DNA of 41,507 nucleotides from an uncultured Pelagibacteraceae bacterium (GTDB lineage Bacteria; Pseudomonadota; Alphaproteobacteria; Pelagibacterales; Pelagibacteraceae), in NCBI GenBank assembly GCA_902560245.1, contig CACELK010000012.1:1-41507 (forward strand). The letters run 5' to 3'. The number at the start of each line of letters is the position of its first letter. The first letter of the stretch is position 1. The position numbers were made by a program, and so were the translations under genes. This document shows, piece by piece, positions 1 through 41,507 of the stretch. The notes under the pieces are model-generated. The model did no database searches. It saw nothing but the letters and a program-made list of their open reading frames with translations, and had not been told where the DNA came from.

Positions 1-1043
1 TTTGAGTCTAATTCTCCTCTATGTGCAAGTCCTCTCGTCCAAGCAAAAATTGATGCAATTGGATTTGTTGAAGTTTCTTTACCTTCTTGATGCATTCTGA
101 AGTGTCTAGTAACTGTTCCATGAGCAGCCTCAGCCTCCATCGTTCTACCATCTGGTGCGAGTAGCACGCTCGTCATGAGACCTAAAGACCCATAACCTTG
201 GGCAACAGTATCAGATTGGACATCTCCATCATAATTTTTACAAGCCCAAATATATTTTCCACTCCATTTCATAGCACATGCCACCATATCATCAATTAAT
301 CTATGTTCGTAAGTAATTTTATTTTTTTCAAATTTAGATTTAAATTCTTTTTCAAAAACATTTTGAAAAATATCCTTAAATCTGCCATCGTAAGTTTTTA
401 AGATAGTGTTTTTTGTTGATAAATAAACTGGCCATTTTTTAATAAGTCCATAATTAAAACAAGATCGTGCAAAGTCTTCAATAGATTTATCTAAATTATA
501 CATCGATAAAGCAATACCAGGTCCTGGAAAATTAAATACTTCAAATTTTTTTTCATCTTTTCCATCATCAGAAGTCCATTTTATTTCTAATTTACCTTTT
601 CCGGGAACCTGAAAATCTGTTGCTCTGTATTGATCACCAAATGCATGTCTACCGATAATTAGCGGATCAGTCCAAGATGGAACAAGTTTTGGAATATTTT
701 TACAAATAATTGGTTCTCTAAACACTGTTCCACCAATAATATTTCTAATAGTACCATTTGGAGATCTCCACATTTTTTTTAAATTAAATTCTTTAACTCT
801 TTTCTCATCAGGTGTAATGGTTGCGCATTTAATCCCAACACCATTTTTTTTAATCGCTTTTGCGCAATCAATTGTTATTTGGTCCGAGGTATTATCTCTG
901 CTTTTTATTCCAAGATCGTAATATTCAATTTTTAAGTCTAAATACGGTAGAATGAGTTTATTTTTGATAAAATCCCAAATTACCCTAGTCATTTCATCAC
1001 CATCCAGCTCTACTATTGGGTTTTTTACCTTAATTTTGCTCAT
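1..1043 (-). CDS. icd: NADP-dependent isocitrate dehydrogenase, C-terminus cut by window edge
   Basis: Oxidises isocitrate to 2-oxoglutarate and CO2 in the cytoplasmic TCA cycle, making NADPH. The reading frame opens at ATG 1041-1043 (protein begins [20 protein letters not shown]) and stays open to base 1, so about 347 residues are visible. Family members of this eukaryote-like NADP type run to roughly 400, so the last 50-60 residues lie outside. The SPNGTIRN substrate-binding loop, the [10 protein letters not shown] strand, the KNYDGD segment and the [12 protein letters not shown] segment near the cut are all present. The gene is divergent from psd with a 75-base gap that must hold both promoters. 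It differs from the E. coli Icd type in sequence. The call is firm. Confidence 0.95.
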
Positions 1044-1118
1044 ATTTAGATGTTATGTTACTAATTGAATTTAAGCATTTTATATACATATTAAACAAAA
1101 ATTATCAAATTTAAGATT

Positions 1119-1766
1119 ATGATAGATAAAATTTTTCCTAAAATACATAACGAAGGATACAAGTTTCTTGTAATATTTGGTTTTGCAACCATAGTATTAT
1201 ACTTCATTAACAGCATTTTGGGATTAATTGGCTTAGTTTTAACAATTTGGGTCTACTATTTTTTTAGAGATCCAGACAGAATATCTATTGAAGACGACAG
1301 CTATCTTGTAAGTCCAGCAGATGGTCTTGTTTTAAAAGTTGAAGATTCGGATGGTCCTAAAGAACTAAACCTTGAAAGTAAAAAATTTAAGAAAATAAGT
1401 ATATTTATGAATGTTTTTGATTGTCACGTCAATAGAACTCCTTGTTCAGGTAAAGTCAATGAAATTTTATACAAACCTGGAAAATTTTTTAATGCTTCTC
1501 TTGATAAAGCAAGTGAAGAAAATGAACGAAATTATTATAGAATTTCAAGCAATGATGGAGAAGAAATTATTGTTGTACAGATTGCAGGCTTAATTGCTAG
1601 AAGAATAGTTACAGAAGTTTCAGAAAATTCAGAACTTAAGCAGGGTGAAAGAATAGGCATGATAAGGTTTGGAAGCAGAGTGGATATTTACTTTAAAAAC
1701 TTTAATCCATTAGTTAAAGTAAATCAAAAAACTATTGCAGGTGAAACATTGTTAGGAAAAAAATAA
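1119..1766 (+). CDS. psd: Phosphatidylserine decarboxylase proenzyme (short type)
   Basis: Decarboxylates phosphatidylserine to phosphatidylethanolamine at the inner membrane using a self-made pyruvoyl group. The 215 residues have an N-terminal hydrophobic hairpin (about 16-46), FFRDPDR at 48-54, SPADG at 65-69, a His-containing MNVFDCHVNRTP stretch at 97-108, and the FGSR self-cleavage motif at 184-187 (cut expected between Gly185 and Ser186). This length matches the short alphaproteobacterial type rather than the roughly 300-residue E. coli type. It is followed after one base by pssA, which makes its substrate, so the two are almost certainly one operon. Confidence 0.95.
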   Translation: MIDKIFPKIHNEGYKFLVIFGFATIVLYFINSILGLIGLVLTIWVYYFFRDPDRISIEDDSYLVSPADGLVLKVEDSDGPKELNLESKKFKKISIFMNVFDCHVNRTPCSGKVNEILYKPGKFFNASLDKASEENERNYYRISSNDGEEIIVVQIAGLIARRIVTEVSENSELKQGERIGMIRFGSRVDIYFKNFNPLVKVNQKTIAGETLLGKK

Positions 1767-1767
1767 A

Positions 1768-2571
1768 ATGATGAATGATCCTAAAAAAAATTTTAAAATT
1801 GTTACCGATACAAGAGCAAGAATAATTTTACCTAATACACTAACACTCATAGGAGTCTGTATTGGATTAACTTCTATTAATTTCGCATTAAATGGAAACT
1901 ACCAACTTTCAGTAGTGGCAATTTTACTTGCCGCAATTATAGATGGCTTAGATGGAAGAATTGCTAGATTAATTAAAGGAACTTCAAAAGTTGGTAAAGA
2001 ATTGGATTCACTAACAGATGTAATAAGTTTTGGTGTTGCCCCGGCATTCATAATGTACTTTTGGCAACTAAATAACTTGGGAAAAATTGGTTGGTTAATA
2101 TCTCTTATATATGTTGTTTGTGTTGCACTTAGATTGGCTAGGTTCAATATTAATACAGGCGGTGACTCCTCTTGGAAAGACAATTTTTTTGAAGGAGTGC
2201 CTTCTCCAGCTGGAGGAATTTTAGTATTAAGTCCGTTAATTTATGAGTTAAGTGGATTTGATTTTATGAACATAAATTACAAATTAATAACACCAATAAT
2301 ATTTGTGATAATTTCAATTCTTTTAATAAGCAAAATACCAACATATTCATTTAAAAAAATTGTAGTACCAAGAAGCACAACAATATTTTTACTTTTTGGA
2401 ATTGTTCTTTTATTTGGATTATTATTAGTCTTTCCATTTAAAGTCTTAGCAATAGGTAGCATAGGCTATATATTGTTAATCCCTATAAGCGGAGTTCATT
2501 TTGTAAAATTAAAAAAAAATTTAAAAGGTGATAATAATATCGAAGATAAAGAACCTGAAGATGTTCTATAA
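1768..2571 (+). CDS. pssA: CDP-diacylglycerol-serine O-phosphatidyltransferase
   Basis: Joins serine to CDP-diacylglycerol to make phosphatidylserine, which the upstream Psd decarboxylates. The CDP-alcohol phosphatidyltransferase signature is complete: Asp62-Gly63, Ala66-Arg67, Gly76, Asp80 and Asp84, followed by SFGVAPA. About six to eight hydrophobic segments span the 267 residues, as expected for the integral-membrane class (not the soluble E. coli type). The start is ATG 1768, with a second ATG directly after it. The stop abuts the next ATG with no gap, which supports cotranscription with the downstream glycosyltransferase. Confidence 0.94.
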   Translation: MMNDPKKNFKIVTDTRARIILPNTLTLIGVCIGLTSINFALNGNYQLSVVAILLAAIIDGLDGRIARLIKGTSKVGKELDSLTDVISFGVAPAFIMYFWQLNNLGKIGWLISLIYVVCVALRLARFNINTGGDSSWKDNFFEGVPSPAGGILVLSPLIYELSGFDFMNINYKLITPIIFVIISILLISKIPTYSFKKIVVPRSTTIFLLFGIVLLFGLLLVFPFKVLAIGSIGYILLIPISGVHFVKLKKNLKGDNNIEDKEPEDVL

Positions 2572-3483
2572 ATGAAAAAAAATACAATTGTTTCACTAGC
2601 TGATTCAGGCTATTTTGATTTACTTTGTGAATTAATTGACTCCATAAAACAATTTAATGAAAGCTCTTCTGTCGCAATCTGTATTTTAGATGCTGGCTTA
2701 GAAGAAAATCAAAAAAAAATATTATTATCTAAGGTAGATGAAATTAAAAAAGCAGAATGGGATATAAAAGTTTCATCAATCAAAGTTAGAGGTAAAGAAT
2801 GGCTCAAAAGTCAAGTTTCAAGGGCATTTTTACCAAACTATTTTCCTAATTATGAAAAATATTTATGGATAGACTGTGATGCATGGGTAAATGATTGGAG
2901 TTCAGTAGAACTATATTTTAAAGCATGTGAAAAAGGAAAACTAGGTATAACTCAAACAATTGGTCCTGGTTATAAAATAATGTCTAAAGCTAGTTGGCTT
3001 TTTGGAAAAATAGCAATAATTAAGTCTCAAAATTTTAAACACGCTGTAAGTTCGAAAATAGGTTTGGAAAAAGCAAGAAAATTAGCGTTTGCTCCTCATA
3101 TTAATATTGGTGTTTTTTCTCTTGAAAAAAATTCACCTTGTTGGAAAATTTGGCAGAATAATCTTGAAATAACATTAAAATCAGGAAAAATTTTTGGTTC
3201 TGAAGGGTTGGCAATAAATATGTGTGTGTATATTGAAAATATTGAAACTGAATTTTTGCCTTTAAACTGTAATTGGATAGCAAGTAATTTATTACCAAAG
3301 TTTGATGAAAAAAAAAATACGTTTGTTGAGCCTTATCTACCAAACTATAAAATTGGAATTATGCATTTGGCAGCTGGAATTTGGAGAGACGACAAAGACA
3401 TGAGAAAGGATAAAAATATTAAAATTGATATTAAAACTTTAGAAAATGAAACAGTAACAAAAAGTTTAAGATTTGGTCAATAA
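2572..3483 (+). CDS. Putative glycosyltransferase (GT8-like, DxD motif)
   Basis: A 303-residue protein with no signal peptide or clear membrane span. It begins with a strand-turn pattern (TIVSLADSGY) like nucleotide-sugar transferases and has a DxD-type metal and nucleotide-sugar site at Asp101-Cys102-Asp103 after the hydrophobic YLWI strand. A late GIMHLAAG segment could be the second metal ligand region seen in GT8-type enzymes. The sugar donor and acceptor are unknown. It sits with zero spacing between pssA and rlmE, so a lipid head group is a possible acceptor, but that is inference from position only. Fold-level call only. Confidence 0.6.
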   Translation: MKKNTIVSLADSGYFDLLCELIDSIKQFNESSSVAICILDAGLEENQKKILLSKVDEIKKAEWDIKVSSIKVRGKEWLKSQVSRAFLPNYFPNYEKYLWIDCDAWVNDWSSVELYFKACEKGKLGITQTIGPGYKIMSKASWLFGKIAIIKSQNFKHAVSSKIGLEKARKLAFAPHINIGVFSLEKNSPCWKIWQNNLEITLKSGKIFGSEGLAINMCVYIENIETEFLPLNCNWIASNLLPKFDEKKNTFVEPYLPNYKIGIMHLAAGIWRDDKDMRKDKNIKIDIKTLENETVTKSLRFGQ

Positions 3484-4095
3484 TTGAAAAAAAATAAAAT
3501 TTCAAAAAATTGGATTAATAAACAGCGAAGAGATTTTTACGTTAGACAATCTAAGATTGAAGGATTCAATTCAAGAGCTGTTTACAAATTAAAAGAAATT
3601 GACGAAAAATTTAAAATATTCAAAAATATAAATTCCGTTGTAGATCTTGGAGCAGCACCAGGAAGTTGGTCTCAATATATGACATCAAAAATTAAAAGCG
3701 AAAAAATAGTATCTATTGATTTATTAAAGTTCGAAAAAATCAAAAATATTCACCAAATTGTAGGAGATTTTACGGATCAATCTTGTAAGAATAGAATTAG
3801 AAATTATTTTGAGAAAAAAATAGACTTAATTGTTTCTGATATGGCTGTAAATACAATTGGAAATAAAAATATCGACTCAATTGTTACAGGCGATCTTTGT
3901 CTAGAAGCTATGAATTTTGCCACAGAGGAACTAGATAAAAAAGGTACTTTTATATCTAAGATCTTTATGGGATCAAGTTTTAATGAAATTGTCGCAGAGG
4001 CCAAGAGATTATTTAAAAGTGTTAGAGTTTATAAACCTGCGGCAAGTAGAAAAAATTCAAAAGAAACATTTATTATTTGTAAAATTTTAAAATAG
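3484..4095 (+). CDS. rlmE: 23S rRNA (uridine-2'-O-)-methyltransferase RlmE/FtsJ
   Basis: Methylates the 2'-OH of a uridine in the 23S rRNA A-loop (U2552 in E. coli) using SAM. The SAM motif DLGAAPG lies at 54-60 and the catalytic K-D-K-E set is visible as Lys35, Asp119, Lys159 and Glu194. Length 203 is normal. The start is a TTG placed directly after the previous TAA. It is chosen because the family's conserved N-terminal region (KISKNWINKQRRDFYV) begins right there and no ATG lies upstream in frame. It is the last gene of the psd-pssA-GT group, with 38 bases to guaB. Confidence 0.93.
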   Translation: MKKNKISKNWINKQRRDFYVRQSKIEGFNSRAVYKLKEIDEKFKIFKNINSVVDLGAAPGSWSQYMTSKIKSEKIVSIDLLKFEKIKNIHQIVGDFTDQSCKNRIRNYFEKKIDLIVSDMAVNTIGNKNIDSIVTGDLCLEAMNFATEELDKKGTFISKIFMGSSFNEIVAEAKRLFKSVRVYKPAASRKNSKETFIICKILK

Positions 4096-4133
4096 ATACC
4101 TTTTAATTTTTCAAGAATCATATATACAAGATT

Positions 4134-5210
4134 ATGGGTCCTATAAAAGAAGCATTAACATTTGATGATGTAACACTAGCGCCAAAATACTCTGAGATAT
4201 TACCTTCCGAGGTAAATACTAAAATACAGTTATCTAAAAATTTAACTTTAAAAATACCTTTATTATCCTCCGCAATGGATACTGTAACAGAGTCAAAGAT
4301 GGCAATTGCAATTGCAAAAGCTGGAGGAATTGGTGTAATCCATAGAAATCTAGATATAAAACAACAAATTCGTGAAATAAAAAAAGTTAAATCAAAAAAC
4401 TTATTGGTAGGTGCTGCGGTAGGTGCAGGCACAGATGAAATAAAGAGGGCATATGCAATTTTAAAAGAAGGTGTAGACCTGATTGTTGTAGATACTGCTC
4501 ACGGTCATACCAAAAAAGTAGCTCAAATAATAAAAAAAATAAAATTAAAAAATAAGAAAAAAACGTCAATTTGTGCAGGGAATATCGCTACTCCTGAAGC
4601 AGCAAAATTTTTAATTAAATTGGGTGTAAATATTATTAAAGTGGGCATAGGCCCAGGTTCTATATGCACAACCAGACTAGTGGCAGGTATTGGAGTTCCT
4701 CAATTAAGTGCAATAATAAATGTAAAAAGCGGTATTAAAAAACAGAATGTAAAAATTATTTCAGACGGGGGAATAAAATTTTCTGGAGATATTGCAAAAG
4801 CCTTAGCAGCAGGTGCAGATGCTGTTATGATAGGCTCATTATTTGCTGGCACAATAGAATCTCCTGGAAAATTAATTAAAAAGAAAGGCAAGATTTATAA
4901 AAATTTTAGAGGCATGGGATCTGTTGGTGCAATGAATAAAGGTTCAGCAGATAGGTATTTTCAAAATAAACAAAAAGATAAATCTAAATATGTGCCAGAA
5001 GGAGTCGAAGGATTGATTAAATTTAAAGGAAGTGTAAATAAAGTAATATTTAAACTGATTGGAGGATTAAAATCATCTATGGGATATTTAGGTGCTAAAA
5101 ACATAATTAAATTAAGTAAAAAACCTAACTTCGTTAAAATTACAAAAGCTGGATTTTATGAGAGCATGGTGCATAATATTGATGAAATTAAAAAGGATAA
5201 TGGATTTTAA
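4134..5210 (+). CDS. guaB: IMP dehydrogenase lacking the CBS (Bateman) domains
   Basis: Oxidises IMP to XMP with NAD+, the committed step to guanine nucleotides. The TIM-barrel core is complete: [12 protein letters not shown] near the start, SSAMDTVTE at 45-53, the active-site loop with Cys178 (GPGSICTTR), the DGGI phosphate site, and the flap dyad Arg274-Tyr275 in SADRYFQ. The protein has only 358 residues against about 490 in most bacteria. The missing part is exactly the two-CBS Bateman module, which normally interrupts the barrel after the IREIKKVK helix; here about seven residues lead straight to LVGAAVGAG. All catalytic elements remain, so this is an active-looking natural short form, not a pseudogene. 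Its stop overlaps the next start (TAATG). Confidence 0.95.
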
Positions 5211-5647
5211 TGTGTAAAAAAAATAAAATTTGTATTTATTTTATTTTGTATCTAATACTGAGCAATGTTTCTTTGGCGGAAGAAAAATACTTTAATAAAG
5301 CAAAAGAAAAATTTTTAAAAAATGATTTAGATGAATCAAAATTTCTTTTTCAAAAAAGTATTGTTTATAGCCCTAAACACGCAAAATCATACTTATATCT
5401 AGCAAAAATATATAATTTAGAAGACAATGAAAAAGAGGAAGAAAAAAACTTAAATACAACATTGCTTTTAGAACCGGATAATGAAGAAGCAATGTATATG
5501 TTAATAAAAATTAAATTGAAAAAATCAAATTATTCCAAGGTACAGGATCTAAAAAAAAAGTTTACAGTTATATGTGTTAAGCTCTGTGAAAAAACAAAAG
5601 AAATAAATAATATACTTAAAAACATTGAACCTAAAAATGATACCTAA
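5210..5647 (+). CDS. Small secreted TPR-repeat protein between guaB and guaA
   Basis: A 145-residue protein with an N-terminal signal peptide (basic start, hydrophobic 8-20, likely cleavage after SLA near residue 23) followed by two to three tetratricopeptide-like helices (for example [20 protein letters not shown] and [17 protein letters not shown]). A lysine-rich C-terminal part with two cysteines follows (about 122 and 126). It should act outside the cytoplasm as a protein-binding scaffold; the partner is unknown. It starts inside the guaB stop (TAATG) and its end overlaps the guaA start, so translation of the three looks coupled even though the neighbours are cytoplasmic enzymes. Confidence 0.8.
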
Positions 5648-7199
5648 CAATAATTTAAATAAAATTTTAATTATTGATTTTGGTTCACAATTTACTCAGC
5701 TTATAGCAAGAAGAATTAGGGAATTAGGTGTTTACTCGGAAATTATTAGCCATAAAAAATTAAATTCCAATTATAACAGAAATCAAGTAAGAGGATTAAT
5801 TTTATCAGGTGGACCTTTAAATGTTTATCAATCTAAAAAAGTTAAATTTAGTAAAGAAATATTAAAGTGGAATGTGCCGATTCTTGGTATTTGCTTTGGT
5901 CATCAAGTTATTACTAAAGAATTAGGTGGCAAAGTAAAAAAAGCAAAGCATAGAGAATTTGGGCTGGCAAAACTTAAAAGACTAAAAAAAAGCAAACTAA
6001 CAAATAACTTTTTTAATAGCAATGGTCAAAACAATGTATGGATGAGTCATGCTGATGAGGTTACAAAATTGGCAAAAGATTTTAAAGTTATTGCAAAAAC
6101 AGATACATCAAAATTTTCAATAGTCGAAAACACTTTAAAAAAATTTTATGGGATTCAATTCCACCCAGAGGTAACACATACTGAAAAAGGAAAAACTATC
6201 TTAAAAAATTTTATTTCTTCAATTTGTAGAGTCAAAATAAATTGGTCACCAAGAAATCAAAAAAAAATGTTAATACAAGAAGTAAAAAATAAAGTAGGAA
6301 AATCAAAAGTAATTTGTGCTCTATCAGGTGGTGTTGATAGTAGCGTAGTAGCTAAACTGATACATAATGCAATAGGAAACCAGCTAGTGTGTATTTTTGT
6401 AAATACCGGTTTATTAAGAAAAAACGAGGAATTTCAAGTTTTAAGAACTTTCAAAAAGAAATTTAAAATAAATCTAGTTTATGTTGATGCACGAAAATTA
6501 TTTTTAAATAATCTTAAAAAAGTTACTGATCCAGAAAAAAAAAGAAAAATAATTGGCAGTTTATTTATTAAAATTTTTGAAAAATATGCCAAGAAAATTA
6601 AAAATGTTAAGTTTTTAGCACAAGGAACTCTTTATCCAGATTTAATCGAGAGCAAGTCAGTAACAGGAAGTCAAACTTCAAAGATTAAATCCCATCACAA
6701 TGTCGGAGGGCTGCCTAAAAAAATGAAATTGAAATTAGTTGAACCTTTAAGATTTTTATTTAAAGACGAAGTTAGAAAATTAGGTTTAGAGCTTAAATTA
6801 TCTAAAGAGATTGTATATAGACACCCCTTTCCGGGCCCAGGTTTAGGCATAAGAATGCCAGGTGAAATTACTGAGCATAAAATTAAAATTTTAAAAGAAG
6901 CAGATAATATTTTTATAAACTCATTAAAAAAATTAAATCTTTATGACAAAATTTGGCAAGCTTATGCAGCTTTGCTCCCAGTAAAAACTGTTGGAGTTAT
7001 GGGAGATAATAGAACATATGAACATATATGTTTATTAAGAGCAATAACTTCTGAAGACGGCATGACAGCTGATTTCTTTAATTTTTCTAAAGAATTTATG
7101 CAGCTTGTTTCAAATAAAATAATTAATAATATAAATGGTATTAATAGGGTAGTTTACGATATAACTTCAAAACCACCGAGTACCATTGAGCTTGAATGA
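5637..7199 (+). CDS. guaA: GMP synthase (glutamine-hydrolysing)
   Basis: Converts XMP to GMP with ATP and glutamine-derived ammonia, directly after IMP dehydrogenase in the pathway. The class I amidotransferase domain has Cys86 (GICFGHQ), His176 and Glu178 (FHPEV). The ATP pyrophosphatase loop SGGVDSS is at 230-236, and the dimerisation domain carries [14 protein letters not shown] 5637 is chosen as start (520 residues, beginning [10 protein letters not shown]); a TTG four codons upstream is possible but less likely. It overlaps the TPR gene by 11 bases and the panB start by four (ATGA). Confidence 0.96.
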
Positions 7200-7969
7200 A
7201 AAAAATTAAAAGAATAATTAATAAAAAAAATAAATCTAAAATTGTTTGTCTTACAGCTTATTCAAAAAATATAGCAGAGGAAGTAGACAAGCATGTTGAT
7301 ATTGTTCTGGTTGGAGACTCTTTAGGTTCAGTATTATACAATTATTCAACTACTAGAAAGGTTACTATGACCGAAATGATAAAACATTCGAAGAGTGTAA
7401 GGCTTGGAGTAAAAAATAGTTTAATGGTTGTCGATATGCCATTTAATACATATGCGAATAAGAATTCTGCTTTAAAAAATGCCAAAAAAATAATTAAAGA
7501 AACTAAGTGTGATGCAGTTAAGTTAGAAGGTGGAAAAAAAATCATCAACCAAATTAAACTATTAATTAAAAATAAAATTCCTGTAATGGGACATCTTGGA
7601 TTGCTGCCTCAGTCTACCAAAGGTAAATTTAAAGCTAAGGGAAATACCACAAAAGAAATCAACCAATTAATTGATGATGCATTGTTACTTCAAAAAAATA
7701 GAGTTTTTGCAATTGTACTTGAGTGCATTAAAACACCAATAGCTAAAAAAATTACGAAGATTTTAGATATACCAACAATTGGAATTGGATCATCCGTTCA
7801 CTGTGATGGTCAAGTTCTTGTTACTGATGATTTAATTGGTCTAAATCAGACAAATATTAAATTTGTTAAAAAATTTCTAAATGTTAAAAAATATATCAAT
7901 ACCGGGTTAAGAAAATTTGCTTTAGATGTAAGGTCTAATAAATATCCAACCAAAAAACATTCTTATTAG
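7196..7969 (+). CDS. panB: 3-methyl-2-oxobutanoate hydroxymethyltransferase (ketopantoate synthesis)
   Basis: Adds a hydroxymethyl group from 5,10-methylene-tetrahydrofolate to 2-oxoisovalerate, giving ketopantoate for pantothenate and CoA. The metal and substrate residues are visible: VGDSLG with Asp41, Asp80 in VVDMPF, Glu111 in KLEGG, and the catalytic-base Glu176 in VLEC; the GHLGLLPQS motif is present. Length 257 is typical. It overlaps guaA by ATGA and so is translationally coupled to the guanine pathway genes. No panC, panD or panE is in the window. Its stop interlocks with that of the convergent TerC gene. Confidence 0.94.
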
Positions 7970-8577
7970 AAATATTTTTTGAATTGTTCGTTAATTAATA
8001 AGATATCTAGGTCAACGAGCCCTCCAATTACTAATTGAAGTGCCACTAATAAAATAAAACCTAAACCAACATAAGCAATCCACAAATGTTTTTGTATATA
8101 GTTGGCAAGGTATGTTGCTAAGGCTCCTGTCAGAACAACTGAAAGTATAAGACCAAAAATCATAAAACCAAAATTTCCTTTTGCTGCTCCAACAACTCCA
8201 ATTACGTTATCAAAGCTAAGAGTTATATCTGCAAATAAAACTTTATAAACACTCTGTATGTAAGATGGTTCTTTAGATTTTTTTGTTGGTGACTTTACTT
8301 TCTTTATTTCAAAAAGATCTTTTCTTAAATCATTGACAATCCAGATTAAAAGTAAGCCACCTAAAATTTTGATAAAATAAAATTTAAATAAATAAGTTGC
8401 AAAAACAGCAAAAATTATTTTGAAAATAAATGCTCCTGAAACACCCCATAAAATAATTTGTTTTTTATTTTTTGGAATAAAATTAGCTGAAATAACCCCA
8501 ATAATAATTGCGTTATCTGCAGTTAAGATAATAGTTATAAAAATAATTTGAGATAATATAAAAGCTTCTTCTAACAA
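7966..8577 (-). CDS. TerC-family integral membrane protein
   Basis: A 203-residue membrane protein with about six hydrophobic segments. The two inverted TerC half-signatures are visible, each with an Asp-Asn pair in a helix: TADNAIIIG near residue 20 and LSFDNVIGV near 120. A charged cytoplasmic loop (KKVKSPTKKSKE) separates the halves. TerC/YjbE-type proteins are linked to metal-ion handling (manganese or calcium export, tellurite resistance), but the substrate here is unknown. The start is TTG 8577, with an in-frame stop shortly upstream. The 3' end overlaps panB by four bases. Confidence 0.88.
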   Translation of the reverse strand: MLEEAFILSQIIFITIILTADNAIIIGVISANFIPKNKKQIILWGVSGAFIFKIIFAVFATYLFKFYFIKILGGLLLIWIVNDLRKDLFEIKKVKSPTKKSKEPSYIQSVYKVLFADITLSFDNVIGVVGAAKGNFGFMIFGLILSVVLTGALATYLANYIQKHLWIAYVGLGFILLVALQLVIGGLVDLDILLINEQFKKYF

Positions 8578-8680
8578 AATGAGCTTATATTATTAAATAT
8601 TTAAAATAATTCAATTAAAAGTAGTATTTTTTTTTATTGATAATTATTTTAATACATAATGAAATACTCTTAATAAAAAT

Positions 8681-8685
8681 GGAGG
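8681..8685 (+). promoter_or_regulatory. Strong ribosome binding site of dctP
   Basis: GGAGG lies four bases before the dctP ATG. Most genes in this window lack a clear Shine-Dalgarno sequence, so a full one here fits the very high expression expected of a transporter binding protein. The 112-base gap to the divergent TerC gene must hold both promoters, but I could not assign convincing -35/-10 pairs. Confidence 0.7.
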
Positions 8686-8689
8686 ACAA

Positions 8690-9661
8690 ATGAAATTCTT
8701 AAAATATTTATCAACTATTTTAGTTTCATTAATTTTGTCAATTAATCTTGCAATTGCAGAGAAATGGGACATGGCTCTAGCTTATGGAGCTGGGAACTTT
8801 CATTCTGCAAATGCAGCTGAATTCGCAAAAAATGTGACTGAAAAAAGTGGCGGCAAGTTAAAAATTGTGACTCACCCAGGTGGTTCATTATTTAAAGGTG
8901 GAGAAATTTTTAGAGCAGTAAGAACAGGTCAAGCTCAGATTGGTGAGAGATTTATGTCAGCTCTTGGAAAAGAAGATCCACTTTTAGAGGTCGACTCTCA
9001 ACCATTCCTAGCAACTTCATACTCTGATGCAATGAAGTTATATAAAGCTTCTAAAGATGAAATTGTTAAAGGATTAGACGAGAAAGGCCTAGTGTTTCTT
9101 TATGCTGTGCCGTGGCCAGCTCAAGGCTTATATAGTAAAAAGGAAATTAATTCTGTTGAAGATTTAAAAGGTCTAAAATTTAGAGCTTATAATTCAGCAA
9201 CAATCAGAATCGCTGAGCTAACAGGAATGGCTCCTACAAAAATAGAGGCAGCCGAAATTAGTCAGGCCTTTTCTACTGGAGCAGTAGAAAGTATGATCAC
9301 ATCACCAACTACAGGCAAAAATTCTAAAATTTGGGAAAATGGTGTGAAATATTTCTACGATATTGCAGCTTGGTTTCCAAAAAATATGATAATTGTAAAT
9401 AAAGATGCTTGGAACAAACTAGATCAGGCAACTAAAGATCTAGTTATGAAACAAGCAGCCTTGGCTGAAAGAAAAGGTTGGCAATTATCAAAACAAGGAA
9501 ACGTTGGTGATAAAAAAGCTTTAGCTGATGCTGGTATGGTAGTTGGTAAAGTAAATGCACCACTACAAGCTCACTTCGAAAAAGTTGGAGAGACTATGGC
9601 AAAGGAATGGTCTCAAAAAGCTGGTTCAAGAGGAGCTACAGTTTTATCAAGTTATAAATAA
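8690..9661 (+). CDS. dctP: TRAP transporter solute-binding protein (DctP family)
   Basis: Periplasmic receptor of a sodium-driven TRAP transporter that binds a carboxylate-containing solute. It has a signal peptide with likely cleavage after AIA (residue 23). Arg165 in KFRAYN is in the place of the conserved TRAP arginine that salt-bridges the ligand carboxylate. The domain runs over the full 323 residues with the usual ISQAFSTGAVE and WFPKNMIIVNK segments. A strong ribosome site precedes it and a hairpin follows it, a common way to keep binding-protein mRNA more abundant than permease mRNA. The ligand cannot be read from sequence; the neighbouring 5-oxoprolinase genes suggest oxoproline or a related acid, as inference only. 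Confidence 0.93.
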   Translation: MKFLKYLSTILVSLILSINLAIAEKWDMALAYGAGNFHSANAAEFAKNVTEKSGGKLKIVTHPGGSLFKGGEIFRAVRTGQAQIGERFMSALGKEDPLLEVDSQPFLATSYSDAMKLYKASKDEIVKGLDEKGLVFLYAVPWPAQGLYSKKEINSVEDLKGLKFRAYNSATIRIAELTGMAPTKIEAAEISQAFSTGAVESMITSPTTGKNSKIWENGVKYFYDIAAWFPKNMIIVNKDAWNKLDQATKDLVMKQAALAERKGWQLSKQGNVGDKKALADAGMVVGKVNAPLQAHFEKVGETMAKEWSQKAGSRGATVLSSYK

Positions 9662-9675
9662 TTCAAGTCTTAAAA

Positions 9676-9706
9676 TTAAGGCCACTTAAAATCTGAGTGG
9701 CCTTAA
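9676..9706 (+). terminator. Hairpin between dctP and dctQ (attenuator or mRNA-stabilising stem)
   Basis: A perfect 11-bp inverted repeat: TTAAGGCCACT at 9676-9686 and its complement at 9696-9706, with a 9-base loop. No U-run follows; the dctQ ATG is only six bases after the stem. It is therefore better read as a partial terminator or a 3'-end protecting stem for dctP mRNA that also restricts access to the dctQ start, than as a full terminator. Confidence 0.75.
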
Positions 9707-9712
9707 GTTATT

Positions 9713-10198
9713 ATGATAAAATCATTAGATAGAAATTTAAATAAACTTTATAAAATTTCAGGTTTTATCGCTGCTTTTTTTTTAGTTTTAGTAGCAGTTT
9801 TTATCCTTATTGGTATCTCATCAAGAATATTTGGTTTTTACATTAGAGGTCTTGCAGAATATTCAGGTTACTGCATGGCAGCAGCATCTTTTTTTGCTTT
9901 ATCTTACACATTTGTAGAAGGAGGACATATAAGGATAACACTTTTTTTAGAAAAGTTATCAGGTTTTAAAAAAAAATTGAATGAAATTTGGTGCTTAAGC
10001 ATGGCAAGTTTTTTTTCAGGTTATTTAGCATTTTATTTTATTAAAATGTTAATTATTTCTTATAAATTTCAGGAACGTAGCGAGGGAGCTGATGAAATTC
10101 TTATTTGGATTCCCCAAACTAGTGTAGCTATTGGATCAACGATATTTTTTATAAGCGTTTTTCACCAATTTATTTTAACCATTAAAAGAAACAAATGA
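9713..10198 (+). CDS. dctQ: TRAP transporter small permease subunit (DctQ family)
   Basis: The small four-helix membrane subunit that pairs with DctM. The 161 residues contain four hydrophobic segments (about 16-37, 50-68, 90-112, 130-155) separated by short loops, and the conserved pattern RGLAEYSGYCMAAASFFALSYT. It lies just after the dctP hairpin, lacks a Shine-Dalgarno sequence and overlaps dctM by ATGA, so permease translation is coupled and probably much lower than that of the binding protein. Confidence 0.9.
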   Translation: MIKSLDRNLNKLYKISGFIAAFFLVLVAVFILIGISSRIFGFYIRGLAEYSGYCMAAASFFALSYTFVEGGHIRITLFLEKLSGFKKKLNEIWCLSMASFFSGYLAFYFIKMLIISYKFQERSEGADEILIWIPQTSVAIGSTIFFISVFHQFILTIKRNK

Positions 10199-11505
10199 CT
10201 GAAATACTTCTAACAATTTTCTTTATCAGTGTTTTATTATTTTTTTTAGGATCTGGAATTTGGGTTGCTTTAAGCATGATAGGGGTATCAGCTATTGGAA
10301 TGATGCTATTTACATCAAGACCTGTAGGTGATGCTATGGCGACAACAATATGGGGCACTTCATCTTCTTGGACACTCACAGCATTACCATTATTTGTCTG
10401 GATGGGTGAGATTTTATTTAGGACAAAGCTTTCCGAAAATTTATTTAAGGGATTATCACCCTGGATGCAAAAATTACCAGGTGGTTTAATTCATGTAAAT
10501 GTTGTCGGGTGCGCATTATTTGCAGCAATATCAGGCTCTTCTGCTGCAACTGTAGCTACAGTTGGAAAGATGTCTATTCCTGAATTAAGAAAAAGAAATT
10601 ATCCAGAAAAAATTTTATTAGGAAGTTTAGCTGGTTCTGGAACATTAGGTTTACTTATACCGCCATCAATTATATTAATTATTTATGGGGTTGCAGTCCA
10701 AGAGTCTATAGCAAAATTGTTTATCGCTGGAATTATACCCGGGATAATGATTGCACTGATATTCATGTCTTATGTAATTATTTGGTCGTTAATTAATAAA
10801 AAATCTATGCCAAAAATTATAGAAGAGTATTCATTTTTAGAAAAAATAAAAAGATCAAAACAACTTTTACCAGTAATTATTTTAATATTAGCTGTTATCG
10901 GATCAATATATACTGGAATAGCAACAGCTACAGAAGCAGCTTCGCTAGGAGTTATTGGAGCATTAATATTATCTTATTTTCAAAAAAGTTTGACACTCAA
11001 GACTTTTAAGTCTTCTTTACTTGGAGCAACTAAAACTTCTTGTATGATCGCATTTATTTTAGCAGGTTCAACATTTTTATCTTTAGCAATGGGATTTACT
11101 GGATTACCGAGAAACCTAGCTCTTTGGATACAAAATATGGATTTATCCCCTTATCTTTTAATATTCGTTTTAATGATATTCTATATAATTTTAGGAATGT
11201 TTCTTGATGGTATTTCAGCAGTGGTTTTAACAATGGCAATTATTGAACCAATGATAAGGCAAGCAGGTTTTGATATGATCTGGTTTGGTATTTTTTTAGT
11301 AGTGGTTGTTGAGATGGCTCAAATCACTCCACCTGTTGGATTTAATTTATTTGTTCTACAAGGAATGGCTAATAAGGATATGGGATATATTGCGCGGAGC
11401 GCATTCCCATTATTTTTATTAATGGTTTTGGCCGTAATTATTATTATATTATTTCCAGAGATTGCGTTGTGGTTACCTCAACAAATGGTACAAAATATTA
11501 ATTAA
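10195..11505 (+). CDS. dctM: TRAP transporter large permease subunit (DctM family)
   Basis: The 12-helix-type membrane protein that carries the solute with sodium. The 436 residues show the family features: GSSAATVATVGKM near residue 115, the GTLGLLIPPSI stretch near 150, ATEAASLGVIGA near 240, and EMAQITPPVGFNLFV near 365. It overlaps dctQ by four bases and completes an apparently full dctPQM operon. Its stop interlocks (TTAA) with that of the convergent TPR gene, leaving no space for a dedicated terminator. Confidence 0.94.
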   Translation: MTEILLTIFFISVLLFFLGSGIWVALSMIGVSAIGMMLFTSRPVGDAMATTIWGTSSSWTLTALPLFVWMGEILFRTKLSENLFKGLSPWMQKLPGGLIHVNVVGCALFAAISGSSAATVATVGKMSIPELRKRNYPEKILLGSLAGSGTLGLLIPPSIILIIYGVAVQESIAKLFIAGIIPGIMIALIFMSYVIIWSLINKKSMPKIIEEYSFLEKIKRSKQLLPVIILILAVIGSIYTGIATATEAASLGVIGALILSYFQKSLTLKTFKSSLLGATKTSCMIAFILAGSTFLSLAMGFTGLPRNLALWIQNMDLSPYLLIFVLMIFYIILGMFLDGISAVVLTMAIIEPMIRQAGFDMIWFGIFLVVVVEMAQITPPVGFNLFVLQGMANKDMGYIARSAFPLFLLMVLAVIIIILFPEIALWLPQQMVQNIN

Positions 11506-11984
11506 TATTTAGACTTTTTTGTTCCTTGAATTACTTCTTTAAGCTCTAAATATTCTTCACAATTACAATTTTTTAAAACTTTTAATCTCTCTTTTGCAAG
11601 ATCCATCCTGTTAGTTGCAACATAAAGTTCACCCAAATATTCATTAATTCCCTTATGAGAAGGATCTATTTGTAAACCTTGTAAATAATATTTTTCGCCA
11701 TTTTCAAAATCCCCAAGTTTTCTTGTTGTGAAGCCAAGATAATTTAGAGTGTCAGGTTGATTAGGTTTTTTTTTATTTTCTTTAATTAGTAATGTTAATG
11801 CTTTTTCGTATCTTTTATTTGCTTTATTTGTTTTTCCTTTTTTTTCATATTTTTTCGCTGATTTAATTAGACCAACTGCTTGATCGTAAAGAGATTTTGA
11901 ATTTCCACTCGAGCCCCCGGCTGCATATAAAGCGTTTTGGAAAGAAAAAATTACTATAACTAATGTAATTATTATTTTTTTCAT
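11502..11984 (-). CDS. Secreted TPR-repeat protein downstream of pxpA
   Basis: A 160-residue protein with a signal peptide (hydrophobic 4-19, likely cleavage after LYA near residue 21) and then about three TPR units; the clearest is TLNYLGFTTRKLGDFENGEK followed by YYLQGLQIDPSHKG. A Cys-Asn-Cys pair sits near residue 143. It should be periplasmic or surface-exposed and bind a partner protein; function unknown. It follows pxpA after one base and so is probably cotranscribed with it. It is a different protein from the other TPR protein between guaB and guaA. Confidence 0.8.
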   Translation of the reverse strand: MKKIIITLVIVIFSFQNALYAAGGSSGNSKSLYDQAVGLIKSAKKYEKKGKTNKANKRYEKALTLLIKENKKKPNQPDTLNYLGFTTRKLGDFENGEKYYLQGLQIDPSHKGINEYLGELYVATNRMDLAKERLKVLKNCNCEEYLELKEVIQGTKKSKY

Positions 11985-11985
11985 A

Positions 11986-12759
11986 TTAACAAAATTTTTT
12001 CATCATATTTAAAGGTTTTAAAACAAGTTCATTTTCAATCAGATTTTGCTTTATAGATTTCGCTGTTGCTAATGAACTTTTATTATCACCATGTATACAT
12101 ACCGAGTCTATTTTACAAGGTATTTGTTTGCCCGAGTGACAATTTAAAGCTTGGTTAGTAACCATTTTTAAAACATGTTTTTTTGCTTCCTCTGGATCTG
12201 TAATTAATGCGTTTGGTTTAGATCTTGATATAAGATTGCCATCATCCTCATAATTTCTATCAGCAAAAATTTCACAAGCTATTTTCATATTAAATTTTTT
12301 TGCTGCTAATTCCATTTTTGAACCAGTTGGGACTAAATAAATCAAATCTTTGTTTATTTCGTTAACCACCTCTGCTAAAGTTATGGCTAACTCAATATCT
12401 TCACATGCCATATTATTTAATGCACCATGTGGTTTTATGTGAGTAACATTTTCATTATGTTGAAATGCAATTCTTTGTAGAATTTCGTATTGATCAATGA
12501 TTAATTTTCTTATTTCTTTTTTGTTCAGATTCATTCTCTTTCTTCCGAAATTATCTGGATCATAAAATGAAGGATGAGCCCCTATACTGACTCCATTATT
12601 TTTTGATATATTAATAACTTGATTCATTGTATCTTCATCTCCAGCATGATATCCGCATGCAATATTTGCAGAATTAACTATATTTAATAAATCGGGATCA
12701 TTCTCAGTTGAATGAAACTTTGATTTTTCACCTAAATCACAATTGATATTAATTTCCAT
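11986..12759 (-). CDS. pxpA: 5-oxoprolinase subunit A (LamB/YcsF family)
   Basis: Component of the ATP-dependent bacterial 5-oxoprolinase PxpABC, which opens 5-oxoproline to glutamate. The 257 residues match the LamB/YcsF family: NCDLGE at the N-terminus, ANIACGYHAGD near residue 32, GAHPSFYD near 58, and HIKPHGALNNM near 107, with conserved His and Asp residues for the deacetylase-like fold. The partners PxpB and PxpC are encoded divergently 27 bases away rather than in the same operon. Start ATG 12757-12759. Confidence 0.93.
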   Translation of the reverse strand: MEININCDLGEKSKFHSTENDPDLLNIVNSANIACGYHAGDEDTMNQVINISKNNGVSIGAHPSFYDPDNFGRKRMNLNKKEIRKLIIDQYEILQRIAFQHNENVTHIKPHGALNNMACEDIELAITLAEVVNEINKDLIYLVPTGSKMELAAKKFNMKIACEIFADRNYEDDGNLISRSKPNALITDPEEAKKHVLKMVTNQALNCHSGKQIPCKIDSVCIHGDNKSSLATAKSIKQNLIENELVLKPLNMMKKFC

Positions 12760-12781
12760 ACCCTAAAAGCTGGAGTATAAC

Positions 12782-12790
12782 ATGACATGA
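12782..12790 (+). other. Two-codon minimal ORF (ATG-ACA-TGA) overlapping the pxpB start
   Basis: A GGAG at 12772-12775 is better spaced for this ATG (six bases) than for the pxpB ATG (eleven bases). The TGA of the minimal ORF overlaps the pxpB ATG in an ATGA arrangement, so ribosomes could terminate and restart on pxpB. It may be coincidence. Confidence 0.25.
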
Positions 12791-13473
12791 TAAAAAATAT
12801 ATCTAATCTTGGTGACGCATCTGTTTATTGTGATTTTGGATCAGAAGTTAATGAAAATATAAATTCTGAGGTAATTAAATATTTTAATTATTTATCAAAA
12901 TTAGTTAAAAATAAGAAAATTGAGGGAATAACAAACCTTTCACCATCATATAACAAATTAATAATAAGTTTTGATCTAAGTCTTACTACATTTTCAAATA
13001 TAAAAAATAGTTTAGAAAAAATACAAATCGAAAATGAAATAAAACATCAATCAAAAAATATAAAAATACCTGTATGTTGTGAAGACAAATACGCATTAGA
13101 TTTCGATAGACTTACTAAAAAATTGAAATTAGATAAAAAAGAAATTCTTAATTTATATTTCAGCAATGAATATTTTTGTTATATGACAGGGTTTATTGCA
13201 GGCATGCCCTTTTTAGGTGATTTGGAAAAAAATATTAGATGTGATCGACTTGAAACTCCTAGAGTCAAAGTGCCAGAAGGATCAGTTGGTATTACAGAAC
13301 AATTTGCTAATATTTATACATTCGAAAGTCCTGGAGGTTGGAATATTATAGGACAAACACCGAAAAAAATCTTTAATCAAAACGAAATCGAAAATCCAGC
13401 ATTAATTAAGCCTGGAGATAGAGTTACTTTTTATGAAATTACCGAGAAGGAGTTTTTAAACTGGAATGAGTGA
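12787..13473 (+). CDS. pxpB: 5-oxoprolinase subunit B (KipI/AHS1 family)
   Basis: Second component of the PxpABC 5-oxoprolinase. The 228 residues fit the AHS1 / KipI fold: a divergent N-terminal domain and a well conserved C-terminal cyclophilin-like part with CYMTGFIAGMPFLG near residue 137, PRVKVPEGSVGI near 158, and TFESPGGWNIIGQTP near 180, ending with the PGDRVTF strand. It overlaps pxpC by eight bases, so subunits B and C are made together. Divergent from pxpA. Confidence 0.93.
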   Translation: MIKNISNLGDASVYCDFGSEVNENINSEVIKYFNYLSKLVKNKKIEGITNLSPSYNKLIISFDLSLTTFSNIKNSLEKIQIENEIKHQSKNIKIPVCCEDKYALDFDRLTKKLKLDKKEILNLYFSNEYFCYMTGFIAGMPFLGDLEKNIRCDRLETPRVKVPEGSVGITEQFANIYTFESPGGWNIIGQTPKKIFNQNEIENPALIKPGDRVTFYEITEKEFLNWNE

Positions 13474-14419
13474 AACTTTTTTTGAAATATTACGTCCTGG
13501 TATAAATACTACTATTCAAGATTATGGTAGAAAATATTTATATCACATTGGCATCACTGTAAGTGGAGCTATGGATTTAAGAAACCATAAATTTGCGAAT
13601 GCTCTAGTTTCAAATAACACTCAAGAGGCAACGGTTGAGTTTGCTTATCAAGGACCGTTGCTAAAATTAAAAAACGGGAAAATAAATTTTGCAATAACTG
13701 GAGATGTATTTTTTAAAATACTTAGGAAAAATTCAAAAGTTGAAGAAGGAAAGTGCTACAAAAACTATGTTTTAGAAGAAGAGGAGCAAATCGATATAAT
13801 TTCTACAAAAAATTCTGCTTATGGTTATCTAGCAATTGGAGGAGGATTAAAATTAAAAAGTTTTTGGGATAGTTATTCGATCAATACTAAAGCAAATATT
13901 GGACCAAATAACGGAAAAAAACTTTCTATAAATGAAAAAATACAAATAAAGAACACTAACAAGGTACAATCGTCAGACAGAAAAATTGATTATAAGAATG
14001 TATCTAATAACTATATTCGAGTTATTAAGGGAACAAACTTCGATTATTTTTCAGCAGAATCACAATCTAAATTTTTTAAGGAGGAATATTCTGTTACCAA
14101 TCTTACTGATAGAATGGGTATGAGATTAAAAGGCTCAACCTTGGAAAATACAAAAAGCACTAATATAAAATCAGAAGGTTTGATAAAAGGTGTAATTCAA
14201 GTGCCCGCTGATGGTAATCCAATTATTTTATTAAATGACCATGGCACTATTGGAGGTTATCCTAAAATTGCTGTAGTCATTTCTGCCGACCTAGATAAAG
14301 TTTCACAACTTACACCAAATACAAAAATAAAATTTAAGGAAGTAAGTCTTGAAGATGCTGAAAATCTATTTAAAAGTTATTTATCTGAAACAAATAAATA
14401 TTTAAATGAAATTAATTAG
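13466..14419 (+). CDS. pxpC: 5-oxoprolinase subunit C (KipA/AHS2 family)
   Basis: Third component of PxpABC, pairing with PxpB in the catalytic complex. The 317 residues show the AHS2 features: ILRPGINTTIQDYGR at the start, SGAMDLRNHKFAN, and the C-terminal DRMGMRLKG and EGLIKGVIQVPADGNPIILL stretches. Length is normal. It overlaps the following transporter gene by 14 bases. With PxpA it completes the set needed to recycle or use 5-oxoproline as a glutamate source. Confidence 0.94.
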   Translation: MSETFFEILRPGINTTIQDYGRKYLYHIGITVSGAMDLRNHKFANALVSNNTQEATVEFAYQGPLLKLKNGKINFAITGDVFFKILRKNSKVEEGKCYKNYVLEEEEQIDIISTKNSAYGYLAIGGGLKLKSFWDSYSINTKANIGPNNGKKLSINEKIQIKNTNKVQSSDRKIDYKNVSNNYIRVIKGTNFDYFSAESQSKFFKEEYSVTNLTDRMGMRLKGSTLENTKSTNIKSEGLIKGVIQVPADGNPIILLNDHGTIGGYPKIAVVISADLDKVSQLTPNTKIKFKEVSLEDAENLFKSYLSETNKYLNEIN

Positions 14420-15269
14420 AAGTCTTCCAGGACCTGTACTTGTGTTTTTAGGAGCTTTTTCTCTAAGCTTCGGAGGATTGATAATAAAATCTTTTGAGGG
14501 TGCAACCCAGTGGCAAATTCTATTTTGGAGAACAGTATTTTTTTTGTTAGTAATTTCTATTTATTTATTAATTACCTACAAAAAAAGTATTTTTAAATCG
14601 TTCTATGACTCGGGCCTCCCAGGCTTTTTTGGCGGATTAATTTTATCTTTTGGTTTTTGTGGATATGTATTTGCAATGTACAATACAACTGTTGCAAACA
14701 CAAATTTTATAATACAAACCCAAACAATTTTCCTTGCAATATTTGGATATTTTTTTTTGAAAGAGAAAATTTCAAAAGTTACCTTGACCTCAATTGTTTT
14801 AGCTGTATCTGGAATTACTTTAATGGTTGGAAATACATTATCGCCAGGACAAATGCTTGGAAATATAGCTGCCTTCTCTATGCCAATTTCTTTTGCTGTT
14901 CTAATACTTGTAGTAAGAAAATATCCAAGTGTTGATATGGTACCTTCTCAATTTATTGCAGGTATATTTGCTTTAATGATTGGCTACCTGATGTCTGGAA
15001 AGATTCATATATCTTATAATGATATTTTTTTGGGATTTCTTGCAGGTTTTTTTCAGCTTGGTTTTGGATTTATTTTTATAACAATAGGAGCTCAACGAAC
15101 GCCTTCAGCAATGGTTGGAATTATAATGTTAACAGAGGCTGTTTTTGGACCTTTATGGGCCTGGTTATTTATCAACGAACAGCCACCAAACGTAGTTTTA
15201 TTAGGAGGGACAATTGTAATAATTGCAGTATTAATGCAATTTTTGCATCAATATAAACTGAGCAAATGA
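14406..15269 (+). CDS. DMT-superfamily (EamA) transporter
   Basis: A ten-helix membrane protein of 287 residues made of two EamA repeats, typical of drug/metabolite exporters. The GALSLSFGGL-like first helix, FWRTVFFLLV near residue 40, NTTVANTNFIIQTQTIF near 93 and PSAMVGIIMLTEAVFGPLWA near 230 match the family. The substrate is unknown; linkage to pxpBC (14-base overlap) suggests an amino acid or related acid. It also overlaps the FAD protein gene by ATGA, so it bridges the oxoprolinase and lipid-modification groups. Confidence 0.88.
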   Translation: MKLIRSLPGPVLVFLGAFSLSFGGLIIKSFEGATQWQILFWRTVFFLLVISIYLLITYKKSIFKSFYDSGLPGFFGGLILSFGFCGYVFAMYNTTVANTNFIIQTQTIFLAIFGYFFLKEKISKVTLTSIVLAVSGITLMVGNTLSPGQMLGNIAAFSMPISFAVLILVVRKYPSVDMVPSQFIAGIFALMIGYLMSGKIHISYNDIFLGFLAGFFQLGFGFIFITIGAQRTPSAMVGIIMLTEAVFGPLWAWLFINEQPPNVVLLGGTIVIIAVLMQFLHQYKLSK

Positions 15270-16516
15270 AAATAGCAGTTATTGGATCAGGTATTTCAGG
15301 ATTAAGCGCATCATATTACCTATCAAAAAAATTTAAGGTAGACTTGTTTGAAAAAGAAGATCGTTTTGGAGGACATTCTTACACGCTTAAAGTTTTATAT
15401 GATCAAAAAAATAAAAAACACATAGATGTTGATATAGGATTTATTGTTTTCAATGAAAAAACATATCCACATTTAATTACTTTTTTTAATGAACTAGGTG
15501 TGGAATATGAAAAAAGTGACATGTCTTTTTCTGTTTCGGTTGAAAATACAAATATAGAGTATTGTGGAAGAGGTGTTAAGGGAGTTTTTTCTAACAGAGA
15601 AAACATTCTTAATTTAAATTTTATAAAAATGTTTTACGAAATAATTCGCTTTTACAATAAATGTGAAAAGTTGGACATAGATAAAATTAATAATATTACA
15701 CTAGACGAATATTTAACAAAAGAAAAGTTATCAAGTTATTTTATTAATTATCATTTGATACCCATGGTTTCTGCAATTTGGTCAATGCCACCAAAAGAAA
15801 TAAAAAAAATGCCGTTAAAGTTTTTTATTATTTTTTTTAAAAATCACGGTTTGTTTAAAATTAGAAAAAGACCTCAATGGTTTACAGTCACAAACAGAAG
15901 TAAAAATTATGTTGATAGGGTAATTAATAAAATAAGTGGCGAACACTACAAAAATTATCATGTTAACAAAGTTATTAGAAACAAAAATAATGTAAGTATA
16001 TATTACGGAGACGAAAGTGAATTTTTTAATTATGACAAGGTAATAATTGCAACACATGCTGATCAAGCGTTGGACTTAATTCAAAACCCAAAAAAGGATG
16101 AAACCAAGATTCTAAGTAATTTTAAATATAAAAAAAATCTAGCACTTATACACTCAGACGAAGAAGTTATGCCTAAAAATAAAAAAAACTGGTGCTCATG
16201 GAATTCCTCAGTTGATGACAATAATTTAAAAAAAAGTACGGTAACTTATTGGCTTAATTTATTGCAAAATTTAAATATAGATAAAAATATTTTTTTAACA
16301 ATTAATCCTTCTCAAAAAATTCCAGAGGAAAAAATTTATAAAAAAGTAATTTTTACACATCCATATTATGATGAGGAAGCTTTAAGAAATCAAAGGCATC
16401 TTAGATTATTACAAAATAAAGAAAATATTCTTTTTTGTGGAAGTTACTTTGGTTATGGGTTTCATGAGGATGGAATCAAATCATCTTTGGAAATGATTAA
16501 ATATATTGATGTTTAA
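15266..16516 (+). CDS. FAD/NAD(P)-binding amine-oxidase-like protein of the lipid-modification cluster
   Basis: A 416-residue flavoprotein. The FAD-binding GxGxxG (GSGISGLSASYYL) is at 7-19, followed by FEKEDRFGGHSYT, and the C-terminal FAD contact is GSYFGYGFHEDGIKSS. This subfamily (annotated as amine oxidase or NAD(P)-binding protein) typically lies beside DUF1365 and a cyclopropane-fatty-acid-synthase-like enzyme in many proteobacteria, often under an ECF sigma/ChrR pair. The exact reaction is not certain; a redox step on a membrane fatty-acyl chain is a reasonable inference. It overlaps the DUF1365 gene. Confidence 0.85.
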   Translation: MKIAVIGSGISGLSASYYLSKKFKVDLFEKEDRFGGHSYTLKVLYDQKNKKHIDVDIGFIVFNEKTYPHLITFFNELGVEYEKSDMSFSVSVENTNIEYCGRGVKGVFSNRENILNLNFIKMFYEIIRFYNKCEKLDIDKINNITLDEYLTKEKLSSYFINYHLIPMVSAIWSMPPKEIKKMPLKFFIIFFKNHGLFKIRKRPQWFTVTNRSKNYVDRVINKISGEHYKNYHVNKVIRNKNNVSIYYGDESEFFNYDKVIIATHADQALDLIQNPKKDETKILSNFKYKKNLALIHSDEEVMPKNKKNWCSWNSSVDDNNLKKSTVTYWLNLLQNLNIDKNIFLTINPSQKIPEEKIYKKVIFTHPYYDEEALRNQRHLRLLQNKENILFCGSYFGYGFHEDGIKSSLEMIKYIDV

Positions 16517-17276
16517 AGAATCTTGCATTTATTCTGGACAAGTTATTCATAAAAGATTTAAACCTAAGGTACATTTTTTTAAATATAAAGTTTTCTCACT
16601 TTTAATAGATTTATCAGAAATACATTTGATTTCTAAAAAAATTTTATTTTTTTCTTATAATAAATTAAATTTAATTAGTTTTTTTGATAAGGATCATGGT
16701 GATAGAGATGGGTCAAATCTTGAAGAGTGGGTAATTAAGAACCTAAAGGCACATAATATTACAGTCGAAAATATTAAAATTAAACTTTTATGTTATCCAA
16801 GAATATTTGGTTATGTTTTTAATCCATTAAGTATTTTTTTTGTTTATAATAATAAAAATTCTCTAATCTCGATACTTTACGAGGTGAAAAATACATTTGG
16901 AGAACAGCATACATATGTTTTTAAAGTGGAAAACCGAGAAAAAATAATTGAGAACAATTGTAAAAAAAAGTTTTTCGTTTCTCCATTTATGGATTTAGAA
17001 TCATCTTATTATTTTAAAATTTTATATCCTGGAAATAAATTGTCGGTTGTAATTGATCAGAGAGATAAAGAAGGCAAGTTATTATTCGCCTCGCAAGATG
17101 GCGACAGAGTCGATTTTACCTCTAAAAACCTTATTTTTTCTTACTTAAAACACCCTCTTATGACTTTGAAAATTATAACGGCGATACATTTTGAGGCATT
17201 AAGATTATGGGTAAAAGGCATTAAGTTGGTAAAAAAAAAAATCAAAATAAAAAATAATATAACTTTTGAAAAGTAA
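16509..17276 (+). CDS. DUF1365 family protein
   Basis: A 255-residue protein with the DUF1365 hallmarks: CIYSGQVIHKRFKPKVHFFKYKV-like N-terminus, DHGDRDGSNLEEW near residue 61, and CYPRIFGYVFNPLSIFFVY near 96. The biochemical role is unknown, but it is a constant neighbour of cyclopropane-synthase-like enzymes, so it is thought to act in the same lipid modification. ATG 16509 is preferred to the TTG one codon upstream. It overlaps the flavoprotein gene and ends one base before the methyltransferase start. Confidence 0.88.
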   Translation: MFKESCIYSGQVIHKRFKPKVHFFKYKVFSLLIDLSEIHLISKKILFFSYNKLNLISFFDKDHGDRDGSNLEEWVIKNLKAHNITVENIKIKLLCYPRIFGYVFNPLSIFFVYNNKNSLISILYEVKNTFGEQHTYVFKVENREKIIENNCKKKFFVSPFMDLESSYYFKILYPGNKLSVVIDQRDKEGKLLFASQDGDRVDFTSKNLIFSYLKHPLMTLKIITAIHFEALRLWVKGIKLVKKKIKIKNNITFEK

Positions 17277-17277
17277 A

Positions 17278-18450
17278 ATGGATTTTATTGCTGACAAAAT
17301 TGTCTTCACCTCTCTAAAAAATATGAAGTTAGGTTTTATAGATGTAACTAACTATAATGGACAAAAGTTTTATTTAGGAAATAAAAATTCATTAAAAAGG
17401 GCTAGTTTAATAATAAAAAAAAAGGGTTTTACATTAGAAATAATATCCAAGGGCAGTGTGGGACTTGCGGAGTCATACATGCGAAGAGATTTTGATACTG
17501 ATAATTTAACAAATTTAATTGAAATATTAGCTGACAATATTGGAGCAGTTCATAAATTTGCAGGAATAATGGATGCACCTTTAATTAATTATTTTAAAAA
17601 TTTTCTTTTTAAAAATACAAAAAAAAGAAGCAAAGAAAATATTTCAAAACACTACGATCTTGGTAATGAATTTTTTTCACTTTGGCTTGACAAAACATTG
17701 ACTTATTCAAGTGCAATTTTTGAAAGCGAAAAAAACAATTTAGAGGAAGCGCAAATAAATAAATACAAAAAGTTATCTAATTTAATTAAACCAAAATCAG
17801 GAGATAAAATGCTTGAGATAGGATGTGGGTGGGGAGGTTATGCAGAATTTATAGGAAAAAACTTTGATGTAAAACTAGACTGTATAACAATTTCAAAAAA
17901 ACAATATGATTATGCTAAAGAAAGAATCTCTAAAAGCGGTTTAAACGAAAAAATTAATATTGAAATGTTAGATTATAGGGATGTGAAAAAAAAATATAAC
18001 TCTATAACTTCTATAGAAATGATAGAGGCGGTAGGTCAAAACTATCTCAAAAAATATTTCCAAAAAATAAAAGACAGCCTATTAGATAATGGGAAAGCAG
18101 CGATCCAAGCAATAACTATTAATGACAATCTATACGATCGCTATAAAAAAAAAGAGGACTTTATTCAAAAATATATTTTTCCTGGAGGTTTTTTACCTAG
18201 TAAAAATAGTTTAATAAATTTATCAAAGGAAACAAATCTTATTTTTGAGGAGAGCAGTTCATATGGATCTCATTATTCCAGTACATTAAATTTATGGAGA
18301 GAAGAATTTTCGAAAAAATGGGAGCAGATATCAAGCCAGGGATTTGATTTAACTTTTAAGAGAATGTGGAACTTCTATTTGTCTTATTGTGAGGCAGGAT
18401 TTAACTCGAAAAATATAGATTTAATTCAATTTTCATTATCTAATAAATAG
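17278..18450 (+). CDS. Cyclopropane-fatty-acyl-phospholipid-synthase-like methyltransferase
   Basis: A SAM-dependent enzyme that alkylates the double bond of unsaturated phospholipid acyl chains. The 390 residues carry the family's ISKHYDLGNEFFSLWLD segment near 125, LTYSSAIFE, the SAM motif EIGCGWGGYAEF near 180, SIEMIEAVG near 245 and the FIQKYIFPGG region near 300. ATG 17278 is preferred to a TTG four codons upstream. From sequence I cannot tell a true cyclopropane synthase (cfa) from the related methylase that makes methylated unsaturated or furan fatty acids (UfaM type); the neighbours with DUF1365 and DUF3833 favour the stress-linked clade. Confidence 0.9.
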   Translation: MDFIADKIVFTSLKNMKLGFIDVTNYNGQKFYLGNKNSLKRASLIIKKKGFTLEIISKGSVGLAESYMRRDFDTDNLTNLIEILADNIGAVHKFAGIMDAPLINYFKNFLFKNTKKRSKENISKHYDLGNEFFSLWLDKTLTYSSAIFESEKNNLEEAQINKYKKLSNLIKPKSGDKMLEIGCGWGGYAEFIGKNFDVKLDCITISKKQYDYAKERISKSGLNEKINIEMLDYRDVKKKYNSITSIEMIEAVGQNYLKKYFQKIKDSLLDNGKAAIQAITINDNLYDRYKKKEDFIQKYIFPGGFLPSKNSLINLSKETNLIFEESSSYGSHYSSTLNLWREEFSKKWEQISSQGFDLTFKRMWNFYLSYCEAGFNSKNIDLIQFSLSNK

Positions 18451-18456
18451 ACATTC

Positions 18457-18984
18457 ATGCGAATAATATTTAGTATACTTACATTATTTTTATTATTTGG
18501 ATGCTCAAATAACAATATGAAACCAACAGATTTTAAAGATCAAAAGCCAAGACTAATTATAGAAGAATATTTGACAGGTAATGTTAAAGCTTACGGTATT
18601 TTACAAAATAGATCTGGCAAGGTTACTAGACAGTTTACTGCTGATCTAGATGGCAAATGGGATGGTCAACAATTAATTCTCGATGAAAAATTTAATTGGA
18701 ACGATGGTGAAATTCAAACTCGACAGTGGAAGATTAACAAAATTGATGAACATAATTATGAAGGAACGGCTAGTGATGTTGTTGGAACCGCTAAAGGTTT
18801 CTCATATGGTCCTGCTTTTAAGTTTGAATATGTTCTATTAGTTCCTGTTAAGGGAAAAGAAATTAAAATTACCTTTGATGACTGGATTTTTAAGCAAGAC
18901 GAACGAGTAGCAATAAATAGAGCAACAATGACAAAATTTGGTTTTAAAGTAGCAGAATTAACAGTTATGTTTGTTAAAAACTAA
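18457..18984 (+). CDS. DUF3833 lipoprotein
   Basis: A 175-residue predicted lipoprotein. The lipobox is LLFGC with Cys16 as the lipidated residue. The rest fits the DUF3833 family, a lipocalin-like beta-rich domain (FTADLDGKWDGQQLILDEKF, then repeated short strands, and FDDWIFKQDERVAINRATM near the end). It commonly accompanies the cyclopropane-synthase-like and DUF1365 genes. A role in carrying or sensing the modified lipid at the outer face is inference. Its stop interlocks with that of the convergent SDR gene (CTAA). Confidence 0.85.
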   Translation: MRIIFSILTLFLLFGCSNNNMKPTDFKDQKPRLIIEEYLTGNVKAYGILQNRSGKVTRQFTADLDGKWDGQQLILDEKFNWNDGEIQTRQWKINKIDEHNYEGTASDVVGTAKGFSYGPAFKFEYVLLVPVKGKEIKITFDDWIFKQDERVAINRATMTKFGFKVAELTVMFVKN

Positions 18985-19739
18985 TCAACTATTTTTTTCA
19001 TACCTTTTTCTACAATTCTAAAATACAAACCATTAGGTATTACTTTTAAAACTTTCATTATGGACGTAAAAGATTTAGGGAAATGAATTTCAAAACTTTT
19101 ACTTTTAGTTAAACCTTTAAACATCTGTTCAGCAGCAAATTCAGCAGATTTAATCATTGGCATTGGGAAATCATTTTTGTCAGTCATAGGAGTTTTAATA
19201 AAACCAGGGCTTACGAGCGAAACTCTTACATTATATCTTTTTAAATCAAAGTATAGGCTCTCTGCAAAACTGCTAAGTGCCGACTTTGAGGCGCAGTATG
19301 CACCAGCTGCAGGCAATCCTCTATATCCTGCCACAGAGGATACAATTGAAATATGTCCAGATTTTCTAGATTTATAATATTCATAAACTGAGTTAATTGA
19401 GTTTACTGTGCCAAAAAAATTTACTTCCATTATTTTTTTTACTTTGTCTATATTTAAAGTTTTCTCAGATTTAGGGTCATGAATTCCTGTTGAAAAAACA
19501 GATATATCTATATCACCTAACTTTTTTTTTATTTCTTCGAAAACCAATTTACATTTCTCACTATCTGTTACATCTAAAGGGAAGTAACTAATATTTTTTT
19601 GACTTTTAGAAATTTCCTTTAATAATTCTTCTCTTCTAGCAGATATCGCCACATTCCAACCTTCTTGAGCAAATTTAATTGCTAAAGCTTTTCCAATTCC
19701 ACTACTAGCACCTGTAATCCAAATAGTTTTATTATTCAT
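18981..19739 (-). CDS. Short-chain dehydrogenase/reductase
   Basis: A 252-residue SDR enzyme with the NAD(P)-binding motif TGASSGIGKAL at 9-19, the catalytic Ser near 136-138 (ISIVSSVAGYRG), and Tyr-x-x-x-Lys in AYCASKSAL near 148-152. The substrate is unknown. SDR members are frequent in the ECF sigma/ChrR-linked lipid clusters, which fits its location, but here it is on the opposite strand, convergent with DUF3833 and only nine bases from the divergent TspO start. Start is ATG 19737-19739. Confidence 0.9.
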   Translation of the reverse strand: MNNKTIWITGASSGIGKALAIKFAQEGWNVAISARREELLKEISKSQKNISYFPLDVTDSEKCKLVFEEIKKKLGDIDISVFSTGIHDPKSEKTLNIDKVKKIMEVNFFGTVNSINSVYEYYKSRKSGHISIVSSVAGYRGLPAAGAYCASKSALSSFAESLYFDLKRYNVRVSLVSPGFIKTPMTDKNDFPMPMIKSAEFAAEQMFKGLTKSKSFEIHFPKSFTSIMKVLKVIPNGLYFRIVEKGMKKIVD

Positions 19740-19748
19740 GATATCTTC

Positions 19749-20231
19749 ATGTATAATACTTTTATGCTTAAAAATAAATTTGTATCTTTTGTTCTTTTTG
19801 TTGCAGTAACTTTTTCAGCGTCTTTCGTAGGACGTTTTGCAACAATATCATCAAAAGAACCCTGGTATTCCTCTTTAAATAAATCTTTTTTAACTCCCCC
19901 TGATTGGATATTTGCGCCAGTTTGGACGACTCTTTATCTTTTTATGGCAATCGCGATTTGGCATGCTTGGCATAAAAATAAAAAAAATTTTAATTTAGTA
20001 TTTATTTATATTATTCATTTATTTTTTAATACAACTTGGAGTATAGTTTTTTTTGTATACCATAGTATTTCTGTCGCATTAATAAATTTAATAATAGTAA
20101 TACTTTTTATAATATATTTGATTTTAAGATATAAAGATTTAAGTAAACTTAGTTTTTACTTAATGATTCCATATTTACTTTGGAGTTGTTATGCCTTAAT
20201 TCTAAATCTAACCTTACTTATTTTAAATTAA
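19749..20231 (+). CDS. tspO: TspO/MBR family membrane protein
   Basis: A five-helix membrane protein of the TspO / peripheral benzodiazepine receptor family, which binds porphyrins and is linked to oxidative and light stress responses. Family marks are PWYSSLNKSFLTPPDWIFAP near residue 37, VWTTLYLFMAIAIWHAW, and the Trp-rich FFNTTWSIVFF helix. Length 160 is normal. The start could instead be ATG 19764 (MLKNKF), which gives a more typical N-terminus. It is divergent from the SDR gene with hardly any spacer and ends one base before the FAD oxidoreductase start. Confidence 0.92.
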   Translation: MYNTFMLKNKFVSFVLFVAVTFSASFVGRFATISSKEPWYSSLNKSFLTPPDWIFAPVWTTLYLFMAIAIWHAWHKNKKNFNLVFIYIIHLFFNTTWSIVFFVYHSISVALINLIIVILFIIYLILRYKDLSKLSFYLMIPYLLWSCYALILNLTLLILN

Positions 20232-20232
20232 A

Positions 20233-21336
20233 ATGGATGATGTTGTAATAATAGGCGGTGGAATTATAGGTGCAGCGACGGCATATTTTTTGTCGAAAGA
20301 GGGACGCAAAGTTAAAGTCATAGAGCGAGACCCAACATATAAAAATGCTTCATTCCCTTTATCTCTTGGAGGTTTTAGAAGACAATTTTTTCAAAAAGAA
20401 AACATTCTGCTTGGAAAATTTGCGAGAGAGTTTATTTATGAAATTCCTAATTTATTAAAAACAGATAAAAATCCAAATCCTACCGCAAGCATGGTCCCAA
20501 ATGGATACTTACTCTTATTTGGTCCAGAACATGCAGAAGAACAATATAAAGCTTTAGAAAATCACAAAGCATGTAACGCTGGCACTAAAAATATTAGAGG
20601 CAGTGAACTAAAAAAAATTTTTCCTTATATTAATGAAAAGGGAATTGAGACTGCAACATATACTGATGATAAAAATGAAGGATGGATTGATCCATTTTTA
20701 TTTCATAGCGCTTTAAAAAGTAAAGCCATAGAGCTAGGTGCAGAGTTTGTAAAAGGCGAAGTCAAAAGCATAAATGAAATTAAAGCTAAAACTATTGTTT
20801 CCGCTGCAGGGTGCTGGACAAAAGAACTACTTAACGATATTCCTGTTGTACCACAAAAACATACAGTCTTTAGAGTAAAATGCCCAAAACATATTCCTGA
20901 AATGCCTCTCACAGGTGATTTAACTACAGGAGTTTATTGGAGACCAGAGGGTAAAGAGTATTTAGCTGGATCGCCAAAATCTGTTTTTGACGCTGAAGAT
21001 TTAGAGCCTGCTTGGAATGATTTTGAAGAACTTGTTTGGCCAGCTTTAGCAAAAAGAATTCCTGCTTTTGAAGAACTTAAATTAACTGGTGGTTGGGCAG
21101 GATATTATGATTGCAACAGACTTGATAACAATGCGGTAGTTGGAAAACATCCGAAATATGAAAATGTTTATATGGCATCAGGTTTTACTGGAAGGGGATT
21201 AATGCAAGCCCCAGGTATTGGAAGAGCATTAACAGAACTTATAACGACAGGATCGTATCAATCTATTGATATAAGCTGTTTTGGAGTAGAAAGAGTTCTA
21301 CAAAAAAATGCTAGACATGAACCTTACGTTCTTTAG
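20233..21336 (+). CDS. FAD-dependent oxidoreductase (DAO family)
   Basis: A 367-residue D-amino-acid-oxidase-type flavoprotein. FAD is bound by GGGIIGAATAYFL at 8-20 with the acidic VIERD at the end of the second strand. A GWIDPFLF substrate-domain segment lies near 153, ASGFTGRGLMQAPGIGRAL near 327 contacts the flavin, and AGYYDCNRLDNNAVVG precedes it. Relatives oxidise secondary or primary amines (sarcosine, glycine, opines). Together with the ureohydrolase and aldehyde dehydrogenase downstream it may oxidise a guanidino amine or N-alkyl amino acid; this is inference. It ends directly against the next start. Confidence 0.87.
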   Translation: MDDVVIIGGGIIGAATAYFLSKEGRKVKVIERDPTYKNASFPLSLGGFRRQFFQKENILLGKFAREFIYEIPNLLKTDKNPNPTASMVPNGYLLLFGPEHAEEQYKALENHKACNAGTKNIRGSELKKIFPYINEKGIETATYTDDKNEGWIDPFLFHSALKSKAIELGAEFVKGEVKSINEIKAKTIVSAAGCWTKELLNDIPVVPQKHTVFRVKCPKHIPEMPLTGDLTTGVYWRPEGKEYLAGSPKSVFDAEDLEPAWNDFEELVWPALAKRIPAFEELKLTGGWAGYYDCNRLDNNAVVGKHPKYENVYMASGFTGRGLMQAPGIGRALTELITTGSYQSIDISCFGVERVLQKNARHEPYVL

Positions 21337-22035
21337 ATGAGCAAAATATATAATTTTTTTCCACTTTCAATTTATAGAGGAAAAATTGAATTACCCGAAA
21401 ATACAAAAAAAGAAATGGTAAAAGAAATAATTTCTATGAAAGAGACATCTGACCAAGGTTTAAAACCATCACAAAATGCTTGGACAGGGGATACACATGG
21501 ATACGAGTATTTATTTCAAAATAAAAAGTTTAGAACTTTTTATGAAGAGGTTGAAAAACATGTAATTAAGTATATGGATCACTTTGAGTTAGATGTTAGC
21601 AAATTAGATTTTTATTTTCAAAGATCCTGGGCAACATTATCTAATTCAAAAGAACATATTTCACCGCATGATCATTCACAATCAAACTTATCTTTTGCAT
21701 ATTATCTAAAAAAACAACCTGGAGACTCTAAATTAGTTTTAGTAGATAAAAGCAAACATAATGAATTTATTCCACAACTGTTTACCTCTCCGTCTATTAA
21801 TAGAAATAAAATTTTTAAAAAAAGAACACTCAATAATACGCCTAGGATTAATATTGAAGCCGAAGAAGATGATATAATTATATTCCCATCAAAAACATTA
21901 CATGGAACGGAAAAAAATATTAATAATAATGACAGGATATCAATTTCAGCAGACATATCAGTTTTGGCAAAAGAGTCTAAAAATTTAGAACATTTAACCC
22001 CACCATTCGCTGAATGGAAAAAGTTTAATAAATAA
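21337..22035 (+). CDS. Putative 2-oxoglutarate/Fe(II) oxygenase
   Basis: A 232-residue protein that resembles the small 2OG-Fe(II) oxygenase family (TIGR02466 / 2OG-FeII_Oxy_5). The N-terminus (NFFPLSIYRGKI) is typical. Candidate iron ligands are in PHDHSQSNLSFAYYL (His111, Asp112, His113) and the distal His189 in KTLHGTEKN, with Arg200 as the likely 2-oxoglutarate carboxylate ligand. The substrate is unknown. It lies between an FAD oxidase and a ureohydrolase, with zero spacing upstream and a TAATG overlap downstream, so it is part of the same operon and may hydroxylate the pathway substrate. Confidence 0.65.
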   Translation: MSKIYNFFPLSIYRGKIELPENTKKEMVKEIISMKETSDQGLKPSQNAWTGDTHGYEYLFQNKKFRTFYEEVEKHVIKYMDHFELDVSKLDFYFQRSWATLSNSKEHISPHDHSQSNLSFAYYLKKQPGDSKLVLVDKSKHNEFIPQLFTSPSINRNKIFKKRTLNNTPRINIEAEEDDIIIFPSKTLHGTEKNINNNDRISISADISVLAKESKNLEHLTPPFAEWKKFNK

Positions 22036-22160
22036 TGAAAAATAAAAAAAAAAGATCTGCGAAATCCGCTGAAAAAATACTTGTTGGCTGGAGAAAATTG
22101 ATGCCTTTTTATTATGCTGCTGCTATTATAATAGTATTTTTAATAGCATTTTTTGCATGA
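22035..22160 (+). CDS. 41-residue single-span membrane protein
   Basis: A short reading frame: ATG 22035 overlaps the oxygenase stop (TAATG) and its TGA overlaps the ureohydrolase start (ATGA). The predicted peptide has a lysine-rich N-terminus (MKNKKKRSAKSAEKILVGW) and one hydrophobic helix at about 24-41 (PFYYAAAIIIVFLIAFFA). By charge the N-terminus should stay in the cytoplasm. The double overlap and a gene-like basic/hydrophobic design support real translation. Function unknown; it could anchor or modulate a transporter, or serve mainly to couple translation. Confidence 0.6.
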   Translation: MKNKKKRSAKSAEKILVGWRKLMPFYYAAAIIIVFLIAFFA

Positions 22161-23119
22161 GAGATAAAAAAAAAGAACCAATCCAGCCTGTAATGGGCAC
22201 AAAAGTTCCACGGTATGCTGGACCAAATACATTTGCTAGATTGCCAGAGCTCAGAGATGTAGAATACTGTGACGTAGCTATTGTTGGAATCCCATTTGAT
22301 GCTGGGACAAGTTATAGACCTGGAGCAAGATTTGGTCCTCAGAGCATTAGACAGGCATCTAGACATCTTCGAACTAATTATCACCCAAATTACGATGTAG
22401 AACCTTTTAAAGTACAACAGGTTGCAGACGCTGGGGATATATCTTGTAATCCATTCAGCATTGAGGAGGCGATAAAACAAATAGAAGATGGTGCAACAGA
22501 TTTATTAAATAAAACTGGCGGTATTATTAGTATGGGTGGTGATCATACTATTGCTTTTCCCTTATTAAAAGCAGTCAATAAAAAAAATAATGGCCCAGTT
22601 GCTTTGGTTCATTTTGACGCTCATTTAGATACCTGGGATACATATTTTGGAGCACCATACACTCACGGCACTCCATTTAGAAGAGCTAGGGAAGAAAACC
22701 TTTTTTTAGATGATGCGTCTATGCATGTAGGGATTAGAGGGCCTCTTTACAGTAGAGATGATTTAAAAAACGATGCAAGTTTTGGTTTTAAAATAATTCA
22801 TTGTGATGAATTCCAAACTGAAGGAACTGATAAAATTGCAGAAAGAATTAGAAAAAGAGTAGGAAATAATCCATTATACTTGTCCATAGATATTGATGTT
22901 TTAGATCCAGCGCATGCACCAGGTACAGGCACTCCTGAAATTGCAGGCATGACAACAAGAGAAATCGTAAATGTTTTAAGAGGTCTCTCAGGATTAAACT
23001 TAATATCTGCTGATGTAGTTGAAGTTGCTCCAGCCTATGATCATGCAGAATTAACATCCTTAGCAGCTGCAACTATAATTTACGAATTAACAAATTTATT
23101 TGCAAATAAAAAACTTTAG
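22157..23119 (+). CDS. speB: Agmatinase-family ureohydrolase (agmatinase or guanidinobutyrase)
   Basis: A binuclear manganese enzyme that hydrolyses a guanidino group to urea and an amine. All metal ligands are present in 320 residues: His130 (GGDHT), Asp154, His156 and Asp158 (FDAHLDTW), and Asp245 and Asp247 (SIDIDVLDP). HGTPFRRA near 170 and APGTGTPE near 255 are family motifs. Whether the substrate is agmatine, 4-guanidinobutyrate or another guanidino acid cannot be told from these motifs; the flanking oxidase and aldehyde dehydrogenase would suit guanidinobutyrate. ATG 22157 overlaps the 41-residue gene. Confidence 0.92.
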   Translation: MRDKKKEPIQPVMGTKVPRYAGPNTFARLPELRDVEYCDVAIVGIPFDAGTSYRPGARFGPQSIRQASRHLRTNYHPNYDVEPFKVQQVADAGDISCNPFSIEEAIKQIEDGATDLLNKTGGIISMGGDHTIAFPLLKAVNKKNNGPVALVHFDAHLDTWDTYFGAPYTHGTPFRRAREENLFLDDASMHVGIRGPLYSRDDLKNDASFGFKIIHCDEFQTEGTDKIAERIRKRVGNNPLYLSIDIDVLDPAHAPGTGTPEIAGMTTREIVNVLRGLSGLNLISADVVEVAPAYDHAELTSLAAATIIYELTNLFANKKL

Positions 23120-23133
23120 GTTAAATTCCTGAG

Positions 23134-24567
23134 ATGTTAGATAAAAAGAATTTTTATATTGATGGAAAATGGGTTTCTCCAATTGAACCAAGAGCTTATA
23201 AAGTAATTGATCCGTCAAATGAAGAACCATGTGCTGAAATATCACTAGGTGGAAAAAAAGATGTAGATAAAGCTGTCAGTGTTGCAAAAAAAGCGTTTGA
23301 GACCTGGGCCTTTTCAAAAAAAGAAGAAAGATTAGATCTCTTGGAAAAATTATATTCGGTTTATAAAAAACGATGGGCAGAAATGGCTAAACTAATTACT
23401 CTAGAAATGGGAGCGCCGATGAAGTTTTCTACAGAAATGCAGGCTGCAACAGGTGCAAGTCATATTAAATCTTTTAAAAATATTTTGAAAGATTTTAAAT
23501 TTGAAAAAGATTTAGGGGATGAAAAAAATAATCAAAAATTACTATATGAGCCAAAAGGTGTATGCGCCTTAATAACACCTTGGAACTGGCCAATAAATCA
23601 GGTGAATTTAAAAGTAATTCCAGCACTAGCCTCAGCATGCACGGTTGTACTAAAACCATCAGAGATTGCACCTTTATCATCAATGCTACTTGCAGAAATG
23701 ATTGATGAAGTTAAGTTTCCTCCTGGGGTATTTAATTTAGTTAATGGAGATGGTGAAATAACTGGTGATGCTTTAACCAGTCATCCAGATATTGATATGA
23801 TTTCATTTACTGGATCAACAAGAGCAGGGGCACTAATTTCTAAAAATGCTGCAAAAGATTTTAAGAGAATAAGCTTAGAATTAGGTGGAAAGGGAGCGAA
23901 TATTATTTTTAAGGATGCAGACGCAGATGCTGTCGCAAGAGGTGTTCAAAGATGTTTTAGAAACTCGGGACAATCTTGCAATGCGCCTACACGAATGTTA
24001 GTTGAAAAATCAATTTATAACCAAACAGTAGAAAAAGTTAAAGAACTAGCCGATAATACAAAAGTTGACTCTCCGCTAAAAGATGGTGATCATATTGGTC
24101 CTGTAGTTTCAGAGATACAATTTAATAAAATTCAAAATTTAATTCAGAAAGGGATAGACGAAGGTGCAAAATTGATTGCAGGTGGTACTGGAAAGCCAAA
24201 AGGTTTAGAAAAGGGATATTATGTAAAACCGACTGTTTTTGCTGATGTAAATAATAAAATGGAAATAGCAAGAACTGAAATTTTTGGCCCTGTTTTGTCA
24301 ATAATTCCTTTCGAAAACGAGGAGGATGCAATATCAATTGCAAACGATACTCCATATGGGTTAACAAACTATATTCAAACCCAAGACAAAGAAAAAATTA
24401 AAAGAGTTGCGAGAAAACTAAGATCTGGAATGGTAGATGTAAATGGAGTTGGAATTGCCGTAGCCTCACCTTTTGGGGGATACAAACATTCAGGCATTGG
24501 AAGAGAAGCTGGCACAGAGGGTTTAATAGAGTTCTTAGAGGTTAAAACTGTCGGTGGTTGGAACTAA
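23134..24567 (+). CDS. NAD(P)-dependent aldehyde dehydrogenase
   Basis: A 477-residue ALDH-superfamily enzyme. Catalytic Glu249 (LELGGKGANII) and nucleophile Cys282 (SGQSCNAPTR) are present, with the TPWNWP and FTGSTRAG cofactor segments, EIFGPVL and the C-terminal PFGGYKHSGIGRE motif. It oxidises an aldehyde to the acid; in this operon (amine oxidase, ureohydrolase) a 4-guanidinobutyraldehyde or 4-aminobutyraldehyde-type substrate is plausible but unproven. It follows the ureohydrolase by 14 bases. The 3' end shares four bases (CTAA) with the convergent deacetylase gene. Confidence 0.93.
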   Translation: MLDKKNFYIDGKWVSPIEPRAYKVIDPSNEEPCAEISLGGKKDVDKAVSVAKKAFETWAFSKKEERLDLLEKLYSVYKKRWAEMAKLITLEMGAPMKFSTEMQAATGASHIKSFKNILKDFKFEKDLGDEKNNQKLLYEPKGVCALITPWNWPINQVNLKVIPALASACTVVLKPSEIAPLSSMLLAEMIDEVKFPPGVFNLVNGDGEITGDALTSHPDIDMISFTGSTRAGALISKNAAKDFKRISLELGGKGANIIFKDADADAVARGVQRCFRNSGQSCNAPTRMLVEKSIYNQTVEKVKELADNTKVDSPLKDGDHIGPVVSEIQFNKIQNLIQKGIDEGAKLIAGGTGKPKGLEKGYYVKPTVFADVNNKMEIARTEIFGPVLSIIPFENEEDAISIANDTPYGLTNYIQTQDKEKIKRVARKLRSGMVDVNGVGIAVASPFGGYKHSGIGREAGTEGLIEFLEVKTVGGWN

Positions 24568-25754
24568 TTGCTACTCGATTGTTTTTTAATTCCCTCAAGA
24601 AGATTCAAACATTTTTTTAACTCATTTAATTTTATATACTCATCAACTTTATGTGCTTGTTCTATAGAGCCAGGGCCACATACAACAGTACTAATGCCGA
24701 TTTCTTGAAATAAACCAGCTTCTGTACCAAATGAAACCACCTCTCTAGAATTATCCCCAGTTATACTTGAGATTAATTCACATGCTTCAGATTTTTCATG
24801 TCGATCAAATCCTATTATTTCTCCAATAATTTCTTTTCTAATAGATGACTTTGGATAAGTTTTTTTCATTTCTGGTAATAATTCTTCATTTACAAACTTA
24901 TCTATTTCTTTATTAACAAACACTCCATCCTCTTTTATTACAGGTCTTAGTTCCCAATCAACTCTACATCTATCTGCAATCACATTTCTTGCTATCCCAC
25001 CTGAAATCCCACCTATCTGAAGTGTTGTGTATGGAGGGTTAAAGATAGAATTTTTGGGAGTTTTGTCTTTAAGAATTTTTCTAATCTTTAAAAGTTTGTC
25101 TATAAATCTAGCAGCATACTCAACAGCATTGACACCTTTGTCAGGTGCGGAGCCGTGCCCAGCTAATCCTTCAAAATGCGTTGTATATTCATAACATCCT
25201 TTATGTGCATCAATAATTTTCATATTTGTTGGTTCTCCAACAATACAAATTCCATTTTTAATACCTTTTCTTTTTAATTCCTCAATTAAAATAGGAGCTC
25301 CTTGGCATGCAGTTTCTTCATCAAATGTAAAAGAAAAATGTATATCTCTATCTAAATCAGATTTTGAATAAATAGGGGCATAAGCAAGGGTGCATGCAAT
25401 AAAACCTTTCATATCACATGAGCCTCTACCATAAAGTTTATCATCTTTTATAGTTGCCTTAAAAGGATCTGTTGACCAGCTTTTTGAAACTGGAACAACA
25501 TCAGTATGACCTGATAAAATTATTGGAATTTTTCCATTAGGCTTTTTAGCTTTGATTGTAGCAAATAAATTAACTCGTTTTTTTTCTTTATCAAAAGTTT
25601 TAAAAGAGTCAGCTCCTAGGTTTTTTAATATTTTATCACAGTAATCAATTAATGAATTATTATCTTCTCCCGAAATTGTTTTAAATGCTATTAAATCAGA
25701 TAATATTTTTATTGAATTTTCATACAATGTTTCTAAATTATTTTCTGTACTCAT
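24564..25754 (-). CDS. argE: ArgE/DapE-type M20 deacetylase (acetylornithine deacetylase-like)
   Basis: A zinc metallohydrolase of the M20 family that removes an acyl group from an amino acid such as N-acetylornithine. The zinc and catalytic residues are all visible: His in SGHTDVVP near 86, Asp in GRGSCDMKG near 116, the Asp-Glu-Glu triplet in FTFDEETACQ, Glu in VGEPTNMK, and the late His in IEQAHKVDEY. ATG 25754 (MSTENN, 396 residues) is preferred to a TTG four codons upstream. Its substrate could be acetylornithine or an acylated guanidino acid; the neighbours make both worth testing. Confidence 0.88.
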   Translation of the reverse strand: MSTENNLETLYENSIKILSDLIAFKTISGEDNNSLIDYCDKILKNLGADSFKTFDKEKKRVNLFATIKAKKPNGKIPIILSGHTDVVPVSKSWSTDPFKATIKDDKLYGRGSCDMKGFIACTLAYAPIYSKSDLDRDIHFSFTFDEETACQGAPILIEELKRKGIKNGICIVGEPTNMKIIDAHKGCYEYTTHFEGLAGHGSAPDKGVNAVEYAARFIDKLLKIRKILKDKTPKNSIFNPPYTTLQIGGISGGIARNVIADRCRVDWELRPVIKEDGVFVNKEIDKFVNEELLPEMKKTYPKSSIRKEIIGEIIGFDRHEKSEACELISSITGDNSREVVSFGTEAGLFQEIGISTVVCGPGSIEQAHKVDEYIKLNELKKCLNLLEGIKKQSSSN

Positions 25755-25781
25755 AATTAATTTCAATTATATATTAAAATC

Positions 25782-26123
25782 ATGAAAGAACAAATAACCT
25801 ACGATATATTTGACAAAGTAGATATTCGACTTGGTACGGTAATATCGGTAAAAAAAAATGAAAAAGCTAGAAAACCTTCGCTAGTTGTAGAAGTAGACTT
25901 TGGAAATGAAATAGGAATAAAACAATCATCTGCTCAAATTACACATTATTATAATGAGGAAAATTTATTGGGAAAACAAGTTATCGGTGTCTGTAATTTT
26001 CCTGAAAAAAATATAGCTGGAGTTAAATCACAAGTTTTAATACTTGGATCTATAGACAAAGAAGGGAAGGTAACTTTGGTTCATCCATCTCAAAAAGCTG
26101 AAAACGGTTTACCAATAGCCTAA
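25782..26123 (+). CDS. csaA: CsaA-like tRNA-binding-domain protein
   Basis: A 113-residue OB-fold protein of the EMAP-II/CsaA tRNA-binding family. Marks are FDKVDIRLGTVISVKKNEKARKPS at 10-33, KQSSAQITHYY near 48, LLGKQVIGVCNFPEKNIAG near 62, and a SQVLILGS strand. In Bacillus, CsaA has export-chaperone-like activity and the fold binds tRNA-like RNA; the role here is unknown. It is divergent from the deacetylase with 27 bases between the starts, and followed after four bases by a LysE-family exporter. Confidence 0.88.
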   Translation: MKEQITYDIFDKVDIRLGTVISVKKNEKARKPSLVVEVDFGNEIGIKQSSAQITHYYNEENLLGKQVIGVCNFPEKNIAGVKSQVLILGSIDKEGKVTLVHPSQKAENGLPIA

Positions 26124-26127
26124 CTCC

Positions 26128-26718
26128 ATGCACCCAGAGCTTTTGTCGTTGTCATTGTTTATGCTCGGCACAAGTTGTTCACCCGGTCCAAATAACATCG
26201 TAGCGTCCTATTCAGGTTTTAATTTTGGAGTAATAAAAACCTTTCCACATATGCTTGGTGTAATTTTTGGATTTACTTCTGTAGTATGTGTTTTGAATTT
26301 TGGATTAATTAATATCTTCAAACTTTATCCATTGATTCAGGAGATATTAAAAATTTTTGGATCAATTTTTTTAGTATACTTAGCTTATAAAATAGCGTTC
26401 TCTAAAAATATAAAAGAAAACAAAAAGGAAAATCCAGTTAAATTTTTAGAAACATTTTTTTTTCAATTTTTAAATCCAAAAGGAGTAATTGTTGCAATAA
26501 TAATTGTTTCTACCTATGTGGAAAGTGGAAGTAATTTTGTTAATTATTCATTTTGGGTTATTCTAGTCTCATTCATTTGTGCGTTAATAAGTATTACTTT
26601 TTGGACCTTTGTTGGTAAATTTTTTAGAAGATTTGCGACAAATGAGAAATTTATTAAGGTATTTAATTATGTTATGTCATCTCTCTTATTGGCTTGCATT
26701 GTAACATTTTATCTATAA
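26128..26718 (+). CDS. LysE/RhtB-family amino acid exporter
   Basis: A 196-residue membrane protein with about six hydrophobic segments. The family motif is CSPGPNNIVASYSG-like at 17-31, followed by GVIKTFPHMLGVIFGF, and FFFQFLNPKGVIVAI near 110. LysE/RhtB proteins export amino acids or related small metabolites; the substrate here is unknown. It is in line with csaA (four-base gap), and 45 bases separate it from aconitase, enough for a promoter that I cannot define with confidence. Confidence 0.88.
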   Translation: MHPELLSLSLFMLGTSCSPGPNNIVASYSGFNFGVIKTFPHMLGVIFGFTSVVCVLNFGLINIFKLYPLIQEILKIFGSIFLVYLAYKIAFSKNIKENKKENPVKFLETFFFQFLNPKGVIVAIIIVSTYVESGSNFVNYSFWVILVSFICALISITFWTFVGKFFRRFATNEKFIKVFNYVMSSLLLACIVTFYL

Positions 26719-26763
26719 TTTTGATTCATAATTTAGCCGAAATAAATTATAAAATATAAATTT

Positions 26764-29433
26764 ATGAAACCAGGAAATAAAAATTCTTATAAATCTTTAA
26801 AAACAATAAATATTAATGAGAAAAATTATAAATATTATTCTCTAGTTGAAGCAGAAAAAAATGGATTAAAAGATATTTCAAAATTACCAAAATCATTAAA
26901 AGTTCTTTTAGAAAATTTACTCAGGTATGAAGATAATTTATCTGTAACCAAAAACCAAATAGATGAATTAAAAAATTGGATTAATAAAAAAAAATCAAAA
27001 ACAGAAATTGCTTACAGACCAGCAAGAGTTTTGTTGCAAGACTATACCGGAATACCTGCAGTTGCAGATTTAGCAGCAATGCGTGAGGCCGTTAAAGAAA
27101 AAAATAAAGATCCAAATACTATTAATCCACTTTCTTCAGTAGATTTAGTTATAGATCATTCAGTACAAGTAGATCAATCTGCTAAATCTGACTCTTTTGA
27201 AAAAAATGTAGATATAGAATTTAAAAGAAATGGAGAAAGATACTCTTTCTTAAAATGGGGACAACAAGCATTTAATAATTTTCGTATAGTCCCTCCAGGC
27301 ACAGGTATTTGTCATCAAGTAAATTTAGAGTATTTATCAAAAGTAGTATGGTTAGAAAAATACAATGGTGATGAATATTTATTTCCAGATACGCTGGTTG
27401 GCACTGATAGTCATACTACTATGGTTAATGGTCTATCGGTTCTTGGGTGGGGAGTTGGTGGAATAGAGGCAGAAGCAGGGATGCTTGGTCAACCTATTTC
27501 AATGTTAATTCCAGAGGTGATAGGTTTTGAGTTTAAAAATAAAATGCCCGAGGGAACAACAGCTACAGATTTGGTTTTAACTGTTGTAAAAATTTTAAGA
27601 GATAAAGGCGTAGTTGGAAAATTTGTCGAGTTTTATGGAGATGGTTTAAAAAATTTAACACTTGCTGATAGAGCTACTATTGCAAACATGGCACCAGAAT
27701 ATGGAGCTACCTGTGGTTTTTTCCCAATTGACGATGAAACGCTAAAATATTTAAGATTTTCAGGGCGAGATGAAAATACAGTTAAAATAGTAGAAAAATA
27801 CGCCAAAGAACAAGGGCTATGGGCAAGCAATAATATTGAATTTAGTGATACTGTATCTTTAGATATGTCTTCGCTTGTCCCAACAATATCCGGGCCAAAA
27901 AGACCTCAAGACAAAGTATTATTAAATGAGGCATCATCTGAATTTAAAAAAGTATTTGAAAATAGCACATCTAGAAAGAGTAAAAATATTTCAAAGGTAG
28001 AAGGAAAAGATTTTGAAATAAAAGATGGTTCTATTTTAATAGCAGCTATAACGTCATGTACAAATACATCTAACCCTAATGTTTTAATTGGAGCTGGTCT
28101 TCTAGCAAAAAAAGCCGTAGAATTAGGCTTAAAGACAAAACCTTGGGTAAAAACATCATTAGCTCCTGGATCGCAGGTAGTTACTGATTATTTGGAAAAA
28201 TCTGGACTTAATAAATATCTAGATGAATTAGGTTTTAACTTAGTCGGTTATGGATGCACAACATGTATTGGAAATTCCGGACCTTTGCCACAAAAAATTG
28301 TAGAAGCAATTGAAAAAGAGGATTTATATGCTGTATCTGTTTTGTCTGGAAACAGAAATTTTGAGGGCAGAATATCTCCACATATAAAGGCAAATTATCT
28401 TGCTTCTCCACCTCTTGTTGTGGCTTATGCGTTGGCTGGTCATATGGAAGTAGATTTATATAAAGATCCATTAGGGAAAGATAAAAATAACAAAGATGTT
28501 TATTTAAAAGATATTTGGCCATCAAATCAGCAAATTGAAAAAACTTTAAGGGAAGCGTTAAATGCTGAAATGTTTATTAAAAGATATTCAAATGTCTCCG
28601 ACGGACCTGCTCAGTGGCAACAAATTAAAACAGAAAAAAGTAGTATTTATAATTGGGACCAAGGCTCAACCTATGTAAAAAAACCACCATTTTTTGAAAA
28701 TCTGTCAGATGAACCAGAAGGATTTAAACAATTAAAAGATGCAAGACCGTTATTAATCTTAGGAGATATGGTTACAACTGATCATATTTCTCCTGCAGGG
28801 TCTATTCAAAAAGAAAGTCCAACTGGCGAATATTTCATGGAGCATCAAATCTTACCAAAAGATTATAATTCTTATGGTTCAAGGAGAGGAAATCATGAGG
28901 TTATGATGCGGGGAACATTTGCTAATATAAGAATAAGAAATGAGATAGCACCAGGCACAGAAGGAGGATTTACAAAATTATTTCCAGAAGAAAAAATCAT
29001 GCCTGTCTACGATGCAGTGGTAGAATACAAGAAGAGAGGTACGGACTTAGTGGTAATAGGGGGCAAGGAGTACGGAACAGGATCTTCGAGAGATTGGGCA
29101 GCAAAGGGAACCAAGTTACTTGGGATTAAAGCAGTAATAGCTGAAAGTTTTGAGAGAATACATAGATCTAATTTAATAGGAATGGGGATTTTACCTTTAC
29201 AGTTTATAGAAAATATAAATAGGAAAAATTTAAATTTAAAAGGCTCAGAACTTATAAGTGTTATAAACTTAGAAAAAGGAATTAGCCCAGCAGATAAAGT
29301 TGAAATACAAATAAAATATATAACTGGAGAAATTAGAAAAATTAAAACACTCTGTAGAATTGATACAAAAAATGAACTGGAGTATTATAAAAATGGTGGA
29401 ATACTTCAATATGTCTTAAGAAATATGATTTAG
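26764..29433 (+). CDS. acnA: Aconitate hydratase A
   Basis: Isomerises citrate and isocitrate in the TCA cycle with a [4Fe-4S] cluster. The 889 residues match the AcnA/IRP1 type. Cluster ligands are Cys432 (TSCTNTSNP), Cys498 and Cys501 (GCTTCIGNSG), very close to the E. coli AcnA positions. Other marks are DHSVQVD near 137, GTDSHTTMVNGL near 217, DHISPAGS near 675 and GSSRDWAAKG near 777. The gene is complete. It is followed after two bases by the YfgM-like gene, an unusual pairing of metabolism with envelope assembly. Confidence 0.97.
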   Translation: MKPGNKNSYKSLKTININEKNYKYYSLVEAEKNGLKDISKLPKSLKVLLENLLRYEDNLSVTKNQIDELKNWINKKKSKTEIAYRPARVLLQDYTGIPAVADLAAMREAVKEKNKDPNTINPLSSVDLVIDHSVQVDQSAKSDSFEKNVDIEFKRNGERYSFLKWGQQAFNNFRIVPPGTGICHQVNLEYLSKVVWLEKYNGDEYLFPDTLVGTDSHTTMVNGLSVLGWGVGGIEAEAGMLGQPISMLIPEVIGFEFKNKMPEGTTATDLVLTVVKILRDKGVVGKFVEFYGDGLKNLTLADRATIANMAPEYGATCGFFPIDDETLKYLRFSGRDENTVKIVEKYAKEQGLWASNNIEFSDTVSLDMSSLVPTISGPKRPQDKVLLNEASSEFKKVFENSTSRKSKNISKVEGKDFEIKDGSILIAAITSCTNTSNPNVLIGAGLLAKKAVELGLKTKPWVKTSLAPGSQVVTDYLEKSGLNKYLDELGFNLVGYGCTTCIGNSGPLPQKIVEAIEKEDLYAVSVLSGNRNFEGRISPHIKANYLASPPLVVAYALAGHMEVDLYKDPLGKDKNNKDVYLKDIWPSNQQIEKTLREALNAEMFIKRYSNVSDGPAQWQQIKTEKSSIYNWDQGSTYVKKPPFFENLSDEPEGFKQLKDARPLLILGDMVTTDHISPAGSIQKESPTGEYFMEHQILPKDYNSYGSRRGNHEVMMRGTFANIRIRNEIAPGTEGGFTKLFPEEKIMPVYDAVVEYKKRGTDLVVIGGKEYGTGSSRDWAAKGTKLLGIKAVIAESFERIHRSNLIGMGILPLQFIENINRKNLNLKGSELISVINLEKGISPADKVEIQIKYITGEIRKIKTLCRIDTKNELEYYKNGGILQYVLRNMI

Positions 29434-29435
29434 TT

Positions 29436-30080
29436 ATGGACGAGAATACAGCAACAAATGAATTAAATAATAGAAATCAAAAAATTAAAGATTTTTTTTA
29501 TAGATTTAAGAAACAATTTTTAACAATACTTATAGTTTTAATTCTATCTCTTTTTACTTTCTTTATCCTTAAAGACTTAGAAAAAAAAAATAAAATAAAA
29601 ATTGCAAATGAATATAGCAAAGTTACAATCGAATATTTTTCAGGCAACACTGAAAATATTAAAGAAAGATTAATTAAAATTGTAAAACAAAAGGACGCAA
29701 CCTATTCACCATTATCATTATATTTTTTATTAGATCAAAATATTTTAACAGATCAAAAGAAAATTAATGAACTTTTCGATATTCTAATTAATGAAACAAA
29801 TTTAGAAAAAGAGATTAAAAATTTAATTATATATAAAAAAGGACTTTTCAATTCCGAGCTTGAATCAGAAAATAATTTAATTAAGATTTTAAATCCTTTA
29901 ATAAATTCTGATAGCATATGGAAATCACATGCACTTTATTTAATGGCTGAGTATTTTTATTCGAAGAACGAAAAACAAAAATCTAAAGAATTTTTTAAAA
30001 AAATCATAAATCTAGAAAAAAGTAATGACTCAATTAAAACTGAGTCTCAAAAAAGATTAAATAGAGATTTTAGTGAATAA
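29436..30080 (+). CDS. YfgM-like membrane-anchored TPR protein
   Basis: A 214-residue protein with a cytoplasmic basic N-terminus (about 1-26), one membrane span (about 27-47, FLTILIVLILSLFTFFIL) and a helical periplasmic domain with TPR-like character (ALYLMAEYFYSKNEKQKSKE near 170). This layout and its place immediately before a BamB-like gene match the alphaproteobacterial YfgM-like proteins that assist protein export and folding near SecYEG. Sequence identity is low, so the family call rests on topology and context. It overlaps the next gene by eight bases. Confidence 0.65.
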   Translation: MDENTATNELNNRNQKIKDFFYRFKKQFLTILIVLILSLFTFFILKDLEKKNKIKIANEYSKVTIEYFSGNTENIKERLIKIVKQKDATYSPLSLYFLLDQNILTDQKKINELFDILINETNLEKEIKNLIIYKKGLFNSELESENNLIKILNPLINSDSIWKSHALYLMAEYFYSKNEKQKSKEFFKKIINLEKSNDSIKTESQKRLNRDFSE

Positions 30081-31377
30081 AATAATTATATTTTTCTTCA
30101 TTTTATTTTTGACCAGTAATTGCTCATTAAATAGTAATTCTAAATTCTGGACTAAAGAGGAAAAAATAAAATTAGAGAAAGATTCAAAAATAAAAGAAAT
30201 TTTTAAAAAAGATAAAATATTTAAGAAAGAACTAAATAAAAATCTAAAAATTAAACTCTCTGAAAAAACTAACGAGAATAGTTTTGTGAATAATTTTGAT
30301 AATAACAATGGCAGAACAAATTATAATGGTAGCTTAAAAAAAAGTTCAAGATTTAAGTTTTCAAAAATAGATAATTTTACACATATGGAGCCAGAAATTG
30401 TATTTGATCAAGATAACTTGATCTTTTTTGACAACAAAGGTTCTTTATTAAAATTTGATAATTCATCTAATTTAATTTGGAGTAAAAATTTTTATGAAAA
30501 GTATGACAAAAAATCCAAACCATTATTATCATTATCTAGTAATAAAAAATTATTATTAGTTGCGGATAATTTGGGAAAAATTTATGCTGTAAATATTAAC
30601 ACAGGAGAATTATTATGGGAAAAACGTAATAATACACCTTTTAATTCGCAACTTAAAATTCACAAAGATAGATTTTTTGTTGTCGATATAAATAATATTT
30701 TAAGATGCTATTCTTTAAAAAATGGTAATGAAATTTGGCAGTTTAAAACCGATCAATCTTTCATAAAGTCTCTAAAAAAAATGTCTTTAATAATTGTAGA
30801 AGATAAAATATTTTTTAATAATTCTCTTGGAGACATAAGTGCGGTTAATTTAAACAATGGTAATATGATCTGGCAAACCCCAACAAGAGCAAGCAATATT
30901 TATCAAGACTCTTTTTCATTAAAAACATCGGATTTAGTTGCAACAAAAGAATCGATATTCTTTTCAAATAATAAAAATGAGTTTTTTTCTTTAGATATAA
31001 TAAATGGTTCTTTAAATTGGAAACAGCCTGTTAACTCAAATTTAAGACCAACCATAATTGGAAATCTTATTTTTACTGTAACCATTGAAGGATATTTAGT
31101 TGTAATTAATAAAAAAAATGGAAATATAATTAGATCGACTGATATTTTTCAACAGTTCGGTACAAAGAAAAGAAAGATTATCACACCAGTTGGGTTCATA
31201 GTAGGCAAAAACAATATTTATTTAACAACTACCTCAGGGCATTTATTGGTGGTAGATGTTTTGACTGGACGTACATTATCTATACTTAAAATAGATAGTA
31301 AAAAAATTTCGAGACCCTTTTTGTTAAATCAAAATTTATATATAATCGAAAAAAGTTCTATAATTAAACTTAATTAA
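30073..31377 (+). CDS. bamB: BamB-like outer-membrane assembly lipoprotein (PQQ beta-propeller)
   Basis: A 434-residue lipoprotein with the lipobox LTSNC (Cys17 lipidated) and, from about residue 95, repeated PQQ/WD-like propeller blades, each with a short Gly-Lys/Asn-x-x-W pattern (NTGELLWEKR, KNGNEIWQFK, NNGNMIWQTP, INGSLNWKQP). BamB works with BamA in inserting beta-barrel proteins in the outer membrane. The start is GTG 30073, overlapping the YfgM-like gene. The der GTPase gene that usually follows in other alphaproteobacteria is absent here and a cupin-like gene takes its place. Confidence 0.85.
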   Translation: MNKIIIFFFILFLTSNCSLNSNSKFWTKEEKIKLEKDSKIKEIFKKDKIFKKELNKNLKIKLSEKTNENSFVNNFDNNNGRTNYNGSLKKSSRFKFSKIDNFTHMEPEIVFDQDNLIFFDNKGSLLKFDNSSNLIWSKNFYEKYDKKSKPLLSLSSNKKLLLVADNLGKIYAVNINTGELLWEKRNNTPFNSQLKIHKDRFFVVDINNILRCYSLKNGNEIWQFKTDQSFIKSLKKMSLIIVEDKIFFNNSLGDISAVNLNNGNMIWQTPTRASNIYQDSFSLKTSDLVATKESIFFSNNKNEFFSLDIINGSLNWKQPVNSNLRPTIIGNLIFTVTIEGYLVVINKKNGNIIRSTDIFQQFGTKKRKIITPVGFIVGKNNIYLTTTSGHLLVVDVLTGRTLSILKIDSKKISRPFLLNQNLYIIEKSSIIKLN

Positions 31378-31379
31378 AA

Positions 31380-31811
31380 ATGTTTTTAAAATTATTAGAC
31401 AAAATTGGAAGAAAAAAAACAGTTTTAGATAGAGGTCCTTCACATCCAAATTTTAATCAAGCAAAACCATGGATGAATAGATATTACGTTCTATTTAGGA
31501 ACAGACCTAAATGGTTCCCTTTTAATATAATAATTCATGAAATGCTTGATGATGATCATGGAGAAGGTGTTCATAATCATCTATGTCCTTTTATTACAAT
31601 AATTTTAAAAGATGGATACTGGGAAACGTTAAAATCTGGAAAATTTTGGAGGTCTCCAGGCTATATTGGATTCAGATCAGCTAACGATTATCATAGAGTT
31701 GATCTTAAACCTGGTACAAGACCAATGACACTATTTATTCCAGGACCTTTTGGTTTAAGAAAAGGACCAAGATCCGAATACGGTATAGATTTTAAAACTA
31801 AAATTAAATAA
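31380..31811 (+). CDS. Cupin-like conserved hypothetical protein
   Basis: A 143-residue protein with no signal peptide. Histidines spaced as in a cupin metal site are present: HEMLDDDHGEGVHNH (about 58-72) and a later YHRVDL near 105, with short beta strands (FITIILKDGYWETL, TLFIPGPF) between. A metal-binding beta-barrel is the most likely fold. The function is unknown; a dioxygenase, isomerase or ligand-binding role would all fit. It follows bamB by two bases and overlaps the convergent 147-residue gene by eight bases. Confidence 0.6.
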   Translation: MFLKLLDKIGRKKTVLDRGPSHPNFNQAKPWMNRYYVLFRNRPKWFPFNIIIHEMLDDDHGEGVHNHLCPFITIILKDGYWETLKSGKFWRSPGYIGFRSANDYHRVDLKPGTRPMTLFIPGPFGLRKGPRSEYGIDFKTKIK

Positions 31812-32247
31812 AGGGGTTATAAGCCCATTGAAGTATAGCTTGACGTTGTCTTCTTCTACAATCTAAATTACCTTCTTCACAGTTTTTTTTAATAGCTTTT
31901 ACGTGTCTTGTAAAATTTTTCCACCTTTTAATTTGAACTTCATCAATTTTAGGAATCCTTCTTCCATTGAAGAATCTACAATACCACTGAAACCATCCCA
32001 AAGGATCCTCTTTATAAATCCAACCCTTTTCCTGCCACTCTTTTCTTGATAATCCTGCTTTAACTCTAAACCTATTGATTTTTACATCAAACTTTTTACT
32101 TAATTTTGCTTTTTTAAACCATGATTTAGGAAACTCTTTAATTTTATCACCAAAATAAGATCCTCCAAATACACCAAGTTCTAACATTTCTTTAGGAGTT
32201 AATTCAGGTTTAAAAATATCATAAAAATCAATATCTTTTTTTGTCAT
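31804..32247 (-). CDS. Conserved-looking hypothetical protein, 147 residues
   Basis: I do not recognise the family. The protein is basic and rich in Trp and aromatic residues, with no signal or membrane segment. Striking parts are LGVFGGSYFGDKIKEFPKSW near 24-43, DPLGWFQWYCRFFNGRRIPK near 81-100, and a C-terminal NCEEGNLDCRRRQRQAILQW with two cysteines six residues apart. The dense pattern suggests a real, structured protein, perhaps binding nucleic acid or a nucleotide. It is the last gene of the unit with the PLP lyase and the second GS-like ligase, two bases downstream of the lyase. Confidence 0.65.
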   Translation of the reverse strand: MTKKDIDFYDIFKPELTPKEMLELGVFGGSYFGDKIKEFPKSWFKKAKLSKKFDVKINRFRVKAGLSRKEWQEKGWIYKEDPLGWFQWYCRFFNGRRIPKIDEVQIKRWKNFTRHVKAIKKNCEEGNLDCRRRQRQAILQWAYNPFI

Positions 32248-32249
32248 TT

Positions 32250-33386
32250 TTAAATTTGATTTATTCCTTCAGAAAGTAATTTGTTATAAAGATTTTCATC
32301 TGCATTCCCTTCGCAACCTATTAATAAAATATTTGAATTTATGTTAATATCTAATTTTTCTTTAATATCATTATTTTTACAACTTGCGATTAAACTTATA
32401 ATTCCTGGAGCCGAGCATTCACCCCCAACAATTTTTTTATTTGCAAATTTACTATTTGCTAGCATTGCAATTGTTTTAGCAATTTGATCGTCAGAAATAC
32501 TCAAACAAAAGTCTACAGAATTTTTTAGAATTTTCCATGGCACCAATGATACTTCTCCACAAGACATTCCTCCCATTATACTTTCTTTTTTAATATTTAT
32601 TTTTTTTATCGATCCATTTTTAATACTTTGCAAAACACAATCAGCAGTTTCTGGCTCTACTATAATAATTTTTGGGATTCTTTTAAAATAATTTGCAATT
32701 CCGGCTACAGATCCAGCAGCCATACCACCAACTCCTGCTTGAAGAAATACATGAGTTATATATTGATCTGTTTGAGTTGTAATTTCTTTAATCATTACAG
32801 AATAACCTGCCATAGTTAATTTTGGAACTAATTCATAATCTTTCCATGCTACGTCCTGAACAATTTGCCATCCATTTTTTTTAGATTGATCTAAACATTC
32901 AATTAAAGAAGCTTCGTAGTTTCCTTTTACTCTTATCACATCAGCTCCTAATTTTTTCATTTCATTTGCTCTATATTCACTTACAAACTCACTTATAAAT
33001 ATTTTACATTTTAAACCTAATCTTTGTGACCCCCATGCTACTGATCTACCATGATTTCCCGCTGTAGCAGTTGCAATAGTAATATTTTTTTTTCCATTAG
33101 AAATTTTTTCAACTGCGTAAGCTCCACCTAATGCTTTAAAAGATTTAAGCCCAAATCTTTTTGACTCATCTTTATAAAATATATTATTTAAATTAAGTTC
33201 TTTTGATAATTTATTCAAAGAAATTAATGGAGTAGCTTCGTAGGATGGCCATTCTGAAATTTTATTATATGCTTCATCAATAAAATTTTTTGATAAAGTT
33301 TCCAATATTTGATCTCTACTAAAATTGTAATTTTTATTTGCTAAATATTTAGTGATTTTCCAATCAAGATAATTAGATTTACTCAT
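32250..33386 (-). CDS. PLP-dependent ammonia-lyase (diaminopropionate ammonia-lyase / threonine dehydratase-like)
   Basis: A 378-residue fold-type II PLP enzyme that eliminates ammonia from an amino acid. The PLP lysine is Lys84 in RFGLKSFKALGGAYAV, which is the pattern of diaminopropionate ammonia-lyase. TAGNHGRSVAWGSQRLG near 112, QAGVGGMAAG near 220 (phosphate loop) and GGECSAPG near 328 are as expected. Related enzymes include threonine dehydratase and 3-hydroxyaspartate ammonia-lyase, so the substrate is uncertain. ATG 33386 (MSKSNYL) is preferred to a TTG three codons upstream. It lies two bases after the GS-III-like gene. Confidence 0.82.
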   Translation of the reverse strand: MSKSNYLDWKITKYLANKNYNFSRDQILETLSKNFIDEAYNKISEWPSYEATPLISLNKLSKELNLNNIFYKDESKRFGLKSFKALGGAYAVEKISNGKKNITIATATAGNHGRSVAWGSQRLGLKCKIFISEFVSEYRANEMKKLGADVIRVKGNYEASLIECLDQSKKNGWQIVQDVAWKDYELVPKLTMAGYSVMIKEITTQTDQYITHVFLQAGVGGMAAGSVAGIANYFKRIPKIIIVEPETADCVLQSIKNGSIKKINIKKESIMGGMSCGEVSLVPWKILKNSVDFCLSISDDQIAKTIAMLANSKFANKKIVGGECSAPGIISLIASCKNNDIKEKLDININSNILLIGCEGNADENLYNKLLSEGINQI

Positions 33387-33388
33387 TT

Positions 33389-34711
33389 CTAACAATCTAA
33401 GGTGTTTTTTCTTTCCCAGTCTGTAATAGAGTCATTTTTATTGAAATTTTCTTCTCTGTTAAATTCATCAATTTCAATCTTTTTTAGTTTTATGTAACTG
33501 TTTATCACATCATCTCCAAATGATTCCTTTAATTCTTTAGAATCTTCTAATTCTCTTATTGAGTCTTCAATTTCATCGGGCAATTTTTTTAAATGCGAAT
33601 AATTTTTATAGTCTGTATACATGTTGCACGTTAAAGGTTCTCCTGGGTCAGTTCTATTATTAAGACCATCGAGACCACCGGCAATTACCCCAGCTTGTAA
33701 AAGGTAAGGGTTTGATGATCCATCCATTAATCTTAATTCAAATCTGCCCGGGTCAGGTATTCTTATCATATGTGTTCTATTATTTCCTGAGTAAGAAATA
33801 CTACTTGGCGACCATGAGGCCCCAGATTTAGTTGGAGGAGCGTTAATTCTTCTATAGCTGTTAATAGTTGGATTAAAAAACGCAGAGAGGGCTTGCGCAT
33901 TTTTCATTATTCCCCCTAAAAAATTGTATGCAACTTTGCTTAATCCAAATCTGTCTCCAGTTTCTAAAAACTTGTTTTGTTTATCTTTCCATAATGATAC
34001 ATGGGCATGACATCCATTACCTGTTAAATTTTCAAAGGGCTTAGGCATAAAGGTTGCTCTTAATTCGTGCTTTTCAGCTAATGATTTGACCATAAATTTA
34101 AAAAACACATGTCTATCTGCAGTAGTTAGACAATCAGAGTAATCCCAATTCATTTCAAATTGGCCATTAGCGTCTTCATGATCATTTTGATAAGGATTCC
34201 AGCCTAGTTCAATCATGCTATCACAAATTTCTTTGATTAAATCATACCTTCTCATTAACGCTGACTGATCATAGCATGGTTTTGATTGTATATCTCTATC
34301 ATCTGCAATTTTTGAACCATCTGGTGAAATCAAAAAATATTCACACTCTACTCCAGATTTCATTATTAAATCTTTTTTTGATAGTTTTTCTATTTGGTTT
34401 TTTAACATTACCCGTGGTGATGCTTTTACTGGCTTGTTATCCATCCATAAATCAGATGCTAACCAACCCACTTCTTTATTCCAAGGTATTTGAATTAAAC
34501 TATTTGGATCTGGTATTGCAAACATATCTGTATCAGCCGGTGTCATGTCTAACCAAGTAGCAAAACCAGCAAATCCAGCTCCGTTTTTTTGCATTTCACC
34601 TATTGCCTGAGCAGGTACCAATTTTGATCTTAACACACCAAATAAATCTACAAAGCTTATAAGAAAATATTTAATTTTTTTTGATTTCGCTAAAGACAAA
34701 AGATTTTTCAT
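33389..34711 (-). CDS. glnT: Glutamine synthetase III-like ligase (GlnT family)
   Basis: A 440-residue ATP-dependent ligase of the type annotated as type III glutamate-ammonia ligase in alphaproteobacteria. Marks are GAGFAGFATWLDMTPADTD near 44, a metal-binding ECEYFLI near 123, NDHEDANGQFEMNW near 177, FMPKPFENLTGNGCHAHVSLW near 222-242 and NSYRRI near 293, with the late RFELRLMDGSSNPYLL. Members make glutamine or gamma-glutamyl amides such as gamma-glutamylmethylamide, so the amine substrate is open. It is a different paralog from the ligase at the right edge. With the PLP lyase and 147-residue protein it forms a tight operon. Confidence 0.87.
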   Translation of the reverse strand: MKNLLSLAKSKKIKYFLISFVDLFGVLRSKLVPAQAIGEMQKNGAGFAGFATWLDMTPADTDMFAIPDPNSLIQIPWNKEVGWLASDLWMDNKPVKASPRVMLKNQIEKLSKKDLIMKSGVECEYFLISPDGSKIADDRDIQSKPCYDQSALMRRYDLIKEICDSMIELGWNPYQNDHEDANGQFEMNWDYSDCLTTADRHVFFKFMVKSLAEKHELRATFMPKPFENLTGNGCHAHVSLWKDKQNKFLETGDRFGLSKVAYNFLGGIMKNAQALSAFFNPTINSYRRINAPPTKSGASWSPSSISYSGNNRTHMIRIPDPGRFELRLMDGSSNPYLLQAGVIAGGLDGLNNRTDPGEPLTCNMYTDYKNYSHLKKLPDEIEDSIRELEDSKELKESFGDDVINSYIKLKKIEIDEFNREENFNKNDSITDWERKNTLDC

Positions 34712-34733
34712 TATAAATTAATCTAGCATATAT

Positions 34734-34886
34734 TTATTTAAAAATTCGAATAATTGTTTCCCAGTAAAATATAACATTTACAATAATAATTATTATAACT
34801 GCCAAAATTACTCCATATTTGGATTTTGGCCAAGCCAATCTAGCCATTTTACTTGGTGTTTTGTTTAAATTTTTATTTTCTTCCAT
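34734..34886 (-). CDS. 50-residue single-span membrane protein
   Basis: A short frame from ATG 34884-34886 to TAA 34734-34736. The peptide has a basic N-terminus (MEENKNLNKTPSKMARLAWP), a strongly hydrophobic helix at about 25-41 (GVILAVIIIIIVNVIFYW) and a short basic tail ending IRIFK. It lies between the hairpin terminator and the GS-III-like gene (22-base gap), so it is likely the first gene of that transcript. No family recognised. Confidence 0.55.
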   Translation of the reverse strand: MEENKNLNKTPSKMARLAWPKSKYGVILAVIIIIIVNVIFYWETIIRIFK

Positions 34887-34941
34887 AACAAATTATATTG
34901 GGATTTGATTTTGATACAAATAAATTTTTTATAAAACTTAA

Positions 34942-34968
34942 TGAGGGCGCAAAATTTATGCGCCCTCA
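34942..34968 (-). terminator. Hairpin terminator downstream of amtB and the 73-residue gene
   Basis: A 10-bp perfect stem: TGAGGGCGCA on the plus strand at 34942-34951 and its complement at 34959-34968, with a 7-base loop. In an AT-rich window this GC-rich stem stands out. On the minus strand it is followed by TTAAGTTTTATAAAAAATTT, a loose T-rich tract. It lies 14 bases after the stop of the 73-residue gene, dividing the Amt/Glx unit from the GS/lyase unit. Confidence 0.8.
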
Positions 34969-34981
34969 AATAAGAAATCAA

Positions 34982-35203
34982 TTACCAATCGGTAATATTG
35001 CTTTTGTGGTCGTTTGCACTATGTCTTTTTCTAGCTAATTTTTCTAGCTTTTCGGACTCTTGCATATTAGCTAAAACATGCCAGCCAATCCAAATAACTA
35101 TTCCAATTATTACTAGAAGAGTTTCTGTGCCAACTCCGGGATAAACTGCACCTGCAACTTCTTTAGCACTTAGATGATCTATCCAGTTAGTTACTGTTGC
35201 CAT
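34982..35203 (-). CDS. 73-residue single-span membrane protein linked to AmtB
   Basis: A small protein with a short N-terminal part, one hydrophobic helix at about 26-45 (ETLLVIIGIVIWIGWHVLA) and a charged C-terminal tail rich in Lys, Arg and Glu (SEKLEKLARKRHSANDHKS). No family recognised. It starts 12 bases after amtB with an AAAGGAG ribosome site overlapping the amtB stop, so it is translated together with the channel and may be an accessory subunit or regulator of it; that function is inference from position. Confidence 0.75.
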   Translation of the reverse strand: MATVTNWIDHLSAKEVAGAVYPGVGTETLLVIIGIVIWIGWHVLANMQESEKLEKLARKRHSANDHKSNITDW

Positions 35204-35210
35204 AATTTAT

Positions 35211-35215
35211 CTCCT
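35211..35215 (-). promoter_or_regulatory. Ribosome binding site of the 73-residue gene, adjoining the amtB stop
   Basis: AGGAG (within AAAGGAG) on the minus strand sits seven bases before the start and touches the amtB stop codon at 35216-35218. It supports the start and indicates coupled translation with amtB. Confidence 0.65.
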
Positions 35216-36616
35216 TTATCTGGTTGATGAGGAAACTGCTTTTTCATCATTTTTTGCAGCCTCCAACATGTTATAGTCTAGACCTGCTATTTCTACTTCT
35301 CTAGGAATTCTTAATTTACCCATTCCATGAAGAATTTTAGCGATAATCCAACCTGGTAAGAAACCAAGTAGTCCAAACATTATTAGTGCACCAATGAACA
35401 TTCCTAGTGGATTGATAGCTGCGTAATTTGATCCATCCCACATAGCTCCAACACTGTAACCAGACGATGGATAACCATTTAGAACAAATCCACAGATTAC
35501 TAAACCTACAAATCCAGCATAACCATGTACCGCTACAGCACCAACCGCATCATCAATTTTGAACTTACGTTCAACCCAATAATGAAGTTTGTATGCAATA
35601 ACAACACCGATCATACCAATGATCATAGATTGTATCGGATGATATAAGTCGTTACCTGCAGACGCACATATAATTCCCGCTAGACCACTTGAGTATGTCC
35701 AGAAAGGGTCACCCTTGGCGACGATATATCCAGCTAATAAACCACCTGATAAAGACATCAAGAAGTTCATAGTAATACCACTAAGTGTAGTAGGGGTTAC
35801 ATATATGTTTGTTGCGGTCCAGTAAGTTACACCTTCCATGCCGTACTCAGGTCCGAGATTGAATATTGGTATATTGCATGCAGCATAAAATCCCCAGAAC
35901 CCAGTATAAATTAAAAACAATCCAACTGTAACTAGCCAAGGATTTCTTGGTCCAATATTTCTTGGTTCACCACTTGATGAAAATTTACCAATTCTTGGTC
36001 CTAAAACTGCTAAGATACCTAGGGCAAATCCACCCGCAATCGCGTGAATTACTCCCGATGCATAAGCATCGTGATATCCTAATAATTTTAACATCCATCC
36101 ATCAAAGTGCCATCCCCATGCAGCATCAATTGTCCAGAATACTGATCCAATTGCTATTGCTAAAATTCCAAAAGCAAAGGTAGTAATTCTCTCAATCACT
36201 GCACCGGAAACTATTGATGCGGCGGTCCAAGAAAATAGTAGGAACGCAGCCCAGAATACCCCAGAGATATGATCTCCTAAATTAATAGCCATTAATTGAC
36301 TATTAGGTTGGTACCATTTTGCACTAAAGGTTGACTCGTCTGTTATTAGTGCAGCACTTTCATTCATAATTGAAGGTGCAAGACCAGGTCCTGTTGGGAA
36401 CGCCCAGTAAATCCACCATCCAAAGAAAAACCAAGTTACTGTTACCAATGGTATAAGCATTGTGTTTTTCATCAGGGTGTGTTGGTGATGTTTATAACGT
36501 GATGCGCCTACTTCATACATACAGAATCCTACGTGTATTAAAAACATAAGTACTACAGTTATCCAGTAGTAAAATTCTGTAAATATGGTTGTAAGAGCGC
36601 TTAATTGATCAGTCAT
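35216..36616 (-). CDS. amtB: AmtB-like ammonium/methylammonium channel
   Basis: A 466-residue Amt/Mep/Rh channel. The pore twin histidines are His191 (GVIHAIAGG) and His364 (VAVHGYAG); SGAVIERI near 137 and GLAGIICASAGNDL near 311 are family marks. It is longer than the roughly 400-430 residues of typical AmtB, and the first helices differ from the usual form: the N-terminus reads VVLMFLIHVGFCMYEVGASR, with more loop sequence around 70-110. It may therefore be a distinct subfamily. Lying after the GlxBCD-like genes, it could take up methylamine as well as ammonium. No glnK gene is next to it. Confidence 0.9.
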   Translation of the reverse strand: MTDQLSALTTIFTEFYYWITVVLMFLIHVGFCMYEVGASRYKHHQHTLMKNTMLIPLVTVTWFFFGWWIYWAFPTGPGLAPSIMNESAALITDESTFSAKWYQPNSQLMAINLGDHISGVFWAAFLLFSWTAASIVSGAVIERITTFAFGILAIAIGSVFWTIDAAWGWHFDGWMLKLLGYHDAYASGVIHAIAGGFALGILAVLGPRIGKFSSSGEPRNIGPRNPWLVTVGLFLIYTGFWGFYAACNIPIFNLGPEYGMEGVTYWTATNIYVTPTTLSGITMNFLMSLSGGLLAGYIVAKGDPFWTYSSGLAGIICASAGNDLYHPIQSMIIGMIGVVIAYKLHYWVERKFKIDDAVGAVAVHGYAGFVGLVICGFVLNGYPSSGYSVGAMWDGSNYAAINPLGMFIGALIMFGLLGFLPGWIIAKILHGMGKLRIPREVEIAGLDYNMLEAAKNDEKAVSSSTR

Positions 36617-36622
36617 AATCTT

Positions 36623-36627
36623 CCTCC
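36623..36627 (-). promoter_or_regulatory. Strong ribosome binding site of amtB
   Basis: GGAGG on the minus strand (inside GGGAGGAA), six bases before the amtB ATG. It fits high expression of the channel and confirms the start. Confidence 0.7.
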
Positions 36628-36694
36628 CATATTTATTTCAGAAACCTTATGAGAATTTCTTAGATGTGACAAATCAAACAATATCAAAAAACCT

Positions 36695-36700
36695 ATTATA
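36695..36700 (-). promoter_or_regulatory. Possible amtB promoter -10 box
   Basis: A perfect TATAAT on the minus strand in the 160-base gap upstream of amtB (36617-36776), preceded by TTGATA at a spacing of 21 bases, which is too long for an ideal sigma-70 promoter. It would give a leader of about 70 bases. I see nothing else that I can name in this gap. Confidence 0.35.
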
Positions 36701-36776
36701 GACGCACATTTTAAAAAAAATTATCAACTTTAGATTGTGCTATAAAAGATTTAGAATTTTAATTTTTGAAGAGATT

Positions 36777-37178
36777 CTAAAATTTTAGATATGCTTTTTT
36801 AAGATCTACCAAAGGATGATTTGGAGACATCTGAAATTTAACAAGAAGCTCTCTAGCAATCATATCTCTATCTTGTTGGTTATCAGGCAATTTTATTTTT
36901 TTTGGTATTGTTACCCAGCCATTAGCATTTCTATCGAAGACAGCAGGTCTATCTTCTTCATAGCCCATGTGTACATCTTCTAACCAGTTTAAATCATCCC
37001 ATCCCATATGTTCTATATATTTTTTTAGAAAAGGAGTTAATCTTTTATAGTCTGGCAATAAATTAACGTCATATCTATAGCCAATAGTTTGACCAATCAT
37101 TTTTTCACGTGCTGTCTCTTTCTTTTTTCCTAGTTGGCCTTTAATTTCTTTTTTTTTGTTTTTCTTTTTTTTTGCCAT
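36777..37178 (-). CDS. Lysine-tailed hypothetical protein between the GlxD-like gene and amtB
   Basis: A 133-residue protein that I do not recognise. It begins with a highly basic tail (MAKKKKNKKKEIKGQLGKKK) and then a compact, acidic/aromatic domain with GWDDLNWLEDVHMGYEEDRP near 79-85 and later, and NANGWVTIPKKIKLP. No signal or membrane segment. It follows the GlxD-like gene by six bases, so it is in the operon of the split glutamate synthase. It could be an accessory subunit; nothing in the sequence gives a reaction. Confidence 0.7.
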   Translation of the reverse strand: MAKKKKNKKKEIKGQLGKKKETAREKMIGQTIGYRYDVNLLPDYKRLTPFLKKYIEHMGWDDLNWLEDVHMGYEEDRPAVFDRNANGWVTIPKKIKLPDNQQDRDMIARELLVKFQMSPNHPLVDLKKAYLKF

Positions 37179-37184
37179 AGTTAT

Positions 37185-38585
37185 TTAGATTTTATGAAAA
37201 TCATCTACTCCAACGGTATGATTAGTTCCTGACAATGGAACTTTTGCCAGTGCTGATGCTTCCATCGTTAGTGCAGCCATATCTTCCGGCTCTAAAGAGT
37301 GAATATTTGTTTTTCCACAAGCCCTTGCTAATAATTGTGCTTCTAAAGTCATTGTATGTAAGTAATTGTAAACTCTTAATGCAGCATCATCAGGATTTAA
37401 TCTTTTTCTAAGTTTTGGATCTTGTGTAGCAACGCCTACTGGACATCTACCAGTATGGCAATGATAACAATGTCCGGCTGGAACTCCCATTTCTTTTTCA
37501 AAATTAGATTCAGGTATCTCTTTATTACAGTTTAGGGCAATCATTGCGCCGGTTCCGATTGCAATAGCATCTGCGCCTAAAGCTAAAGCTTTTGCCATAT
37601 CAGCACCATCTCTTACACCGCCAGCATAAATAAGTGTAACTTTTCCAGTTTTGCCGACATCATCAATTGCTCTTCTTGCTTCTCTTATAGCAGCTATTCC
37701 AGGTATACCAGTGTTTGCTGCAGCAATGTGTGGTCCTGCACCAGTTGATCCTTCCATACCATCAAGATAAATCGAGTCAGGATCACATTTAGCAGCCATA
37801 CGAACATCATCATAAACTTTTGCTGCTCCAAGTTTTAATTGAATTGGAACTTTATTTTTTGTTAATTCTCTAAGCTCTTGAACTTTTAAAGCTAAATCGT
37901 CCGGTCCTAACCAATCAGGATGTCTAGCAGGAGATCTTTGGTCAATACCAGCGGGTAAAGATCTCATTTCTGCTACTTGGTCAGTAACTTTTTGACCCAT
38001 TAAGTGGCCACCCATACCAACCTTTTGTCCTTGTCCAATGAATACTTCTATTCCATCTGCAAGTTGTGCATGATGAGGATTAAAACCGTATCTCGATTGA
38101 ATACATTGGTAATACCATTTTTCTGAATATCTTCTTTCGTCTGGTATCATTCCACCTTCTCCAGAACATGTAGCTGATCCAGCCATTGTTGCACCTCTTG
38201 CTAAAGCTGTTTTAGCTTCATAAGAAAGAGCACCAAAACTCATTCCAGTAATATAAACAGGTATATCTAATTCAATAGGATTTTCACATCTAGGTCCTAT
38301 TACTGTTTTTGTTTCACATTTTTCTCTATAACCTTCAATTACAAATCTTGTCAAAGTACCAGGTAAAAAAACCAAATCATCAAAAGTAGGAATTTTTTTC
38401 ATTAATGCCATTCCACGCATTCGGTATCTTCCTAATTGTGCTTTAATATGAATATCGTCTATCACTTCAGGTGTAAAAATTGCATTATACCCTAATAAAC
38501 TTTTATTTCTCTTTGCAAATTCACTCTTACCATTCGAGTGACCATTGCCTTTACCGTTACTTTTACCGTTCTTTTTTTTTGCCAT
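37185..38585 (-). CDS. glxD: FMN-binding glutamate-synthase-like subunit (GlxD / MgsC type)
   Basis: The FMN barrel of a split glutamate synthase. In N-methylglutamate synthase the homologous subunit transfers the amine onto 2-oxoglutarate or glutamate. The 466 residues include YITGMSFGALSYEAKTA near 111, KLGAAK near 251, YLDGMEGSTGAGP near 273, AGGVRDGADMAKALALGADA near 321 (FMN phosphate site) and the iron-sulfur cysteines Cys373, Cys376 and Cys381 in CYHCHTGRCPVG. The first 20 residues are a low-complexity Lys/Gly/Asn/Ser tail unlike the rest. Its start overlaps the GlxC stop (TAATG). Confidence 0.88.
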   Translation of the reverse strand: MAKKKNGKSNGKGNGHSNGKSEFAKRNKSLLGYNAIFTPEVIDDIHIKAQLGRYRMRGMALMKKIPTFDDLVFLPGTLTRFVIEGYREKCETKTVIGPRCENPIELDIPVYITGMSFGALSYEAKTALARGATMAGSATCSGEGGMIPDERRYSEKWYYQCIQSRYGFNPHHAQLADGIEVFIGQGQKVGMGGHLMGQKVTDQVAEMRSLPAGIDQRSPARHPDWLGPDDLALKVQELRELTKNKVPIQLKLGAAKVYDDVRMAAKCDPDSIYLDGMEGSTGAGPHIAAANTGIPGIAAIREARRAIDDVGKTGKVTLIYAGGVRDGADMAKALALGADAIAIGTGAMIALNCNKEIPESNFEKEMGVPAGHCYHCHTGRCPVGVATQDPKLRKRLNPDDAALRVYNYLHTMTLEAQLLARACGKTNIHSLEPEDMAALTMEASALAKVPLSGTNHTVGVDDFHKI

Positions 38586-39439
38586 TATATAGCTCCTTTT
38601 TTTTCTGTTGGTTCTAAAGCGTCATAATTCCACAGTTTTTTACCTGCAACAATTTTTGTCATTTTAGAAACATCAAAATTATTACCTATCTCCGCAACTT
38701 TAAGTTTTCTATTTAACCATTCTATATCATTTTTTGTCATGGGGGCTTCTACCGCATCACTTCCAAATGATCCAATTTTCCCTCCAACATATATTGTTCC
38801 GTCATACATAGAGTCTCCTAGGTTAATACCAACATCGCCTAATATAACTATTCTTCCTCTTTGCATCATAAAACCAGTAAATGCACCAGCATCACCTCCG
38901 ACGATTATAGAGCCTCCTTTTTGATCAATTCCAGTTCTTGCCCCAACACTTCCTTTGCAAATCAAATCTCCACCTCTTATAGCAGCTCCAAAACATGAGC
39001 CTGCATTTTTTTCTATTACTACTTTACCCGCCATCATATTTTCGGCACAAGACCAGCCAACACGGCCGTTTATTCTAACTATTGGCCCATCAATTGATCC
39101 AACTCCAAAATATCCTAAACTTCCTTCAAAAATTAAATTAAGTTTATTTAGTATTCCAACTCCTAAACTATGTTTACCTTGTGGATTTTTAATAACTATG
39201 GTTCCGTAACCTTCGCTCATTAAACGATCAATCTTTTCATTAGCTTGTTTGCAATCCATGTCTTTAACATCCAACTCAGTTCTTTTATTAAAATCGACGT
39301 CATGGGTTCCCCAATAAAAGAAATTCTCTGCTTCATCTGGGTTAAAAAATTTTTGTTGTGTTTTCCCAGTGAGAACTTCACTATGTAAACCCATTGATTG
39401 AGCTTTTGTTTTTTTTGTATCTGTTTTTAGATTTGCCAT
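38585..39439 (-). CDS. glxC: GXGXG-domain glutamate-synthase-like subunit (GlxC / MgsB type)
   Basis: The C-terminal beta-helix domain of a glutamate synthase encoded as its own 284-residue protein. Repeated Gly-rich turns of the GXGXG fold are visible from about 107 to 225 (EGSLGYFGVGSIDG, CKGSVGARTGIDQKGGS, GGDAGAFTGFMMQRG, GDVGINLGDSMYDGTIYVGG). It has no catalytic residue of its own and probably holds the amidotransferase and FMN subunits together. It overlaps glxB by 13 bases and glxD by one. Confidence 0.87.
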   Translation of the reverse strand: MANLKTDTKKTKAQSMGLHSEVLTGKTQQKFFNPDEAENFFYWGTHDVDFNKRTELDVKDMDCKQANEKIDRLMSEGYGTIVIKNPQGKHSLGVGILNKLNLIFEGSLGYFGVGSIDGPIVRINGRVGWSCAENMMAGKVVIEKNAGSCFGAAIRGGDLICKGSVGARTGIDQKGGSIIVGGDAGAFTGFMMQRGRIVILGDVGINLGDSMYDGTIYVGGKIGSFGSDAVEAPMTKNDIEWLNRKLKVAEIGNNFDVSKMTKIVAGKKLWNYDALEPTEKKGAI

Positions 39440-40368
39440 ACTTTTACTTCTCCATCAAATGGGTCGTAAGTATCTATTTCTTGCGGAAGAATAGATCTTA
39501 TAGCTATTTCCTCAGAACCCATCGCAACCAATTCATCAGATTCATATAATACTAATGGTTTTGCAGCCATAGTATCTTTTGCCATTCCTAATGAATCTTT
39601 TGTTGCAACAAAATATGTAAAAACACCATCAAGTCCTGTTAGAGATTCTTTCATTCCTTCTTCTAAAGTTGCACCGTTTCTCATTTTTTCTGCAAGAAAA
39701 ACTGCAATCAACTCAGAATCACATTCAGACATAAATCTCATACCTTTATTTTCAAGAACTCTTCTGTTATTCCAATAATTCGTCAATTGACCGTTATGGA
39801 CTACAGATACATCAGCAAAAGGGTAGCCCCAGAAAGGGTGGGCTGATTTAATATCTACACCTGACTCTGTTGCCATTCTTGCATGTCCAATACCATGTGT
39901 GCCTTGCACTTTGTTTAAACCATATCTTTCAGATACAGCTGTTGCATCTCCTAAGTCTTTTATTAGTTCAAGGGATTTTCCAATTGAAAGTATTTCAACA
40001 CTTTCTATACTTTCAAGAGCTTTTGAAAATTCCATTAAATCTTTATCATATTTCATTTCATATCTGTAAGAATATGGGGTCAGTCTATCTTCTTTAACAA
40101 TTGTTGCACCTAATTCAGAAAGTTTTTTATCTACAAGTTTTTTTCTTTCATCGTAAACACTTTCATCTTCATTTACCGAAGTACTTCCTTCACCCACATT
40201 TTCTCCGACTTTAAATCTTAAGATAAAGTTTTGGCCATCATTATTGGCATAAAGGGCATATCCAGTTGAGTCTGGACCTCTATGTTTTAAGGCCTGAAGC
40301 ATATTTTGAAGTTCTTCACCAACGTTTGATGATTTACCTCTATGAATTAGTCCAGCTATTCCACACAT
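39427..40368 (-). CDS. glxB: Class II glutamine-amidotransferase-like subunit (GlxB / MgsA type)
   Basis: The amidotransferase domain of the split glutamate synthase: it releases ammonia or, in N-methylglutamate synthase, methylamine from a gamma-glutamyl amide. ATG 40366-40368 is chosen because the Ntn-hydrolase catalytic Cys must be residue 2 (MCGIAGLIHRG); a frame open 24 codons further upstream is not used. The 313 residues include HRGPDSTGYALY near 34, GIGHARMATES near 161, HPFWGYPF and VHNGQLTNYWNNR near 190, and the SECDSELIAVFL motif. An AAGG site lies eight bases upstream. Confidence 0.9.
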   Translation of the reverse strand: MCGIAGLIHRGKSSNVGEELQNMLQALKHRGPDSTGYALYANNDGQNFILRFKVGENVGEGSTSVNEDESVYDERKKLVDKKLSELGATIVKEDRLTPYSYRYEMKYDKDLMEFSKALESIESVEILSIGKSLELIKDLGDATAVSERYGLNKVQGTHGIGHARMATESGVDIKSAHPFWGYPFADVSVVHNGQLTNYWNNRRVLENKGMRFMSECDSELIAVFLAEKMRNGATLEEGMKESLTGLDGVFTYFVATKDSLGMAKDTMAAKPLVLYESDELVAMGSEEIAIRSILPQEIDTYDPFDGEVKVWQI

Positions 40369-40390
40369 ATTTTTTTCCTTCTTAAATTTA

Positions 40391-41507
40391 TTAAGGCAAA
40401 CAATCCAAGTATGTATCAAGATCCCATTGCGTAGTCGCACCTAAGAATTTTTCCCACTCATCATTTTTATACCAGTGAAAAACTTTATACATTTCATCAG
40501 GCATTGCCGATTTAATAACTTCATCTTCCGCCAATCTATCTAAGGCTTCACCTAAGCTTAGCGGAAGTTTTTTTACATCTTTACCAGCTTTTTTAGCTTC
40601 ATACATACTTCTAGACTCTGGCTTAGATGGTTTTAGATTTTTTGAAATACCATGGTCACAAGCTTTCAATAAAGCTGCACCTAGTAAATAAGGATTATGC
40701 ATTGAATCAACTGATCTATATTCAAATCTTCCTGGAGCAGATACTCTTAATCCACAAGTTCTATTTTGATATCCCCAATCAGCATAAACTGGAGCCCAGA
40801 ATCCTTGATCCCAAAGCCTTCTGTAAGAATTAACAGTTGAAGATCCTAAAGCAGTCAAAGCAGGCAAGTGTTCCATTATTCCTGCAATGGATTGTAAACC
40901 AATTTTACCAGGTAATTGCATATCTTTAGTGTCAGGCATAAATGTATTTGTACCACCTTGCACATAACCAAATACTTCCTCTACTCCTGGTAATTGTTTA
41001 TGACCCAATTTGTTTGTTACAACTTTTCCACCTTTCCATAAAGACATGTTAGTATGGCAACCACTTGCAGATACACCCATAAAAGGTTTTGTCATAAAGC
41101 ATGCTATTAAATTGTGTTCTCTAGCTACTTGCGCACAAATTTGTCTATAAGTAGAAAGTCTGTCAGCGTTTCTTAAAACATTATCAAATGTCCAGTTCAA
41201 CTCTAACTGTCCTGGAGCATCTTCATGGTCACCTTGTATCATATCTAAACCCATGGCTGACGCGTACTCAATTACCTTCATAAATACAGGTCTTAATGAT
41301 TCAAATTGATCAATGTGATAACAATAGGGTTTAGAGAAACCTGAGCCTGTGGGACTTCCATCAGGATTTTTTGTCAGCCACATCATTTCAGGTTCAGTAC
41401 CAACTCTCAATTCTAAACCATGTTTTTTCTGAAATTCATCCATAAATATTCTTAGGTTTCCTCGACAATCAGATGTTAAATGTCCTCCTGGATTTTCTCT
41501 TTCTTCT
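40391..41507 (-). CDS. Glutamine-synthetase-family ligase (GmaS / GlnT-like), N-terminus cut by window edge
   Basis: An ATP-dependent glutamate-amine ligase. The frame is open to the window edge (an ATG at 41443 is internal), so about 371 residues are visible and the N-terminus is missing. Marks are GTEPEMMWL (metal Glu), GDHEDAPGQLELNW, FMTKPFMGVSASGCHTNMSLW and NSYRRLWDQGFWAPVYADWG, then GRFEYRSVDSMHNPYLLGAA. It directly precedes glxBCD, as gmaS precedes mgsABC in methylamine users, so gamma-glutamylmethylamide synthetase is the leading reading and plain glutamine synthetase III the alternative. Confidence 0.83.
   Translation of the reverse strand, partial: EERENPGGHLTSDCRGNLRIFMDEFQKKHGLELRVGTEPEMMWLTKNPDGSPTGSGFSKPYCYHIDQFESLRPVFMKVIEYASAMGLDMIQGDHEDAPGQLELNWTFDNVLRNADRLSTYRQICAQVAREHNLIACFMTKPFMGVSASGCHTNMSLWKGGKVVTNKLGHKQLPGVEEVFGYVQGGTNTFMPDTKDMQLPGKIGLQSIAGIMEHLPALTALGSSTVNSYRRLWDQGFWAPVYADWGYQNRTCGLRVSAPGRFEYRSVDSMHNPYLLGAALLKACDHGISKNLKPSKPESRSMYEAKKAGKDVKKLPLSLGEALDRLAEDEVIKSAMPDEMYKVFHWYKNDEWEKFLGATTQWDLDTYLDCLP

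Follow-up and report, generated by a model that had tools for sequence, protein, structure and literature searches.

Gene Content and Organization of the Locus

The window, the whole stretch of 41,507 nucleotides that was analyzed, comes from a Pelagibacteraceae (SAR11) source genome of 1.06 Mb that is 84% complete. A search of named genomes for the lyase gave 297 relatives, and the loci of the best 80 all belong to Pelagibacteraceae, Pelagibacterales, or Pelagibacter, in agreement with SAR11. On the minus strand, and in the order of transcription, it carries genes for a second GmaS-like ligase, for MgsA-, MgsB-, and MgsC-like proteins, for P133, for an Amt-family transporter, and for the small protein TM73, then a hairpin, and then the genes for TM50, GmaS, a lyase, and P147.

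Four ORFs follow the hairpin. TM50 (34734..34886, minus strand) is the first of them and encodes a 50-amino acid protein with one hydrophobic stretch; a PHROGs search with this protein returned no match, and its homologues in relatives precede either gmaS or short mgsABC genes. The second (33389..34711, minus strand) encodes a GS-type ligase, the gamma-glutamylmethylamide synthetase GmaS, and the third (32250..33386, minus strand) a PLP lyase that derives from diaminopropionate ammonia-lyase. The lyase ORF was listed as 32250-33395, although translation probably starts from the ATG at 33386, located 2 nt past the stop codon of the ligase. The last ORF, P147 (31804..32247, minus strand), begins 2 nt past the stop codon of the lyase and encodes a protein of 147 amino acids that alternates with DNA photolyase in relatives. 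All four ORFs on the minus strand were confirmed, so that the four-gene set described in an earlier note on this DNA is real; the span of 32250-34886 given there covers TM50, the ligase, and the lyase, but P147 falls outside of it. On the plus strand, a 143-amino acid cysteine dioxygenase-like protein (31380-31811; phrog_4786, E 8e-21) is convergent with P147, with an 8-base overlap at its end.

The terminator-like hairpin between TM73 and TM50 (34942..34968) has a 10-bp stem running from 34968 to 34942 on the minus strand. Its RNA fold was calculated at -24.3 kcal/mol (z -6.1), and none of 200 shuffled sequences was equally stable. We scanned 80 loci. A perfect GC-containing stem past TM73, usually with a GGGCGC core, was present in 52 of the 80 as a raw count without shuffle control, and a run of T follows the stem in several of these 52. 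Under the strict rule that the stem be perfect, the other 28 loci had no stem past TM73. The T-tract of the hairpin in the window is itself poor (TTAAGTTTTA), and a scan with a terminator pattern found three occurrences versus 2.5 expected by chance. The stability of the fold and the recurrence of the stem support the terminator that had been placed upstream of this transcript from the sequence alone, poor T-tract notwithstanding.

The region upstream of the hairpin (34982-41507, minus strand) holds a second methylamine-type cluster, consisting of a GmaS-like ligase, MgsABC-like proteins, P133, and a divergent Amt. The ligase gene (40391..41507, minus strand) is truncated by the end of the window; a full-length relative of 489 amino acids in locus L040 keeps 18 of the 21 GmaS residues discussed below. 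The MgsA-like class II amidotransferase (39427..40440, minus strand) was listed with a GTG start, and relatives of 313-314 amino acids suggest a start near 40368. It is followed by an MgsB-like protein of the long type (38585..39439, minus strand), recognized by its position and its relatives, and by an MgsC-like protein, also of the long type (37185..38585, minus strand), which has a match to the glutamate synthase FMN domain. P133 (36777..37178, minus strand) has no assigned function and no match to Pfam or NCBIfam above the cut-off; in the fetched relatives it is more than 90% identical. The Amt-family transporter (35216..36616, minus strand) is divergent, scoring 177 bits against the TIGR00836 cut-off of 343.3, and corresponds by position to SAR11_1310 (amt). 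TM73 (34982..35203, minus strand) lies downstream of this Amt-type gene and directly upstream of the hairpin. Relatives carry a sarcosine-oxidase-like FAD enzyme upstream of the second cluster, and this cluster could, judging from its gene content, serve as a separate amine route. In some relatives short mgsABC genes are located between TM50 and gmaS (L042 5720-8645, L044 8556-12808). The window, in contrast to these gmaS loci, has no short mgsABC in the slot before gmaS, and the long MgsC was the only MgsC found in its 84% complete genome; no short type was found there.

Assignment of the Ligase

In an NCBIfam profile search, the ligase scored above the TIGR03105 cut-off. Its top match in the PDB, with 573 bits, was 7cql, the GmaS of Rhodovulum sp. 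12E13. In the window ligase, all 21 ligand-binding and catalytic residues that have been described for the Rhodovulum GmaS are identical, and the catalytic residues Asp177, Glu186, and Arg312 are also identical in all 35 SAR11 rows of the alignment (identical sequences counted repeatedly). Ala48 and Trp300 in the window ligase occupy the positions of the GS Asp (Asp50') and the flap Glu; the roles of the residues in GmaS and the replacement of the GS Asp and Glu by Ala48 and Trp300 are described in the relevant passages of PMC7948447.

SAR11_1316 of strain HTCC1062, annotated as glnT, has been published as a putative GmaS together with glxBCD (SAR11_1313-1315), and an N-methylglutamate route for methylamine has been proposed for SAR11 (passages in PMC3160333). 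In locus L042 of genome G011, whose coordinates are those of HTCC1062, P133 and Amt are separated by a gap at 1245732-1245856, which is the SAR11_1309/1310 gap listed in PMC2704228. We deduced from gene order that the window ligase corresponds to SAR11_1316 and that the lyase is the next gene, SAR11_1317. The ligase is GmaS, a protein already known for SAR11, with a putative activity. That the ligase is of a kind forming gamma-glutamyl amides had been anticipated in the earlier note, and the TIGR03105 and 7cql matches and the residues bear this out; the same note matched the genes to no known pathway, but the ligase fits the GmaS of the N-methylglutamate methylamine route as it appears in those passages of PMC3160333.

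P147 and DNA Photolyase Occupy the Same Positions

Among the lyase loci with a downstream gene, the slot past the lyase contained a photolyase in 64 and P147 in 29, and nothing else (93 of 93). The lyase tree on which these labels were mapped was reduced from 96 to 89 loci by dropping four identical rows and three loci lacking a downstream neighbor; the labels change seven times, and at least four of these changes are forced by supported branches. Across 147 genomes of the order, P147 was detected in 15, a photolyase orthologue (E <= 1e-60) in 112, and both in none (Fisher p 2.7e-11, kinship ignored). The genome set and the named contigs partly overlap (for example, L125 and G017 C1), and the 96 loci and the 147 genomes are therefore not independent.

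A second shared position was found in genus g5, where P147 is located between secA and infA (L192, L193). The photolyase lies at this same place in the seven relatives that were fetched (L200-L206) out of the eight that have a photolyase; in L203, four extra ORFs separate it from infA. The hisD gene is near all seven photolyase loci and is missing there in both P147 loci; the exchange may thus have involved further genes. In G090 and G093, P147 is found at other places, and the photolyase is likewise absent. Outside SAR11, a photolyase domain was present in one of five P147 genomes (G720) and in 14 of 20 genomes free of P147; these counts point in the same direction and are too few to weigh.

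The DNA photolyase (FAD_binding_7, PF03441) thus takes the same chromosomal places as P147 in SAR11, to their mutual exclusion, although the two proteins have no domain in common and differ in length (about 473 versus 147 amino acids). An exchange that recurs at two unrelated places is the trace expected of a functional replacement, gene for gene; it is not proof of one. On this evidence of position, P147 is a candidate replacement of the photolyase. In a superficial survey of the photolyase literature with SAR11 and Pelagibacter, this slot exchange was not found in print.

At least one weak photolyase-like match was recorded in 10 of the 15 P147 genomes, which are therefore not devoid of the superfamily. 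The window genome encodes two further photolyase-like ORFs of about 410 and 503 amino acids, close together (G000 C4:2206-4168), and similar pairs occur in G064, G131, G122, G129, and G022. Four genomes of genus g1 (G064, G131, G122, G129) lack P147 as well as any full photolyase match, which suggests that the role is dispensable in some. In two SAR11 genomes with P147 and the usual photolyase both missing, a different photolyase-domain protein of 488 amino acids was seen (G022 C5:73163, G135 C2:121913); this protein may represent a third solution for the same role.

The slot might instead be a site of easy exchange, or P147 might travel with other local changes, and P147 would then be unrelated to repair. 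The sporadic occurrence of P147 in the order, the concurrent difference in hisD in g5, and the single photolyase among the five P147 genomes outside SAR11 all fit this explanation, which we consider a serious possibility that falls short of probable. Counting against it, just two genes ever fill the slot in 93 loci, the exclusion holds genome-wide and beyond the slot, a second slot exists in g5, and G090 and G093 carry P147 elsewhere with no photolyase.

Distribution and Conservation of P147

Searches with P147 against Pfam (E 0.1), NCBIfam, PHROGs, and PADLOC gave no match within the limits set, and a photolyase domain in particular was not found with Pfam at E 0.1. A comparison with PDB profiles gave one chain at E 0.085, which is meaningless; the AlphaFold2 model was poor (pLDDT 62), and a fold search with it was without a match. 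T4 endonuclease V is similar in size to P147. A dimer glycosylase of this type was considered for P147, and the protein did not match the corresponding Pfam model at E 0.1.

Nine diverse copies of P147 share 31 invariant positions, and the invariant residues comprise six Trp (W71, W76, W85, W88, W109, W141) as well as R96, R97, D102, R108, R114, and H115. Relatives of the protein were found on 50 plasmid records (35 from Sinorhizobium, 13 from Rhizobium, and one each from Phaeobacter and Mesorhizobium) and in 15 phage records. Of 298 other genomes in a phylum sample, 5 had a relative, and a scan of viral contigs added one more. On two rhizobial plasmids, P147 is preceded by genes for fasciclin, DUF378, and TspO. 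It adjoins thymidylate synthase in one phage and ribonucleotide reductase in another, where a dUTPase is also close, and in two further phages the neighbors are hypothetical or uninformative. Participation of P147 in nitrogen metabolism was rejected because the protein occurs in so few genomes of the order and elsewhere stands beside other genes. We offer, as a speculation that is somewhat doubtful in its full form, that P147 may be an undescribed small UV-damage repair protein of SAR11, rhizobia, and large phages, one that has repeatedly displaced the photolyase gene for gene at the same places.

The Lyase and the Loss of Asp120

The lyase passed the NF006058 model (score 399.6, cut-off 276) and remained below the cut-offs of TIGR03528 (278.6 versus 532.25) and TIGR01747 (253.8 versus 274). 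Its best score against the NCBIfam models for threonine/serine dehydratases was 101.8 bits versus a cut-off of 411.3. In a fold search with the predicted structure (pLDDT 80.9), E. coli YgeX (EC 4.3.1.15, PDB 4d9i) came first of 1851 matches at E <= 10, with a TM score of 0.87. NF006058 and the YgeX fold agree with the diaminopropionate-lyase-like character noticed earlier from the sequence.

In the alignment, the lyase keeps Lys77 and Asp189 of YgeX, and the PLP lysine is Lys84 in the window. The two enzymes are 32% identical, and the SAR11 lyase differs from YgeX in that Thr190 is replaced by Val, Leu289 by Met, and Ser339 by Cys (25/26), and in that the position of Asp120 is occupied by Ala (Ala109) in all 26 distinct SAR11 sequences. 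Among the matches listed, 26 of 27 loci from Alphaproteobacteria other than SAR11 have Asp at this position; the remaining one has Ser. A motif search over the 96 lyase-holding loci found ATAGNHG 96 times and no variant form. Lys77 and Asp120 of diaminopropionate ammonia-lyase are named as potential catalytic residues in a passage of PMC4000059. The 26 SAR11 lyases form a single clade with 100/100 support on a stem of 1.38 changes per column. L069 was left out of this tree for length, and the program warned that long branches may account for the join between SAR11 and row L048.

Orthologues of the lyase were present in 70 of the 147 genomes, every one of them within genus g1 (70 of 76 genomes); in four of the 70 (G132, G133, G013, G130), the match is interrupted by one or two stop codons. 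Many genomes of family f2 have a PLP protein that is 33-38% identical to the lyase; the copy in L091 contains ASAGNHG and is of a different type. Canonical diaminopropionate ammonia-lyases adjoin amidohydrolase, peptidase, carbamoyltransferase, or hydantoinase-type genes, whereas the SAR11 lyase is without such neighbors. Hydantoinase as its usual neighbor was ruled out; the neighbor is the photolyase. Searches of the literature on Pelagibacter and diaminopropionate, and on the tag SAR11_1317, retrieved nothing on the lyase. By its family, fold, and alignment, the lyase is a Pelagibacter-specific offshoot of diaminopropionate ammonia-lyase that has lost the second catalytic base, and since Asp120 is replaced by Ala in all 26 SAR11 sequences, its substrate has probably been narrowed or changed.

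One form that this change could have taken is a turn to a serine- or threonine-type dehydratase, which would supply pyruvate or oxobutyrate and ammonia. The 'SAGNH' type motif is a dehydratase motif. The Ala at the place of Asp120 resembles it, the L091 protein with ASAGNHG shows this motif in SAR11 in an unrelated family, and the Fe-S serine dehydratase (PF03313) was absent in 16 of 16 SAR11 genomes searched, with a positive control in 9 of 14 named genomes. We nevertheless consider this conversion unlikely, given the dehydratase scores far below their cut-offs and the retention of Asp189 of the diaminopropionate family. To the enzyme remaining a diaminopropionate ammonia-lyase restricted to one enantiomer we assign the same low likelihood: it passes NF006058, has YgeX as its best fold match, and retains the Lys and Asp189, but the potential catalytic Asp120 is gone, the TIGR03528 and TIGR01747 cut-offs are missed, and the gene neighbors differ from those of the canonical enzymes.

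Linkage between the Lyase and GmaS

GmaS was detected in 65 of the 76 g1 genomes, and 61 had both the lyase and GmaS. The two genes are adjacent in 59 of these 61, where roughly -7 to 34 nt separate them. Nine of the 70 lyase genomes have no GmaS, and these fall at no fewer than four places on the lyase tree; the long MgsC is also missing in eight of the nine, and the other (G107) has it elsewhere. GmaS without the lyase was recorded in four genomes. In G022, GmaS ends 76 bases from the contig end, in G135 it is located at base 83 of the contig, and in G129 the match is partial (a contig end is assumed); G125 is a true lyase-less case that carries the photolyase and the short mgs genes along with GmaS. 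The GmaS of G110 is split into two overlapping pieces and contains a stop, and that of G121 is partial. Beyond g1, G090 and 43 of the 53 genomes in family f2 carry GmaS (counted at E < 1e-180) but have no lyase orthologue.

The tight link of the lyase to GmaS could mean a shared function. The link of the lyase to its other neighbor, photolyase or P147, is equally tight, being found in every locus with a downstream gene at a median gap of 4 nt (medians were taken from 51 photolyase and 24 P147 gaps). As the lyase is packed equally tightly on both sides, adjacency cannot carry the claim of a pathway, and a single four-gene pathway was rejected on these grounds. Of the joint nitrogen route that the earlier note had drawn from these genes, the linkage of lyase and GmaS stands; the route itself is opposed by the nine lyase genomes without GmaS and by the equal link to P147 or photolyase. 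Co-occurrence, proposed there as a check, likewise holds for the lyase and GmaS, but not for P147, which is present in few genomes and tracks the photolyase slot. The contrary outcome, an ordinary threonine dehydratase and an ordinary glutamine synthetase in no conserved linkage, is opposed by the family scores and by the linkage. We regard it as improbable that the lyase feeds GmaS. In this reading, its substrate would be an N-methylated diaminopropionate, for example BMAA (beta-N-methylamino-alanine), from which the lyase would eliminate methylamine and also release pyruvate and ammonia, and the Ala at Asp120 would make room for the methyl group. The adjacency, the invariant Ala, and the release of methylamine and ammonia from BMAA by PLP alone (in a passage of PMC9414260) would agree with this, but GmaS is missing in part of the lyase genomes, the Ala motif also fits serine/threonine dehydratases, and a literature search found no BMAA data on the lyase family.

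Three Proposed Functions Side by Side

The explanation that we favor, with a modest degree of confidence, is that the locus combines three functions side by side in a tightly packed genome: GmaS, a one-base lyase, and P147 in the role of a photolyase. GmaS, as its family, residues, and neighbors indicate, would join methylamine and glutamate using ATP, and its product would enter the N-methylglutamate route via the MgsABC-like proteins. The lyase, from its fold, its PLP-binding lysine, and the chemistry of its family, is most likely a one-base PLP beta-eliminase. Lys84 would abstract the alpha-proton from a single enantiomer of an alanine bearing a beta-amino or beta-hydroxy group; after the departure of this group, the resulting aminoacrylate would decay to pyruvate and ammonia. 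The benefit of the lyase would probably be a supply of nitrogen and pyruvate that is not tied to GmaS. P147 would have no pathway in common with either enzyme and most likely takes over the repair of UV or light damage.

GmaS is known, the lyase variant is unusual, and P147 as a replacement of photolyase is, from its genomic placement, a strong and testable lead. SAR11 cells belong to the most abundant in the sunlit ocean, an environment that provides methylamine as a nitrogen source and exposes cells to constant UV damage. The lyase is an enzyme found across a genus with a catalytic base lost. If true, the replacement of photolyase by the small P147 at the same chromosomal place would reveal a new way in which surface bacteria repair light damage.
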